Below are positions 1-64,000 of a DNA stretch of 64,000 nucleotides, piece after piece. Position numbers and translations under genes: made by a program. This stretch comes from Xenorhabdus cabanillasii (GTDB lineage Bacteria; Pseudomonadota; Gammaproteobacteria; Enterobacterales; Enterobacteriaceae): NCBI RefSeq assembly GCF_003386665.1, contig NZ_QTUB01000001.1, forward strand, positions 4,030,001-4,094,000, read 5' to 3'. The number at the start of each line of letters is the position of its first letter. The stretch's first letter is position 1. Under the pieces are notes generated by a model. It worked only from the letters and a program-made list of their open reading frames with translations. It did not search any database and was not told where the DNA came from.

Positions 1-2
1 GT

Positions 3-173
3 CAGAAAGCGGTAGATGCTGCATCTTCAGCCATTGATGGTAAAAACTGTTTCTACGGCTTGTGGTCTGTTGATTCAGAATTAAAAGCATTACCAGCCCA
101 TCAGGCGTTATTAAATGCTTATGAAAAATTACAAAAAGCCAAACGGAATTTTTGGATAAATAAACAGGGATAA
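3..173 (+). CDS. ycaO: C-terminal end of a probable YcaO-family protein (5' cut by window edge)
   Basis: An open frame enters from the left edge and ends at TAA 171-173, giving 56 residues rich in Ala, Leu and Lys (ending in NKQG). The sequence LPAHQALLNAYEKLQKAKRN looks like a helical repeat tail. In E. coli the gene directly upstream of focA, in the same orientation, is ycaO, whose C-terminus is a helical TPR-like region and which helps RimO-dependent methylthiolation of ribosomal protein S12. The identification rests on synteny plus the helical look of the tail. The catalytic ATP-binding part is outside the window, so the family assignment is an inference. Confidence 0.55.
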   Translation, partial: QKAVDAASSAIDGKNCFYGLWSVDSELKALPAHQALLNAYEKLQKAKRNFWINKQG

Positions 174-498
174 ATAATCTGTTAAATTAAAGTAATTTTT
201 TGGCAAAAGTAAGACTCAGGTTAAATTACATTTATTTTCAAATAACAAATAAATGACAATTTAACCTGTTATTTTACTTTTTCTGTATTTTCCTCAGAAT
301 TCTTCATGTAAAATATTTTTATAAATTTTAAAAAATTTTTTTATTTAAAAATCAATAAATTATATTCAAAAAGGCTATTTCAACAGCTATAACTCACCAG
401 ACTTTCGATTTAACATGATCCATGTCAAATTCAGGTCAATACCCGTTTGTTACTATCATCACGTGCTATAATTAATTAAGGATAAAGAGAGTGTTAGT
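174..498. other. AT-rich intergenic region upstream of focA
   Basis: This 325-bp gap is very AT-rich and holds no convincing open frame. It should carry the focA-pfl promoters, which in E. coli form a long multi-promoter region activated by FNR and ArcA. The only specific element I could pick out is an FNR-like half-palindrome at 415-428. An AAGAGAG ribosome-binding site lies just before the focA ATG. Confidence 0.6.
415..428. promoter_or_regulatory. Possible FNR-binding site upstream of focA-pflB
   Basis: ATGATCCATGTCAA matches the FNR consensus TTGAT-N4-ATCAA at 8 of 10 defined positions. It lies about 70 bp before focA. FNR activates focA-pflB under anaerobiosis in E. coli, so the site is plausible in context, but two mismatches mean it could be chance in AT-rich DNA. 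Confidence 0.4.
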
Positions 499-1350
499 AT
501 GAAAACTGACAACCCTTTTAATTTATATCCGCCTGCTGTAATGGCACAAATTGCTGATGATAGTGGTGTATATAAAGTCAATAAACAGCTCGTAATAACT
601 TATTTATCAGCAATCATGGCTGGTGTATTTATTTCCATTGCTTTTGTCTTTTATATTACGGCTACAACAGGAACTTTTTCCATTCCTTACGGTTTGGCTA
701 AATTGACCGGTGGTATCTGTTTCTCCCTGGGCTTAATGTTAGTAATAATATTTGGTGTCGATCTCTTCACCTCCACAGTATTGACTATTGTTTCAAAAGC
801 AACGGGTCGTATTACCTGGTCACAAATGTTCAAAAACTGGATTAACGTCTATATCGGTAATCTGATTGGAACTTTATTTTTTGTCACTTTAATGTGGCAT
901 TCGGGCCAATATGCCGTCGCCAATGGTTTCTGGGGCCTGAACGTATTACAGGTAGCCGATCATAAAATGCACCATACCTTTATTGAAGCACTGTGCTTAG
1001 GCATTTTAGCTAATTTGATGGTATGTCTTGCTGTCTGGATGAGTTATGCAGGCCGCAGCCTTATTGATAAATTATTTGCATTAATTCTGCCGATTAGTAT
1101 GTTCGTCGCAAGTGGCTTTGAACACAGCATTGCTAACATGTTTCTGATCCCTTTTGGAATTGTTATTAAAGAGTTCGCTCCCGCTGAATTCTGGGAAAAA
1201 GTAGGAACAACACCGGAGCAATTTCCCCAACTGACAGTCTCAAATTTTATTACTGATAACCTGCTCCCAGTTACGATCGGTAACATCATTGGTGGTTCGA
1301 TATTGGTTGGGTTGACTTATTGGTTCATTTATTTACGTGGTCGACGCTGA
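499..1350 (+). CDS. focA: Formate channel FocA
   Basis: A 283-residue protein of the FNT (formate/nitrite transporter) family, matching E. coli FocA (285 residues) along its whole length. It forms a pentameric inner-membrane channel that moves formate in and out during mixed-acid fermentation. Six membrane spans are visible. The family stretch FITATTG-like (FYITATTGTFS, near residue 55) and the pore histidine in GFEHSIANMF (about residue 209) are present. It starts at an ATG with AAGAGAG upstream. It lies 63 bp before pflB in the same direction, the conserved focA-pflB operon, so the channel is co-expressed with the enzyme that makes formate. Anaerobic control by FNR/ArcA is expected from E. 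coli. Confidence 0.97.
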   Translation: MKTDNPFNLYPPAVMAQIADDSGVYKVNKQLVITYLSAIMAGVFISIAFVFYITATTGTFSIPYGLAKLTGGICFSLGLMLVIIFGVDLFTSTVLTIVSKATGRITWSQMFKNWINVYIGNLIGTLFFVTLMWHSGQYAVANGFWGLNVLQVADHKMHHTFIEALCLGILANLMVCLAVWMSYAGRSLIDKLFALILPISMFVASGFEHSIANMFLIPFGIVIKEFAPAEFWEKVGTTPEQFPQLTVSNFITDNLLPVTIGNIIGGSILVGLTYWFIYLRGRR

Positions 1351-1413
1351 CATTAACATTAATTTGCTTCCACACCCAATTTCCAAGTTCTACTGTTAAA
1401 AGGTAAAAGTATC

Positions 1414-3696
1414 ATGTCCGAGTTAAATCAAAAATTCTCTGTAGCGTGGCAAGGCTTTAACGAAGGTAGCTGGCAGAATGAAGTCAATGTTCGTGACTTC
1501 ATTCAGAAAAACTACACTCCGTATGAAGGTGATGAATCATTTCTTGCAGGCGCCACAAAAGCGACAGATATTTTGTGGGAAAAAGTCATGGAAGGTATCA
1601 AAATCGAAAACCGCACCCATGCTCCGGTTGATTTTGATACTAACGTTGCGTCTACAATTATCTCTCATGATGCTGGTTATATTGAAAAAGATCTGGAACA
1701 AATCGTTGGTCTGCAAACGGAAGCGCCTCTGAAACGTGCCATTATTCCATTTGGTGGGATTAAAATGGTTGAAGGCTCTTGCAAAGCATACAACCGAGAG
1801 CTGGATCCGCAACTGAAACAAATTTTTAGTGAGTATTGTAAAACCCACAATCAGGGGGTATTCGATGTTTATACTCCTGATATTCTGAAATGTCGTAAAT
1901 CCGGTGTACTAACTGGTTTGCCTGATGCTTATGGTCGTGGCCGTATTATCGGTGATTATCGTCGTGTTACACTGTACGGTATTGATTTCCTGCGTGATGA
2001 AAAGTATGCACAATTCACCTCATTGCAGGAAAAACTGGAAAATGGTGAAGACCTGGAAGCAACTATTCGCCTGCGTGAAGAGATTTCAGAACAGCACCGT
2101 GCTCTTGGTCAAATCAAAGAAATGGCTGCTAAATATGGCTACGATATTTCCGGCCCTGCGACCACAGCCAAGGAAGCTGTACAGTGGACTTATTTTGCCT
2201 ATCTGGCTGCTGTGAAATCTCAAAATGGAGCTGCAATGTCTTTTGGCCGTGTATCCAGCTTTCTGGATATCTACATTGAACGTGACCTGCAAGCGGGCAA
2301 ATTGACTGAACAAGAAGCACAAGAGCTGATCGACCATCTGGTGATGAAACTGCGTATGGTTCGTTTCCTGCGTACTCCGGAATACGATGAATTGTTCTCC
2401 GGTGACCCGATTTGGGCTACTGAATCAATAGCCGGCATGGGGCTGGATGGCCGTACCCTGGTTACTAAAAACAGTTTCCGTTTCCTGAACACTCTGTACA
2501 CAATGGGGCCATCTCCGGAACCTAACATGACCATTCTGTGGTCTGAAAAACTACCAATCAACTTTAAAAAATACGCAGCAAAAGTGTCTATCGATACTTC
2601 ATCCTTGCAGTATGAAAATGATGATCTGATGCGCCCTGATTTCAACAGCGATGATTACGCCATTGCATGTTGCGTCAGCCCAATGGTTGTTGGTAAACAA
2701 ATGCAGTTCTTTGGTGCCCGTGCAAATCTGGCGAAAACCATGTTGTATGCGATCAATGGTGGTGTAGATGAAAAACTGAAAATGCAGGTTGGCCCGAAAG
2801 AAGAACCCATTAAAGATGACATTTTGGATTATAACAAAGTCATTGAACGCATGGATCACTTTATGGACTGGCTGGCAAAACAATACGTTACAGCGTTGAA
2901 TATTATCCACTATATGCATGATAAATACAGCTATGAAGCCTCTTTAATGGCACTGCATGATCGGGATGTTCACCGCACTATGGCATGTGGTATTGCAGGT
3001 TTGTCTGTGGCGGCAGACTCTCTGTCCGCGATCAAATATGCAAAAGTATCACCAATCCGTGATGAGAATGGCCTGGCGATTGATTTCAAAATCGAAGGTG
3101 AATATCCACAGTTTGGTAATAATGATACTCGTGTTGATGATATTGCCTGCGATTTGGTTGAACGCTTCATGAAGAAGATTCAGAAATTGCAGACCTATCG
3201 TAATGCAGTACCAACTCAGTCCGTGTTAACCATTACCTCTAACGTTGTTTATGGCAAAAAAACCGGTAACACACCTGATGGACGTCGTGCAGGTGCCCCA
3301 TTCGGGCCGGGTGCTAACCCAATGCACGGTCGTGACCAAAAAGGTGCGGTTGCTTCACTGACCTCAGTTGCTAAACTACCATTTGCTTACGCGAAGGATG
3401 GTATCTCTTATACCTTCTCCATCGTACCTAATGCTCTGGGCAAAAATGACGAAGCACGCAAAACGAATCTGGCGGCTCTGATGGATGGCTACTTCCATCA
3501 TGAAACCCATATTGAAGGTGGTCAACATCTAAACGTTAACGTAATGAATCGTGAAATGTTAATGGATGCAATGGAAAATCCTGAAAAATATCCTCAGTTG
3601 ACGATCCGTGTATCTGGCTATGCGGTACGCTTCAATTCCCTGACTAAAGAACAGCAGCAGGATGTAATTACGCGTACATTTACGCAAACAATGTAA
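1414..3696 (+). CDS. pflB: Formate acetyltransferase 1 (pyruvate formate-lyase)
   Basis: A cytosolic glycyl-radical enzyme converting pyruvate plus CoA to acetyl-CoA plus formate in anaerobic growth. At 760 residues it is exactly the length of E. coli PflB. The catalytic adjacent cysteines are seen in IACCVSPM (418/419 in the usual numbering without Met). The radical glycine lies in RVSGYAVRF near the C-terminus (residue 735 counting Met, usually called Gly734). The N-terminal PFL domain and C-terminal glycine-radical domain are both complete. It follows focA and precedes the activase gene pflA. Codon choice is more C/G-ending than in the neighbouring accessory DNA, as expected for a highly expressed enzyme. 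Confidence 0.98.
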
Positions 3697-3768
3697 ATAT
3701 TCATCAGTAGCATCGTGTTACCTCAAAAATGCCATAGTTTTCTAATCGAGCAAAATGGCATACACTCC

Positions 3769-3793
3769 AAGGCCCCTGTACAACTCGGGCCTT
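3769..3793 (+). terminator. Stem-loop between pflB and pflA
   Basis: AAGGCCC and GGGCCTT can pair over an 11-nt loop, ending in TTTACT. The T run is short, so it may be a partial terminator or an mRNA-processing hairpin that lowers pflA expression relative to pflB. Confidence 0.45.
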
Positions 3794-3834
3794 TACTCTC
3801 TCAGCATCCAATCAGTTTTTGGAGAACCCCTTTC

Positions 3835-4575
3835 ATGTCCGTACTTGGCCGTATCCACTCTTTTGAATCTTGCGGAACCGTCGATGGCCCTGGTATCCGT
3901 TTCATCGCGTTTTTTCAAGGCTGCCTGATGCGTTGTCTTTATTGCCATAACCGCGATACATGGGATACACACTGCGGCAAAACTGTAACTGTCGAAGAGC
4001 TTATCAAGGAAGCAATAACTTATCGTCATTTTATGAATGCCTCAGACGGCGGAGTCACAGCCTCAGGTGGAGAAGCAATCCTTCAGGCTGAATTTGTCCG
4101 TGATTGGTTCAGAGCCTGCCATGCAGAAGGTATTCATACTTGTTTAGATACCAATGGCTTTGTTCGCCGCTATGAATTGGTAATTGATGAGCTGCTGGAT
4201 GATACCGATTTAGTGATGCTGGATCTAAAACAGCTTGACGATGATATTCACCGAGAATTGGTCGGTGTTTCCAATCACCGAACACTCGAATTTGCCCGTT
4301 ATCTGGCAAAACGCAATCAAAAAACATGGATCCGCTATGTAGTTGTACCCGGCTGGTCAGATGATGATAAATCTGTCCACATGTTGGGAGAATTCACCAG
4401 GGATATGAAGAACATCGAGAAAATTGAATTATTGCCTTATCATGAGCTTGGAAAGCATAAGTGGATTACCATGGGTGAAGAATACAAGCTGGAAGGGGTG
4501 AAACCACCTTCTAATGAGACGATGGAACGAGTGCAACGAATCCTGACTAACTACGGGCATAATGTAATTTATTGA
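3835..4575 (+). CDS. pflA: Pyruvate formate-lyase activating enzyme
   Basis: A radical SAM enzyme that installs the glycyl radical on PflB. I chose the ATG at 3835 because it gives [20 protein letters not shown], matching the start and 246-residue length of E. coli PflA, and because GGAGA lies just upstream. The longer open frame back to 3715 has no family similarity and runs through the pflB-pflA hairpin. The [4Fe-4S] motif [10 protein letters not shown] places cysteines at 30, 34 and 37, followed by the GGE motif (ASGGEAIL) that binds SAM. It lies downstream of pflB in the same direction, so it may be read through from the pfl promoters or from its own. Confidence 0.97.
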
Positions 4576-5166
4576 ATCCAATATCCTTCCTGCTCCCTCA
4601 AAAGAAATAATTATAAATAGCAACTGGTTCAATGATAAATTGTAGCCAGTTTTGCGCTAAAAAATCATTTTATCATTTAAATATTGTGTAATTTAAACCC
4701 GATTTTTTTATCAGATAACGTTCTATAATAAGCTACAATATTATAAATACAGATGTACTTTTCACACAATTTAATTTCATCCAATAATTATTATTCCCTT
4801 AATTAATTACATCCACATCATGAATGCATTAATTAAAAAAGTACTAAGAAACTCATTTAACAATATGATAAACATCATTTCCTGATAATATACCATTTAA
4901 ACTGCAGAGTGATTTTATTTATTACCAATGAAAAGGGAATTAATTTTAGTTAGTGCAAAAGAAAGATTTAAATATAAGCAGAGTTATTTGGCAAAATAGG
5001 AAAGGAATTATGTATTAATCTCTTAGATATTAATTTCAATTCCGGGGGAAAAATCATATCCCTAACTAAAGAAAAATAGGTATTTATTCGTGAAGGGCAG
5101 GCTGTTGGAGCAGGAGCAGCAATAAAATGGATCGGTAATGCATGGCAAATATTCAAAGCAAACCCG
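4576..5166. other. Intergenic region after pflA with a possible decayed N-terminus
   Basis: About 590 bp without an intact gene. AACTGG (4622-4627) and CCAGTT (4646-4651) may form a weak terminator for pflA. The frame of the next membrane protein is open upstream of its first ATG back to a TAG at 5077-5079. Beyond that stop it is open again to 4978, with no ATG, GTG or TTG between 5080 and 5166. This looks like the damaged start of that gene rather than a true spacer. Confidence 0.5.
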
Positions 5167-5844
5167 ATGCAATGGATACTATTAACGTTAGTCTATATAG
5201 TTATCATGGTAGTCTTGAATTTTATTCCATTTCTAAATTTAGTATGTGATCTATTTGGTTCAGTATTTGTTGCTGGTTTTATCGCGGCTGCTGAAAAACA
5301 AAGAACTACCGGTAATTTTGAAATAGATTTATTATTTTATGGATTTAAAGATAAATTAGGTACACTAGTTGCCGTTGGTGCACTTTACCTGGGCATCTAT
5401 ATACTTGGGGCTGTCGCTGCTGTCCTTGTGGCAGGCTTTGGTATAGTAGAACTGATTTTAGCCTCTCAATATGGGGAGCCAAATCCAGTACTATTAATGG
5501 ATAGCATTCCTTCTCTCATATGGGCAATCTTTGTCTTCTGTATTTTCAGCATAGTCGCCCTTGCATTTATTTGGTTTGCTCCTGCATTGATTATCATTAA
5601 TGATATGAAATTTGGTGAAGCCGTATCAATGAGCCTGAATGCTGTGAAGAAAAACTTACTCGGTGGTTTTCTGTTTTTCCTGCTAATGGGAATTCTGATA
5701 GTTACTTCCATGATACCCTTATTATTGGGCCTGATTATAACTATCCCTATGAATCTTATCACTTATTATACGACATACCGCAGTATTTTTTATGTGTCAA
5801 AAGGAAACAGCAGCGAAGAACAAAAATCCAGCTTGATCATCTAA
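5167..5844 (+). CDS. BPSS1780-type integral membrane protein, probably N-terminally damaged
   Basis: A 225-residue, highly hydrophobic protein with about five to six membrane spans. It resembles the BPSS1780 family of bacterial membrane proteins of unknown function: a QWI segment, then LDLLF-like FEIDLLFYGF, then a conserved KFGEAVSMSLNAVKKN stretch. Family members normally begin with a short soluble tail followed by a REGxxVxAG...WI..AW..FK..P motif. That motif is encoded here upstream of the first ATG (5080-5166: REGQAVGAGAAIKWIGNAW), in the same frame but without any start codon and behind a TAG at 5077-5079. No ribosome-binding site precedes ATG 5167. The gene may therefore be a pseudogene, or may start at a non-standard codon. 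It lies next to an insertion sequence. Confidence 0.6.
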   Translation: MQWILLTLVYIVIMVVLNFIPFLNLVCDLFGSVFVAGFIAAAEKQRTTGNFEIDLLFYGFKDKLGTLVAVGALYLGIYILGAVAAVLVAGFGIVELILASQYGEPNPVLLMDSIPSLIWAIFVFCIFSIVALAFIWFAPALIIINDMKFGEAVSMSLNAVKKNLLGGFLFFLLMGILIVTSMIPLLLGLIITIPMNLITYYTTYRSIFYVSKGNSSEEQKSSLII

Positions 5845-5994
5845 TAAATACTTAATAAAAATAAATACAAGTGCTGAATATCAAAGTCAGCACTTTGTTA
5901 ATAACCTAAATTATCCAACTTAAGTTAATCAGATAAATTATCTGCATTACTGTTACAATCGATAACACGATAACCTGATTCTCTGCCTGTTCTT

Positions 5995-6468
5995 ATGAAA
6001 TCGAAGATAATACTTTCTGAGCCTGAACGAATCACATTGCAACAACTTGCTTTGAATCATCCACATCGGGACATTCGTACGCGAGGAACGGGTTTGCTCA
6101 TGCTTGCCAGAGGGATCAAGCCGTCCCAGATCACCGCTGAAATCGGATGCAGTCTCCGGGTTATCTATAATTGGGTTCACATGTGGCACAATTCAGGGAT
6201 AGCGGGATTATTAGGTGGTCATGCCGGAGGCCGGTATCTCGCCATGACGCCTGACATGATTGCCACTGCGGTCGAAGCGGCCAGCGCAGAGTCCCTGACA
6301 CTCGCCCGGATAGCTCAGTGCGTTGAGGCAAAGCATGGTGCCCTGCCTTGTACGCTTGAAACGCTGGCAAATACCCTGAAAAAGCAGGGGCTCACCTATA
6401 AACGAACCCGACTGTCGCTTAAAAAAAGCGTAACGAAACGGAGTTTGCTAAAAAATCCGCCTTGCTGA
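5995..6468 (+). CDS. IS630-family transposase, upstream frame (DNA-binding half)
   Basis: A 157-residue frame with a helix-turn-helix near residues 38-60 (IKPSQITAEIGCSLRVIYNW), followed by a second helical domain. It covers the N-terminal DNA-binding part of an IS630-type transposase. Family similarity continues only to about residue 144 (SLKK). Past an A7 run (6421-6427) the family sequence (KKRNETEFAKKSALLNKI) moves to the -1 frame. A -1 slip on AAA at 6424-6426 would give one 334-residue protein, the usual family length. The last 13 residues of this frame are therefore probably not part of the working enzyme. Confidence 0.85.
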   Translation: MKSKIILSEPERITLQQLALNHPHRDIRTRGTGLLMLARGIKPSQITAEIGCSLRVIYNWVHMWHNSGIAGLLGGHAGGRYLAMTPDMIATAVEAASAESLTLARIAQCVEAKHGALPCTLETLANTLKKQGLTYKRTRLSLKKSVTKRSLLKNPPC

Positions 6469-6998
6469 ATAAAATTAAGGCTGGAGCACAGTTAGGCCAT
6501 TACCGTCTGCTCTATTTCGATGAGGCGGGTTTTGCCGCGTCTCCTCCGGTGCAATATGGATGGAGTCCACGGGGTAAGCCCCATAAAACTGAGCCTCGAG
6601 AGCATGACAGACGGTCAGTTCTGGGGGCGTTAAATTACACGGATAACACGCTGTTTTACCAGACAACGTCAGGCAGTATCACGCGCGATGACGTGATTGA
6701 TTTTTTAGAGCAGGTCGCCAAACAAGGGGACAACCGCCTGACATTTTTAGTGTTGGATAATGCGCGTATCCATCACGGGATCGAAGAACAAATCAGAAAT
6801 GGCTGGTTACGAGAACACAACATGTTTTTATTCTATCTTCCCGCTTACAGCCCAGAGCTGAATTTGATTGAGATCGTCTGGAAACAGGCCAAATACCATT
6901 GGCGACGTTTTATCACTTGGACTCAGAATACAATGGAGCATGAATTAAATACTTTATTGAAAGGTTATGGCGACCAATTTGCAATTAACTTTTCTTGA
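6426..6998 (+). CDS. IS630-family transposase, downstream frame (DDE catalytic half)
   Basis: The catalytic half in the -1 frame, given here from the first codon after the proposed slip at 6426. The DDE triad is intact: YFDEAGF, LVLDNARIHHG, and the Glu in LPAYSPELNLIEIVW. It has no good start of its own: the frame opens only after a stop at 6420-6422, and the first candidate is a TTG at 6462 inside the family-conserved region. It is therefore probably made only as a fusion with the upstream frame. Either programmed -1 frameshifting (or transcriptional slippage) on the A7 run keeps the element active, or a one-base change has inactivated it. The intact catalytic residues argue for the former or a very recent lesion. 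Confidence 0.82.
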   Translation, partial: KRNETEFAKKSALLNKIKAGAQLGHYRLLYFDEAGFAASPPVQYGWSPRGKPHKTEPREHDRRSVLGALNYTDNTLFYQTTSGSITRDDVIDFLEQVAKQGDNRLTFLVLDNARIHHGIEEQIRNGWLREHNMFLFYLPAYSPELNLIEIVWKQAKYHWRRFITWTQNTMEHELNTLLKGYGDQFAINFS

Positions 6999-7142
6999 GT
7001 ACTTATCACCTAAATAAATAGAAAAAATCGGTAATAAAAATATAAATCTTAATGCAAAAGAAAAGAAATTCTCTTTGGTAATTTTTCTTTTATATATCTT
7101 ATTATTCTTATTTTTGGTGCTTTCATTTTTACAATCAGTTCC

Positions 7143-7190
7143 ATACCCAATGGATTTCAAGTTGCGTCGCGGCGACAGGGGAACAAATCT
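7143..7190. repeat. Partial ERIC-like repeat end
   Basis: The stretch beginning ATACCCAATGGATTTCAAGT and continuing with GTTGCGTCGCGGCGACAGGG resembles one end of the ERIC/IRU family (ATACTC...TTCGAGTTGCA...GGCGGCAAG), in the variant I associate with Photorhabdus and Xenorhabdus. The central palindrome and other end are missing. Identification is from memory of the consensus, so confidence is modest. Confidence 0.4.
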
Positions 7191-7225
7191 TATAGGCCAG
7201 GATAAAGCATAATTTATTGTTGATA

Positions 7226-7251
7226 AAAAAGCGCCTGATATGGCGCTTTTT
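7226..7251 (-). terminator. Rho-independent terminator of serS
   Basis: AAAAAGCGCC and GGCGCTTTTT form a perfect 10-bp stem with a 6-nt loop. On the minus strand it is followed by T residues, 18 bp past the serS stop. The A/T tracts on both sides make it potentially bidirectional. Confidence 0.85.
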
Positions 7252-7268
7252 ATTAAGAATACAAGGTA

Positions 7269-8588
<1,320 letters not shown>

Positions 8589-8720
8589 CTAGTTGTTGAG
8601 AAAATAATTGTTAAGAAAATAGTATTGAGAAAAAAGTTACTAAAACAGTAGCAAAATCAGTTTTGATTAACCAACCTGATATAAATTCTTTGCCATATCA
8701 ACCTTACCGTATCAATGATA

Positions 8721-10064
8721 TTAACGATAGCGTTTTATTGAACTACTTTGGTCTTGTTCCATCAACCAGTTTAATTTTTCACCAATCTTACCTTCCAGCC
8801 CTCTGTTAGTCGGGTGGTAATAACGAGTACGTTGCATCTCAGGTGGAAAATAAACTTCTCCCGCCGCATACGCATTGGGCTCATCATGAGCATAACGGTA
8901 TCCTTCACCAAAACCCATTTCGTTCATCAATTTGGTTGGAGCATTACGCAGATGCGCAGGAACGTCGTAATCCGGCTTTTCTTGTGCATCTGCCATCGCT
9001 GCTTTAAATGCCGTGTAAACAGCATTACTTTTGGGAGCACAGGCAAGATAAACAATTGCCTGAGCAATTGCCCGTTCTCCCTCTGCTGCTCCAACACGGG
9101 TAAAACAATCCCATGCAGCAATTGCTATCTGCATTCCACGCGGATCAGCATTACCTACATCTTCAGACGCTATCGCCAATAAGCGGCGGGCAACATAAAG
9201 CGGATCTCCACCCGCGGTAATAATTCTGGCATACCAGTAAAGTGCGGCATCCGGTGAAGAACCACGGATCGATTTATGCAAAGCCGATATTAAGTCGTAA
9301 TATCGATCACCTTGATTATCAAACCGCGCACTCCGCTCCCCGCTAACCTCTTTCAGTAACTCTGGAGTCAGGATACGTTGCCCTTGTACATTGACTTCCG
9401 CCATATCCGACATCATTTCCAGCAAGTTCAATGAACGACGTGCATCCCCTGCGACCAACTCTGCTACCATCTGGCGAGTGCTGTCCGGCAACACGATATT
9501 TTGCCCACCAAGTCCATGCTCTTTATCATTTATGGCCTGAATAAGCACTTGTTCTATTTCTGCTGGCGAAAGAGATTTCAATAAATAGACTCGCGCCCGT
9601 GATAACAGTGCTGAATTTAGTTCAAAAGAGGGGTTTTCAGTCGTGGCACCAATGAATGTGATGGTGCCATCTTCAATATGCGGCAAAAAGGCATCTTGCT
9701 GGCTTTTGTTAAATCGGTGAACTTCATCGACAAACAAAATTGTTCTACGCCCAGCATTGCGATTCTGCCGCGCTTTTTCTATAGATTCACGTATCTCTTT
9801 GATACCGGATGTAACGGCAGAAATGCGTTCAATATCTGCTTGCGCATGATAGCCGATAATTTCAGCCAGCGTCGTTTTCCCCGTGCCCGGCGGCCCCCAC
9901 AAAATCATGGAATGAAGACGACCTGTACGGATCGCCCTTGGCAAAGGTTTCCCCTCTGCCAATAGATGTTGCTGTCCAATATAACGATCCAGCGTAACTG
10001 GCCGCATTTTTGCAGCCAGTGGCTGAAACTCATTCTGTGAAAAATCGAGTAAAAGATTGTTCAC
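8721..10064 (-). CDS. rarA: Replication-associated recombination protein A (RarA/MgsA)
   Basis: An AAA+ ATPase of the clamp-loader/RarA-WRNIP1 group acting at stalled replication forks. It has 447 residues, the same as in E. coli. The Walker A motif GPPGTGKT is at residues 57-64, Walker B in [10 protein letters not shown] near 110, sensor 1 in [11 protein letters not shown], followed by the C-terminal tetramerisation region ending in a [11 protein letters not shown] tail. It lies 7 bp downstream of lolA and 162 bp upstream of serS, the conserved lolA-rarA-serS order. The short spacer to lolA indicates one transcript. Confidence 0.97.
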
Positions 10065-10071
10065 TTAAACC

Positions 10072-10683
10072 TCACTGGCGTTGATCATCCAGCGTAACAC
10101 CTTCTGGTAAAGTGAATTTGAATTTTGACGCATCTACGCTGGTATTCTGCTGCCCTTTCAACTGATATGCGCTTTTCTGACCGTCTTGTTCAACTGCCGT
10201 GAATTTCTGAATAGTGCCATCAGGTGTCACTGTGATTGAAAAATGTTTCAGATTTCCATTGGCATTATTAGGCGTCAGTTCAAAATTATTACCATTTTGT
10301 GTCACTCTGTATTGTTTCCAATCGGCGGGATCATTACGAGCAATCAACATAAACGGTGTATTACCCGTAGCATCTTTCAGCCAATTAGCTGTTACTTGCT
10401 CGACAAAAGGATTGTAGAACCACAATGTTTTGCCATCAGAAATCAAAGTACTTTCATCAGGCGATGTCATATGCCAATTAAACAAATTGGGACGTTTAAC
10501 CCAGAGTTGCCCTTCACCATTTTGGATTGTTGAACCGTCACTGCTGGTAACAGTCTGGGTAAAGTTCGCGTGAAAACTATTTACCTTATTCAAACGCCCC
10601 TGCAAACCTTGTGCAGCATCAGCCCATGCAGAACTCACGCTCATTCCCATCATCAGACAACCAATCAACATCAGTTTTTTCAT
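10072..10683 (-). CDS. lolA: Outer-membrane lipoprotein carrier LolA
   Basis: A periplasmic chaperone that takes lipoproteins from the LolCDE complex to LolB at the outer membrane. It has 203 residues, identical in length to E. coli LolA. A Sec signal peptide is visible ([21 protein letters not shown], likely cleaved after Ala21). The mature protein is the single-domain open beta barrel, with a conserved FxxQ region (FHANFTQTV) and WxKRPxxFxW ([11 protein letters not shown]). It lies between ftsK and rarA in the same direction. A 66-bp gap separates it from ftsK. Confidence 0.97.
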
Positions 10684-10749
10684 GTGTGAGTACCTTCAAT
10701 TCATATATTATCGGCATCACAATAGCCGATGCCGAATTTAAAATGATGC

Positions 10750-13700
10750 TCAGTGTTCATGTGGCGGAGGTGCTAAAACTTCACGATTGCCATTATGACC
10801 AGGCGCACTGACAATTTGCTGAGCTTCCATCTGTTCTACAATCCGAGCTGCCCGGTTATAACCAATGCGGAATTGACGTTGTACCCCGGAGATAGATACC
10901 CGGCGTTTTTCAATCACAAATTCAACTGCCTGATCAAACAGAGGATCCAGCTCTTCATCACTGTCTAATCCCAATCCTCCTTCGCCATCTTCACCCCCTT
11001 TAATAATATTATCGATGTATTGAGGGCGACCACGTGCTTTCCAGTCATTAACAACTTCATGGACTTCCTGATCACGCACAAAAGCACCGTGGACACGTAC
11101 AGGAATCGAAGAGTTTGGTGCCAAATAGAGCATATCACCCATACCAAGCAATGATTCCGCTCCGCCCTGATCAAGAATAGTACGGGAATCAATTTTACTG
11201 GAAACGGTGAATGCAATTCGTGTAGGAATATTAGCCTTAATCAATCCTGTAATGATATCAACAGAAGGACGCTGTGTAGCCAGTACCAGATGGATACCCG
11301 CAGCTCGTGCTTTCTGTGCCAAACGCGCAATTAACTCTTCCACTTTTTTCCCGACTGTCATCATCAAATCGGCAAACTCATCGACCATAACAACAATATA
11401 AGGCTCTTTTTTCAGTACAGGATGTATCACATCCATGCTGTCACCGGGCTTCCAGAATGGATCTGGGATCGGACGGCCCATATTTTCAGCCTGTTTGATC
11501 TTATCGTTATAACCCGCGATATTGCGCACACCTAAAGCTGACATCAACTTATAACGGCGTTCCATTTCATTGACACACCAACGCAATGCGTTGGCTGCAT
11601 CTTTCATATCAGTGACCACTTCTGTCAACAAATGCGGAATACCTTCGTAAACAGATAACTCAAGCATTTTCGGGTCTATCATGATAAAACGAACATCTTC
11701 TGGTTTCGCTTTATACAAAATGCTGAGGATCATGGCATTAACGCCGACTGATTTTCCCGAACCTGTCGTCCCTGCCACCAGCAAATGAGGCATTTTCCCC
11801 AAATCAGCAACAACAGGCTGACCAGCGATATCTTTTCCCAAAACGATAGTTAATGGTGACGGGTCATCACGGAACTTTTCACAATCCAGCACTTCCCGTA
11901 AATAAACGGTCTGGCGTTTTTTATTCGGTAATTCCAAGCCCACATAAGGTCTTCCCGGGATCACTTCGACAATACGAACTGCCACAGCCGAAAGTGAACG
12001 TGCAAGATCGCGAGATAAATTAGAGATGCGGGAAGCTTTAACCCCAGGCGCTAAATCCAACTCAAAACGCGTGATTACAGGACCTGGAGAGAACTCAACA
12101 ACATCCGCTTTGACACGATAATCATTCAGACGAGCTTCAATTAAACGCGAAGTTTGTTCCAGCGCAAACATATCAATCGGTTCTGCTTCTGCTGGAGGTT
12201 CTGCCAGAAGATCTAAAGAAGGCATCGGTGTAGTCGGCTTAGGTAATGGCTGATCATTACGTACCAAAAATGGATGAAACAGGCTTGGTTGCTGCGGTTG
12301 CTGCGGTTGCTGCGGTTGCTGCGGTTGCTGCGGTTGCTGCGGTTGCTGCGCAAAATTATGCGTAGTTTCCGGCTGATAAGAAGTTTTTAAAACAGATGAA
12401 TTTGTTGTAACAGGAACAATATTTTTTTCCTGGTCTGGCTGAATAGCGTCTTCCGATAGTATGGACTCCGAAGGCATAAATAATGGTTCTGTCGGCTCGG
12501 GAATTTCTACGCTATTATTTGGTGCAAAATAATCAAACACAGGCTTTTCAGACTGCTGCGAAACAGCAGGCTGGCTTTGATAACGTTCACGTTGCTGCTG
12601 TTCAAATGCCTTCCGCAACATTTCTTCCTGTTCTGCTTGCTGATCAATGGTGATTGGTATTTTATCATCACGGTTCTCAACCGCTTTTTCCAAATCACAG
12701 CCATAACGCTCACGCTGTTGAGCAATAAATTGCTCACGTAGCATATCTTGCTGCTGCTCATCCATTTTCTGTTCTTCAGCTTCAGCATTGAGTTCGTCCT
12801 GTCTGTCTTTCCGCTGCAAATGCTCAGACAAACGGTGAGAAGGGACTTTAATACCATACAATTCACGGCGAGTCGGTATTCGTACCGGATTCGGCCTTGG
12901 CATTTCAGGACCTATTCCCTGTTTCATCTGAGGATTTTTCACAACAGCAACAGAGCCAGTTACCGCCCCCTGCAAATCAGTACTATCTTTTGAAGGTGGT
13001 GACATTGGCATAGCACTCTGTGTCACTATGTCATTCCCCGGCTGGTGCTCATCAGGCAGCTCAAATGTATATCGGGTAGGCTCTTGCTCCTGACTATTTT
13101 CAGTTTGTTCTGATCCAACAACCTGTTCAGCCCCAGCGTGCTTTAATTCCGTTTGAATTGATACTGCTTCCGGAACTATGGATATGTATGGCTTAATCAG
13201 GTGAGATTTATCGTCTTGTTCCAGAGTAGATTGCATCTGTTCAGGTGAAGTACTTTCATGCTTAGGGGAAACGATTTCAGGTGAAATTTTTTCCGCTGAC
13301 TTTTCCATAACTGGCTGTTCTGAATCAGTATTTACCAACTCTGTCACTGTTGGAGCTGTCAGCAATACATCATCTTCATCATCAGCAATAGCGTTTTGAA
13401 TAACATGAATTGCCTTAACAGGAGCTACTTTAGACTCCTCTTGTTTAGAATGGCTTGTATCATCAGAAAATTCTGGAACAACTTTTTTTTCCACTTCATC
13501 ATCATAATCAGTTTGAGTACGCCCACGATTAACCACAAAACTGAGCGAATCCAGAGTGTACTCCCCAATTTTTTCTGCAATGGTAAGCCAGGACCAACCC
13601 GTAAATAATGTGAACCCGATAGCCCATGTACCAAGCAGGGCCAACGTTGCACCAAGGATGTTAAACCACGGCAGGATCGCATTACTGAACAGACTACCGA

Positions 13701-14136
13701 TAACACCACCTGAAGCAAAATCATCGAAATCATCAATATTGAGTTCAGCCAAACCACATGAAGTCAAAATAAGAGTTAAGGCACCAATAACACGTAATGC
13801 CAGTGTGAAGAAATCCACATACTCTTGCCTATCTTTCTGACGGAAAGCATTCCAACAACCCGAAAGCATTAAGGGTGGGACTGCATAGGCAAGAATACCA
13901 AATGCTGAGAATAGTATGTCTGACAACCAGGCACCAATGCTGCCACCTAAATTATGAACAGGTTCATGCCAGGCAGTTTGTGACCAGCTAGGATCGGAAG
14001 GATGAAAACTGACAAGTGCTACCATTAAATATACGGCACATATGGCAATAACCAACAGAACGGCTTCCAGAAGCCGACGGCCACTGCTTACTCTTTTTAA
14101 CCTAACACGTTTGTCTTCTGTATATTCCTGGTTCAA
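10750..14136 (-). CDS. ftsK: DNA translocase FtsK
   Basis: A divisome protein that pumps chromosome ends towards dif and activates XerCD. It has 1128 residues, shorter than E. coli (1329) because the linker is shorter. The N-terminus carries about four membrane spans (residues 20-200). A long low-complexity Gln/Pro/Glu linker follows, containing a perfect (Gln-Gln-Pro)7 tract. The motor domain has Walker A GTTGSGKS (about residue 790) and Walker [14 protein letters not shown]. The C-terminal gamma winged helix ([19 protein letters not shown]) reads KOPS sites. It starts at ATG 14136 after a 139-bp gap from lrp. Confidence 0.97.
12288..12350 (-). repeat. Nine-base tandem repeat in ftsK encoding (Gln-Gln-Pro)7
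   Basis: Seven consecutive copies of GTTGCTGCG on the plus strand (63 bp), read on the coding strand as CAG-CAA-CCG-type codons. The copies are identical, so slippage can add or remove three residues at a time without breaking the frame. It lies in the flexible FtsK linker. Confidence 0.95.
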
Positions 14137-14275
14137 GAAAGGCTCTCCAGGTTTTCCTGTTGATTAAACGGAACAACGCTGAGGATAGCTCAGCGTTGAA
14201 ACTGTATGCATAAACAGGAGTGTACCTAAATTTTTCCTGTTTTGCATCTATACACTGTACATTGTAGACAAAAGC

Positions 14276-14770
14276 TTAACGAGTCTTAATGACCAAACGG
14301 TTACTCTGTTTCACTTCTTCCATTACTACATAAGTACGAGTATCGTTAACGCCCGGAAGACGTAATAAGGTCTCTCCTAGCAATTTACGGTACGCAGACA
14401 TGTCTGGCACACGTGTTTTCAGTAAGTAGTCAAAATCCCCTGAAACCAAATGGCATTCTTGAATTTCTTCCAATTTTTGTACGGCAGTATTGAACTGCTC
14501 AAAAACATCTGCCGCTCCACGGTTTAGGGTGATTTCAACGAACACCAGCAATGATGCATCCAGGTAATGGGGATTCAGCAAGGCGGTATAACCAGAAATA
14601 AAGCCTTGACGCTCTAAACGACGTACACGCTCCAGACAAGGTGTAGGTGATAATCCTACCCGTTTGGATAATTCCACATTAGAAATACGGCCGTCTTTCT
14701 GCAATTCGTTAAGGATATTACGGTCTATGCGATCAAGATCTTTTCCTGGACGCTTCTTATTATCTATCAT
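14276..14770 (-). CDS. lrp: Leucine-responsive regulatory protein Lrp
   Basis: A global regulator of amino-acid metabolism and nutrient response. In Photorhabdus and Xenorhabdus it also influences symbiosis and virulence traits. It has 164 residues, as in E. coli. The N-terminal winged helix-turn-helix covers about residues 15-60 (ILNELQKDGRISNVELSKRV then LSPTPCLERVRRLE). The C-terminal RAM/AsnC ligand-binding domain contains the GDFDYLLKTRV stretch. It is upstream of ftsK in the same direction and divergent from trxB, with a long 650-bp spacer that could hold autoregulatory Lrp sites. Confidence 0.97.
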   Translation of the reverse strand: MIDNKKRPGKDLDRIDRNILNELQKDGRISNVELSKRVGLSPTPCLERVRRLERQGFISGYTALLNPHYLDASLLVFVEITLNRGAADVFEQFNTAVQKLEEIQECHLVSGDFDYLLKTRVPDMSAYRKLLGETLLRLPGVNDTRTYVVMEEVKQSNRLVIKTR

Positions 14771-16382
<1,612 letters not shown>

Positions 16383-16396
16383 GATTATCTTTCCCT

Positions 16397-16423
16397 AAAA
16401 GCGCTATTTCGATAGCGCTTTTT
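16397..16423 (+). terminator. Rho-independent terminator of trxB
   Basis: AAAAGCGCTAT pairs perfectly with ATAGCGCTTTT across a TTCG tetraloop (16408-16411), followed by a T tract, 14 bp after the trxB stop. This is a very strong terminator. Confidence 0.93.
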
Positions 16424-16463
16424 AACAGGTAACATTTTTTTGTAGATAAAACATAGTACGCGG

Positions 16464-16492
16464 AAGCTGGCAACACGATTACCAGCTTTTTT
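16464..16492 (+). terminator. Second stem-loop between trxB and cydD
   Basis: AAGCTGG (16464-16470) pairs with CCAGCTT (16482-16488), followed by a T6 tract. It lies between the trxB terminator and cydD, and may act as a backup terminator or as a leader element of cydD. Confidence 0.65.
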
Positions 16493-16532
16493 GATACGCC
16501 GTATCATCATCTGCTAATCTGAAATTTTTCTT

Positions 16533-18308
16533 ATGGACAAAACAAGACAATCTGAACTTGTTCGATGGCTGAGACAACAAAGTGCCCCAGCCCGTCGATG
16601 GCTTCGTCTATCCATGCTGCTAGGGCTAATTGGTGGTTTACTGATTATCACTCAGGCCTGGCTTCTCGCTTCTATTCTTCAGGCGCTTATTATGGATAAT
16701 GTCCCCCGTGAAAATCTCATCAACCAATTCCTGATGTTGATGGCCACTTTCACGCTGAGAGCCATTGTCAGTGCTGTCCGGGAGCGTATCGGGTTTATCT
16801 GCGGTAAAGTCGTGCGTCAACAAATCCGCGGTATGGTATTGGATAAACTGACACAATTGGGACCTGTTTGGGTAAAAGGCAAACCTGCTGGTAGCTGGGC
16901 GACCATTATTCTGGAACAAATTGAAGACATGCAGGATTTTTATTCCCGCTATTTACCCCAAATGACCCTTGCGGCTACTATCCCTGTCTTAATCCTGATC
17001 ACTATCTTTCCCATCAATTGGGCTGCTGGCGTTATTCTGTTCGTAACTGCGCCATTAATCCCTATTTTCATGGCCCTGGTCGGATTAGGGGCTGCTGATG
17101 CTAACCGACGCAATTTTGTTGCACTCAGTCGCTTAAGTGGTAATTTTCTGGATCGTTTACGTGGTCTCGAAACACTGCGTTTGTTCCATCGGGGAAAAGC
17201 CGAAATTAAACAAGTTACCGAATCAACAGAAGATTTCCGACGCAGAACAATGGAAGTACTACGTATGGCATTTTTATCTTCTGCGGTATTAGAGTTCTTT
17301 GCCGCTGTTTCCATTGCTGTTGTCGCTGTTTATTTTGGTTTTTCTTATCTGGGAGAGTTGCATTTTGGCAGTTATGGCCTTGGCGTGACATTATTTGCCG
17401 GTTTCCTCACACTTATCCTTGCTCCTGAATTCTTCCAACCGCTGCGTGATTTGGGCACTTTTTATCATGCCAAAGCCCAGGCTGTGGGCGCTGCGGAATC
17501 ACTTTTCACTTTGTTAAGCAGCGACGGGGAGCACACCACATACGGTGGCAGAAAAACCTTGTCAGATAAAGAACCAGTGACTATTGAAGCAAGCGAATTG
17601 GAAATTCTGTCACACGATGGGCATTGTCTTGCTGGTCCTTTAAATTTTACAATTGATAAACATCAACGCATTGCATTAGTGGGAAAAAGTGGCGCAGGAA
17701 AAAGTTCACTGATAAATGTGTTACTCGGTTTTCTTCCTTACCGAGGTTCATTGAAAATCAATGGAAACGAATTACGTCAGCTTGATCTCGATAAATGGCG
17801 TGAAAAAGTAAGTTGGGTTGGGCAGAACCCTCATCTGCCGGAACAAACCGTACTCGATAATATTCGTCTTGGTCAATTTGATGCAACACCAGAACAGATC
17901 CACGATGTAATGAAGCGCGCTTATGTCGATGAGTTTGTCTGTGATCTCCCTGATGGCATAAACACAGTTATTGGTGATAATGCTGCACGCTTATCTGTTG
18001 GACAAGCTCAGCGTATCGCTGTAGCACGGGCATTATTAAATCCGTGCCAGCTCTTGTTACTGGATGAACCCGCAGCCAGCCTTGATGCTAATAGCGAACA
18101 ACGCGTGATGATGGCATTGAATCAGGCATCCAGTCAGCAAACGACATTATTGGTTACACACTTACTGGAAGAAACGCTGGAATATGACCAAATCTGGGTT
18201 ATGGAGGGCGGATTAATTATCGAAAAAGGTAACTATCAAAATTTGAGCCAATCTCAAACTCAAAGTGCATTTTTCCGTCTGTTGTCTCATCGCAGTGTGG
18301 AGCTTTAA
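16533..18308 (+). CDS. cydD: Glutathione/cysteine ABC exporter subunit CydD
   Basis: One half of the heterodimeric inner-membrane ABC exporter CydDC, needed to assemble cytochrome bd oxidase (it moves reduced thiols and affects haem handling). It has 591 residues, against 588 in E. coli. An N-terminal six-helix transmembrane domain (residues 20-320) is followed by a nucleotide-binding domain with Walker A VGKSGAGKSS near residue 384, signature LSVGQAQRI and Walker B LLLLDEPAASLD. It has a two-base gap to cydC, so the pair is translationally linked. Confidence 0.97.
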   Translation: MDKTRQSELVRWLRQQSAPARRWLRLSMLLGLIGGLLIITQAWLLASILQALIMDNVPRENLINQFLMLMATFTLRAIVSAVRERIGFICGKVVRQQIRGMVLDKLTQLGPVWVKGKPAGSWATIILEQIEDMQDFYSRYLPQMTLAATIPVLILITIFPINWAAGVILFVTAPLIPIFMALVGLGAADANRRNFVALSRLSGNFLDRLRGLETLRLFHRGKAEIKQVTESTEDFRRRTMEVLRMAFLSSAVLEFFAAVSIAVVAVYFGFSYLGELHFGSYGLGVTLFAGFLTLILAPEFFQPLRDLGTFYHAKAQAVGAAESLFTLLSSDGEHTTYGGRKTLSDKEPVTIEASELEILSHDGHCLAGPLNFTIDKHQRIALVGKSGAGKSSLINVLLGFLPYRGSLKINGNELRQLDLDKWREKVSWVGQNPHLPEQTVLDNIRLGQFDATPEQIHDVMKRAYVDEFVCDLPDGINTVIGDNAARLSVGQAQRIAVARALLNPCQLLLLDEPAASLDANSEQRVMMALNQASSQQTTLLVTHLLEETLEYDQIWVMEGGLIIEKGNYQNLSQSQTQSAFFRLLSHRSVEL

Positions 18309-18310
18309 TC

Positions 18311-20053
18311 ATGCGTGTATTACTCCCTTTTCTTGCACTATATCGCCGCCATTGGTTTCTTATTAGTTTAGGTATGATTTTAGCAGTTGTAACCCTGCTA
18401 GCCAGTATTGGCTTACTTACGCTGTCCGGTTGGTTTCTTGCTGGCACTGCTGTAGCAGGATTTGCCGGAAAATATACTTTCAATTACATGCTGCCTGCGG
18501 CGGGTGTCCGTGGGGCAGCTATTTTTCGCACTGCCGGACGTTATGGTGAGCGGTTGGTCAGCCATGATGCTACATTCCGGGTATTGGCACATCTTCGGGT
18601 TTTTACCTTCCAGAAGATCCTGCCACTTTCTCCGGGAGGTATCGCTCGTTTTCGCCAGGGAGAGTTATTGAATAGGATTGTGGCTGATGTCGAAACGTTA
18701 GATCATCTCTATCTACGCGTCATGTCTCCAGTCCTTGCTGCACTTGCCGTTATTGTTGTCCTGACATTTGGCTTGGGGTTCCTTGATAAAACACTTGCCT
18801 ATACTCTTGGTGGTATTCTGTTAGGGCTGCTGCTGACATTACCTTTTGTGTTTTATCATGCGGGCAAACCTTACGGCAGGAATATCACTTTATTACGCGG
18901 CCAATATCGAACATTACTCACTAGTGCATTACAAGGTCAGGCAGAGCTGACCGTATTCGGTGCTCTCCGGCGCTTCCGCCACTCAATGTCTGAGGTTGAA
19001 TCCAGGTGGTTAAAGTGTCAACAACAACAGGCTAATCTGACGGGGCTTTCTCAAGCCATTATGATTTTTGCCACTGGCGTCACAGTGACACTGATACTGT
19101 GGCTGGCAGCAACAGGTATAGACGGAAACAATCAACCCGGAGCGTTGATTGCTCTGTTTACATTCTGTGCTCTTGCTGCTTTTGAGTCTCTTGGGCCAGT
19201 CACTGTAGCTTTCCAGCACATGGGACAAGTTATCTCCTCAGCTACACGTGTCTCTCAGTTAATGCACCAGAAAGCTGAAGTCACCTTTCCTGCTTACGGA
19301 CCAGAAAGTACAGATAATCTCAGTCTTGAGATAAAAAACATTGATTTCACTTATCCTAATCAACCTTTGCCTGTATTACAGAACATTTCTCTGTCTCTGC
19401 AAGCTGGTGAGCATGTTGCTTTGTTGGGCAAAACAGGCTGCGGTAAATCGACTCTTTTACAATTATTGACCCGAGCATGGGATGTTGATCACGGAGAGAT
19501 TTTAATCAACCAACAGCCTATCTCTCGTTATGATGAAGCTACACTGAGATCAATGATGTCTATCGTTCCCCAGCGGATACATGTATTCAGTCATACTCTG
19601 CGTGAAAATTTGTTATTGGCAAAACCAGATGCTACTGATGAAGAATTAACGACAGTGTTAAAGCAGGTCGGATTAGGAAACTTGTTAGGCAATAATGAAA
19701 AGCTAAACTGTTGGATAGGCGAAGGCGGACGCCAACTTTCTGGCGGTGAGCAACGCCGCCTGGGGATTGCCAGAGCATTGCTGCATAATTCTCCACTTGT
19801 GCTTCTGGATGAGCCGACAGAAGGGCTTGATGCAGATACTGAACAACAAATTCTGTCGTTATTACGCGATAGTTGCCAAAATAAAACGCTTATTGTGATT
19901 ACCCATCGGCTAACTGGCTTACAGTACATGGATCGTATCTGTGTAATGGATGGGGGGCGTATCATTGAGCAAGGGCAACATGATGTATTATTGTCCCAGC
20001 ACGGGCGTTATTACCAATTCTATCAACGACAATACTATCCTGAGCAGGAGTGA
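18311..20053 (+). CDS. cydC: Glutathione/cysteine ABC exporter subunit CydC
   Basis: Partner subunit of CydD in the thiol exporter. It has 580 residues, slightly longer than the 573 of E. coli. The transmembrane domain covers about residues 15-310. The nucleotide-binding domain shows Walker [12 protein letters not shown], signature [16 protein letters not shown] and Walker [13 protein letters not shown]. The start ATG 18311 lies two bases after the cydD stop, and the stop overlaps or abuts the start region of aat, so cydD-cydC-aat read as one operon. Confidence 0.97.
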
Positions 20054-20061
20054 TAACTTTT

Positions 20062-20751
20062 ATGTTGATAGCTCAATTGGATAACTCATGTGAGTTTCCT
20101 CATCCAACCAATGCATTAGCAGATCCGAATGGTCTGTTGGCATTCGGAGGGGATTTGAGTGCAGAACGCTTAAAAGCAGCTTATAGTAAGGGAATTTTCC
20201 CATGGTTTTCACCTGATGAGCCTCCCTTATGGTGGTCTCCAGATCCCAGAGCGGTCCTGATCCCGGGAGAATTACATACCGGACGTACTCTGCGACGTTT
20301 TATTCGCAAACATCCTTATCAAATTACGGTAAACTATGCTTTCGATCAGGTGATATACGGCTGTGCCCAGCGACAAGAAGGTACGTGGATCGGTGCTGAC
20401 ATTCAGCAAGGTTACCAAACCCTGCATCAGGAAGGTCTGGCTCATTCGGTTGAAGTCTGGCATGAACACCAGCTTGTCGGTGGATTATACGGTGTTAGTG
20501 TAGGAACGCTATTTTGTGGTGAATCGATGTTCAGCAAAATGGAGAATGCATCTAAGTGCGCTTTTGTGGCATTCTATCACCATTTTTTACGTCATAACGG
20601 TCAGCTGTTTGACTGCCAGGTGTTAAATCACCATACAGAGTCACTGGGCGCGAAAAATATTCCAAGGAGAGAATTTCTCCAGTATCTTGAGCAATGTAAA
20701 AAACAATCATTGCAGGCTGGCTGTTGGGATAGACAAGTGCTGGAATTATAA
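20062..20751 (+). CDS. aat: Leucyl/phenylalanyl-tRNA-protein transferase
   Basis: A cytosolic enzyme of the N-degron pathway that adds Leu or Phe to proteins with N-terminal Arg or Lys, marking them for ClpS-ClpAP. I prefer ATG 20062 (229 residues), preceded by AGGAG at 20046-20050. A GTG at 20050 would add four residues and overlap the cydC stop. Conserved motifs are [56 protein letters not shown] and [14 protein letters not shown]. It shares functional context with clpA and clpS, encoded 0.5-3 kb away. Confidence 0.95.
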
Positions 20752-20905
20752 TCAACACTTGGTGATTTATGCTGTTTACGGTGGGAGTGTCAATTCCATT
20801 ATGAGGAAAATGATGGTTTAAAATACGACATTCCTTTACATGTTGAGGGTTTTTCGGCATTATCTTGCCGGTTAAAAACTATGGTTGTTACATTTAGAGG
20901 ATTAG

Positions 20906-21124
<219 letters not shown>

Positions 21125-21141
21125 TTCACATACCTTCTATA

Positions 21142-21184
21142 ACACCACAGGTAAATGTATTTTTTCAGCATTCTCCTGTGGTGT
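21142..21184. repeat. Inverted repeat between infA and clpA
   Basis: ACACCACAGG and CCTGTGGTGT form a perfect 10-bp stem with a 23-nt loop in the gap between the convergent genes. No T tract follows directly on either strand, so termination is possible but not certain. Confidence 0.6.
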
Positions 21185-21238
21185 CACTCTTAGTCATACG
21201 GCCAGTGTCTTCCGTATTTGTTTTTTCCGTACCTATTT

Positions 21239-23524
21239 TTATAGTACGGCATCTTCTGATTTTTTCTTATTCGACTTTTGTACACCTTTGAAATCGTATT
21301 TCAGTGCCTGCTTATCTTTATCAAAAGTAATCCTGACAGATCCGCCATGCACTAAGGAACCAAACAGCAATTCATTGGCTAAAGGTTTTTTCAGGCTATC
21401 CTGGATCACGCGAGCCATAGGACGAGCCCCCATCGCTTTATCGTACCCTTTATCACATAACCAGTGACGAGCATCTGTACTGATTTCCAGAGAAACGCCT
21501 TTTTCATCCAACTGAGCTTGTAGTTCAACAATGAATTTATCAACTACTTGCTGAATAACTTCCGCAGAAAGTACATCAAACCAAATGATACTATCAAGTC
21601 GATTACGGAATTCTGGGGTAAAGGTTCGCTTAATTTCTTCCATACCATCAATACTGTTATCCTGCTCAGTAAAACCGATGGATTTACGCAGGGTCTCACG
21701 CACCCCGGCATTAGTTGTCATGACCAAAATAACATTGCGGAAATCAGCCTTCCGGCCATTGTTATCAGTCAATGTTCCATTATCCATGACTTGCAGCAGT
21801 ATATTGAATACATCAGGGTGAGCTTTCTCAATTTCGTCAAGCAGCAATACAGAATGAGGGTGTTTGATAATCGCATCTGTCAATAAACCACCCTGATCAT
21901 AGCCAACATAACCTGGTGGTGCACCAATCAGGCGGCTAACAGTGTGACGCTCCATATATTCAGACATATCAAACCGCAGTAGCTTGATATTAAGCACTTT
22001 GGCTAACTGAACTGTCACTTCAGTTTTACCAACCCCTGTAGGCCCCGCAAATAGAAAAGAACCAACAGGTTTATACTCCTGCCTCAAACCAGCACGGCTC
22101 ATTTTAATGGCTTCTGTTAATACTCCAATTGCTTTGCCCTGACCAAAAACCAACATTTTCAAACGATCATCCAGGGTTCTCAATACATCTTTATCACTGG
22201 CTGAAACTGTTTTCTCAGGAATACGGGCAATACGAGCCACAACAGATTCAATGTCTGAAACATTGATAGTCTTTCTGCGACGACTGACCGGGACTAACCT
22301 TGTTCGAGCTCCTGCTTCATCAATGACATCAATAGCTTTGTCCGGCAAATGGCGATCAGTAATGTATTTCACGGATAACTCAACAGCAGCCCGAATAGCT
22401 TTCGATGTATAGCGGACATCATGATGTGCCTCATATTTGGCTCGTAAACCATGAATAATCTGTATTGTTTCTTCAGAAGAAGGCTCAAGAATATCAATCT
22501 TCTGGAACCGACGAGCCAAAGCGCGATCTTTCTCAAAGATGTTGCTGAATTCTTGATAAGTTGTTGAACCAATTACCCGGATACGACCACTGGATAAAAG
22601 TGGTTTAATCAGATTAGCGGCATCCACTTGCCCGCCCGAAGCAGCACCAGCTCCGATAATGGTATGAATTTCGTCGATAAAGAGAATACTTTTACTATCT
22701 TGTTCTAATGTTTTTAACAAGGTCTTGAAGCGCTTCTCAAAATCGCCACGATATTTTGTTCCTGCCAGTAACGAACCAATATCCAATGAATAAATCGTAC
22801 AATCTTTCATCACCTCAGGGACATCTTCTTGCACAATACGCCATGCAAGCCCTTCTGCAATCGCAGTTTTACCAACCCCGGATTCACCCACAAACAAAGG
22901 ATTGTTCTTACGCCGGCGACATAGCACCTGAATTGTCCTTTCCAATTCATGCTGACGTCCGACAAGTGGATCAATCTGTCCTTTCTGCGCTAACAGATTC
23001 AGGTTAGTAGTGAAATTCTCCAATCGATCTTCACCTATCACTTGTTCTTCCTGAACTGGATTAACGTTGTGATGAGGCTCACTATCGAGTTCATCTTTAC
23101 GTGTTCCGTGAGATATAAAATTCACAACATCCAGTCGGCTAACATCATGCTTACGCAATAAATAAGCCGCCTGAGATTCCTGTTCACTAAAAATCGCAAC
23201 TAACACATTTGCCCCAGAAACTTCTGAGCGCCCTGAAGACTGAACATGAAATACCGCACGTTGCAAAACACGCTGAAAACTCAACGTTGGTTGTGTATCT
23301 CGATCATCATTCTCAGATAGTAAAGGGGTTGTTTGAGTTATAAAATTTTCTAATTCCTGGCGTAATATTGCCAGGTCGACCTTACAAGCCTCCAGTGCTT
23401 CTCGCGCTGATGTGTTACTTAACAACGCCAGCAACAGGTGCTCTACAGTCATAAATTCATGTCTGTTATCCCTTGCTTTGGCAAAAGCAATGTTGAGACT
23501 AAGCTCCAATTCTTGATTGAGCAT
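21239..23524 (-). CDS. clpA: ATP-dependent Clp protease ATP-binding subunit ClpA
   Basis: An AAA+ unfoldase that feeds substrates to ClpP and takes N-degron substrates from ClpS. I chose ATG 23524 because it is preceded by GGAGGAGG and gives [11 protein letters not shown], the family start. The GTG two codons upstream is less likely. It has 761 residues (E. coli 758). It comprises an N-terminal Clp_N domain, a first AAA module with GESGVGKT, a second with GPTGVGKT, and a ClpP-docking loop in KSIGF (IGF in place of the more usual IGL). It ends in a basic tail. It lies 31 bp after clpS in the same direction. Confidence 0.97.
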
Positions 23525-23555
23525 AAGCACCTCCTCCCAAAATCAATAAGCCAGA

Positions 23556-23876
23556 TCAGACCTTTTCTAGCGTGCAAAGTAACGGATGCTCGTGCTCCTT
23601 CGCATACATGTTCACTTGCGCAGCCTTAGTTTCTGCGACCTCTGCTGTATAAATACCGCAAATAGCCTTACCTTGGTAATGGACATCCAGCATTAGTTGC
23701 GTTGCTCGTTCAACATCATAAGAAAAGAACTTTTGCAATACGTCAACCACAAACTCCATAGGGGTATAATCATCATTGTTCAGAATAATCTTATACATTG
23801 ATGGCGGCTGTAACGCTTGCTTTTCTTTATCTTCAACAAATTCTTCAAGATTCAAGCTGTTATAAAACTGACTCAT
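23556..23876 (-). CDS. clpS: ClpS adaptor protein
   Basis: The adaptor that binds N-terminal Leu, Phe, Tyr or Trp and delivers such substrates to ClpA. It has 106 residues, the same as E. coli. The flexible N-terminal tail precedes the folded core. The N-degron pocket residues lie in [17 protein letters not shown], with the later [13 protein letters not shown] stretch also conserved. It is upstream of clpA in the same direction and divergent from cspD, the standard enterobacterial layout. Confidence 0.97.
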
Positions 23877-24201
23877 TGTCTTTCCACTGAGTATTATCTT
23901 TCTACCGGATTTTAGTATGAACTAATTCGTTCTACCTCTATATATTTTATCACTGCATAAAGCACTCTGCTTAATTCCCATAGACGATCAAAGCAAGTCT
24001 TCCACTTGAAAATCTGATACCGTTATCTATATCAAACTTTAGCGATTTGAGACAACCTGACGCTATTTCTATGCTTGACGATGAAATGAATTTCACTACA
24101 GTGTATTTTATGAACACTATTCCTAGCTGAACGACTGTTCATGATCCTGAAATTTTTAGTGATTCCTAAATCCGAAATCATAATACGAGGGATAGAGAAG
24201 T
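23877..24201. other. clpS-cspD divergent intergenic region
   Basis: A 325-bp promoter region for clpS (leftward) and cspD (rightward). A GAGG-like ribosome-binding site (GAGGGATAGAGAAGT) precedes cspD. I saw no tRNA, small ORF or clear operator. Confidence 0.6.
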
Positions 24202-24432
24202 ATGGAAACAGGTACAGTTAAATGGTTCAATAATGCAAAGGGCTTTGGATTTATTTGCCCGGCTGGCGGTGGCGATGACATATTTGCTCACTATTCAACT
24301 ATTCAGATGGATGGTTATAGGACGCTGAAAGCTGGACAAAAAGTGAATTTCAGTGTTAATCAAGGCCCTAAAGGCACTCATGCCAGTCTTATTGTTCCTC
24401 TGGAAGAGGACTCAAAATCAAAAAAAGAGTAA
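24202..24432 (+). CDS. cspD: Cold-shock-like protein CspD
   Basis: A single-stranded nucleic-acid-binding OB-fold protein, in E. coli a stationary-phase replication inhibitor rather than a cold-shock protein. It has 76 residues (74 in E. coli). RNP1 KGFGFI and RNP2 DIFAHY are present, and the CspD-specific stretch STIQMDGYRTLKAGQ separates it from CspA. Its position divergent from clpS-clpA is the diagnostic CspD location. The C-terminus ends with a charged EEDSKSKKE tail. Confidence 0.97.
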   Translation: METGTVKWFNNAKGFGFICPAGGGDDIFAHYSTIQMDGYRTLKAGQKVNFSVNQGPKGTHASLIVPLEEDSKSKKE

Positions 24433-24453
24433 TCAAATCAATTTGTAATTTCC

Positions 24454-24486
24454 ACGCCACAAGTAAACAAACGTTATTTGTGGCGT
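24454..24486 (+). terminator. Stem-loop downstream of cspD
   Basis: ACGCCACAA pairs with TTGTGGCGT (9 bp, 15-nt loop) 22 bp after the cspD stop, followed by ATTATTATCC. The T run is poor, but the position suggests the end of the cspD transcript. Confidence 0.6.
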
Positions 24487-25030
24487 ATTATTATCCAATA
24501 GCCATATCATTTTTTCTCTGGTTAAGAATCTAAAATAAGCGATAAGCCTCGACAACATCTCACCTCTTCTGTTCTTATCAACTCTAATATGTCAATTGCC
24601 TATCCACGATAGATATAAATGAGTCAGATGTAAATAAATTGGATATAAATGAAATAGATGTAAGAATCGGGAGAGTTTTATCATTAAATGTCAGTAACCA
24701 TTGATTGATCTCCCTAAAGTCAGAAATTTCTATACAATTCAGAAAAATATTTTTCTATTTAGTATAAAAATCATTTCATTTTATTTAATGATTTCAATCT
24801 TATCATAGAGTAAAAAACGCATTGAATTTCAGTAGTTTTCCCTTTATTCTACTTGTTATTACAGTGTAAATTTATTGTTGTCATTATTTTTTGGTTTTTA
24901 TGACCAGCTAAAGGTATACCCGATAGATTACCTGCTGCGACCATAAGTATGAATGCAGCTAATAATGAAGCTCGTAAGATAAAGGGTATAAAAACAGATA
25001 AAAAACCTTTATTATAATAAGGATTGTGAC
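24487..25030. other. AT-rich cspD-lysO intergenic region
   Basis: About 540 bp without a supported gene. It contains a loose direct repeat (GATATAAATGA plus AGATGTAA, around 24610-24665). On the minus strand there is a stretch open to a stop at 24849-24851 that would encode a hydrophobic segment (FILRASLLAAFILMVAAG) but has no usable start. It may be a relic. The E. coli macAB, ybjX, ybjD, aqpZ and hcp-hcr genes known from this interval are absent. Confidence 0.5.
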
Positions 25031-25933
25031 ATGTATTCAGGATTACTAATTATCCTCCTTCCATTGAGTCTGGGTTACCTGATCCGTCTAAATAGTAAAA
25101 TGATACTTATCAAAGTTCACCAGCTGCTCAATGTCATGGTTTATCTCATCCTCGTTTTTATGGGCATCAGCCTTGCTATGCTGGAAAATCTGGGCAGTAA
25201 CTTACTCTCTATCTTGCTATATGCGATGACATTTTTTCTGTGCATCTTTACAACTAACTTACTGGCACTTTTCCTGTTGGATACAAGAAAACCGTGGACT
25301 ATCGCAGAGTATAAGCAAGAAAGCCCTCCTTCCCGCCTGCATATGGCGTTTGATTCCATTAAATTATGCGGTGCTCTAATATTGGGTTTTTTATTTGGTT
25401 TGACGGAATGGTCATGGTTTCATTTTGCCAGCAAAGCCAGTGAAATCACTTTAATTTTTCTACTTTTTCTTGTCGGGATTCAGCTACGCAATAACGGTAT
25501 GACCCTGAAACAGACCCTGATTAATCGCCGTGGAACCATTGTTGCTATCGTTGTTGCAGTCAGTTCTCTTTTAGGTGGTATGCTGGCTGCTTTTCTGCTA
25601 GGGCTACCGACCAAAACAGGCCTTGCCGTTGCGTCTGGCTATGGCTGGTATTCTCTTTCCGGCATTTTACTCTCTGATGCCTATGGGCCAGTATTAGGCA
25701 GTACCGCTTTTTTCAATGACTTGGCTCGTGAACTGGCATCAATCATGCTCATCCCTATGCTAATCAATCGATACCGTTCTACGGCATTGGGTTTAACCGG
25801 AGCTACATCAATAGATTTCACATTACCAATATTACAACGCTGTGGTGGTCTGAATATCGTACCCGCTGCTATCGTTCATGGTTTCATTTTGAGTTTAATG
25901 ACACCTATATTTATTGCATTTTTTACCCAGTAG
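25031..25933 (+). CDS. lysO: L-lysine exporter LysO
   Basis: An inner-membrane exporter for lysine and toxic lysine analogues (formerly YbjE, DUF340 family). It has 300 residues, about the same as E. coli (299). Around eight to ten hydrophobic spans are visible. Conserved family stretches are LLFLVGIQLRNNGMTLKQ, SGYGWYSLSGILLSDAYGPVLGS, AFFNDLARELASIMLIP and PAAIVHGFILSL. AAGGA lies about 10 bases before ATG 25031. It is a single gene between cspD and artP. Confidence 0.93.
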   Translation: MYSGLLIILLPLSLGYLIRLNSKMILIKVHQLLNVMVYLILVFMGISLAMLENLGSNLLSILLYAMTFFLCIFTTNLLALFLLDTRKPWTIAEYKQESPPSRLHMAFDSIKLCGALILGFLFGLTEWSWFHFASKASEITLIFLLFLVGIQLRNNGMTLKQTLINRRGTIVAIVVAVSSLLGGMLAAFLLGLPTKTGLAVASGYGWYSLSGILLSDAYGPVLGSTAFFNDLARELASIMLIPMLINRYRSTALGLTGATSIDFTLPILQRCGGLNIVPAAIVHGFILSLMTPIFIAFFTQ

Positions 25934-26097
25934 ATTTAGCTCATGTTTTTGGTATAAAAAATTCGCAATATCACTTAACAGCATAATATTTAACCAGAAA
26001 AACCATATTAGAGAACAAAAAAACCAGACAAAACATCAGCAGAATGATTAGTTAACTTATTAAATTGACTAAAATAACATTCTTATGCAGATGTTAT

Positions 26098-26111
26098 TGC
26101 ATAGTTATTCT
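26098..26111. promoter_or_regulatory. Weak ARG-box-like sequence upstream of artP
   Basis: TGCATAGTTATTCT matches TGAAT-W4-ATTCA at 8 of the 10 defined arm positions, about 50 bp before artP. ArgR controls art genes in E. coli, so the location makes sense. No second box at the normal 3-bp spacing is clear, so this is tentative. Confidence 0.3.
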
Positions 26112-26158
26112 TTTGAGATTAATATCCCATCAATCAGTTAACTATTCATATTTTTCAC

Positions 26159-26887
26159 ATGAGAATTCAATTAAAAAACATTGATTGCTTCTATGGAACT
26201 AATCAGGCTCTGTTTGATATCAATTTCGAATGTACATCAGGAGAAACCGTAGTATTACTAGGGCCTAGTGGCGCAGGCAAAAGTTCCTTACTACGAGTCT
26301 TGAATTTGCTGGAGATGCCACGTTCTGGTCAGTTAAGTGTGGCACAGCATCAATTTGACTTTAAACAACCCCCTGGTGAAAAAGAAATCCGTGCCCTACG
26401 GCAGAAAGTAGGTATGGTTTTCCAACAATACAATTTGTGGCCACATCTGACCGTAATGGATAACCTGACTGAAGCTCCCCGTCGGGTATTAGGGTTACCG
26501 GGACAACAAGCACAGGAAAAAGCGGTAAAATTACTCTCCCGTCTTCGTCTGGAAGAATTTTCCAATCGTTTTCCATTACATTTGTCAGGCGGACAACAGC
26601 AACGTGTCGCCATTGCACGAGCGCTGATGATGGAACCCCAAGTTCTGCTGTTTGATGAACCTACTGCTGCACTTGATCCAGAAATCACATCTCAAGTCGT
26701 TGACATAATAAAAGAGTTGGCAGAAACCGGGATCACACAAATTATCGTGACACATGAAGTAGAGCTTGCCCGTAAAACAGCAAGTCAGTTCATCTATATG
26801 GAGAAAGGGCGAATTATAGAAAAAGGTGATGCAAGCCATTTTTTGAAGCCTCACACAGAAGCTTTTGCTAATTATTTATCACACTAA
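26159..26887 (+). CDS. artP: Arginine ABC transporter ATP-binding protein ArtP
   Basis: The cytoplasmic ATPase of the ArtPQM-I arginine importer. It has 242 residues, as in E. coli. Walker [12 protein letters not shown] is at about residues 33-43, the Q-loop in [14 protein letters not shown], signature [15 protein letters not shown], Walker [15 protein letters not shown], and the switch histidine in VTHEVELA. It is the first gene of the artP-artI-artQ-artM operon. Confidence 0.96.
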
Positions 26888-26983
26888 ACCTACCATATTA
26901 ATTCAGCCAGGCAGATAACTCGTTAACAAATAAATACCAATAACATTCATCAACCACATGCTCATGAATTACAGGACATGGCT

Positions 26984-27721
26984 ATGAAAAAATTATTACT
27001 TGCAGCCTTACTAAGTTCAATAACACTATCCGCGACCGCAGCAGAAAAACAAACACTCCGTTTTGCCACTGAAGCAACCTATCCTCCCTTTGAGTTTATT
27101 GATGCAAATAATAAAATCCAGGGATTCGATGTGGATTTAGCAAACGCTATGTGTAAAAAAATTCATGCCGAATGCACCTTCACCAACCAGGCATTCGATA
27201 GTCTCATTCCCAGCCTGAAATTCCGCCGTGTTGATGTATTGATAGCAGGTATCGATATTACGCCTGACAGACAGAAACAAGTTGATTTCACTGATACTTA
27301 TTATGACAACTCGGCCATATTTGTCACTGTCAAAGGTAAATATTCCCAAGTTGCTGATCTTAAAGGCAAACAAATAGGTACTCAAAACGGCACAACACAT
27401 CAAAAATACCTCATGGAACAGCATAAGGAGCTAAACAGCGTTCCTTATGACAGCTATCAAAATGCGATCCTTGATCTGAAAAATGGGCGTATTGATGCAA
27501 TATTCGGTGATACCGCCGTTGTTAATGTGTGGCTAAAAAAGAATAAAGAACTGGGTACTATTGGCAAAAAAGTTACTGATAAAAATTACTTCGGCACAGG
27601 TTTAGGCATAGCTGTTCGTAAAGGCAATACCGTTTTATTGAACAAACTGAACCAGGCTCTGGCTGAAATTAAGCAGGATGGCACTTATGACACTATCTAC
27701 AAGAAATGGTTTGAACAATAA
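26984..27721 (+). CDS. artI: Arginine-binding periplasmic protein ArtI
   Basis: The periplasmic solute-binding protein for the Art importer. ATG 26984 is preferred over ATG 26978 because AGGA (26973-26976) is correctly spaced for it. This gives 245 residues (E. coli ArtI 243). The signal peptide MKKLLLAALLSSITLSATAA is cleaved before EKQT. The family motif ATEATYPPFEFIDANNKIQG binds the ligand amino group, and RRVDVLIAGIDITPDR plus GTQNGTTHQKYL are conserved. The C-terminal FGTGLGIAVRKGNT stretch resembles ArtI. It lies between artP and artQ. The second binding protein ArtJ, next to artM in E. coli, is not present here. Confidence 0.93.
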   Translation: MKKLLLAALLSSITLSATAAEKQTLRFATEATYPPFEFIDANNKIQGFDVDLANAMCKKIHAECTFTNQAFDSLIPSLKFRRVDVLIAGIDITPDRQKQVDFTDTYYDNSAIFVTVKGKYSQVADLKGKQIGTQNGTTHQKYLMEQHKELNSVPYDSYQNAILDLKNGRIDAIFGDTAVVNVWLKKNKELGTIGKKVTDKNYFGTGLGIAVRKGNTVLLNKLNQALAEIKQDGTYDTIYKKWFEQ

Positions 27722-27735
27722 TTAGCTGAATCTCT

Positions 27736-28458
27736 ATGAATGAACTTCAATCTTTAATCAGTGCCGCCGGTATAACCGTCGGCCTTGCTGTTGTGTCTCT
27801 TGTAACAGGTCTGATTCTGGCAATGCTTTTTGCTACCTGGGAATCTTCCCGTTGGAAACCCTTCGCATTTCTAGGATCCTGCTGGGTTACTTTGATCCGT
27901 GGATTACCTGAAATTTTGGTGGTTCTTTTTATCTATTTTGGGAGTTCACAACTTCTGATCACCCTGTCAGAAGGAATTGATATCAACCTTGTGGTGTGGC
28001 AATTCAGGATACAAATGGAAATTGACAGTTTTGATGTCAGCCCTTTCCTTTGTGGTGTTATTGCCCTCTCCCTGCTTTATTCTGCATATGCCTCTCAAAC
28101 ACTGAGGGGAGCATTGAAAGCAATCCCAACGGGGCAACGAGAAGCCGGGCAAGCATTAGGATTAAGCCAAAGCCGTACCTTTTTTCGTTTAATTATGCCG
28201 CAAATGTGGCGTCATGCTTTACCGGGGCTTGGTAATCAATGGTTAGTCTTATTGAAAGACACAGCTTTGGTTTCACTGATAAGTGTTAATGATTTGATGT
28301 TACAAACAAAAAGTATTGCCACCCGCACACAAGAACCATTCACCTGGTATATGGTTGCTGCCACTATCTACCTACTTATTACACTGGTGAGCCAATTTAT
28401 CCTCAAACGACTTGAAGTGCGCGCTACTCATTTTGAACGGAGTGCTTCTGATGTTTGA
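27736..28458 (+). CDS. artQ: Arginine ABC transporter permease ArtQ
   Basis: An inner-membrane permease subunit of the histidine/arginine/polar amino-acid ABC family. It has 240 residues (238 in E. coli). About five membrane spans are present, with the cytoplasmic EAA loop [20 protein letters not shown] that docks to ArtP. It starts 14 bp after artI, and its stop overlaps the start of artM by 8 bases, so both permeases are made together. Confidence 0.95.
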
Positions 28459-29119
28459 GTATATAAAGGATATTTTACCGGGTTTACAAACCAGCCTGAG
28501 TCTGACTATTAGCGCATTGCTGGTAGCATTTATGATGTCTGTCGCCCTGACTACTATTCTGGCGATGAAACCGCCGATATTATCGCAATTGGTGAAAGGC
28601 TACATCACACTGTTTACCGGAACGCCCTTGCTAGTACAGTTCTTTTTGATTTACTACGGCCCGGGACAATTTCCGTCACTGAAAGCATATCCGTGGTTAT
28701 GGCAACTCATATCCGAACCATGGCTTTGTGCTATGGTGACATTGGCATTAAATAGTGCAGCATATTCGACTCAACTTTTCTATGGTGCAGTTAAAGCAAT
28801 TCCAGCCGGACAATGGCAATCCTGCTACGCTCTTGGGATGTCAAAGGCACATTCTCTGTGCATTCTGTTACCTTATGCCTTCAAAAGAGCACTTTCTTCC
28901 TATTCGAATGAAGTTGTATTAATTTTCAAAAGCACTTCATTGGCCAGTACGATAACGCTGCTGGATATAATGGGATACAGCCAACTCCAGTTTGGCCGTA
29001 GCTATGATGCCACAGTATTTTTTGCCGCAGGTATTATTTATCTTTGTATAAATGGCCTTTTAACATTACTCATGCGTTTGATTGAACGACGCACCTTATT
29101 ATTTGAGCAACGTAATTAA
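28451..29119 (+). CDS. artM: Arginine ABC transporter permease ArtM
   Basis: The second permease of the arginine importer. The start at ATG 28451 gives [19 protein letters not shown], matching the 222-residue E. coli ArtM. An in-frame upstream start at 28412 would extend into artQ coding sequence. It has several membrane spans and the EAA-like loop [22 protein letters not shown]. It is last in the operon, with an inverted repeat after it before the convergent gene rlmC. Confidence 0.95.
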
Positions 29120-29151
29120 GATTATCTGCATTATTATTATTATTTTAGCTT

Positions 29152-29212
29152 CCATTGTTGATTGCTATTTGTTATCAGTAACCTATTATCAACAAACTGC
29201 TATCAACAATGG
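29152..29212. repeat. Long inverted repeat between convergent artM and rlmC
   Basis: CCATTGTTGAT (29152-29162) and ATCAACAATGG (29202-29212) form a perfect 11-bp stem with a 39-nt loop that includes smaller internal pairings. Its position in the 111-bp convergent gap suggests a shared transcription stop, but it lacks a clean T tract. Confidence 0.6.
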
Positions 29213-29230
29213 AAATATCCCTCGTTCCGG

Positions 29231-30364
29231 TTAATTGCCAGCAATAACTAATAATGCCAGCGTTTCATAATGCTCTGTATGAGGAAACATATCGAATAAT
29301 TGTATTTTTTCTGTCCGGTATCGTTCGAGCATAGTAATATCTTTTGCCATAGTTTCAGCATTACAACTTGAATAAAGAATGAATTTAGGAGCCATTCGAT
29401 TAAGATATTGGCAAAGCTCCTTACCAATTCCTCTGCGTGGAGGATTAACCAACACCAACTCAGGGATCTGAGATTTATCAAGAGCAAAACGTGTAGAATC
29501 CAGCGCCTGAAATTCAACATGTTTAAGTCCAAGACTATTAGCCGAATTCTTGGCACAAGCAATGGCTTCCTCACTGATTTCAATACCCGTCAGCCTTGTC
29601 TCTTCATCTGCACAATGCAGGCCAAAACCACCTGCTCCACAAAACAGATCCCACATACTGTTTATATTCAAATCTCTGACCCACTGCCCGGCAGTCGCAT
29701 ATAATCGTGAAGCAATATCGGGATTAGTCTGGAAAAAGCTACGGGGGCGAATATACAACGGAATATTATTAAAATTTTCCTGTAACATTTTCTTTTCAGT
29801 GAAAATTATCTCTTTTTCACCTTCAAGGATCGCCATATGAACAGGCTGAATATTTGCGGAAATCACCATCAATTGTGGTAATTGTTCTTGTAACCACGGT
29901 AAGACACGTTTTAACTGTTCCAACTTGGTTTCTGAACGCAGCACAAACCGCAGCATAATTTCTCTGTTAGCCCGACTTTCGGTCAATAAAATATATTTGA
30001 GCTCACCTTTTTTACGTGCAACGTTGTATGGAACTAATCCCGCTTTAGCAATAAATACTTTTATTACTTCGAATACTGACTGAAAATGTTGTGGATATAG
30101 GGGACAATCGCAAAGATCGACTGCCCTGCCATCCCGGTGCAACATCCCAAGTAGCGGACGCTCAACACTGCCACTCACTACCATTTTGGCTTTATTACGA
30201 AACTCAGTAAGTTGACTGGCAACAGGGGGTTGCCAGCACGTTATTGATAATTTTTGTAAAAGCTGTTGTAAATGTTCTTGTTTATCAGATAATTGCTTTA
30301 AATAGGACTTATCAAGCCACTGGCAGGAGTGACAATGCCCCGCGGTATACTGCGCACACTGCAT
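29231..30364 (-). CDS. rlmC: 23S rRNA (uracil-747-C5)-methyltransferase RlmC
   Basis: A SAM-dependent methyltransferase of the RumB/RlmC group that methylates U747 of 23S rRNA. The start at ATG 30364 gives [16 protein letters not shown], matching the E. coli N-terminus with its iron-sulphur cysteines (Cys3, Cys11 and Cys14 with a later Cys in LCDCPLYP). It has 377 residues (375 in E. coli). SAM-binding is seen in [16 protein letters not shown]. The catalytic cysteine lies in [12 protein letters not shown]. The five-residue upstream extension in the same frame is not part of the family. Confidence 0.95.
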
Positions 30365-30387
30365 TGTAAGAAACCACATAAAAAATA

Positions 30388-30903
30388 TTAGTGCAAGGTA
30401 AACGTCGATGTTTTTGTCGAAGCTTGTAATTCTTCATCTTCTACTTCCATTTCCAGCTCGCCTTCCATGTCACTATTAACATAAAGGAAATTATTACTGT
30501 GAACTTCAAAGATCACATTAGCAATTTGTTCCTCACTCTGCTTCAGAAAATGAGAAAATTGTTGGAAAGTCATACCAGCCGCGATAGGAAATGCCTGACA
30601 AACAATCAGTTTGGGTAAATTTTCGTCCTGAACATCAAGAAATGCCTTAACAGTAAGGGAACTGGCATTAATCTGGCTCAAATTTGCCACTAATGGAATA
30701 ATTGCAGTTGGCCTGACTTCCGCCAAAGCGGAGAAAAAGACAACATCCCCTAACAGATCAAGCTTGGCATCAAACAAGCCATCAATGTTCTGCATATGAG
30801 GCAAATGTAATACTGGACTTGCTTCATTCTCAAAATAAGAGATTTTGAGTTTATCCAGCCAATTACGTAATGTTGCTAAATTTGGGATAACCATAGAATC
30901 CAT
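30388..30903 (-). CDS. ybjN: YbjN family protein
   Basis: A 171-residue DUF2170/YbjN-type protein (E. coli YbjN 158 residues). In enteric bacteria it has been linked to motility, biofilm and stress phenotypes, but its biochemical role is unsettled. Conserved parts are [51 protein letters not shown] and [14 protein letters not shown]. The C-terminal Glu-rich tail ([14 protein letters not shown]) is longer than in E. coli. It is immediately upstream of rlmC and in the same direction. In E. coli nfsA and rimK lie between ybjN and ybjC; they are missing here. Confidence 0.9.
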
Positions 30904-30983
30904 TGAATCAACCTCATATGACTAAAAGTGACATATGCTACCTTCAGAAAACACGACTAGGATAGCAACATGAAATCGTTAAC

Positions 30984-31295
30984 CTATTTTGTTTTTTCTT
31001 CATCAGAGCCAATCTGATGATTTCTACTTGCTTTCTTATGATCAATGCCTAAGAAAGAAAGATTATAGATCGCACGCCAGATAATATGGATAGCTGCGGG
31101 TATCAAACAACCAATACCCAATAAGATCATAGCAATGTGTGCTTCTGTCGTCATTAATAAAGGCGATAGAATTATACTACCAGTTATCGACAAATAGACT
31201 AAAGCCAACAACCCAATTCCCAATATTTCTAATAAAACAACCAGCTTTGGCATATCAGCCAACGAACGCATCTCTTTTGATATACTTTTCTTCAT
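30984..31295 (-). CDS. ybjC: YbjC-like DUF1418 small membrane protein
   Basis: A small inner-membrane protein with two hydrophobic spans (VVLLEILGIGLLALVYLSI and IAMILLGIGCLIPAAIHII), followed by a basic polar tail. MRSLADMPKLVVLLEILG resembles the start of E. coli YbjC (95 residues). Starts are possible at ATG 31295 (103 residues, GGAAGG upstream) or ATG 31271 (family-like start, ribosome-binding sequence directly abutting). I prefer 31295. It is divergent from grxA, as in E. coli. Function unknown. Confidence 0.8.
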   Translation of the reverse strand: MKKSISKEMRSLADMPKLVVLLEILGIGLLALVYLSITGSIILSPLLMTTEAHIAMILLGIGCLIPAAIHIIWRAIYNLSFLGIDHKKASRNHQIGSDEEKTK

Positions 31296-31556
31296 TTGTT
31301 GACTACCTTCCAAATCTGATATGTGAGATGATTTTTTAACCGCTCTCATCGGGCTACCATACATAAATATCTGCTATATCCTTCGTCCTTCAGGTGACCT
31401 CTTTTGTTGGCTACATTTTGAAATCCATGAAAGTTAATTGGCGGGGCTGATTAAAGCGAAAGGAAATCCCTGCTTTTTTTTACCCGCTCTTACAGGCATA
31501 GTAACCCAAGATGACATATCTATGTAGTCCATGACTATTACTAATAAGGAGTTTAT

Positions 31557-31820
31557 ATGTACACAGTCATTTTTGGTCGTCCCGGTTGCCCATACTGCGT
31601 CCGCGCTAAGGAGCTGGCTGAAAAATTAAAAACAGAGCGCGAAGATTTTGACTACCGTTATATTGATATCTGGGCAGAAGGCATCACCAAAGACGATTTA
31701 TCAAAAACAGTAGGTAAACCTGTTGAGACGGTTCCTCAGATTTTCATTGATGAAAAACACATTGGCGGTTGTACAGATTTTGAAGCCTACGCCAAAGAAA
31801 ATCTGGAACTATACAAATAA
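31557..31820 (+). CDS. grxA: Glutaredoxin 1
   Basis: A glutathione-dependent disulphide reductase that reduces ribonucleotide reductase and OxyR. It has 87 residues (85 in E. coli). The active site CPYC is at residues 11-14 (GRPGCPYCVRA). The glutathione-binding TVP motif lies in VETVPQIFIDEKHIGG. AAGGAG lies just before ATG 31557. It is divergent from ybjC. In E. coli it is induced by OxyR, but no OxyR site is clear here. Confidence 0.96.
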   Translation: MYTVIFGRPGCPYCVRAKELAEKLKTEREDFDYRYIDIWAEGITKDDLSKTVGKPVETVPQIFIDEKHIGGCTDFEAYAKENLELYK

Positions 31821-31829
31821 TCATAGCAT

Positions 31830-31870
31830 CCGCTATTTAGGTGAGAGAAAATTCTCTTTCTGGATAGCGG
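31830..31870 (+). repeat. Nested hairpins just after grxA
   Basis: CCGCTAT (31830-31836) pairs with ATAGCGG (31864-31870). Inside lies a perfect palindrome, AGAGAAAATTCTCT (31844-31857). It starts 10 bases after the grxA stop and lacks a T tract. It may be a 3' stabilising structure or part of a terminator. Confidence 0.6.
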
Positions 31871-31957
31871 CATGCGCCCAAATATTCAACAAAATCCCCC
31901 CATACTTCTTAATCTACCGCCGCACTGAAAAAATTCTGTGATTTTTTTTCGATCTCG

Positions 31958-31986
31958 AGAACTTTCATGTTTTCACACAGTCTCAA
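31958..31986 (+). promoter_or_regulatory. Sigma-E type promoter of rybB
   Basis: AGAACTT (31958-31964) and TCTCAA (31981-31986) are separated by 16 bp and end 5 bases before the predicted first base of RybB. They match the sigma-E pattern GGAACTT / TCTGA. rybB is a well-known sigma-E target in E. coli and Salmonella, so the pairing of promoter and RNA is mutually supportive. Confidence 0.8.
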
Positions 31987-31991
31987 TTAGT

Positions 31992-32069
31992 GCCACTGCT
32001 TTTCTTTGATGTCCCCATATTGAGGAGCCCGATAGTCATCCCCTTTGGTTAAAGACTATCGGGTTTTTT
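31992..32069 (+). ncRNA. rybB: RybB small regulatory RNA
   Basis: The 5' end GCCACTGCTTTTCTTTGATG is identical to that of E. coli RybB, including the 16-nt seed that pairs with omp mRNAs. The next bases (TCCCCAT, then GGAGCCC) are also conserved. The 3' terminator stem is diverged in sequence but intact: CCCGATAGTC pairs with GACTATCGGG, followed by TTTTTT. It is about 78 nt long, like E. coli (about 79). It represses outer-membrane protein mRNAs with Hfq upon envelope stress. In E. coli it also lies near grxA, with ybjL and ybjM between; those genes are absent here. Confidence 0.93.
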
Positions 32070-32272
32070 GTTTATACAGGAAAAAGAATAGTCATAAAGA
32101 ACACCGTACTTATCAATACATTATTTACTCACTTCAATTTTAATCAGTATTAAACAACATGACGAATTAAGGCGATATCTCTTTACTAAACCACATGATA
32201 AAATTATTGTTTTGCACAGTATTTGATAAAGCACGTTATCATATTTACTTCAATGCACGTGTGAGGCTCATT

Positions 32273-32881
32273 TTGCTAGAACAACTGAACCACGATTTGT
32301 TTACTCTTATCAATGCTACACCAGATTCATCACCAGGTATGATCATGTTTTCAATCTTTGTTGCAAAATATCTGGTGTATGTATACCCCATCACTTTGGC
32401 AGTTTGCTGGCTTTGGGGGGGAAAAGAAGCTATCTCACACCAGCGCATTGTTGTCAGCAAATCTTGTATTGCTTTTGCCTTTGCAATGACAGTTTCAGCA
32501 ATCATTGGAATGCTGGTTCCACATGCACGCCCTTTTGTTGAAGGTGTTGGTCATAATTTTCTTGCTCATGCGCCAACAGTTTCTTTCCCCAGTAATCACG
32601 GTACAGCTGTGTTTACTTTCGCATTAGCATTTATCTTCTGGCACCGAATCTGGTCAGGTTTTTGTCTGATGGTTATTGCCGGCGCTATTGTCTGGGCCAG
32701 AGTCTATGTCGGAGTCCACTGGCCAATTGATATGTTTGGCGCATTTTTGGTCAGCCTCATGGGATGTGCATTTTCCCAAATATTCTGGCACCTCTATGGA
32801 GCATGCTTGCAAAGCAAACTAACCTGCCTTTACCAATTCTGCTGTGCTTTTTTAATCAGAAGAGGTTGGGTACAAAGTTAA
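32273..32881 (+). CDS. ybjG: Undecaprenyl-diphosphatase YbjG (PAP2 family)
   Basis: An inner-membrane PAP2 phosphatase recycling undecaprenyl pyrophosphate. I chose the TTG at 32273: GAGG lies 7 bases upstream and the product (LLEQLNHDLFTLINATPDSSP) aligns with the start of E. coli YbjG. The longer frame from ATG 32195 adds 26 residues without family similarity. It has 202 residues (198 in E. coli). PAP2 signatures: the KX6RP-like region is altered to PHARPFVE, then PSNHGTAVF, and RVYVGVHWPIDM. A conserved Asp of PSDHG in E. coli is Asn here (PSNHG), which is allowed in the family. Confidence 0.9.
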   Translation: MLEQLNHDLFTLINATPDSSPGMIMFSIFVAKYLVYVYPITLAVCWLWGGKEAISHQRIVVSKSCIAFAFAMTVSAIIGMLVPHARPFVEGVGHNFLAHAPTVSFPSNHGTAVFTFALAFIFWHRIWSGFCLMVIAGAIVWARVYVGVHWPIDMFGAFLVSLMGCAFSQIFWHLYGACLQSKLTCLYQFCCAFLIRRGWVQS

Positions 32882-32913
32882 ATCAAACTCTCAACATCGC
32901 AACAGAAAATAGA

Positions 32914-32949
32914 TTCCCCCAGAGACTTAGGATTTTGTAACTGGGGGAA
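32914..32949 (+). terminator. Strong inverted repeat after ybjG
   Basis: TTCCCCCAG and CTGGGGGAA form a perfect 9-bp GC-rich stem with an 18-nt loop, 33 bp past the ybjG stop. No T tract follows, so rho-independent termination is not certain. Confidence 0.55.
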
Positions 32950-33514
32950 CTACGATTAAGAAAGTTAGTGTGGCTGAACACAATAACGTCTCATTTGACA
33001 AAGCTTCTGTGTTATCTAAAAAAACAAATAAATCAGTAATCGATATAAAACACTTCGTTATATACAACATTACATAACTGTAATAAGATTACCCTTTCTT
33101 CACAAATCAAACCTTGTTTGATTTTTTTTCATTCAACATTTTTTAAACATCAAGAAGATTATTAATTCATAATATTAATGAAATCAAAATCCCAATCATA
33201 CAGCACATATTTTAAACCAAAATAAAAGTCACTATTATTTTACTGTTATTTCATACTGATACAGTAAAATAAAGAAAGGAAGGATTTATAGCTAAAGGGA
33301 TAAAGATTATATTAAGCTGAGACTAGCATCCCTCATAAAAAATAATATATTAATATTTTAATGAAAAATCAGGAATAAGTAAACGGACACAGAATGTTAA
33401 AATCCAATTGATGATATTTATTATCCATTTTTATGCATGCTTCTTATTTAATATTTAATTAACATCATCATGAAAACTCATAACATATTAACTTTACGAT
33501 ATAAATCTTACAAT

Positions 33515-33530
33515 TGCGAGAGCGATCACG
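33515..33530. promoter_or_regulatory. Possible CRP site upstream of sdaC
   Basis: TGCGA-N6-TCACG matches the CRP consensus TGTGA-N6-TCACA at 8 of 10 positions. sdaC is CRP-activated in E. coli. The site lies about 290 bp before the ATG, implying a long leader or a second promoter, so this is tentative. Confidence 0.4.
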
Positions 33531-33816
33531 GTACATTTTACTAAAAATAATTATATTCCCCCTACCAAAATTCTGTGATTAAGCTTTTTTGATTTAAGCA
33601 TCAAGAAATAGAACTAAACTGGATCTCGAATCCTCTGCTTAAGATGACCATATTTTAGGCAATATTATTAGTATAGAAATAAAAGTGTTTAAATAAACAT
33701 CAGAACAATATCTGACAATTTATTATTCATATAACGAATCCAGCTCGCGCATTTTATTAATGTGCGGGTTTAGCAATTTTTAAATTTTACTTTACCGCGT
33801 TATTTCGGAGATATTT

Positions 33817-35121
33817 ATGGACACATCTCAAACAGGTTCAATCGCATCCTCTGCTTTCAGCAAAAGCGATTATTCTACCTGGCGTAAATCAGACACTGTA
33901 TGGATGTTGGGATTATATGGTACAGCCATTGGCGCTGGCGTTCTGTTTCTTCCCATAAACGCCGGTATTGGTGGGTTAATACCACTTATCATCATGGCAC
34001 TGCTTGCACTTCCGATGACATTCTTTGCTCACCGCGGAATGTGTCGTTTTGTCCTGTCCGGCAAAAATAGCGGCGAAGATATCACTGGCGTGGTAGAAGA
34101 ACATTTCGGTAAAGTTGCAGGTTTTTTAATCACTATTCTGTACTTCTTTGCAATTTACCCTATCCTGCTGGTTTATAGTGTTGCAATAACCAATACGGTA
34201 GAAAGTTTTATTATCCACCAGCTACATATGGATGCCCCACCTCGTGCACTGCTGGCACTGTTATTAATCCTGGGCGTTATGAGCATTATTCGTTTCGGTG
34301 AACAAACGATTGTCAAAGCAATGAGTGTCCTGGTATTCCCATTTGTCGCCGTTTTGATGCTTCTGGCTCTGTATCTGATCCCTCACTGGAACACGACTAT
34401 CTTTGATACTTTATCGCTGGAAAATACCGTATCCTCAACCAATAGTCATGGTCTGCTGTTCACCCTGTGGTTGGCGATCCCAGTAATGGTTTTCTCTTTC
34501 AATCATTCCCCGATTATCTCTGCATTTGCTGTGGCAAAACGTGAAGAGTACGGTGAAAATGCGGAGAAAAAATGTTCACGCATTCTGGGCTATGCTCACA
34601 TCATGATGGTACTGACAGTCATGTTCTTCGTCTTCAGTTGCGTACTAAGCCTGTCACCGGAAAATCTGGCGGAAGCTAAAGCACAGAACATTACTATTCT
34701 GTCTTATCTGGCTAACCATTTTAATGCACCAGTTATTGAATACATTGCACCATTCATTGCCTTCATCGCAATTACCAAGTCATTCCTTGGTCACTATCTG
34801 GGTGCCCGTGAAGGTTTTAATGGCATCATTAACAAGGCACTGAGCACACAAGGAAAAACAATTCAGCACAAGACGCTGAATCGTATCACCAGTTTGTTCA
34901 TGCTAATCAGTGCCTGGATTATTGCAACACTTAACCCTAGTATTCTGAACATCATTGAATCTCTGGGCGGGCCAATCATTGCCATGATCCTGTTCATCAT
35001 GCCAATGTATGCTATTTATAAGGTTCCGGCTATGCGCAAATATGCAGGCAAACCAAGCAATATCTTTGTTATTGTTACAGGGTCAATCGCTATTTCAGCA
35101 GCCGTTTACTCTGTGATGTAA
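33817..35121 (+). CDS. sdaC: Serine transporter SdaC (HAAAP family)
   Basis: An inner-membrane proton-coupled L-serine importer. It has 434 residues (429 in E. coli) and is very similar throughout. Eleven hydrophobic spans are visible. The family start TVWMLGLYGTAIGAGVLFLP, the loop VAKREEYGENAEKKCSRILG, and SFLGHYLGAREGFNG are conserved. GGAG (CGGAGATATTT) precedes ATG 33817. In E. coli sdaC is followed by sdaB, but here it stands alone with a terminator behind it. A supply of serine for catabolism fits the anaerobic pyruvate enzymes elsewhere in the window, but that link is only inferred. Confidence 0.93.
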   Translation: MDTSQTGSIASSAFSKSDYSTWRKSDTVWMLGLYGTAIGAGVLFLPINAGIGGLIPLIIMALLALPMTFFAHRGMCRFVLSGKNSGEDITGVVEEHFGKVAGFLITILYFFAIYPILLVYSVAITNTVESFIIHQLHMDAPPRALLALLLILGVMSIIRFGEQTIVKAMSVLVFPFVAVLMLLALYLIPHWNTTIFDTLSLENTVSSTNSHGLLFTLWLAIPVMVFSFNHSPIISAFAVAKREEYGENAEKKCSRILGYAHIMMVLTVMFFVFSCVLSLSPENLAEAKAQNITILSYLANHFNAPVIEYIAPFIAFIAITKSFLGHYLGAREGFNGIINKALSTQGKTIQHKTLNRITSLFMLISAWIIATLNPSILNIIESLGGPIIAMILFIMPMYAIYKVPAMRKYAGKPSNIFVIVTGSIAISAAVYSVM

Positions 35122-35162
35122 TGAATATATCAGGCAGCTTTCTACAGTCACTGCCCTGAAAT

Positions 35163-35200
35163 AAATGCCAGCTACGATTAAAGGTGACTGGCATTTTTTT
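35163..35200 (+). terminator. Rho-independent terminator of sdaC
   Basis: AAATGCCAG pairs with CTGGCATTT (9 bp, 16-nt loop), followed by a long T tract, 41 bp after the sdaC stop. The neighbouring gene dacC is convergent. Confidence 0.88.
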
Positions 35201-35246
35201 AACTTCTGACTATTTTCAAATTATTATATTTTTACTTAATCATTCA

Positions 35247-36455
35247 CTAACTGAAAATTGAGTTAAACCAACCGCTGACGGTCAGTACAATAAAATCCCA
35301 AATGCGGCCAAAGAACCCTGTCTCCTCAACGGATTCTTTTACTACCAGCGGGCGTTGTTCAATGACCTTGCCATCCAGCATAAAATTAACCGTTCCTACA
35401 ACCTGATTTTTTGCCAATGGCGCTTCCAGTGGTGTCTGATTCAGTGTAAAACTTGCTTTCAAATTACCCGACTGCCCACGCAAAACCGTAACTGCCGCAT
35501 CTTTCTCTACCCCTAAAGCAACTTCTGGGCGAGTTCCATACCATACTTTTTCTGTTACTAGTACATCATCGGCCTTAAGCGGAGTACTGGTTTCATAAAA
35601 ACGGAAACCCCATGCCAGAAGCTTTTCACTGTCCACAAAACGAATTCGATCACTTGGAGCACCCAGAACAACTGAGATTAAACGCATTGGGCCTTCTGTA
35701 GCAGAGGCAACAAGATTATATCCTGCTCCGCTGGTATGACCTGTCTTTATACCATCCACACTCATGTTTTGATTCCACAACAAACGGTTGCGGTTAGGCT
35801 GACGGATTTTGTTGAAAGTGAATTCTTTTTCTTTATTTAGTGCATATTCTTCTGGAACATCACGGATCATTGCCTGACCCAAAAGTGCCATATCACGAGC
35901 AGTGCTATACTGCCCGGCGGCATCTAAACCATGAACAGTCTTGAAATGAGTATTTGTCAGACCTAGCGATTGGGAGTATTTATTCATTAAATCAACAAAA
36001 GCATCCTGACTACCTGCAACATAATCTGCAAGAGCAATGCTGGCATCATTACCAGACTGGATAACAATACCACGATTTAAATCAATGACTTTGACTCTAT
36101 CTCCGGGTTTTAAAAACATCAGGGATGACCCTTTAAGTACCGGATTACCTGTCGCCCAGGCATCTTTTCCGACAGTGACCAAATCCTCTTGGGAAACTTT
36201 GCCAGCTTTCATCGCCTGCCCAATCACATAGCTGGTCATCATCTTTGTCAGACTCGCAGGATCCAAACGCTCATCAGGGTTATTTGATGCCAGAATTTTT
36301 CCACTGGCATAGTCCATCAAAATATAAGCTTTAGCATCAATCTCTGGCGCAGCCGGTTCATTTATCGCGTATAAGTTGGTACTTGCCAGCCAAAAAACAC
36401 TTAGCCCTATCGTAAAAGACTTTATTATCTTTATCTGACCTCTTTTTTTCATCAT
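35247..36455 (-). CDS. dacC: D-alanyl-D-alanine carboxypeptidase (PBP6, DacC)
   Basis: A class C low-molecular-weight penicillin-binding protein removing the terminal D-Ala of peptidoglycan pentapeptides. The ATG at 36455 has AAGAAGG upstream and gives 402 residues (400 in E. coli). The signal peptide ends ...WLASTNLYA before [10 protein letters not shown]. The active-site SxxK is in DPASLTKMM, the SxN in [10 protein letters not shown] and the KTG in [11 protein letters not shown]. The PBP5-like C-terminal domain and a final amphipathic helix ([20 protein letters not shown]) anchor it to the periplasmic face. An upstream GTG/ATG start at 36482 adds nine basic residues and is less likely. Confidence 0.93.
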
Positions 36456-36616
36456 CGCTCGCCTTCTTTCTCTGACAGCCAAAATACAAAACCTCTATTA
36501 ATATAGGATGTTATGAGATAAGACTCCAACCCAATAACGTAAAGATTTTCCTGTCATTCACATGCATTTATTGTCATATTATCGATAATTCAGAACAACC
36601 TGATATTAAGGAGAAA

Positions 36617-37240
36617 ATGGTGCTGACAGTCTGGGGACGTAAGAATTCATCGAATGTAAAAAAGGTTCTTTGGTGTCTGGAAGAATTAAAGATCCCATAT
36701 CAGCAAATTGATGTTGGTGGAAAATTTGGCAAACTTGATGATCCAAAATATTTACACATGAACCCTAATGGCGTTATTCCATGTTTACAGGACGATGATT
36801 TTATCCTGTGGGAATCAAATGTGATTGTCCGTTACATTGCGGAAAAATTTGGCAAAGATACTCTTTACCCAACTGATATTAAAGAAAAATATAATGTCGA
36901 AAAATGGATGGATTGGATAGGCTGTAATCTCTTTCCTCCAATCAAGCAGCTTATGATAAACCTTGTCAGAACTCCGGCAGCGCAACGCGATCAAAAAATC
37001 ATCTCTCAGACATTAGCAGAGATAGAAAAACTGCTGAAAATTACTGATGAAACATTGAGCAAACAAACTTATCTTTCTGGTGATAAATTTGGCATGGCCG
37101 ACATCGCCCTTGCTCCCTTTGTCTACCTATGGATTAATATCGTGACAGAACATCAATCGCTGCCAAACTTAGAACGCTGGTATCAATTAATGACTAAAAG
37201 ACCAGCGTTCCAAAAAATCGTTATGATTGAAATAAGCTAA
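36617..37240 (+). CDS. gstB: Glutathione S-transferase GstB
   Basis: A cytosolic glutathione transferase, 207 residues (208 in E. coli GstB/YliJ). The thioredoxin-like N-terminal domain starts VWGRKNSSNVKKVLW, with NPNGVIPCL and the glutathione-binding ESNVIVRYIAEKFG. The helical C-terminal domain contains GDKFGMADIALAPFVY. AAGGAG is close to ATG 36617 and better spaced for the GTG at 36620, so the true start may be one codon later. In E. coli gstB is also next to dacC. E. coli GstB acts on bromoacetate-like and nitroaromatic compounds; the substrate here is unknown. Confidence 0.9.
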   Translation: MVLTVWGRKNSSNVKKVLWCLEELKIPYQQIDVGGKFGKLDDPKYLHMNPNGVIPCLQDDDFILWESNVIVRYIAEKFGKDTLYPTDIKEKYNVEKWMDWIGCNLFPPIKQLMINLVRTPAAQRDQKIISQTLAEIEKLLKITDETLSKQTYLSGDKFGMADIALAPFVYLWINIVTEHQSLPNLERWYQLMTKRPAFQKIVMIEIS

Positions 37241-38092
37241 TTACAGGCTCATCGGCATTCTGCCGGGATCTGGATATTGATATTCGAACCCCAGTTCCCG
37301 GCAAATGCGGCTTCCATCAACCGTTTTACATTTCCCTGTGTGATTTTCCATTTCCTCATCTTCCGGTTGTAAAAATTCTGGCGGGGTCAAATTAAGCTGA
37401 CGGCAGGCTTGTGAGTAAAACTCCGATCTTTTCGGATGTTCCGGAGCACACAAGTTATAGATACTGCCTCCTTCAGAACGCTGAATAAGGAGTTTAATAG
37501 CAGAGATAGCATCATCCTGATGAACTAAATTTACTGCGTTTTCTCCCCCAACAATCGCTTTCTGCCCTGCCAGAAAACGTCCTGCATGGCGACCGCTGCC
37601 TACCAATCCCGCCAAACGCAGGATATCAACAGATGTATTGGGTAATTGATGCAGCCAGTTTTCCAGCTCAACCAATGCTCTGGCAGATTGAGTTTCAGGA
37701 AACAATGGTGCATCTTCATTGAGATGGCCGACAGAAGAGCCATAAACAGAAGTTGAACTGGTAAAAATAATATGAGGGACAGAATACGAGAGCGCAGTAT
37801 CAACAAGTAACTGTATTGCTCTGACATACTCTGCCCCACCTCCTGCAACTCTGCTGACAGGCAATGTCAAAACCAATACATCAACTGACATAAGTTGTTC
37901 AAGCTCATCGGGTGTACAGATGATTTCAGGGGTCAAATTCAATAAATGACAGTCAACTCCACACATACAGGCTGCTTCAACACCATCCGGGGTTGTTTTG
38001 CTACCGACTACCTGTATACCGCTCCCCCGCAAAGCTTGTGCCAATGGCATTCCCAACCATCCCAGGCCAATAATTGAAACCTTTTTCACCAT
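37241..38092 (-). CDS. yeeZ: NAD(P)-binding SDR-type protein YeeZ
   Basis: An atypical short-chain dehydrogenase with a Rossmann fold. The start at ATG 38092 has GGGGAG upstream and gives 283 residues (274 in E. coli). The dinucleotide-binding motif is IIGLGWLGMPLA. Later conserved parts are VVGSKTTPDGVEAA, IIFTSSTSVYG, DILRLAGLVGSGRHAGRF, VNLVHQDDAI and the C-terminal GSRICRELGFEYQYPDP. Its function is not established. As in E. coli it lies divergent from the his operon. The stop is directly at the end of gstB (convergent, no gap). Confidence 0.92.
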   Translation of the reverse strand: MVKKVSIIGLGWLGMPLAQALRGSGIQVVGSKTTPDGVEAACMCGVDCHLLNLTPEIICTPDELEQLMSVDVLVLTLPVSRVAGGGAEYVRAIQLLVDTALSYSVPHIIFTSSTSVYGSSVGHLNEDAPLFPETQSARALVELENWLHQLPNTSVDILRLAGLVGSGRHAGRFLAGQKAIVGGENAVNLVHQDDAISAIKLLIQRSEGGSIYNLCAPEHPKRSEFYSQACRQLNLTPPEFLQPEDEEMENHTGKCKTVDGSRICRELGFEYQYPDPGRMPMSL

Positions 38093-38474
38093 GATTCTCC
38101 CCAGCACATATGATTTTGATTATTGAAGCAAATTACGCCTGTAAAGGATATCAACCGCTCACTTTCCTAAAGAGGATAAAACATTATTTTCATATAAAAC
38201 AAAACGTTAATAGCGAAAAATAACTTTTTTAAAAAAAGGGTTGCTTTTCATACACCGGATCAGATAGGTTAAATGGCACGCAATCAATTTCTTATGTCTG
38301 CTAGCCTATAGCAAACATATATACAAAGTTAAGCATAAAGTTTTCCTGAAGTCACAAAGTAGACCAGACATAAGTAGCGCTAAAACATGCCATTGCCTGC
38401 AAAGCCGTGACTTGGAAGATGACAAATATACGCTCAAATTATTAATCACGTATTCGACAGAGAGCACACATATT
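38093..38474. other. yeeZ-his divergent intergenic region
   Basis: A 382-bp AT-rich promoter region for yeeZ (leftward) and for the his operon (rightward). No small ORF other than hisL was found. The his promoter must lie shortly before 38475, but I cannot place its boxes with confidence. Confidence 0.55.
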
Positions 38475-38522
38475 ATGAATCGTATTCAATTTAACCATCA
38501 CCACCACCATCATCCTGATTAG
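38475..38522 (+). CDS. hisL: his operon leader peptide HisL
   Basis: A 15-residue leader, MNRIQFNHHHHHHPD, with six consecutive histidine codons (CAT/CAC). E. coli has MTRVQFKHHHHHHHPD with seven. Ribosome stalling at these codons when charged tRNA-His is scarce prevents formation of the downstream attenuator. It was too short for automatic ORF finding and was read directly from the sequence. Confidence 0.97.
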   Translation: MNRIQFNHHHHHHPD

Positions 38523-38583
38523 TCTTTCAGGCTGTTGTGTGCTGGAAGACGTTTAATAACTCTTCCGGTGGTGTGAATACGAT

Positions 38584-38617
38584 AAAAAACCCTCGGAAGA
38601 TTTTCCGGGGGTTTTTT
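38584..38617 (+). terminator. his attenuator terminator
   Basis: ACCCTCGGAA (38589-38598) pairs with TTCCGGGGGT (38603-38612), 10 bp with one G-U pair and a 4-nt loop, flanked by A and T tracts. Located 61 bp after hisL, it is the transcription attenuator. Upstream segments (CTTCCGGTGG around 38554) can pair with parts of it to form the antiterminator. Confidence 0.92.
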
Positions 38618-38800
38618 ATGCCCAACAGATTCCGAGTTACCTAAATTTCAAGTTTTCAAATTATATCGTGGTAAAACGTAGCAACAACCAAGCATCGCCA
38701 GTGCTAAGAGCCATGAACACAAGCGTCATAAGCCCCAAGAAACAACTTGAAACGACAGAGAATATTCTGATTTATATATTGATTATAGGGTAGACATAAC

Positions 38801-39700
38801 ATGTTAGATAAAACTCGATTACGGATAGCTATGCAGAAATCAGGACGCTTGAGTGATGACTCCCAGGCATTACTGACGCGCTGTGGCATCAAAATCAATT
38901 TACAGCAACAACGCCTGATCGCATTCGCAGAAAATATGCCCATTGATATCCTGCGTGTCCGTGATGATGATATTCCTGGTCTTGTAATGGATGGTGTTGT
39001 CGATTTAGGTATTGTTGGTGAAAATGTACTCGAAGAAGAACTGCTTAGCCGTCTCGCACAGGGAGATAGCCCACAATATACCACACTGCGCCGCCTTGAT
39101 TTTGGTAGTTGCCGCCTCTCTCTCGCCGCCCCTTTTGATTATGACTATACTGGCGCAGAATGTTTACAAAACTCTCGTATCGCAACCTCTTACCCACACC
39201 TATTAAAACGCTATCTGGATCAAAAAGGCGTTCAATTCAAACCCTGTCTTCTCAATGGCTCTGTCGAAGTCGCTCCCCGGGCAGGATTGGCCGATGCCAT
39301 CTGTGATTTGATATCAACTGGTGCAACATTAGAAGCAAACGGTCTGCGGGAAGTTGAAGTTATCTATCGTTCAAAAGCCTGTCTGATCCAGCGTGATGGT
39401 GAAATGCCAGAAACAAAACAACAATTAATTAATAAGTTAATGATCCGCATTCAAGGTGTAATTCAGGCTCGTGAGTCCAAATACATCATGCTACATGCTC
39501 CAAGTGACAAGTTAGAAGAAATTATCTCATTACTGCCGGGCGCAGAACGCCCAACCATTTTGCCTCTGGCCGGAGCTCAAAATCGCGTCGCCATGCACAT
39601 GGTCAGCAGTGAAACTCTATTCTGGGAAACGATGGAAAAACTCAAGACACTGGGTGCCAGTTCCATTCTTGTTTTGCCCATTGAAAAGATGATGGAGTAA
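38801..39700 (+). CDS. hisG: ATP phosphoribosyltransferase HisG
   Basis: First enzyme of histidine synthesis: condenses ATP with PRPP, feedback-inhibited by histidine. It has 299 residues, as in E. coli, the long HisG form with a C-terminal ACT-like regulatory domain. Conserved parts are [19 protein letters not shown], the [13 protein letters not shown] region, [18 protein letters not shown] (PRPP binding) and the C-terminal [11 protein letters not shown]. First structural gene after the attenuator. Confidence 0.97.
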
Positions 39701-39705
39701 TCCTG

Positions 39706-41079
39706 ATGAGTGCTAATCTTAATATAACTTTGAGTAATGCCTCTGATTTTAACACCATCATTCGCTGGCAAGAGTGTACACCGGAACAGCAACAAATACT
39801 GCTGACCCGCCCTGCTGTTGCCGCATCTGAAGATGTTGCCCGTACGGTAAAACAGATCCTGGAAACCGTCAAAGAGCGTGGAGATGAAGTATTACGGGAG
39901 CTTAGTCAACATTTGGATAATACCGCAGTTAATACCATCCAAATTTCTGTAGATGAAATTAGCGCCGCAACCAAACGCCTGGCACCAGAAATCAAGCAAG
40001 CTATGCAACAGGCCATGAACAATATCCGCCTGTTTCATGAAGCACAAAAACCAACAGTGGTTGAAGTAGAAACTATACCCGGTGTGTACTGCCGACAAAT
40101 TACACGACCGATTGATTCAGTAGGGCTATACATCCCCGGAGGTTCCGCGCCATTACCTTCCACTGTGCTAATGCTCGGAACACCCGCCAGTATCGCAGGA
40201 TGCCGTAAGGTAATTTTATGCTCTCCACCACCAATTGCTGATGAAATACTCTATGCTGCCCAATTATGCGGTATCAGCGAAATATTTCAGATTGGTGGTG
40301 CTCAAGCCATTGCAGCAATGGCATTTGGTACAGAATCCATCCCTAAAGTGGATAAAATTTTTGGCCCAGGTAGCGCATGGGTCACCGAAGCCAAACGACA
40401 AGTAAGCCAACGCTTTGATGGTGCAACCATTGATATGCCCGCCGGCCCCTCAGAAGTACTGGTAATTGCAGACAATAGCGCTAATCCCACATTTACAGCA
40501 GCAGACCTACTTTCACAAGCAGAACATGGCCCAGATTCCCAAGTCATATTGGTCACACCTGACGAAAATTATGCCAAACAGGTCATTCGTGAAATTGAGA
40601 AACAACTTATTACTCTGCCACGTCAACAAATCGCTATTCAGGCCTTACAATCCAGCCGTATCATTGTCACTGCTAATATTGACCAATGTGTGACAATCAG
40701 TAACCAATATGGCCCTGAGCATTTGATCATCCAAACGCGGCAACCAGAACAGCTTGTAGACAAAATCACCAGCGCTGGCTCCATTTTCCTTGGCGACTGG
40801 TCGCCTGAATCTGCGGGAGATTATGCTTCCGGTACAAATCACGTATTACCAACTTACGGTTATACCTCAACCTATTCAAGCCTCGGTTTGGCTGATTTCC
40901 TGAAAAGAATGACCATTCAGAAACTCACACCACAAGGTTTAAAAAAACTTGCACCAACTATAGAAACACTGGCACAGGCAGAACAACTCACTGCACACAA
41001 GAATGCGGTTACATTACGCATAGCGGCCCTGAACAGTACAGATAATACAGACAACACCGACACACAGCCCAAAGCTTAA
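39706..41079 (+). CDS. hisD: Histidinol dehydrogenase HisD
   Basis: Oxidises histidinol to histidine in two NAD-dependent steps, zinc-dependent. At 457 residues it is about 23 longer than E. coli (434). It has an extra 13 or so residues at the N-terminus ([13 protein letters not shown] before DFNTIIRW) and a C-terminal tail with a TDNTDNTDT repeat. The zinc- and substrate-binding core is intact: [36 protein letters not shown] and [18 protein letters not shown]. It starts 5 bp after hisG. Confidence 0.96.
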
Positions 41080-43259
<2,180 letters not shown>

Positions 43260-43265
43260 GAGAAA

Positions 43266-45355
<2,090 letters not shown>

Positions 45356-45362
<7 letters not shown>

Positions 45363-45991
45363 CGATACCGCCACTAACACAACACGAAATCGAAAAATTA
45401 AACTGGGAAAAAGTCGATAACCTCATACCCGTTATCGTACAACATGCAGTGTCTGGCACAGTGTTGATGATGGGTTACATGGATCAGGAAGCACTGAATG
45501 TAACGCTAAATTCAGGCAAAGTTACCTTTTTCTCACGCACTAAACAACGGTTATGGACTAAAGGAGAAAGCTCCGGCAATTTTCTGGAATTAGTTGAAAT
45601 TCACTCTGACTGTGATAACGATACTCTCCTTATCCTTGCCAGTCCTATCGGCCCAACCTGCCATAAAGGCACTGAAAGCTGTTTTGCTTCCGCACAAACA
45701 GAATGGAGTTTTCTTTACCAACTGGAACAGTTAATAGCAAGTCGAAAAAATTCGTCCCCGGATAGCTCCTATACTGCCCGCCTGTATGCCAGTGGGACAA
45801 AACGCATTGCGCAAAAAGTGGGAGAAGAAGGTGTAGAAACTGCATTAGCAGCAACCGTTAATGATAAAGAAGAGCTCACCAATGAAGCTGCGGATTTGAT
45901 TTATCATCTGTTAGTGTTACTACAAGATCAAGATTTGGATCTCAGTTGTGTCATTCGCCAATTGCAAAAAAGGCATTCAATTAAGGAATAA
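45356..45991 (+). CDS. hisI: Bifunctional phosphoribosyl-AMP cyclohydrolase / phosphoribosyl-ATP pyrophosphatase HisI
   Basis: The second and third steps of histidine synthesis in one protein. It has 211 residues (203 in E. coli). The N-terminal cyclohydrolase domain shows [13 protein letters not shown], the metal site [11 protein letters not shown] and [12 protein letters not shown]. The C-terminal MazG-like pyrophosphatase domain shows [20 protein letters not shown] and GVETALAA, with [17 protein letters not shown]. It is last in the his operon; a stem-loop follows. Confidence 0.97.
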
Positions 45992-46029
45992 CTTTTAAGG
46001 AATAGTTTTCTGAACAGGAATAAAAGTTC

Positions 46030-46080
46030 AAAAAAACCGCCACTTCGTTAATTTACCTTAATAAAACGAAATGGCTTTTT
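46030..46080 (+). terminator. Terminator of the his operon
   Basis: AAAAAACCGCCACTTCGTT can pair with AACGAAATGGC plus TTTTT, interrupted by one mismatch and a small bulge, with a loop of about 13 nt. It starts 39 bp after hisI and ends in a T tract. Convergent to the alcohol dehydrogenase. Confidence 0.7.
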
Positions 46081-46146
46081 GCTAAATCTTACCCTTACCA
46101 GATAAGATGCCAGAGTTTATGAAAAATTTAAAAATTTTATGAATCA

Positions 46147-47298
46147 CTACATTGCCTCTTCGAAAATAGCAACAATCTCTTCATGTGATGCCTGAATCGG
46201 ATTAGTGAAACCACAAGCATCTTTTAAGGCATTAGCTGACAATGTTGGGATATCTTCTGCTTTAACATTCAGCTCAGCTAATCCCGCCGGGATATTGACA
46301 TCTTTTGCCAGTCGGCTTATCTCTTGAATACAGACTTCCGCACCCTCTTGATCATCGACATTAGCAACATCGGCTCCCATCGTGGCAGCAATATCTTTCA
46401 AGCGAGATGCTGCGGCTTTGGCATTAAAGCGCTGTACATGAGGTAATAACACCGCATTACAGACACCATGTGGCAGATCATAGAAACCACCTAATTGATG
46501 CGCCATCGCGTGAACATAACCCAAAGAAGCATTGTTGAATGCCATACCCGCTAAGAATTGGGCATAAGCCATATTTTCACGCGCTTCTACATCACTGCCA
46601 TCTTCAACAGCACGACGCAAATGGCGGCTGATCATTGCTACCGCTTTCAACGCGCAGGCATCAGTGATCGGGTTAGCTGCTATAGATACATAGGCTTCAA
46701 TCGCATGAGTCAGTGCATCCATACCGGTCGCAGCCGTCAGTCCTTTTGGCATTCCAATCATCAATGCAGGATCATTAACTGATAAGATTGGGGTCACATT
46801 TTTGTCCACAATTGCCATTTTAATATGGCGATCTATATCTGTGATGATACAAAAACGCGTCATTTCGGAAGCTGTCCCTGCCGTAGTATTAATCGCTATC
46901 AGCGGCAATTGGGGCTTTGCAGAGCGATCAACACCTTCATAATCACGGATATCACCACCATTTGCGGCAACCAGCGCAATACCTTTCGCACAATCGTGTG
47001 GTGAACCACCACCCAGAGAAATTACAAAATCACAATCATGCTGACGCAGAATAGCCAGCCCTTGTTCGACATTGATTGTAGTTGGATTCGGATTCGTTCC
47101 ATCATAAACTGCACTTTTTATCCCTACATCGGCCAATAACCTCTGAACTTTCCCAACAACACCAATCTCGTTCAGCACACAGTCAGTGACAATCAAGGCC
47201 TGCTTATAACCATAAACTTTCACTAACTCAACGGCTTCATTCAAGCATCCCATACCGATTTTATTTACAGGCGGGATAAAAAAAGTTGATATTGCCAT
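46147..47298 (-). CDS. yiaY: Iron-containing alcohol dehydrogenase (YiaY/AdhB type)
   Basis: A group III, Fe-dependent, NAD-linked alcohol dehydrogenase of 383 residues (E. coli YiaY 382). Nucleotide-binding is seen in [16 protein letters not shown]. The [11 protein letters not shown] loop and the metal ligands (an Asp/His in [13 protein letters not shown] and histidines in [22 protein letters not shown]) are present. The true substrate is unknown. GGAG (TAAGGAGTTCC) lies just before the ATG. In E. coli this gene family is not located near his or gnd, so it is an insertion relative to that gene order. The group Photorhabdus/Xenorhabdus may keep it here, but I cannot confirm that. Confidence 0.9.
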
Positions 47299-47635
47299 TA
47301 GGAACTCCTTATATTTTAATGAGGTATCTCAAATCCTGATGTACGAGAAGTGATTTATAATTTGTCACTTATCTGCATCAGTAATTTTGACTGATATCAA
47401 TAACCTCTAGTGTAGGATTAAAAAATAAACTGAAATTCACCAAACCTTAAAAAAATAAAATTTATTTTAAATGAGTCAAATACAGGATTAAACATTCAAG
47501 ACTCCACCGAAGGGCGCTCTGGTATCACCATGCCGGAGTTAGCCACATTTAGAATGCTCTCCAGTCAACCAGAAATAACTTAAATAAAATTTATATTTTG
47601 CTATAATTTAACCAGATGAAATAGGTGATTATTCT
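47299..47635. other. Intergenic region with a small GC-richer patch between direct repeats
   Basis: No intact gene. Two identical 13-bp copies of AAATAAAATTTAT (47453-47465 and 47582-47594) flank a 116-bp patch. Its core (about 47500-47570) is visibly richer in G and C than its surroundings. One plus-strand frame through it is open and ends at TAA 47581-47583, giving ...QDSTEGRSGITMPELATF... Its origin is unknown. Confidence 0.55.
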
Positions 47636-47761
47636 ATGAATAATATTTTTGTTTTGGTAATAATTGGGCTGGTGGTTATCTGCATTATTGTGATGCATCA
47701 CGCTTTTGATGCAAATATGGCTCACTGGCTGGTACAATTTGCTGAATGGTTGGTGAGATAG
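47636..47761 (+). CDS. Small single-span membrane protein, 41 residues
   Basis: ATG 47636 to TAG 47759-47761, preceded by AGGTGA at 8 bases, a good ribosome-binding site. The product begins MNNIFVLVIIGLVVICIIVM, a clear membrane segment. A short amphipathic region follows (HWLVQFAEWLVR) with Trp and Arg at its end. I do not recognise the family. Features in favour of a real gene are the ribosome-binding site, the coherent hydrophobic helix and the position alone between two genes. It is shorter than automatic ORF cut-offs. The gnd terminator lies just downstream. Small membrane peptides of this type are often regulators of larger membrane proteins, but no function can be assigned. Confidence 0.6.
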   Translation: MNNIFVLVIIGLVVICIIVMHHAFDANMAHWLVQFAEWLVR

Positions 47762-47803
47762 AGGTTACTTTCTTATAAATTGTTTATTAAAAAATTCTGC
47801 TAC

Positions 47804-47829
47804 AAAAAAGGTGCTGAAAACTCAGCACC
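47804..47829 (-). terminator. Rho-independent terminator of gnd
   Basis: Read on the minus strand, GGTGCTGA and TCAGCACC form a perfect 8-bp stem with a 4-nt loop, followed by TTTTTT, 43 bp past the gnd stop. Confidence 0.9.
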
Positions 47830-47872
47830 CCATCATTTTGAAAGTTAAATATTTATTATAGATATCTAACTA

Positions 47873-49279
47873 TTATGATAACCATTCGGTATGAAATACA
47901 CCTTCTTTATCGATACGCTTATAGGTATGCGCTCCGAAATAGTCACGCTGTGCCTGAATCAGGTTGGCAGGCAAAACGGCAGAGCGATAGCTATCGTAAT
48001 AAGAGATAGCCGCAGAGAAAGTTGGCGTTGGAATACCATTCTGCACACCATAGGAAACAACATCGCGCAGAGCTTGCTGATATTCATCAGCGATTTGTTT
48101 AAAGTAAGGTGCCAGCAACAGGTTAGCAATATCTTGGTCTTCGTTGTAAGCATCCGTGATTTTTTGCAGGAATTGCGCACGAATAATACAGCCAGCACGG
48201 AAGATCTTGGCAATTTCACCGTAGTTCAAATCCCAGTTGTATTCATCAGAAGATGCTTTCAACTGCTGGAAGCCTTGCGCATAAGAAACGATCTTACCTA
48301 AATACAAAGCACGACGAACTTTCTCAATAAATTCTGACTTATCACCTTCAAATGGCTGTGCTTCTGGCCCTGACAGAACTTTAGATGCAGCCACTCGCTG
48401 ATCTTTCATAGAAGAGATGTAACGCGCGAAGACAGATTCAGCAATCAACGTTACTGGAACGCCCAGATCCAGAGAACTCTGGCTAGTCCATTTACCAGTC
48501 CCTTTATTAGCTGCTTCATCCAGGATCACATCTACCAGATATTTACCTTCTTCATCTTTCTTGTTGAAAATATCAGCGGTAATTTCAATCAGATAACTAC
48601 TCAGCTCACCCTGATTCCAACCATTGAATACATCCGCCAGCTCCTGATTGCTCAGATTCAGTGAATGTTTCAGCAGAGAATAGGCTTCAGCAATTAGCTG
48701 CATATCACCATACTCAATGCCATTGTGAACCATCTTCACGTAGTGACCTGCTCCATCTGAGCCAATATAAGTCACACAAGGCTCACCATCTGCTTGAGCA
48801 GCGATCTCTTTCAAAATCGGTGCAACCAGTTCATAAGCTTCTTTCTGACCACCCGGCATAATTGAAGGGCCTTTTAATGCACCTTCTTCACCACCGGAAA
48901 CCCCTGTTCCAATAAAGTTAAAACCTTGAGCGGATAATTCACGATTACGGCGGATAGTATCCTGAAAATAGGTGTTGCCACCATCGATCAGAATGTCACC
49001 CTTATCCAAATGTGGCGTCAGAGATGCAATGGTTTTATCCGTAGCTTCACCTGCCTTAACCATTAACAGAATACGACGTGGCTTTTCCAGTGAATCGACA
49101 AACTCTTCAATGGAATAACTTGGAACTAATTTTTTCCCTGGATTTTCAGCAATAACTTCATCAGTTTTATCGCTGGAGCGGTTAAAAATAGATACAGAGT
49201 AACCACGGCTTTCAATATTCAACGCCAGATTGCGCCCCATAACCGCCATACCGACAACACCGATCTGTTGCTTGGACAT
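47873..49279 (-). CDS. gnd: 6-phosphogluconate dehydrogenase (decarboxylating)
   Basis: An oxidative pentose-phosphate enzyme converting 6-phosphogluconate to ribulose 5-phosphate, CO2 and NADPH. The ATG at 49279 gives [20 protein letters not shown] and 468 residues, as in E. coli, with GGGAGT upstream. The upstream in-frame extension to 49351 is unsupported. The NADP-binding motif is [14 protein letters not shown], substrate-binding [21 protein letters not shown], and catalytic Lys in [17 protein letters not shown]. In E. coli gnd is close to his and the O-antigen genes; here those surface-polysaccharide genes are not present in the window. Confidence 0.97.
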
Positions 49280-49558
49280 GAATAACTCCCGTCTGATAAT
49301 GACCTGCTGTCTAGCAAAATGTTGTACATGTAACAATATCGCGTACAACAAAATATAGTAGACAATTTGTTAATGAGATCACATGTTAACTCAGGAATGG
49401 GTATCGGGGATAGTTATTGATGCAATCGATATTGTGATACTGTTTTTTTGCTGAAAAAATTTCCAGCTGCAATAAATCGCCTATTGATATTTTGACAATC
49501 AATCCTCATTATTCAGAGGTCGGCATAAGCCGTCACAGTAAAAGGTAAAATAAACTAT

Positions 49559-51139
49559 ATGGAATGGATCGCTGATCCAACGATATGGGCAGGTCTGGCC
49601 ACACTTATCGTTTTAGAAATTGTTCTCGGAATTGACAACTTAATCTTTATTGCCATTCTGGCAGATAAACTTCCTGAAAAACAGAGAGATAAAGCGCGTC
49701 TCACTGGTTTATCCTGTGCTCTGTTGATGAGGTTGCTCTTATTATTCAGCCTTTCCTGGCTTATTTCTCTGACAACACCATTGCTAACCTTGTGGGATCA
49801 TCCATTCAGTGCCCGTGATTTAATTATGCTGATTGGGGGAATGTTTCTACTGTTTAAAGCCACAATGGAGTTGAATGAACGGCTAGAAGGAAAAATCCTG
49901 CATACCAATCAACAACGTAAAGGAACAAGTTTTTGGGCGGTTGTTGTACAGATTATTGTCTTAGATGCTGTTTTCTCACTGGATTCCGTTATTACCGCTG
50001 TGGGTATGGTGAATCATATCGGTATCATGGTTACTGCGGTCATCATCGCCATGATCCTGATGATATGGGCCAGTAAGCCTCTGACAAAGTTTGTTAATGC
50101 CCATCCTACCATCGTTATACTGTGTCTCAGTTTTCTACTGATGATTGGTTTCAGCCTGGTAGCCGAAGGCTTTGGCTACAAAATACCCAAAGGCTATCTT
50201 TATGCCGCCATTGGCTTCTCCATTATGATCGAAGCATTAAATCAATTCGCCCATTTCAATCGTCGAAAATTCCTGAGTGCTTCCCGCTCACTGCGCGAAA
50301 GAACCGCAGAAGCTGTCCTCCATATTTTAAATGGCAGACGTGAAAGTGCGGATTTGGATAACCATACTTCCAGTTTGATTGCGGATCATGAAGAGCATAA
50401 AGAAGTTTTTGAACCACAAGAACGGCAAATGATTGCCCGCGTTTTTAGTCTTGCACAACGTACAGTCAGCAGTATTATGACCTCACGCCACGACGTGGTT
50501 TACCTTGATGTTCACTCACCTACTGACAAACTGGCTATATTACTGGAGCAAAAACCACATACCCGGATTGTCGTCACGGATGAAAAAACTAGTGATGAAC
50601 CGCTGGGCGTGGTTCATGTGATTGATATCCTTAATCAACAACTCACTTATAAAACATTTAATTTGCGGCAATTAGTACAACAACCTTTGATTTTCCCTGA
50701 ATCTCTCTCTTTACTTCAGGCGTTAGAACAATTCCGTCAGGCACAAACTCACTTTGCTTTTGTTGTTGATGAATTTGGCTCTGTTGAAGGTATTGTCACA
50801 GTCACAGATGTAATGGAAACCATCACAGGAAACTTGCCTGTAGGTAGTGGAGAGATTGATGCTCGCCATGATATTCAGGTCACAGAAGAAGGGCATTGGA
50901 TTGCCAATGGATTTATGCCACTGGATGATCTGATACTTTATGTTCCACTATCACTGGATGAAAAACGCGAATACCAAACACTGGCAGGCCTGTTGATGGA
51001 ACATCTACAACATATTCCACAACAAGGGGAACAACTACAGATTGGCGATTATCTTTTTGAACCACTGGAAATCACCAGTCATCGTATTAATAAAGTGAAA
51101 ATCACCTTGCTAAAAATAGAAGAAGAGATGAAAGAATAA
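49559..51139 (+). CDS. yegH: TerC/CBS/CorC-domain membrane protein YegH
   Basis: An inner-membrane protein, 526 residues (527 in E. coli). The N-terminal TerC-type domain (about residues 10-240) has seven hydrophobic spans and the acidic motifs [16 protein letters not shown] and [19 protein letters not shown]-pair domains follow (about 300-430; [19 protein letters not shown] and [17 protein letters not shown]). The C-terminal CorC/HlyC transporter-associated domain ends near residue 520. Probably a metal-ion exporter or a metal-homeostasis factor, but unproven. In E. coli it is next to asmA; here a tail-fibre gene separates them. Confidence 0.94.
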
Positions 51140-51169
51140 TTCACTCAGTGATACACATCATTTACTGAC

Positions 51170-51195
51170 AAAAACCGACACTATGTCGGTTTTTT
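51170..51195 (+). terminator. Rho-independent terminator of yegH
   Basis: AAAAACCGACA pairs perfectly with TGTCGGTTTTT across a CTA loop, followed by more T, 30 bp after the yegH stop. Confidence 0.93.
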
Positions 51196-51287
51196 CATTT
51201 CTGACAAATTTCATTATTTTGATTTAATTTGAATTTCCAGATAATTAATCCGCTTAATCTTGCAGATGCAATGTATGTCTCATATAG

Positions 51288-51455
51288 GCAGAACCTGCCT
51301 ACATTTCTCCACGAACACATGTTTACCAAAACAATGAGCTTATTAAACAGTCAGTTGTTATAGCTCAGGCAAATGCTACATGGACTTGTGTTGTAACAGG
51401 CGGGTTTGTGAATTACTCCATTAACTTGTCATTGATAAATAAGGGGATTACATGA
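51288..51455 (+). pseudogene. Possible 3' remnant of a phage tail gene, coupled to the fibre gene
   Basis: A frame open from 51288 (after TAG 51285-51287) to TGA 51453-51455, whose stop overlaps the ATG of the tail-fibre gene as ATGA. It would encode 55 residues, including VVIAQANATWTCVVTGGFVN near the end, but has no ATG, GTG or usable TTG start. The ATGA coupling is typical of co-translated neighbours, which suggests this is the end of an upstream gene whose beginning was lost. I do not recognise the family. Confidence 0.4.
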
Positions 51456-54400
51456 GTACGAAATATTTTTCATTGTTGACAGATTCAGGTGCCAATAAGC
51501 TGGAAAACGCTGCAACCTCAGGTAGCAAGCTTGAAATTACACATATGGCAGTCGGCGACGGAAATTTATCAACACCTAATGCTAATCAAACTCAATTGAT
51601 TAATGAAAGACATCGCGCAGAAATTGACAGATTATTCATTGATCCTAAAAACCCTAACCAAGTTATTGTTGAACAGGTACTTCCAGAAGATGAGGGTAGC
51701 TGGTGGATCCGTGAAATAGGCCTGTTTGATAAAGATGGTACGCTAGTTGCTGTCGGAAACTGTGCTGAACTGTACAAGTCACAGATGCATGAACAAACAA
51801 TTCGTATGCTTCTACCTATTGATAACATAAATTTGATAGGTTCATTTGATGAATTATTTTCTGGCTTAGCAACTCGCAGATACGTAAGGGACAGAATCAG
51901 AAACCATGCAGAAAGCCGTAACCATCCAGATGCCACGCTGAAAAACAAAGGATTTGTTATCTTAAGTAATGCTGTAGACAGTAACAGTGAAGCTCATGCA
52001 GCAACATCAAAAGCCGTGAAATCAGCTAATGAGTTAGCCCAAAAAGCCTATGATTTAGCTAATCCAGAAAATGCCAAGAAGAAATGGGTGCCGTTAACTC
52101 GCCGTGTCAACGATAAAGAGCTAGTCAATGATATTACCCTGGTGGCGGCCGATGTCGGCGCCTATACCAAAGAAGAAACTAATACGCTGATCAAAGACAG
52201 CGATGCGCAGGTCATGAAAGTGACGGAAAGCAAGGTGCCGTTAACCCGCCGTGTCAATGACAAAGAGCTGGTCAATGACATTACCCTGACCGCCGCCGAT
52301 GTCGGCGCCTACAGCAAGGAAGAAACTAATACGCTGATTAAAGACAGCGATGCACCGATCATGCAGGAAGCCCAGAAGGCTTTACATGAAGCCCATCGGG
52401 CTTTGAAAGATGCGGACAGCAAAGTGCCGTTAACCCGCCGTGTCAACGATAAAGAGCTGGTCAATGACATTACCCTGACTGCCGCCGATGTCGGCGCCTA
52501 TACCAAAGAAGAAACTAATACGCTGATCAAAGACAGTGATGCGCAGGTCATAAAAGTGGCGGACAGCAAGGTGCCGTTAACCCGCCGTGTCAATGACAAA
52601 GAGCTGGTCAATGACATTACTCTGACCGCCGCCGATGTCGGCGCCTACAGCAAGGAAGAAACTAATACGCTGATTAAAGACAGCGATGCACCGATCATGC
52701 AGGAAGCCCAGAAGGCTTTACATGAAGCCCATCGGGCTTTGAAAGATGCGGACAGCAAAGTGCCGTTAACCCGCCGTGTCAATGATAAAGAGCTGGTCAA
52801 TGACATCACCCTGGTAGCGGCCGATGTCGGCGCCTATACCAAAGAAGAAACTAATACGCTGATCAAAGACAGCGATGCACCGATCATGCAGGAAGCCCAA
52901 CAGGCCCTGAAAGCCGCGGAAAGCAAAGTGCCGTTAACCCGCCGTGTCAATGATAAAGAGCTAGTCAATGATATTACCCTGGTGGCGGCCGATGTCGGCG
53001 CCTATACCAAAGAAGAAACTAATACGCTGATTAAAGACAGCGATGCGCAGGTCATAAAAGTGGCGGACAGCAAAGTGCCGTTAACCCGCCGTGTCAATGA
53101 CAAAGAGCTGGTCAATGACATCACCCTGACCGCCGCTGATGTCGGCGCCTACAGCAAGGAAGAAACTAATACGCTGATCAAAGACAGCGATGCACCGATC
53201 ATGCAGGAAGCCCAGAAGGCTTTACATGAAGCCCATCGGGCTCTGAAAGATGCGGAAAGCAAGGTGCCGTTAACCCGCCGTGTCAATGATAAAGAGCTGG
53301 TCAATGACATCACCCTGACCGCCGCTGATGTCGGCGCCTATAACAAGGAAGAAACTAATACGCTGATTAAAGACAGCGATGCACCGATCATGCAGGAAGC
53401 CCAGCGGGCCCTGAATGAAGCTCAACAGGCCGTGAAGACAGCGGACAGCAAAGTGCCGTTAACCCGCCGTGTCAATGATAAAGAGCTGGTCAATGACATT
53501 ACCCTGACCGCCGCCGATGTCGGCGCCTATACCAAGGACGAAACCGATACGCAGGTCATGAAAGTGGCGGACAGCAAGGTGCCGTTAACCCGCCGTGTCA
53601 ATGATAAAGAGCTGGTCAATGACATTACCCTGGTAGCGGCCGATGTCGGCGCCTATACCAAGGAAGAAACCGATGCGCGGATCAAAGACGGTGATACGCA
53701 GGTCATGAAAGTGGCAGACAGCAAGGTGCCGTTAACCCGCCGTATCAATGATAAAGAGCTGGTCAATGACATCACCCTGGCAGCGGCCGATGTCGGCGCC
53801 TATACCAAGGACGAAACCGATACGCGGATCAAAGACAGTGGTACACCGATCATGCAGGAAGCCCAACAGGCCCTGAAAGCCGCGGAAAGCAAAGTGCCGT
53901 TAACCCGCCGTGTCAATGATAAAGAGCTGGTCAATGACATCACCCTGGTGGCGGCCGATGTCGGCGCCTATACCAAGGACGAAACCAATACGCGGATCAA
54001 AGACAGTGGTACACCGATCATGCAGGAAGCCCAACAGGCCCTGAAAGCCGCGGAAAGCAAAGTGCCGTTAACCCGCCGTGTCAATGACAAAGAGCTGGTC
54101 AATGACATTACCCTGACTGCCGCCGATGTCGGCGCCTATACCAAGGAAGAAACCGATACGCGGATCAAAGACGGTGATGCGCAGGTCATGAAAGTGACGG
54201 AAAGCAAGGTGCCGTTAACCCGCCGTATCAATGACAAAGAGCTGGTCAATGACATCACCCTGGCAGCGGCCGATGTCGGCGCCTATACCAAGGACGAAAC
54301 CGATACGCAGGTCATGAAAGTAGCGGACAGCAAGGTGCCGTTAACCCGCCGTATCAATGATAAAGAGCTGGTCAATGACATCACCCTGACCGCCGCCGAT

Positions 54401-57400
54401 GTCGGCGCCTATACCAGGGACGAAACCGATGCACGGATCAAAGACAGCGGTGCACCGATCATGCAGGAAGCCCAACAGGCCCTGAAAGCCGCGGAAAGCA
54501 AGGTGCCGTTAACCCGCCGTGTCAATGACAAAGAGCTGGTCAATGACATTACCCTGGCAGCGGCCGATGTCGGTGCCTATACCAAGGACGAAACCGATGC
54601 GCAGATCATGAAAGTGGCGGACAGCAAAGTGCCGTTAACCCGCCGTGTCAACGACAAAGAGCTGGTCAATGACATCACCCTGGTGGCGGCCGATGTCGGC
54701 GCCTATACCAGGGACGAAACCGATGCACGGATCAAAGACAGCGGTGCACCGATCATGCAGGAAGCCCAACAGGCCCTGAAAGCCGCGGAAAGCAAAGTGC
54801 CGTTAACCCGCCGTGTCAATGACAAAGAGCTGGTCAATGACATTACCCTGGCAGCGGCCGATGTCGGCGCCTATACCAAGGACGAAACCGATACGCGGAT
54901 CAAAGACAGTGGTACACCGATCATGCAGGAAGCCCAACAGGCCCTGAAAGCCGCGGAAAGCAAGGTGCCGTTAACCCGCCGTGTCAATGACAAAGAGCTG
55001 GTCAATGACATTACCCTGGCAGCGGCCGATGTCGGCGCCTATACCAAGGACGAAACCGATACACGGATCAAAGACAGCGGTGCACCGATCATGCAGGAAG
55101 CCCAGAAGGCTTTACATGAAGCTCATCGGGCCCTGAAAGATGCGGAAAGCAAAGTGCCGTTAACCCGCCGTATCAATGACAAAGAGCTGGTCAATGACAT
55201 TACCCTGGTGGCGGCCGATGTCGGGGCTTATACCAAGGACGAAACCGATGCACGGATCAAAGACGGTGATGAGCAGGTCATGAAAGTGGCGGAAAACAAA
55301 GTGCCGTTAACCCGCCGTGTCAATGATAAAGAGCTGGTCAATGATATTACCCTGGTAGCGGCCGATGTCGGCGCCTATACCAGGGACGAAACCGATACGC
55401 GGATCAAAGACAGCGGTGCACCGATCATGCAGGAAGCCCAACAGGCCCTGAAAGCCGCGGAAAGCAAGGTGCCGTTAACCCGCCGTGTCAATGACAAAGA
55501 GCTGGTCAATGACATCACCCTGGTGGCGGCCGATGTCGGCGCCTATACCAAGGACGAAACCGATGCGCAGATCATGAAAGTGGCGGACAGCAAGGTGCCG
55601 TTAACCCGCCGTGTCAATGACAAAGAGCTGGTCAATGACATCACCCTGGTAGCGGCCGATGTCGGCGCCTATACCAGGGACGAAACCGATACACGGATCA
55701 AAGACAGCGGTGCACCGATCATGCAGGAAGCCCAGAAGGCTTTACATGAAGCCCATCGGGCCCTGAAAGCCGCGGAAAGCAAGGTGCCGTTAACCCGCCG
55801 TGTCAACGATAAAGAGCTGGTCAATGACATTACCCTGGTGGCGGCCGATGTCGGCGCCTATACCAAGGAAGAAACCGATGCGCGGATCAAAGACGGTGAT
55901 GCGCAGGTCATAAAAGTGGCGGACAGCAAGGTGCCGTTAACCCGCCGTGTCAACGATAAAGAGCTGGTCAATGACATTACCCTGGTGGCGGCCGATGTCG
56001 GCGCCTATACCAAGGAAGAAACCGATGCGCGGATCAAAGACGGTGATGCGCAGGTCATGAAAGTGGCGGACAGCAAGGTGCCGTTAACCCGCCGTGTCAA
56101 CGACAAAGAGCTGGTCAATGACATTACCCTGATAGCGGCCGATGTCGGGGCCTACAGCAAGGAAGAAACTAATACGCTGATCAAAGACAGCGATGCACCG
56201 ATCATGCAGGAAGCCGAGCGGGCCCTGAAAGCCGCGGAAAGCAAAGTGCCGTTAACCCGCCGTGTCAATGATAAAGAGCTGGTCAATGACATTACCCTGG
56301 TGGCGGCCGATGTCGGGGCTTATACCAAGGAAGAAACCGATGCGCGGATCAAAGACGGTGATGCGCAGGTCATGAAAGTGGCGGACAGCAAGGTGCCGTT
56401 AACCCGCCGTGTCAACGACAAAGAGCTGGTCAATGACATTACCCTGACCGCCGCCGATGTCGGGGCTTATACCAAGGAAGAAACCGATACGCGGATCAAA
56501 GACGGTGATGCGCAGGTCATGAAAGTGGCGGACAGCAAGGTGCCGTTAACCCGCCGCATCAACGACAAAGAACTGATCAATGACATTAAACTGGCGGCGG
56601 CCGATGTCGGGGCTTATACCAAGGAAGAAACCGATGCGCGGATCAAAGACGGTGATGCACAAGTCATGAAAGTGGCGGACAGCAAGGTGCCGTTAACCCG
56701 CCGTATCAACAACAAAGAGCTGGTGAATGACATTAAACTGGTGGCGGCTGATGTCGATGCCTACAATAAAGAAGAAACCAGCCAGCTTATTGATAATATT
56801 CATGAGCTAGTAAACTCTGCCAATAACAATGCTGATAGCAAAGTGCCAATGACTCGTACAGTGAATAATAAAGCGCTGTTAACAGACATTACACTTACTG
56901 CATCTGATATAGATACCTATACTAGAGGAGAAATTGATCAACAAATCCATACAGTCAGGAAGTTAGCAAATGATGCCAATAATAATGTAAACGGCAAAGT
57001 TCCATTAACTCGTACAGTAAATAGTAAAGCACTGTTAGCAGATATTGTACTTACTGCATACGATGTCGGCGCCTATAGCAAAAACGAAGTAGATTCTCGT
57101 ATAGGGAAAGTTAATGCGAACGCCAATAGTCGGCTGGCAAAAAATGAGAACGGAGCTGATATTCCAGACAAAAATGCTTTTGTAAGAAATCTTGGTTTAG
57201 CTAATCTGGTTGGGTTAAATATTGAATCTCGTTTAATCGGACAAGACGCCACTGTCATCAGACTTGGTGATATCGTCCAGATAAACGGGACCGCCGTAGC
57301 CAGTGACTCAATTCAGGCAGTTAATATGTCAGTTATCGGTGGAATAACCTATTACACCAATTACTACAAAGTACAACTGCCAATCAGCTTGTCAAATGGC

Positions 57401-57592
57401 ATCATTTCATGTCATGCCAGTATTGTCGGAGATAATTTCGATGCACAAAGCCCTGGCTACCCGGCTGATGTTAAAACACAACGCAATAATCCGGATGGAA
57501 TGGGAATATCGAAAGATACCTTAACTATATCGGTCACTACTCCACAATTAGGCTGGATTCCACAATTCTATTATGAGGTTATGGGGTATTAA
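51452..57592 (+). CDS. Giant repetitive phage-type tail-fibre protein
   Basis: A 2046-residue protein. Residues 1 to about 160 match the phage tail-collar fibre domain that attaches fibres to the baseplate (MSTKYFSLLTDSGANKLENA, then a WWIREIGLFDKDGTLVAVGN motif). Residues 213-1745 are 29 tandem repeats of 42, 49, 56 or 63 residues, each with core VPLTRRVNDKELVNDITL plus AADVGAY. Three divergent units follow. The C-terminus (about 1880-2046), beginning KNENGADIPDKNAFVRNLGL, is a probable receptor-binding tip, rich in beta structure. GGGG (AAGGGGATTAC) precedes the ATG. It lies alone between yegH and asmA with no phage structural, lysis or integrase gene and no tail-fibre chaperone next to it. 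It could be a phage or tailocin remnant, or a part exchanged with a tailocin elsewhere. I am sure of the fibre type, not of the function. Confidence 0.9.
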   Translation: MSTKYFSLLTDSGANKLENAATSGSKLEITHMAVGDGNLSTPNANQTQLINERHRAEIDRLFIDPKNPNQVIVEQVLPEDEGSWWIREIGLFDKDGTLVAVGNCAELYKSQMHEQTIRMLLPIDNINLIGSFDELFSGLATRRYVRDRIRNHAESRNHPDATLKNKGFVILSNAVDSNSEAHAATSKAVKSANELAQKAYDLANPENAKKKWVPLTRRVNDKELVNDITLVAADVGAYTKEETNTLIKDSDAQVMKVTESKVPLTRRVNDKELVNDITLTAADVGAYSKEETNTLIKDSDAPIMQEAQKALHEAHRALKDADSKVPLTRRVNDKELVNDITLTAADVGAYTKEETNTLIKDSDAQVIKVADSKVPLTRRVNDKELVNDITLTAADVGAYSKEETNTLIKDSDAPIMQEAQKALHEAHRALKDADSKVPLTRRVNDKELVNDITLVAADVGAYTKEETNTLIKDSDAPIMQEAQQALKAAESKVPLTRRVNDKELVNDITLVAADVGAYTKEETNTLIKDSDAQVIKVADSKVPLTRRVNDKELVNDITLTAADVGAYSKEETNTLIKDSDAPIMQEAQKALHEAHRALKDAESKVPLTRRVNDKELVNDITLTAADVGAYNKEETNTLIKDSDAPIMQEAQRALNEAQQAVKTADSKVPLTRRVNDKELVNDITLTAADVGAYTKDETDTQVMKVADSKVPLTRRVNDKELVNDITLVAADVGAYTKEETDARIKDGDTQVMKVADSKVPLTRRINDKELVNDITLAAADVGAYTKDETDTRIKDSGTPIMQEAQQALKAAESKVPLTRRVNDKELVNDITLVAADVGAYTKDETNTRIKDSGTPIMQEAQQALKAAESKVPLTRRVNDKELVNDITLTAADVGAYTKEETDTRIKDGDAQVMKVTESKVPLTRRINDKELVNDITLAAADVGAYTKDETDTQVMKVADSKVPLTRRINDKELVNDITLTAADVGAYTRDETDARIKDSGAPIMQEAQQALKAAESKVPLTRRVNDKELVNDITLAAADVGAYTKDETDAQIMKVADSKVPLTRRVNDKELVNDITLVAADVGAYTRDETDARIKDSGAPIMQEAQQALKAAESKVPLTRRVNDKELVNDITLAAADVGAYTKDETDTRIKDSGTPIMQEAQQALKAAESKVPLTRRVNDKELVNDITLAAADVGAYTKDETDTRIKDSGAPIMQEAQKALHEAHRALKDAESKVPLTRRINDKELVNDITLVAADVGAYTKDETDARIKDGDEQVMKVAENKVPLTRRVNDKELVNDITLVAADVGAYTRDETDTRIKDSGAPIMQEAQQALKAAESKVPLTRRVNDKELVNDITLVAADVGAYTKDETDAQIMKVADSKVPLTRRVNDKELVNDITLVAADVGAYTRDETDTRIKDSGAPIMQEAQKALHEAHRALKAAESKVPLTRRVNDKELVNDITLVAADVGAYTKEETDARIKDGDAQVIKVADSKVPLTRRVNDKELVNDITLVAADVGAYTKEETDARIKDGDAQVMKVADSKVPLTRRVNDKELVNDITLIAADVGAYSKEETNTLIKDSDAPIMQEAERALKAAESKVPLTRRVNDKELVNDITLVAADVGAYTKEETDARIKDGDAQVMKVADSKVPLTRRVNDKELVNDITLTAADVGAYTKEETDTRIKDGDAQVMKVADSKVPLTRRINDKELINDIKLAAADVGAYTKEETDARIKDGDAQVMKVADSKVPLTRRINNKELVNDIKLVAADVDAYNKEETSQLIDNIHELVNSANNNADSKVPMTRTVNNKALLTDITLTASDIDTYTRGEIDQQIHTVRKLANDANNNVNGKVPLTRTVNSKALLADIVLTAYDVGAYSKNEVDSRIGKVNANANSRLAKNENGADIPDKNAFVRNLGLANLVGLNIESRLIGQDATVIRLGDIVQINGTAVASDSIQAVNMSVIGGITYYTNYYKVQLPISLSNGIISCHASIVGDNFDAQSPGYPADVKTQRNNPDGMGISKDTLTISVTTPQLGWIPQFYYEVMGY
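52088..56686 (+). repeat. 29-unit heptad-multiple tandem array inside the tail-fibre gene
   Basis: Units begin at VPLTRR (first codon at 52088; next units at 52235, 52424, 52571 and so on). All 29 have a 26-residue core plus a linker of 16, 23, 30 or 37 residues. The counts are 4 units of 42 residues, 11 of 49, 8 of 56 and 6 of 63, totalling 1533 residues, and the summed lengths land exactly on the unit-30 start at 56687. Linkers are Ala/Glu/Lys-rich and helical in type. Units differ by few bases, and the array is visibly more GC-rich than the flanking gene ends. Two 52-residue diverged units (56687-56998) and a terminal one follow. Confidence 0.95.
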
Positions 57593-57634
57593 CAGAAACA
57601 GGAAATGAAAAACCCATCTGTTATTTGAGCTATA

Positions 57635-57680
57635 AGTTGATAGTGGTGTAACACCACTATCAACTCACTATCAATTTTTT
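57635..57680 (+). terminator. Palindrome and alternative terminator after the tail-fibre gene
   Basis: AGTTGATAGTGGTGT (57635-57649) and ACACCACTATCAACT (57651-57665) form a perfect 15-bp inverted repeat around one base. The segment CACTATCAA occurs twice (57655-57663 and 57666-57674), and the second copy is followed by TTTTTT. TTGATAGTG can therefore pair with either copy, and only the second pairing gives a rho-independent terminator. Confidence 0.75.
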
Positions 57681-57685
57681 CACAT

Positions 57686-57713
57686 ACAGGTGAACGTTAA
57701 AACGCTCACCTGT
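57686..57713. repeat. Inverted repeat between tail-fibre gene and asmA
   Basis: ACAGGTGA and TCACCTGT pair, with an inner CGTT-AACG stem and one mismatch, 32 bp from the asmA stop. In a convergent gap, it probably helps end asmA transcription, though the T tract is weak. Confidence 0.6.
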
Positions 57714-57744
57714 TTATTTTATCAATTATGATAAATTCAACTAT

Positions 57745-59595
57745 TTATTCAGCAGTTTTTTTTCTTACTTCACTGTTATCGCTACTTTCAAGCCAGTTTT
57801 TGATGGATTGTTTGACTTTTTGCTGTAATTCATCACGCAATATTGGTTCAACATTCAAGGTATATTGCAGATTATCCCAATTACCATAAACCCGCAGTGG
57901 TACTTTTAGTTTTTCTAAACGACTAACTAATTCGTTTTCTTGCCCCCATCCACCGGTTAACTGAACCGCCAATGCAACATCAATATTCTGTTTCAGTAAA
58001 TTGGCCTCACCCTGCCCTTCAATTTTCGAAATACCAGATGTAGCAGAAAGGTTATTAATTTTAATCTTACCTTTATCCAGTTGAGCTTTTACTGACAGAT
58101 TCTGTGCATCAGTAAAGTTCTGAGTATTCGTCGGCTGTTGAACCAAATCAGTCATTCTTGAAAAAGATTGCTGAATAAGTAAAGGAATATTCAATCCGTC
58201 CAAACGCGCATTTTTCAGGCCGATATTCAGATCTCCCCGCCAGTAATGGGTGACTGCATATTCATCGTAGCCATCTCCCAAAAGATCTCCATCCAACGCA
58301 AGTTGTCCACTAAACACTGATGGCAGAGCCAAAGCTTTCAATAGTGATTGTAAGTCAATATTTTGCAACAGAGGTTTAGCATGTAATTTAGCCGGATTAA
58401 CTGTTGCATCAATTGTGGCAGGCAGTGCAAAACGGCCACCAAATACGTTACCACTCAATCTCAAAATCTCTGTTATTCCCTCATCATTGACGGCATTAAA
58501 GACAAAGTTATCGATATCCATACCCTGATAAATAAATTTATTCGCCATGAATAACAGATGGGTATTAAATTCTTTCAGAAAACTGAGATCATAATTTGAT
58601 AAAGGAGAAACAAACTTTGCAATCACAGGTTTTGCCGAATTATTTTCAGCCCGATAATCAAGTTTTGCCTGTAAACTATGCTGTGATAATTTATCCCATC
58701 CTAACAAATTATCTAAATCTAATTTTGGCGAAGACAGATTGATGGAATAGTGCGGTTTATCTTTCAGGTTAACCACAACATTGCCTGTCAATTCGCTTTC
58801 ATTCATTGCCAGTGCTATTTTCTGCAACGAAATAGATGAGGAGAAAGCATCATATTTTACAGTCGCACTACCCGTTCCTGTTATGCCTTCTGGCGGGAGA
58901 CCAACACCCTGTAGCTGATATTTAAACGAACTGATATCGCCAGTTAAATTATGTGGATAATCAGAAATGTCGAAAGAAGCGTTAACCTCAAAGGCAAATT
59001 CTTGCTGATTCTTATTGATCTTACTATTGAGTTCAAGATTAACATGGCTCTCATCCTGGCGTTTCATCAGCAAATCAATATCCCGCATATTTAACTGCGA
59101 ATGGGGATCAGTTTGCCAAATCAGCAAGCTATTCTCTACTTTGATCTTATCGATATCCAGTTTCCAACTGTGAGCATCATCCGCTACGGGATAATGAAAA
59201 TCACCTTCAGGCGCAATAGGGGCTTCTGGTTTTTTTTGCGGCTGACTATCCGGTGTAAACCGCAAAACAGCCCCTTTAAGCATCACTTCTTTGACAGAAA
59301 GTTGATGAGAAAACAATGGCAGCAACTCAACATCGAGGCGCATATTTTCTGCCATAACAGCGGGCATTTTCGCATTGGGAGCAATCAGTGATACCTGCCC
59401 GGTCAAAATACTCAATTTTGGCCAGGCATGCCAACGTAGATCATCTTGTAACACAAGCTGATAGCCACTCTTTTTTTGTACTTGTTTGACTATGTAGCTA
59501 CGAAAATCGTTTGGATTAATCAGCACGACTAATGCTGTTAGCCCCGTAACAACTACCACCAACAAAATAACGAGTGTCGTCAACAATCTTTTCAT
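57745..59595 (-). CDS. asmA: AsmA family outer-membrane assembly protein
   Basis: An inner-membrane-anchored periplasmic protein of the AsmA/TamB/VPS13-like bridge group, linked to outer-membrane protein assembly and lipid transport. It has 616 residues (617 in E. coli). One N-terminal membrane anchor (LLTTLVILLVVVVTGLTALV), then a long beta-rich periplasmic region containing the AsmA N-terminal motif (NPNDFRSYIVKQVQKKSGYQ) and the C-terminal AsmA_2 region (GQGEANLLKQNIDVALAVQL). It lies 78 bp before dcd (gene order udk-dcd-asmA), same direction. Confidence 0.96.
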   Translation of the reverse strand: MKRLLTTLVILLVVVVTGLTALVVLINPNDFRSYIVKQVQKKSGYQLVLQDDLRWHAWPKLSILTGQVSLIAPNAKMPAVMAENMRLDVELLPLFSHQLSVKEVMLKGAVLRFTPDSQPQKKPEAPIAPEGDFHYPVADDAHSWKLDIDKIKVENSLLIWQTDPHSQLNMRDIDLLMKRQDESHVNLELNSKINKNQQEFAFEVNASFDISDYPHNLTGDISSFKYQLQGVGLPPEGITGTGSATVKYDAFSSSISLQKIALAMNESELTGNVVVNLKDKPHYSINLSSPKLDLDNLLGWDKLSQHSLQAKLDYRAENNSAKPVIAKFVSPLSNYDLSFLKEFNTHLLFMANKFIYQGMDIDNFVFNAVNDEGITEILRLSGNVFGGRFALPATIDATVNPAKLHAKPLLQNIDLQSLLKALALPSVFSGQLALDGDLLGDGYDEYAVTHYWRGDLNIGLKNARLDGLNIPLLIQQSFSRMTDLVQQPTNTQNFTDAQNLSVKAQLDKGKIKINNLSATSGISKIEGQGEANLLKQNIDVALAVQLTGGWGQENELVSRLEKLKVPLRVYGNWDNLQYTLNVEPILRDELQQKVKQSIKNWLESSDNSEVRKKTAE

Positions 59596-59673
59596 GACTT
59601 CCCCAGTCTCATGTCCACAAGATGACTATTTTCACCAAATGACTACTTTACCAGAAATTTTCACCAGGAAAGA

Positions 59674-60255
59674 TTAGTCTTCGCTGATTCGGCTCCCTAC
59701 TGCTCCTTTCTGATTTTTATATTTAGCATCCTGACGTCGGTTATAAGGACGGTCAGCAATGCCTGAAAGCGGCTCAAAACTCAAAGCCCCAATGACCATA
59801 CCCGGACGCAAGGCTAACGGTAATTTTCCTGAATTATAGAATTCCAGAACAATTTGACCATGCCAACCTGGGTCAATCCGGTGAGCAGTAACATGGACCA
59901 TCAGACCAAGACGGGCCAGAGATGAACGACCATCCAGCCAGCCAACAAGATTAGCGGGCAATGTGACAGATTCCAGTGTCACTGCCAGTGCCAGTTCGCC
60001 GGGATGCAGAAAAAAAGCCTCCCCATCCGGCAAATTAATTTCATCGCTCATGACACGATCAAGTGCCGCATTGACTTCAGCCTTAGGACCACTCAAGTCA
60101 ATATAAGCAGCAGTATGACCACGAAAAACGCGAAACTGATTCCCAAGGCGAACATCAGCAGTTGCCCCATTAATACGATCAACAGGAGGACGTGGGGTAA
60201 TTTCCAGTTTACCTTCATCAAGCCATTTAATAATGTCACGGTCACAGAGTCGCAT
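59674..60255 (-). CDS. dcd: dCTP deaminase
   Basis: Deaminates dCTP to dUTP, the main source of dUMP for thymidylate synthesis in enteric bacteria. It has 193 residues, as in E. coli. The start [17 protein letters not shown] is the family start. Catalytic and nucleotide-binding regions are [20 protein letters not shown] and [17 protein letters not shown], with the C-terminal loop [14 protein letters not shown]. It is between udk and asmA in the same direction, as in E. coli. Confidence 0.97.
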
Positions 60256-60303
60256 TACTTCCTCTCAAAATACGATGATACTTATGAATTCCTGAACATC
60301 AGG

Positions 60304-60945
60304 TTATTCGCAAAATTGGCCAATCTTGGCTTTCAGTATGTCGATAGCCACACGGTTTTTACCACCACGGGGAACAATAATGTCCGCATATTGTTTTGAT
60401 GGCTCTATGAATTGCAGGAACATCGGACGAACTGTTTTTTTATACTGTTCTATTACAGAATCCAGTGAACGCCCACGCTCATTCACATCACGCTTGATAC
60501 GACGCATCAGACAGATATCTAAAGGTGTATCAACAAAAATCGAAAAATCCAGTTCCTGACGCAAACGCTTATCCGTTAATAATAGGATACCTTCAAGGAT
60601 AATAACTCGCTTCGGTTCAAAATGAATGGATTCTGGTTTGCGGGTATGAACAACGTAGTCATATTGTGGCAATTCAACGGACTTCCCGGCTTTCAGTGCC
60701 TGGATATGTTCGAATAGTAAATTGTGATCCATTGAACTTGGGTGGTCATAATTGACTTTATAGCGTTCTTCCAGCGGGGTGTTAGTTTGGTCTTTATAAT
60801 AGCAATCTTCTGAAATAACTCCGATATTGTGATCACCAACCTGAGCGCGTAATTCTCTATAAAGTGTGCTGGCAATAAGGCTTTTGCCCGAAGCGGAGGC
60901 ACCTGAAATACCTACGATTGTACACTTATGTGCTTCATCAGCCAT
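60304..60945 (-). CDS. udk: Uridine kinase
   Basis: Phosphorylates uridine and cytidine in pyrimidine salvage. The ATG at 60945 gives [20 protein letters not shown] and 213 residues, as in E. coli. The extension to 61002 is not part of the family. P-loop [11 protein letters not shown] at residues 12-22, substrate region YYKDQ and [13 protein letters not shown], and a lid region with [13 protein letters not shown]. It precedes dcd by 48 bp. The nucleotide roles of Udk and Dcd explain their linkage. Confidence 0.96.
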
Positions 60946-61392
60946 ACTAGAAATAACCTGGTTAAAAAGAAAAAATAAAGTGGGAAAATAGCATTCTGTC
61001 ACGCTATGTTTGGCGGATTATAGGGAGTTAGTAGCTTCTATGCCAGCTCAAACGAGATAAGTCTCGCTTTTTTCGATACGCTTCGCATAAAAATTCCGCA
61101 ATCACAGGTCTGCAAATGGAAAAATGACTCAAAAAAATAATGTTCAAAAACCAGTACCAAAGCAATTCCCAAAATCAGTCTCAAGATTGTATCCGAAATA
61201 ATTCCCTGAAGGTATTCAGTTAAATTTCAAATGGTAGGTATAGTAGATAAAATAGAAACTGCCAAGTGTAGAACAATCGCTCTGTAACCGATGGTCCTGT
61301 AACAATAGAGCCATTGTTCTACGTTTTTGATATTGCGTCATCCCTATACCGTAAGCCACAACTAAATAACGGCAATATCAATGGAATAATCA
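60946..61392. other. udk upstream region with hairpins
   Basis: A 447-bp gap without a gene. CGAGA-TAAG-TCTCG followed by C and six T (61053-61073) looks like a plus-strand terminator with no gene before it. GTAGAACAAT (61268-61277) and ATTGTTCTAC (61313-61322) form a 10-bp stem ending in GTTTTTGA, possibly a terminator for the minus-strand lipoprotein or a bidirectional one. E. coli yegE and alkA, which follow udk there, are absent. Confidence 0.55.
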
Positions 61393-62472
61393 TTAATCTA
61401 GTCTATTAAATCTCTCAATATAACCGTTATATTCTTTTATCAGTTTACCGACAGATCCTTCCACCATCCATTCAGAAGAAGTACCTAAATTTCTTTTTTC
61501 AAAATCTGAATAAGGAACCTTATCTCTGACTCTGCGGATACGCTCTTTTGCAACTTTAGCGTAACTGTCAGCTTGATCTAACAGAGAATCATACCCCATG
61601 TAGGAAAGATCCCGCGCATTTTTACGCTCAGCAACCAGAGGAAGGGCGTTTTCAGTTTTATTTTGCAATTCAGTAACCAGAGCAAACGCTTGGGCGGTAT
61701 CAAAAGCATCCTCTTCGATCATCTGATTGATTTTTTTAGCATCAATTAAAATTGCCAGACTATAATATTCCAATGTCCGGCCGTTCTCTTTTTCAATTTG
61801 CTGTAACGCGGTTATTTGACGTTCATTGTTAATCTTTTCAATAGATTGAGAAAATTCTTCAGATACTGGTTCAAATACTTGATACGCTGCTATTAATTGA
61901 AGGTGTTTCTCTTTGCCTCTGGCAAAATTGTCATCTTTGTAATCACCTTGATCATAATAACGGTTCAGTGCATTAATTTCTGGCACAAGCTTCGCTGATG
62001 ACTCAATATAGTTAACAGCAATATGGTCAATCGGCTTCAATGCTGGAGTCATCACTGCAACATTTTTAATTTTTTCCTGACAACTGATTACACTATCCTG
62101 ACTGACTGAGTAGAGCCCATAAACAACACTTTCATTTCCTGTAGGGCCTTTTTCTAAATCTTTAATCCAACTGGCATAGCGTTCTATGCTACGTTCGATA
62201 TATTTATCCAGCGAATTGTAGCAATCAATGTATGCATTCATTTTTTCGGAAATAACCTGTTCTGGATCTTGGACAGATTTCTCTTTGATTTCTTTCGTCA
62301 GTTGTTCAACCTTCTCTGCAACTGAATTATTTTGCGCAGTTTCAGTTGATGACTTAGAAGTCACAGACTGTGTTAATTCTTCTTTTTTGTTATCACATGC
62401 TGATAGCGCTAATGTAACACAAAGAGCTATAACCCCTTTTTTCCATTTTGCAAAATTATTATTAAAATCCAT
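61393..62472 (-). CDS. YiiG-like lipoprotein (DUF3829)
   Basis: A 359-residue lipoprotein from the ATG at 62472, which is correctly spaced from AAGGA; an ATG two codons upstream is too close. The signal sequence KWKKGVIALCVTLALSAC has its lipobox at LSAC, with Cys26 the lipidated residue. Asp follows Cys directly, which in enterics tends to keep a lipoprotein in the inner membrane. A low-complexity Thr/Ser/Glu linker precedes a helical DUF3829 domain: MNAYIDCYNSLDKYIERSIE, YASWIKDLEKGPTGNESVVY, TPALKPIDHIAVNYIES and the C-terminal RIRRVRDKVPYSDFE are shared with E. coli YiiG. Function unknown. In E. coli yiiG is elsewhere in the chromosome. Confidence 0.85.
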   Translation of the reverse strand: MDFNNNFAKWKKGVIALCVTLALSACDNKKEELTQSVTSKSSTETAQNNSVAEKVEQLTKEIKEKSVQDPEQVISEKMNAYIDCYNSLDKYIERSIERYASWIKDLEKGPTGNESVVYGLYSVSQDSVISCQEKIKNVAVMTPALKPIDHIAVNYIESSAKLVPEINALNRYYDQGDYKDDNFARGKEKHLQLIAAYQVFEPVSEEFSQSIEKINNERQITALQQIEKENGRTLEYYSLAILIDAKKINQMIEEDAFDTAQAFALVTELQNKTENALPLVAERKNARDLSYMGYDSLLDQADSYAKVAKERIRRVRDKVPYSDFEKRNLGTSSEWMVEGSVGKLIKEYNGYIERFNRLD

Positions 62473-62810
62473 TGCCATTCCTTACATAAGATTTTTTAAG
62501 GTAGACAAAATACCTTTTGAAACGATGAATATCAAGGTAGTCAGGTCACAATAAAGTAACCAAATTAATGAATTAAGACATCAATAAGATAATCGGCAGG
62601 ATTTTGATTTTTTCTGAATTTATTTTAATAGTGCATTAAAGGAAAGCAGGCAGGTTTTACGCCTAATTTATCAATCAAGAAGAAATAAAACACCAAGGGG
62701 ATAATAAATTAAATTAATTAATAATTAAATTCCCCTAAGAAACGCCGCTTCATACAAAAGTAATCATTCAGACGGCGTTTAATTGAGACATGTTTATTCA
62801 ATAAATTAAA
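62473..62810. other. mrp-yiiG intergenic region with a terminator
   Basis: A 338-bp AT-rich gap. AAACGCCG (62740-62747) and CGGCGTTT (62773-62780) form an 8-bp stem with a 25-nt loop, 31 bp past the mrp stop on the minus strand, probably the end of mrp transcription. No gene is supported. Confidence 0.6.
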
Positions 62811-63923
62811 TCAAACTTCACGAAAAGAAATTTCAGTCGGGATTTTCTCTCCGCGCCAGTACATCTGGGCAGAAATATTAGCGGCAATTTCACGATAAAT
62901 ACCCGCAAATTCGCTATCAGGTTGACTGATAACCGTAGGCTCTCCGCGATCAAGATCTTCACGCAGTGAAATATGCAGAGGGATCTTGCCCAATAATTGG
63001 CATTTGTATTTTTCCGCCAGTTTTTCTGCGCCTCCCTCGCCAAAAATCGGTTCATGTTTGCCACAGTGACTACAGATATGTGTGCTCATGTTCTCAATAA
63101 TACCTAACACTGGTACGTTGACTTTTTGGAACATGACAATGCCTTTCATAGCATCAATCAAGGCAATATCCTGCGGTGTTGTGACAACCAATGCACCAGT
63201 CACGGGAATATTCTGGGATAACGTTAACTGGATATCCCCAGTTCCCGGTGGCATATCGATTACCAGATAGTCCAGATCCGGCCACAATGTATCTTGTAGC
63301 ATCTGCATAAGTGCCTTACTGGCCATCGGGCCACGCCATACCATTGCGTTATCACCGGTGACAAGATAACCAATGGAATTTGTCGCCATGCCATGTACCA
63401 TAATTGGTGCCATGTGCTGACCATCAGGTGAAGTCGGTCGCTCTTTGGCTGTCCCAAGCATATCAGGAACCGATGGGCCGTAGATATCTGCATCCAGAAT
63501 ACCTACTTTTGCCCCTTCCTGAGCCAAAGCCAGTGCCAGATTCACTGCCGTGCTGGATTTACCCACACCACCTTTTCCTGAACTGATTGCCAGAATGTTA
63601 CGCACGCCATTAACACCCGGTAAGTTGTTAGCTCGGCGTAAGGTACAGATATCATGGGAAAGCCGCCATTCAACACTTTTTGCACCTGTAGCAGCTTGTA
63701 AGAGATGAATTGTTTCTTCCTTCAGTGTTTCAAAAGCTCGTTTCCAGACGAAAGGCATCATTAATTCAATATGTAGTATCTCATCCAGAACAGTACAACG
63801 ATGCAATGCTTTCAGAGTCACTAAATCTTGTTCTAATGTCGGATGTTTAAATGCTGCCAATATTTTCGCAACGCTTTCTCTCAGCAGGTCAGGATTGGTC
63901 TGCTCGGGGGATTGTGAGTTCAT
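62811..63923 (-). CDS. mrp: Iron-sulphur cluster carrier protein Mrp/ApbC
   Basis: A P-loop ATPase that carries iron-sulphur clusters to target proteins. It has 370 residues (369 in E. coli). An N-terminal DUF59/MIP18-like domain is followed by the deviant Walker A SSGKGGVGKSSTAVN near residue 115, the Walker B region YLVIDMPPGTGDIQL, and the cluster-binding CxxC in HICSHCGKHEPIFG. It starts at ATG 63923 with GGAG upstream. In E. coli it lies divergent from metG, which should begin just past the right edge of the window. Confidence 0.97.
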   Translation of the reverse strand: MNSQSPEQTNPDLLRESVAKILAAFKHPTLEQDLVTLKALHRCTVLDEILHIELMMPFVWKRAFETLKEETIHLLQAATGAKSVEWRLSHDICTLRRANNLPGVNGVRNILAISSGKGGVGKSSTAVNLALALAQEGAKVGILDADIYGPSVPDMLGTAKERPTSPDGQHMAPIMVHGMATNSIGYLVTGDNAMVWRGPMASKALMQMLQDTLWPDLDYLVIDMPPGTGDIQLTLSQNIPVTGALVVTTPQDIALIDAMKGIVMFQKVNVPVLGIIENMSTHICSHCGKHEPIFGEGGAEKLAEKYKCQLLGKIPLHISLREDLDRGEPTVISQPDSEFAGIYREIAANISAQMYWRGEKIPTEISFREV

Positions 63924-64000
63924 CCCGGCTCCTTTTGATTTATCTTTTTCAACCTAAAACTGTTCGTCCATCATAGCAGAAGCAGGCAACTTACGATAAG
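63924..64000. other. Right-edge intergenic sequence upstream of mrp
   Basis: Only 77 bases remain. They contain the mrp ribosome-binding site (AAGGAGCCGG on the minus strand), and I see no coding sequence. By synteny the divergent metG promoter would lie here. Confidence 0.6.

What the first reader, a model, noticed from the sequence alone, without database searches (positions are those of the whole stretch)
52088..56686. Tail-fibre repeat units occur only in whole-heptad lengths (42, 49, 56, 63 residues)
I split residues 213-1745 at each VPLTRR. All 29 units have a constant 26-residue core, and linkers of exactly 16, 23, 30 or 37 residues (16 + 7n). The summed unit lengths give 4599 bp and land exactly on the start of unit 30 at 56687, so the count is internally checked. 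Extra segments such as QALKAAE are helical heptads. Phage fibre stalks commonly alternate beta cores with trimeric coiled coils. Insertions of exactly 7 residues would lengthen a coil without changing its register. This suggests a modular length-variable stalk in which selection permits only 21-bp steps.
Basis: partly seen in the sequence, partly recalled or inferred. Interest (0 to 1): 0.8.

Follow-up and report, generated by a model that had tools for sequence, protein, structure and literature searches.

The report
Lone tail fibre built in heptad steps
A very long phage-type tail-fibre gene, sitting alone at one chromosomal site in most of the Xenorhabdus genomes examined, changes its stalk length almost only in steps of seven residues, most likely because its linkers are helical coils whose register must be kept.

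Summary
In detail: 29 consecutive units at 52088-56686 are 42, 49, 56 or 63 residues long. The next two are 52, so "16 + 7n" fails for the whole array. Orthologues correct and widen the rule: in 23 Xenorhabdus genomes 327 of 328 units are 0 or 3 modulo 7, and the exception spans a run of N. The two classes differ by a register shift that leaves the linker's first isoleucine on a hydrophobic heptad position, a or d (inferred). Linkers are modelled as helices at low confidence; trimerisation was not tested. Elsewhere in the gene, lengths differ by 1-4 residues. DNA microhomology favours 21-bp steps but does not suffice.

The gene is an orphan: it lies at one chromosomal site in 23 of 30 genomes, is a remnant in one and absent in six. 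It is old, distinct from the tailocin fibre and under purifying selection. Its full-length tip occurs only there in the genus. Most likely role: an alternative tailocin fibre; this is inferred.

The parts
51452..57592 (+). orphan long tail-fibre gene, 2046 aa
51452..51820 (+). N-terminal tail-collar fibre domain (PF12571), the baseplate-attachment type; residues 1-123
   Evidence: E 3.7e-40, 137.8 bits against cut-off 23
51935..52057 (+). phage tail fibre repeat PF03406 (Phage_fiber_2); residues 162-202
   Evidence: E 2.3e-14
52088..56686 (+). 29 stalk units, each a 26-residue core plus a 16/23/30/37-residue linker (class 0 mod 7)
56687..56998 (+). units 30-31, 52 residues each (linker 26, class 3 mod 7), the class that prevails in the genus
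56999..57118 (+). last core and short helix joining the tip; 17 of the 21 aligned orthologues carry exactly 7 or 14 more residues in this helix, 4 have the same length
57119..57589 (+). conserved C-terminal tip, 157 aa, found full length in the genus only at this locus
51140..51451 (+). 5' region: terminator-like hairpin at 51170-51194, then a leader; no exact CTGT-N8-ACAG (LexA-like) box here

Best explanation
The ORF is a long phage-type tail fibre, homotrimeric by inference. Its stalk alternates a 26-residue core with a helical coiled-coil linker. Length changes by gain or loss of whole core-linker units and by 21-bp steps inside linkers. Only linker lengths that keep the helix in register between two fixed cores persist: 19 + 7n, where the first core isoleucine (linker position 9) is at one heptad core position, and 16 + 7n, where it is at the other after a 3-residue shift, which in the window's linkers would lie at a Gly/Pro-bearing hinge (DGDA, DSGAP). 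The gene stands alone at a fixed chromosomal site in Xenorhabdus, is mainly inherited vertically and is kept by purifying selection. Its N-terminus is of the kind that docks on a P2-like baseplate. The most likely role is therefore an extra, long-reach fibre supplied in trans to the xenorhabdicin tailocin (or a related phage particle), with a fixed tip and an adjustable stalk. Shown: repeat structure, length rule, site, single clade, selection. Inferred: trimer, exact place of the register shift, particle, target.
For: Unit lengths 0 or 3 mod 7 in 327 of 328 units of 23 genomes; the one other (54) spans an N run. Of 56 length-change edges in a spanning tree of 283 unique linkers, 45 are multiples of 7, 10 are 3/4 mod 7 and 1 is the N artefact; of the 29 at 80% identity or more (over the shorter linker, counted by hand from the list), 27 are multiples of 7 and 2 are switches. 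Hydrophobic power at period 3.5 is 39.0 against shuffles 10.2 (sd 0.6) in 237 class 3 linkers, and 30.9 against 10.3 (sd 1.3) in 45 of class 0. Linkers modelled as helices 28-56 and 84-112. The helix before the tip differs by exactly 0, 7 or 14. Non-coil stretches do not follow the rule. Same site in 23 of 30 genomes; 23 orphan N-domains on one side of a branch, SH-aLRT 100; six changes of presence on the species tree, most simply losses; dN/dS 0.05-0.24 for the N-domain and 0.09-0.35 for the tip. Best PDB fold matches of the tip by E-value and probability: R2 and R1 pyocin fibres, probability 1.00, E 2e-3 and 7e-3.
Against: AlphaFold models are weak (best pLDDT 60 for the stalk, the other four models 38-44; 47 for the C-terminal part) and of single chains, so oligomerisation is not shown. 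The highest of 12 tested hydrophobic periods was 3.6 in both classes, which any amphipathic helix would give, and in class 0 the last 12 residues do not show a clean a/d pattern. No Foldseek PDB match reached E 0.001. In the N-domain tree X. khoisanae (G026) does not sit where the species tree puts it, so inheritance is not strictly vertical. No exact LexA-like box lies upstream, unlike the tailocin loci, so co-induction with the tailocin is not supported. Seven of 30 genomes lack an intact gene. No tail-fibre assembly gene lies beside it in the window. Linkers within an array are copies, so independent events are fewer than units.
Confidence: 0.65

Rival explanations
1. Mutation alone: the linkers contain 21-bp direct or tandem repeats, so slippage yields 21-bp steps without any structural selection.
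For: A GATGCGC/GATACGC-type repeat 21 bp apart marks the 42-residue units, and the 63-residue linkers hold an imperfect 21-bp tandem (read by eye). In-frame direct repeats of 6 bp or more at multiples of 21 bp are 82 of 326.
Against: 142 of 326 in-frame repeats would give steps outside the allowed classes and none is seen; P for 29 of 29 events in allowed classes is 6e-8 (k>=6) or 4e-5 (k>=9), treating edges as independent, which they are not strictly. The DNA periodicity may itself be a consequence of the heptads.
Confidence: 0.12
2. Descent alone: a few ancestral linker modules were copied, and their lengths happen to be multiples of 7 apart.
For: Within the window only about four linker types occur. 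Four related genomes share one identical series of 13 lengths.
Against: Twelve linker lengths, one of them the N artefact, among 283 unique linkers, and 27 high-identity edges that are multiples of 7. A separate helix before the tip shows the same step. The N-domain of the same gene shows length differences of 1-4 residues.
Confidence: 0.08
3. The gene is a decaying remnant of an old prophage without a present function.
For: No other phage gene recognised at the site in the window; absent in 6 of 30 genomes and reduced to its two ends in 1.
Against: Open frames of up to 2234 aa; dN/dS well under 1 at both ends, similar to the neighbour asmA; presence on both sides of the deepest split of a midpoint-rooted species tree, and a single clade.
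Confidence: 0.15
4. The gene is a silent cassette that donates stalk or tip segments to the tailocin fibre by recombination.
For: Some tailocin-type fibres also carry the same core, and published work reports shuffling of fibre ends within the tailocin locus (PMC13280938, passages).
Against: For the 1051-base stalk piece searched, all 7 matches in the window's genome lie in this gene itself; the full-length tip is found nowhere else in 30 genomes.
Confidence: 0.07

Closest known systems
XnpH1, main tail fibre of xenorhabdicin (PMC13280938, passages read)
   Same: Same N-terminal tail-collar domain family; 64% identical over the N-domain to the tailocin-type fibre in the same genome (L055; 66%); some carry the VPLTR-type core.
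   Different: Lies in the tailocin locus beside baseplate, spanin and fibre-assembly genes; reported 341-1035 aa with variable C-termini, whereas the orphan is up to 2231 aa with a conserved tip and a variable stalk; on the other side of a branch in the N-domain tree.
R1/R2 pyocin fibres (PMC6116203, passages read; 6ct8, 6cxb, 6cl5)
   Same: Weak fold match of the tip; trimeric receptor-binding fibres of a tailocin.
   Different: The passages describe a rod and shaft of helix-plus-turn motifs with varying linkers, not a long coiled-coil array.
Alpha/beta coiled coils and trimeric autotransporter stalks (PMC4786415, passages read)
   Same: Alternation of helix and beta segments along a trimeric rod; 3- and 4-residue insertions (stammer, stutter) are tolerated discontinuities.
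   Different: No membrane anchor family found here; a 26-residue core rather than a 3-residue beta layer; phage fibre N-domain.
Sensor-kinase linkers varying by seven residues (PMC12582566, one passage)
   Same: Coiled-coil linkers whose length variants tend to behave alike when they differ by multiples of seven.
   Different: Engineered signalling proteins, not a natural stalk.
Gp12 short tail fibre, PDB 9f4b (listing and alignment only)
   Same: One copy of the core, E 4.6e-6; 18 chains in the entry.
   Different: Single copy matched, no array.
Tail fibre protein S of PDB 8ju3 and 5yvq (listing only)
   Same: Best sequence match in the PDB, E 6.6e-9, over residues 1890-1920 at the start of the tip.
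   Different: Only about 30 residues match; the stalk does not.

Membership tests
Phage tail-collar fibre, N-terminal (PF12571) | N-terminal domain above the family cut-off | tested here: met
   residues 1-123, 137.8 bits, cut-off 23
Phage tail fibre repeat (PF03406) | at least one repeat above cut-off | tested here: met
   one stretch, residues 162-202; the 32 VPLTR cores are not called by this model
Heptad coiled coil | helical linkers with seven-residue length steps | tested here: met
   the model is of low confidence
Heptad coiled coil | clean a/d hydrophobic register along the linker | tested here: inconclusive
   clear in pooled class 3 (means 2.66 and 1.01 at two phases, the other five negative); not clean in the last 12 residues of class 0; best period 3.6 in both
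Heptad coiled coil | parallel trimer | not testable with these tools
   only single-chain prediction offered; 9f4b hints at it
Xenorhabdicin main fibre XnpH1 | lies in the xnp1/xbp1 tailocin locus | tested here: not met
   window gene lies alone; the tailocin-type locus is L055
Xenorhabdicin main fibre XnpH1 | groups with other tailocin fibres by N-domain | tested here: not met
   23 orphans on one side of a branch, 54 others on the other
Trimeric autotransporter adhesin | C-terminal membrane anchor domain | tested here: not met
   no anchor family among 5 Pfam hits at E <= 1
Tailocin fibre in function | present in particles and sets killing | not tested
   needs proteomics and killing assays

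The most novel reading that the evidence does not exclude
Xenorhabdus keeps, outside its tailocin locus, a genus-old single-gene 'long-reach' fibre with a fixed tip and an evolvable stalk whose length is tuned in seven-residue and whole-unit steps under a two-phase register rule. It docks in trans on tailocin baseplates and reaches a conserved receptor that the shorter, hypervariable main fibre does not.
Probability: 0.3. Interest if true: 0.7.

Novelty: new variant of a known kind. Interest (0 to 1): 0.55.

Why it matters
It gives a natural, many-fold replicated experiment on which length changes a fibrous coiled-coil stalk tolerates: steps of 7, plus a 3/4-residue phase switch, and nothing else in 327 units. 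It also points to a gene kept by most examined genomes of an insect-killing symbiont that may widen what its tailocins can bind. Both are directly testable by a knock-out, particle proteomics and a structure of a two-unit fragment.

Tried and rejected
Rejected: trimeric autotransporter (no anchor); gene of a prophage still present at the site (in the window the gene fills the gap between its neighbours; likewise in relatives, see report); silent donor cassette.

Led nowhere: Foldseek matches of the tip to polysaccharide lyases have probability about 0.15 and were set aside. Paper searches for 'orphan tail fiber' and variants, unlinked or in-trans tailocin fibres, fibre stalk length variation and Xenorhabdus plus yegH each returned zero papers in the held library. 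The upstream alignment shows a leader conserved in most rows but different in the window's clade; not pursued. Passages of PMC8855722 did not mention this gene.

Errors of mine: the 'fibreC' marker was translated one base out of frame. It served only to mark position; its dN/dS (0.75-1.03, or undefined) is discarded, and the tip was redone in frame. One search stopped on a script error and was rerun with a wider pattern, which matched the control motif in 16 of 23 loci. An earlier count said about 50 kb for the insert in G016; about 55 kb is right.

Dropped before counts: loci L001 and L003-L032 (short duplicates of later loci); non-orphan loci; one unit with N (L050). The 77-91 residue spacings printed from five non-orphan fibres contain an extra module besides the coil and are not used as evidence. 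dN/dS used 11 to 13 close pairs that I chose, not all pairs.

Full report
WHAT WAS CLAIMED AND WHAT IS THERE. ORF 51452-57592 encodes 2046 aa. Units 1-29 begin at 52088 and end at 56686. Their lengths are 49 (11), 56 (8), 63 (6) and 42 (4), 1533 residues in all, and every core is 26 residues. The first 123 residues are a tail-collar fibre N-domain (PF12571, E 3.7e-40), followed by one PF03406 repeat. PHROGs families for tail fibres match along the protein.

RELATIVES. Gene names for the neighbours (gnd, yegH, asmA, dcd, udk, mrp) are my own recognition of the sequences and come from no call. All 30 genus genomes have the yegH and dcd homologues. In 23 (the window's included) a fibre orthologue lies next to yegH (window). 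In six of these (G002, G004, G008, G010, G021, G026) the contig breaks inside the gene and the other half lies beside asmA. Six genomes (G007, G013, G014, G017, G020, G024) have only 122-280 bp between yegH and asmA, and G016 keeps the two ends of the gene with the middle lost. G024 matches a metagenome-assembled record and is 82% complete. In the window the spaces on the two sides of the fibre are 312 and 152 bp. In the relatives with a complete locus they are under 500 bp, except that in two (L052, L054) other ORFs lie between fibre and asmA. I did not scan the relatives' loci for phage genes.

THE LENGTH RULE. With one core profile applied to all orthologues, 328 units were measured in 23 genomes: 271 are 3 mod 7, 56 are 0 mod 7, and 1 is 5 mod 7. 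The last contains a run of N in a draft assembly. Unit lengths seen are 42, 45, 49, 52, 56, 59, 63, 66, 70, 77 and 84. Because units are copies, I joined the 283 unique linkers by a minimum spanning tree. Of 56 edges that change length, 45 are multiples of 7, 10 are 3 or 4 mod 7, and 1 is the N artefact. At 80% identity or more (over the shorter linker), 29 edges remain, 27 multiples of 7 and 2 switches (counted from the list). A separate helix before the tip differs among 22 aligned sequences by exactly 0, 7 or 14 residues. Non-orphan fibres gave 12 further spacings of 52 or 66 in 8 loci, which fit class 3; I did not inspect all their linkers.

WHY THOSE LENGTHS. Pooled over 237 class 3 linkers and counted back from the next core, mean hydrophobicity is 2.66 and 1.01 at two heptad phases and negative at the other five. 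The isoleucine near linker position 9 falls on the first of these phases in class 3 and, counted the same way, on the second in class 0. That is the basis for saying that both classes keep it on a core position. It is an inference: in class 0 the last 12 residues do not repeat the clean pattern (means 2.76, 0.58, 0.18 and -0.44 at phases 0, 4, 5 and 1). I place the shift at DGDA or DSGAP in the window's linkers by eye. The passages of PMC4786415 call insertions of 3 and 4 residues stammer and stutter and say that 1 or 5 are more demanding and 2 or 6 the most straining. Hydrophobic power at period 3.5 is 39.0 against a shuffle mean of 10.2 (sd 0.6) in class 3, and 30.9 against 10.3 (sd 1.3) in 45 linkers of class 0; in both the highest of 12 periods tested is 3.6 (42.2 and 32.0), so the period shows a helix but does not by itself single out heptads. 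AlphaFold draws the two linkers of a test fragment as helices and the cores as mostly extended, at pLDDT 60 in the best model and 38-44 in the other four.

CONTROLS. In the same gene, in the 16 of 23 loci where the motif pattern matched, the distance from the start to a conserved N-domain motif is 150, 151, 153 or 154 residues, and from that motif to the first core 52, 61, 62 or 63. Vibrio jumbo-phage fibres carry the same core with linkers that do not look like heptads: spacings 68 and 72 in pTD1 and VP4B, that is 5 and 2 mod 7. Of the three other phage records read, one gave 68, 38, 68, 68, one 126 and 35 (both 0 mod 7, though the linkers are not coil-like), and one 79 and 251.

MUTATION OR SELECTION. 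The 42-residue units look like 21-bp deletions between short direct repeats, and the 63-residue linkers like 21-bp tandem duplications (by eye). Over 307 linker DNAs, in-frame direct repeats of at least 6 bp number 326; 82 are at multiples of 21 bp, 184 would land in an allowed class and 142 would not. If slippage alone decided, 29 of 29 allowed events would have P about 6e-8 (k>=6) or 4e-5 (k>=9), assuming independence, which recombination between units weakens. Mutation supplies the steps; selection most likely removes the rest.

AGE AND CONSTRAINT. A tree of four neighbouring proteins, rooted at the midpoint, has the fibre on both sides of its deepest split and needs six changes to place the six empty sites (quick method). 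Twenty-three orphan N-domains lie on one side of a branch (SH-aLRT 100), 54 other fibres including the tailocin-type fibre of the same genome on the other. By eye the orphan tree largely follows the species tree; G026 is placed differently. I made no formal test of congruence. dN/dS for close pairs that I chose: N-domain 0.05-0.24 (12 pairs), tip 0.09-0.35 (13 pairs), tailocin-type fibre N-domain 0.02-0.09 (11 pairs), yegH 0.02-0.13 and asmA 0.08-0.21 (12 pairs each). The tip matches full length at 23 places in 30 genomes, all at this site; in the listed rows every other match covers 99 or fewer of 157 residues (the list was cut after the best rows). Its nearest phage relative in the collection is the tail fibre of HK225, 44% over 95%.

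FUNCTION. The second full N-domain in the genome, L055, sits with endolysin, spanin, baseplate and fibre-assembly genes, as expected of the xenorhabdicin locus described in PMC13280938 (passages). Those passages report that deletion and complementation show the main fibre to set killing. The words 'orphan' and 'gnd' do not occur in that paper, and I found no mention of a fibre outside the tailocin locus in the 12 of 24 places shown. The tip's best PDB matches by E-value and probability are R2 and R1 pyocin fibres (probability 1.00, E 2e-3 and 7e-3, TM-score 0.63 by the 122-residue R1 entry); none reaches E 0.001, and lyases of low probability are interleaved. The tip model has pLDDT near 70 in most blocks and 44-59 in one stretch. 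A docking domain for a P2-like baseplate, a tailocin-like tip and long purifying selection point to an extra fibre used in trans. Against it: no exact CTGT-N8-ACAG box upstream (one lies inside the coding region at 51972), whereas L055-L059 each have at least two, and no neighbouring chaperone gene in the window. PMC13280938 suggests that a chaperone may be shared or not needed. The linkers of the 29 units alone hold 779 residues, about 116 nm of helix, so the fibre would be long beside the 24 nm fibre reported for one xenorhabdicin (PMC13280938); this is arithmetic, not measurement.

VERDICT. The principle of seven-residue steps is known for coiled coils (for example sensor kinases, PMC12582566, one passage). 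Its two-phase form in a natural fibre stalk, and the genus-wide orphan fibre, I did not find in print with the searches.

Noticed in passing
L082:3600-4300 (G016): Reduced copy of the orphan fibre: leader, first about 36 codons and an end stretch aligning to the last 47 residues remain, the rest is lost; about 55 kb lies between it and the yegH homologue.
   Followed up: partly
window 51200-51451 and upstream regions of L033-L054: A leader of roughly 100 bp before the start codon is conserved in most species but different in the window's clade (alignment A4).
   Followed up: no
L052:11721-13076, L054:6221-7576: In the genomes matching X. mauleonii and X. szentirmaii a 452-aa ORF that looks like a membrane protein (my recognition, not searched) lies between the fibre and asmA; L054 also has a second fibre-like ORF (7751-8923) without the full N-domain.
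   Followed up: no
L045, L046, L047, L049; L037, L038: Four related genomes keep an identical series of 13 unit lengths, while two X. bovienii-like genomes (L037, L038) have 26 and 12 cores; stalk length is fixed in some lineages and labile in others.
   Followed up: partly
L174, L176 (Vibrio phages pTD1, VP4B): Jumbo-phage tail fibres carry arrays of the same VPLTR-type core with a different, non-heptad linker at 68- or 72-residue spacing.
   Followed up: partly
L055:4279 and 4451: Two LexA-like boxes in the window genome's tailocin-type locus; similar pairs recur in L056-L059.
   Followed up: no
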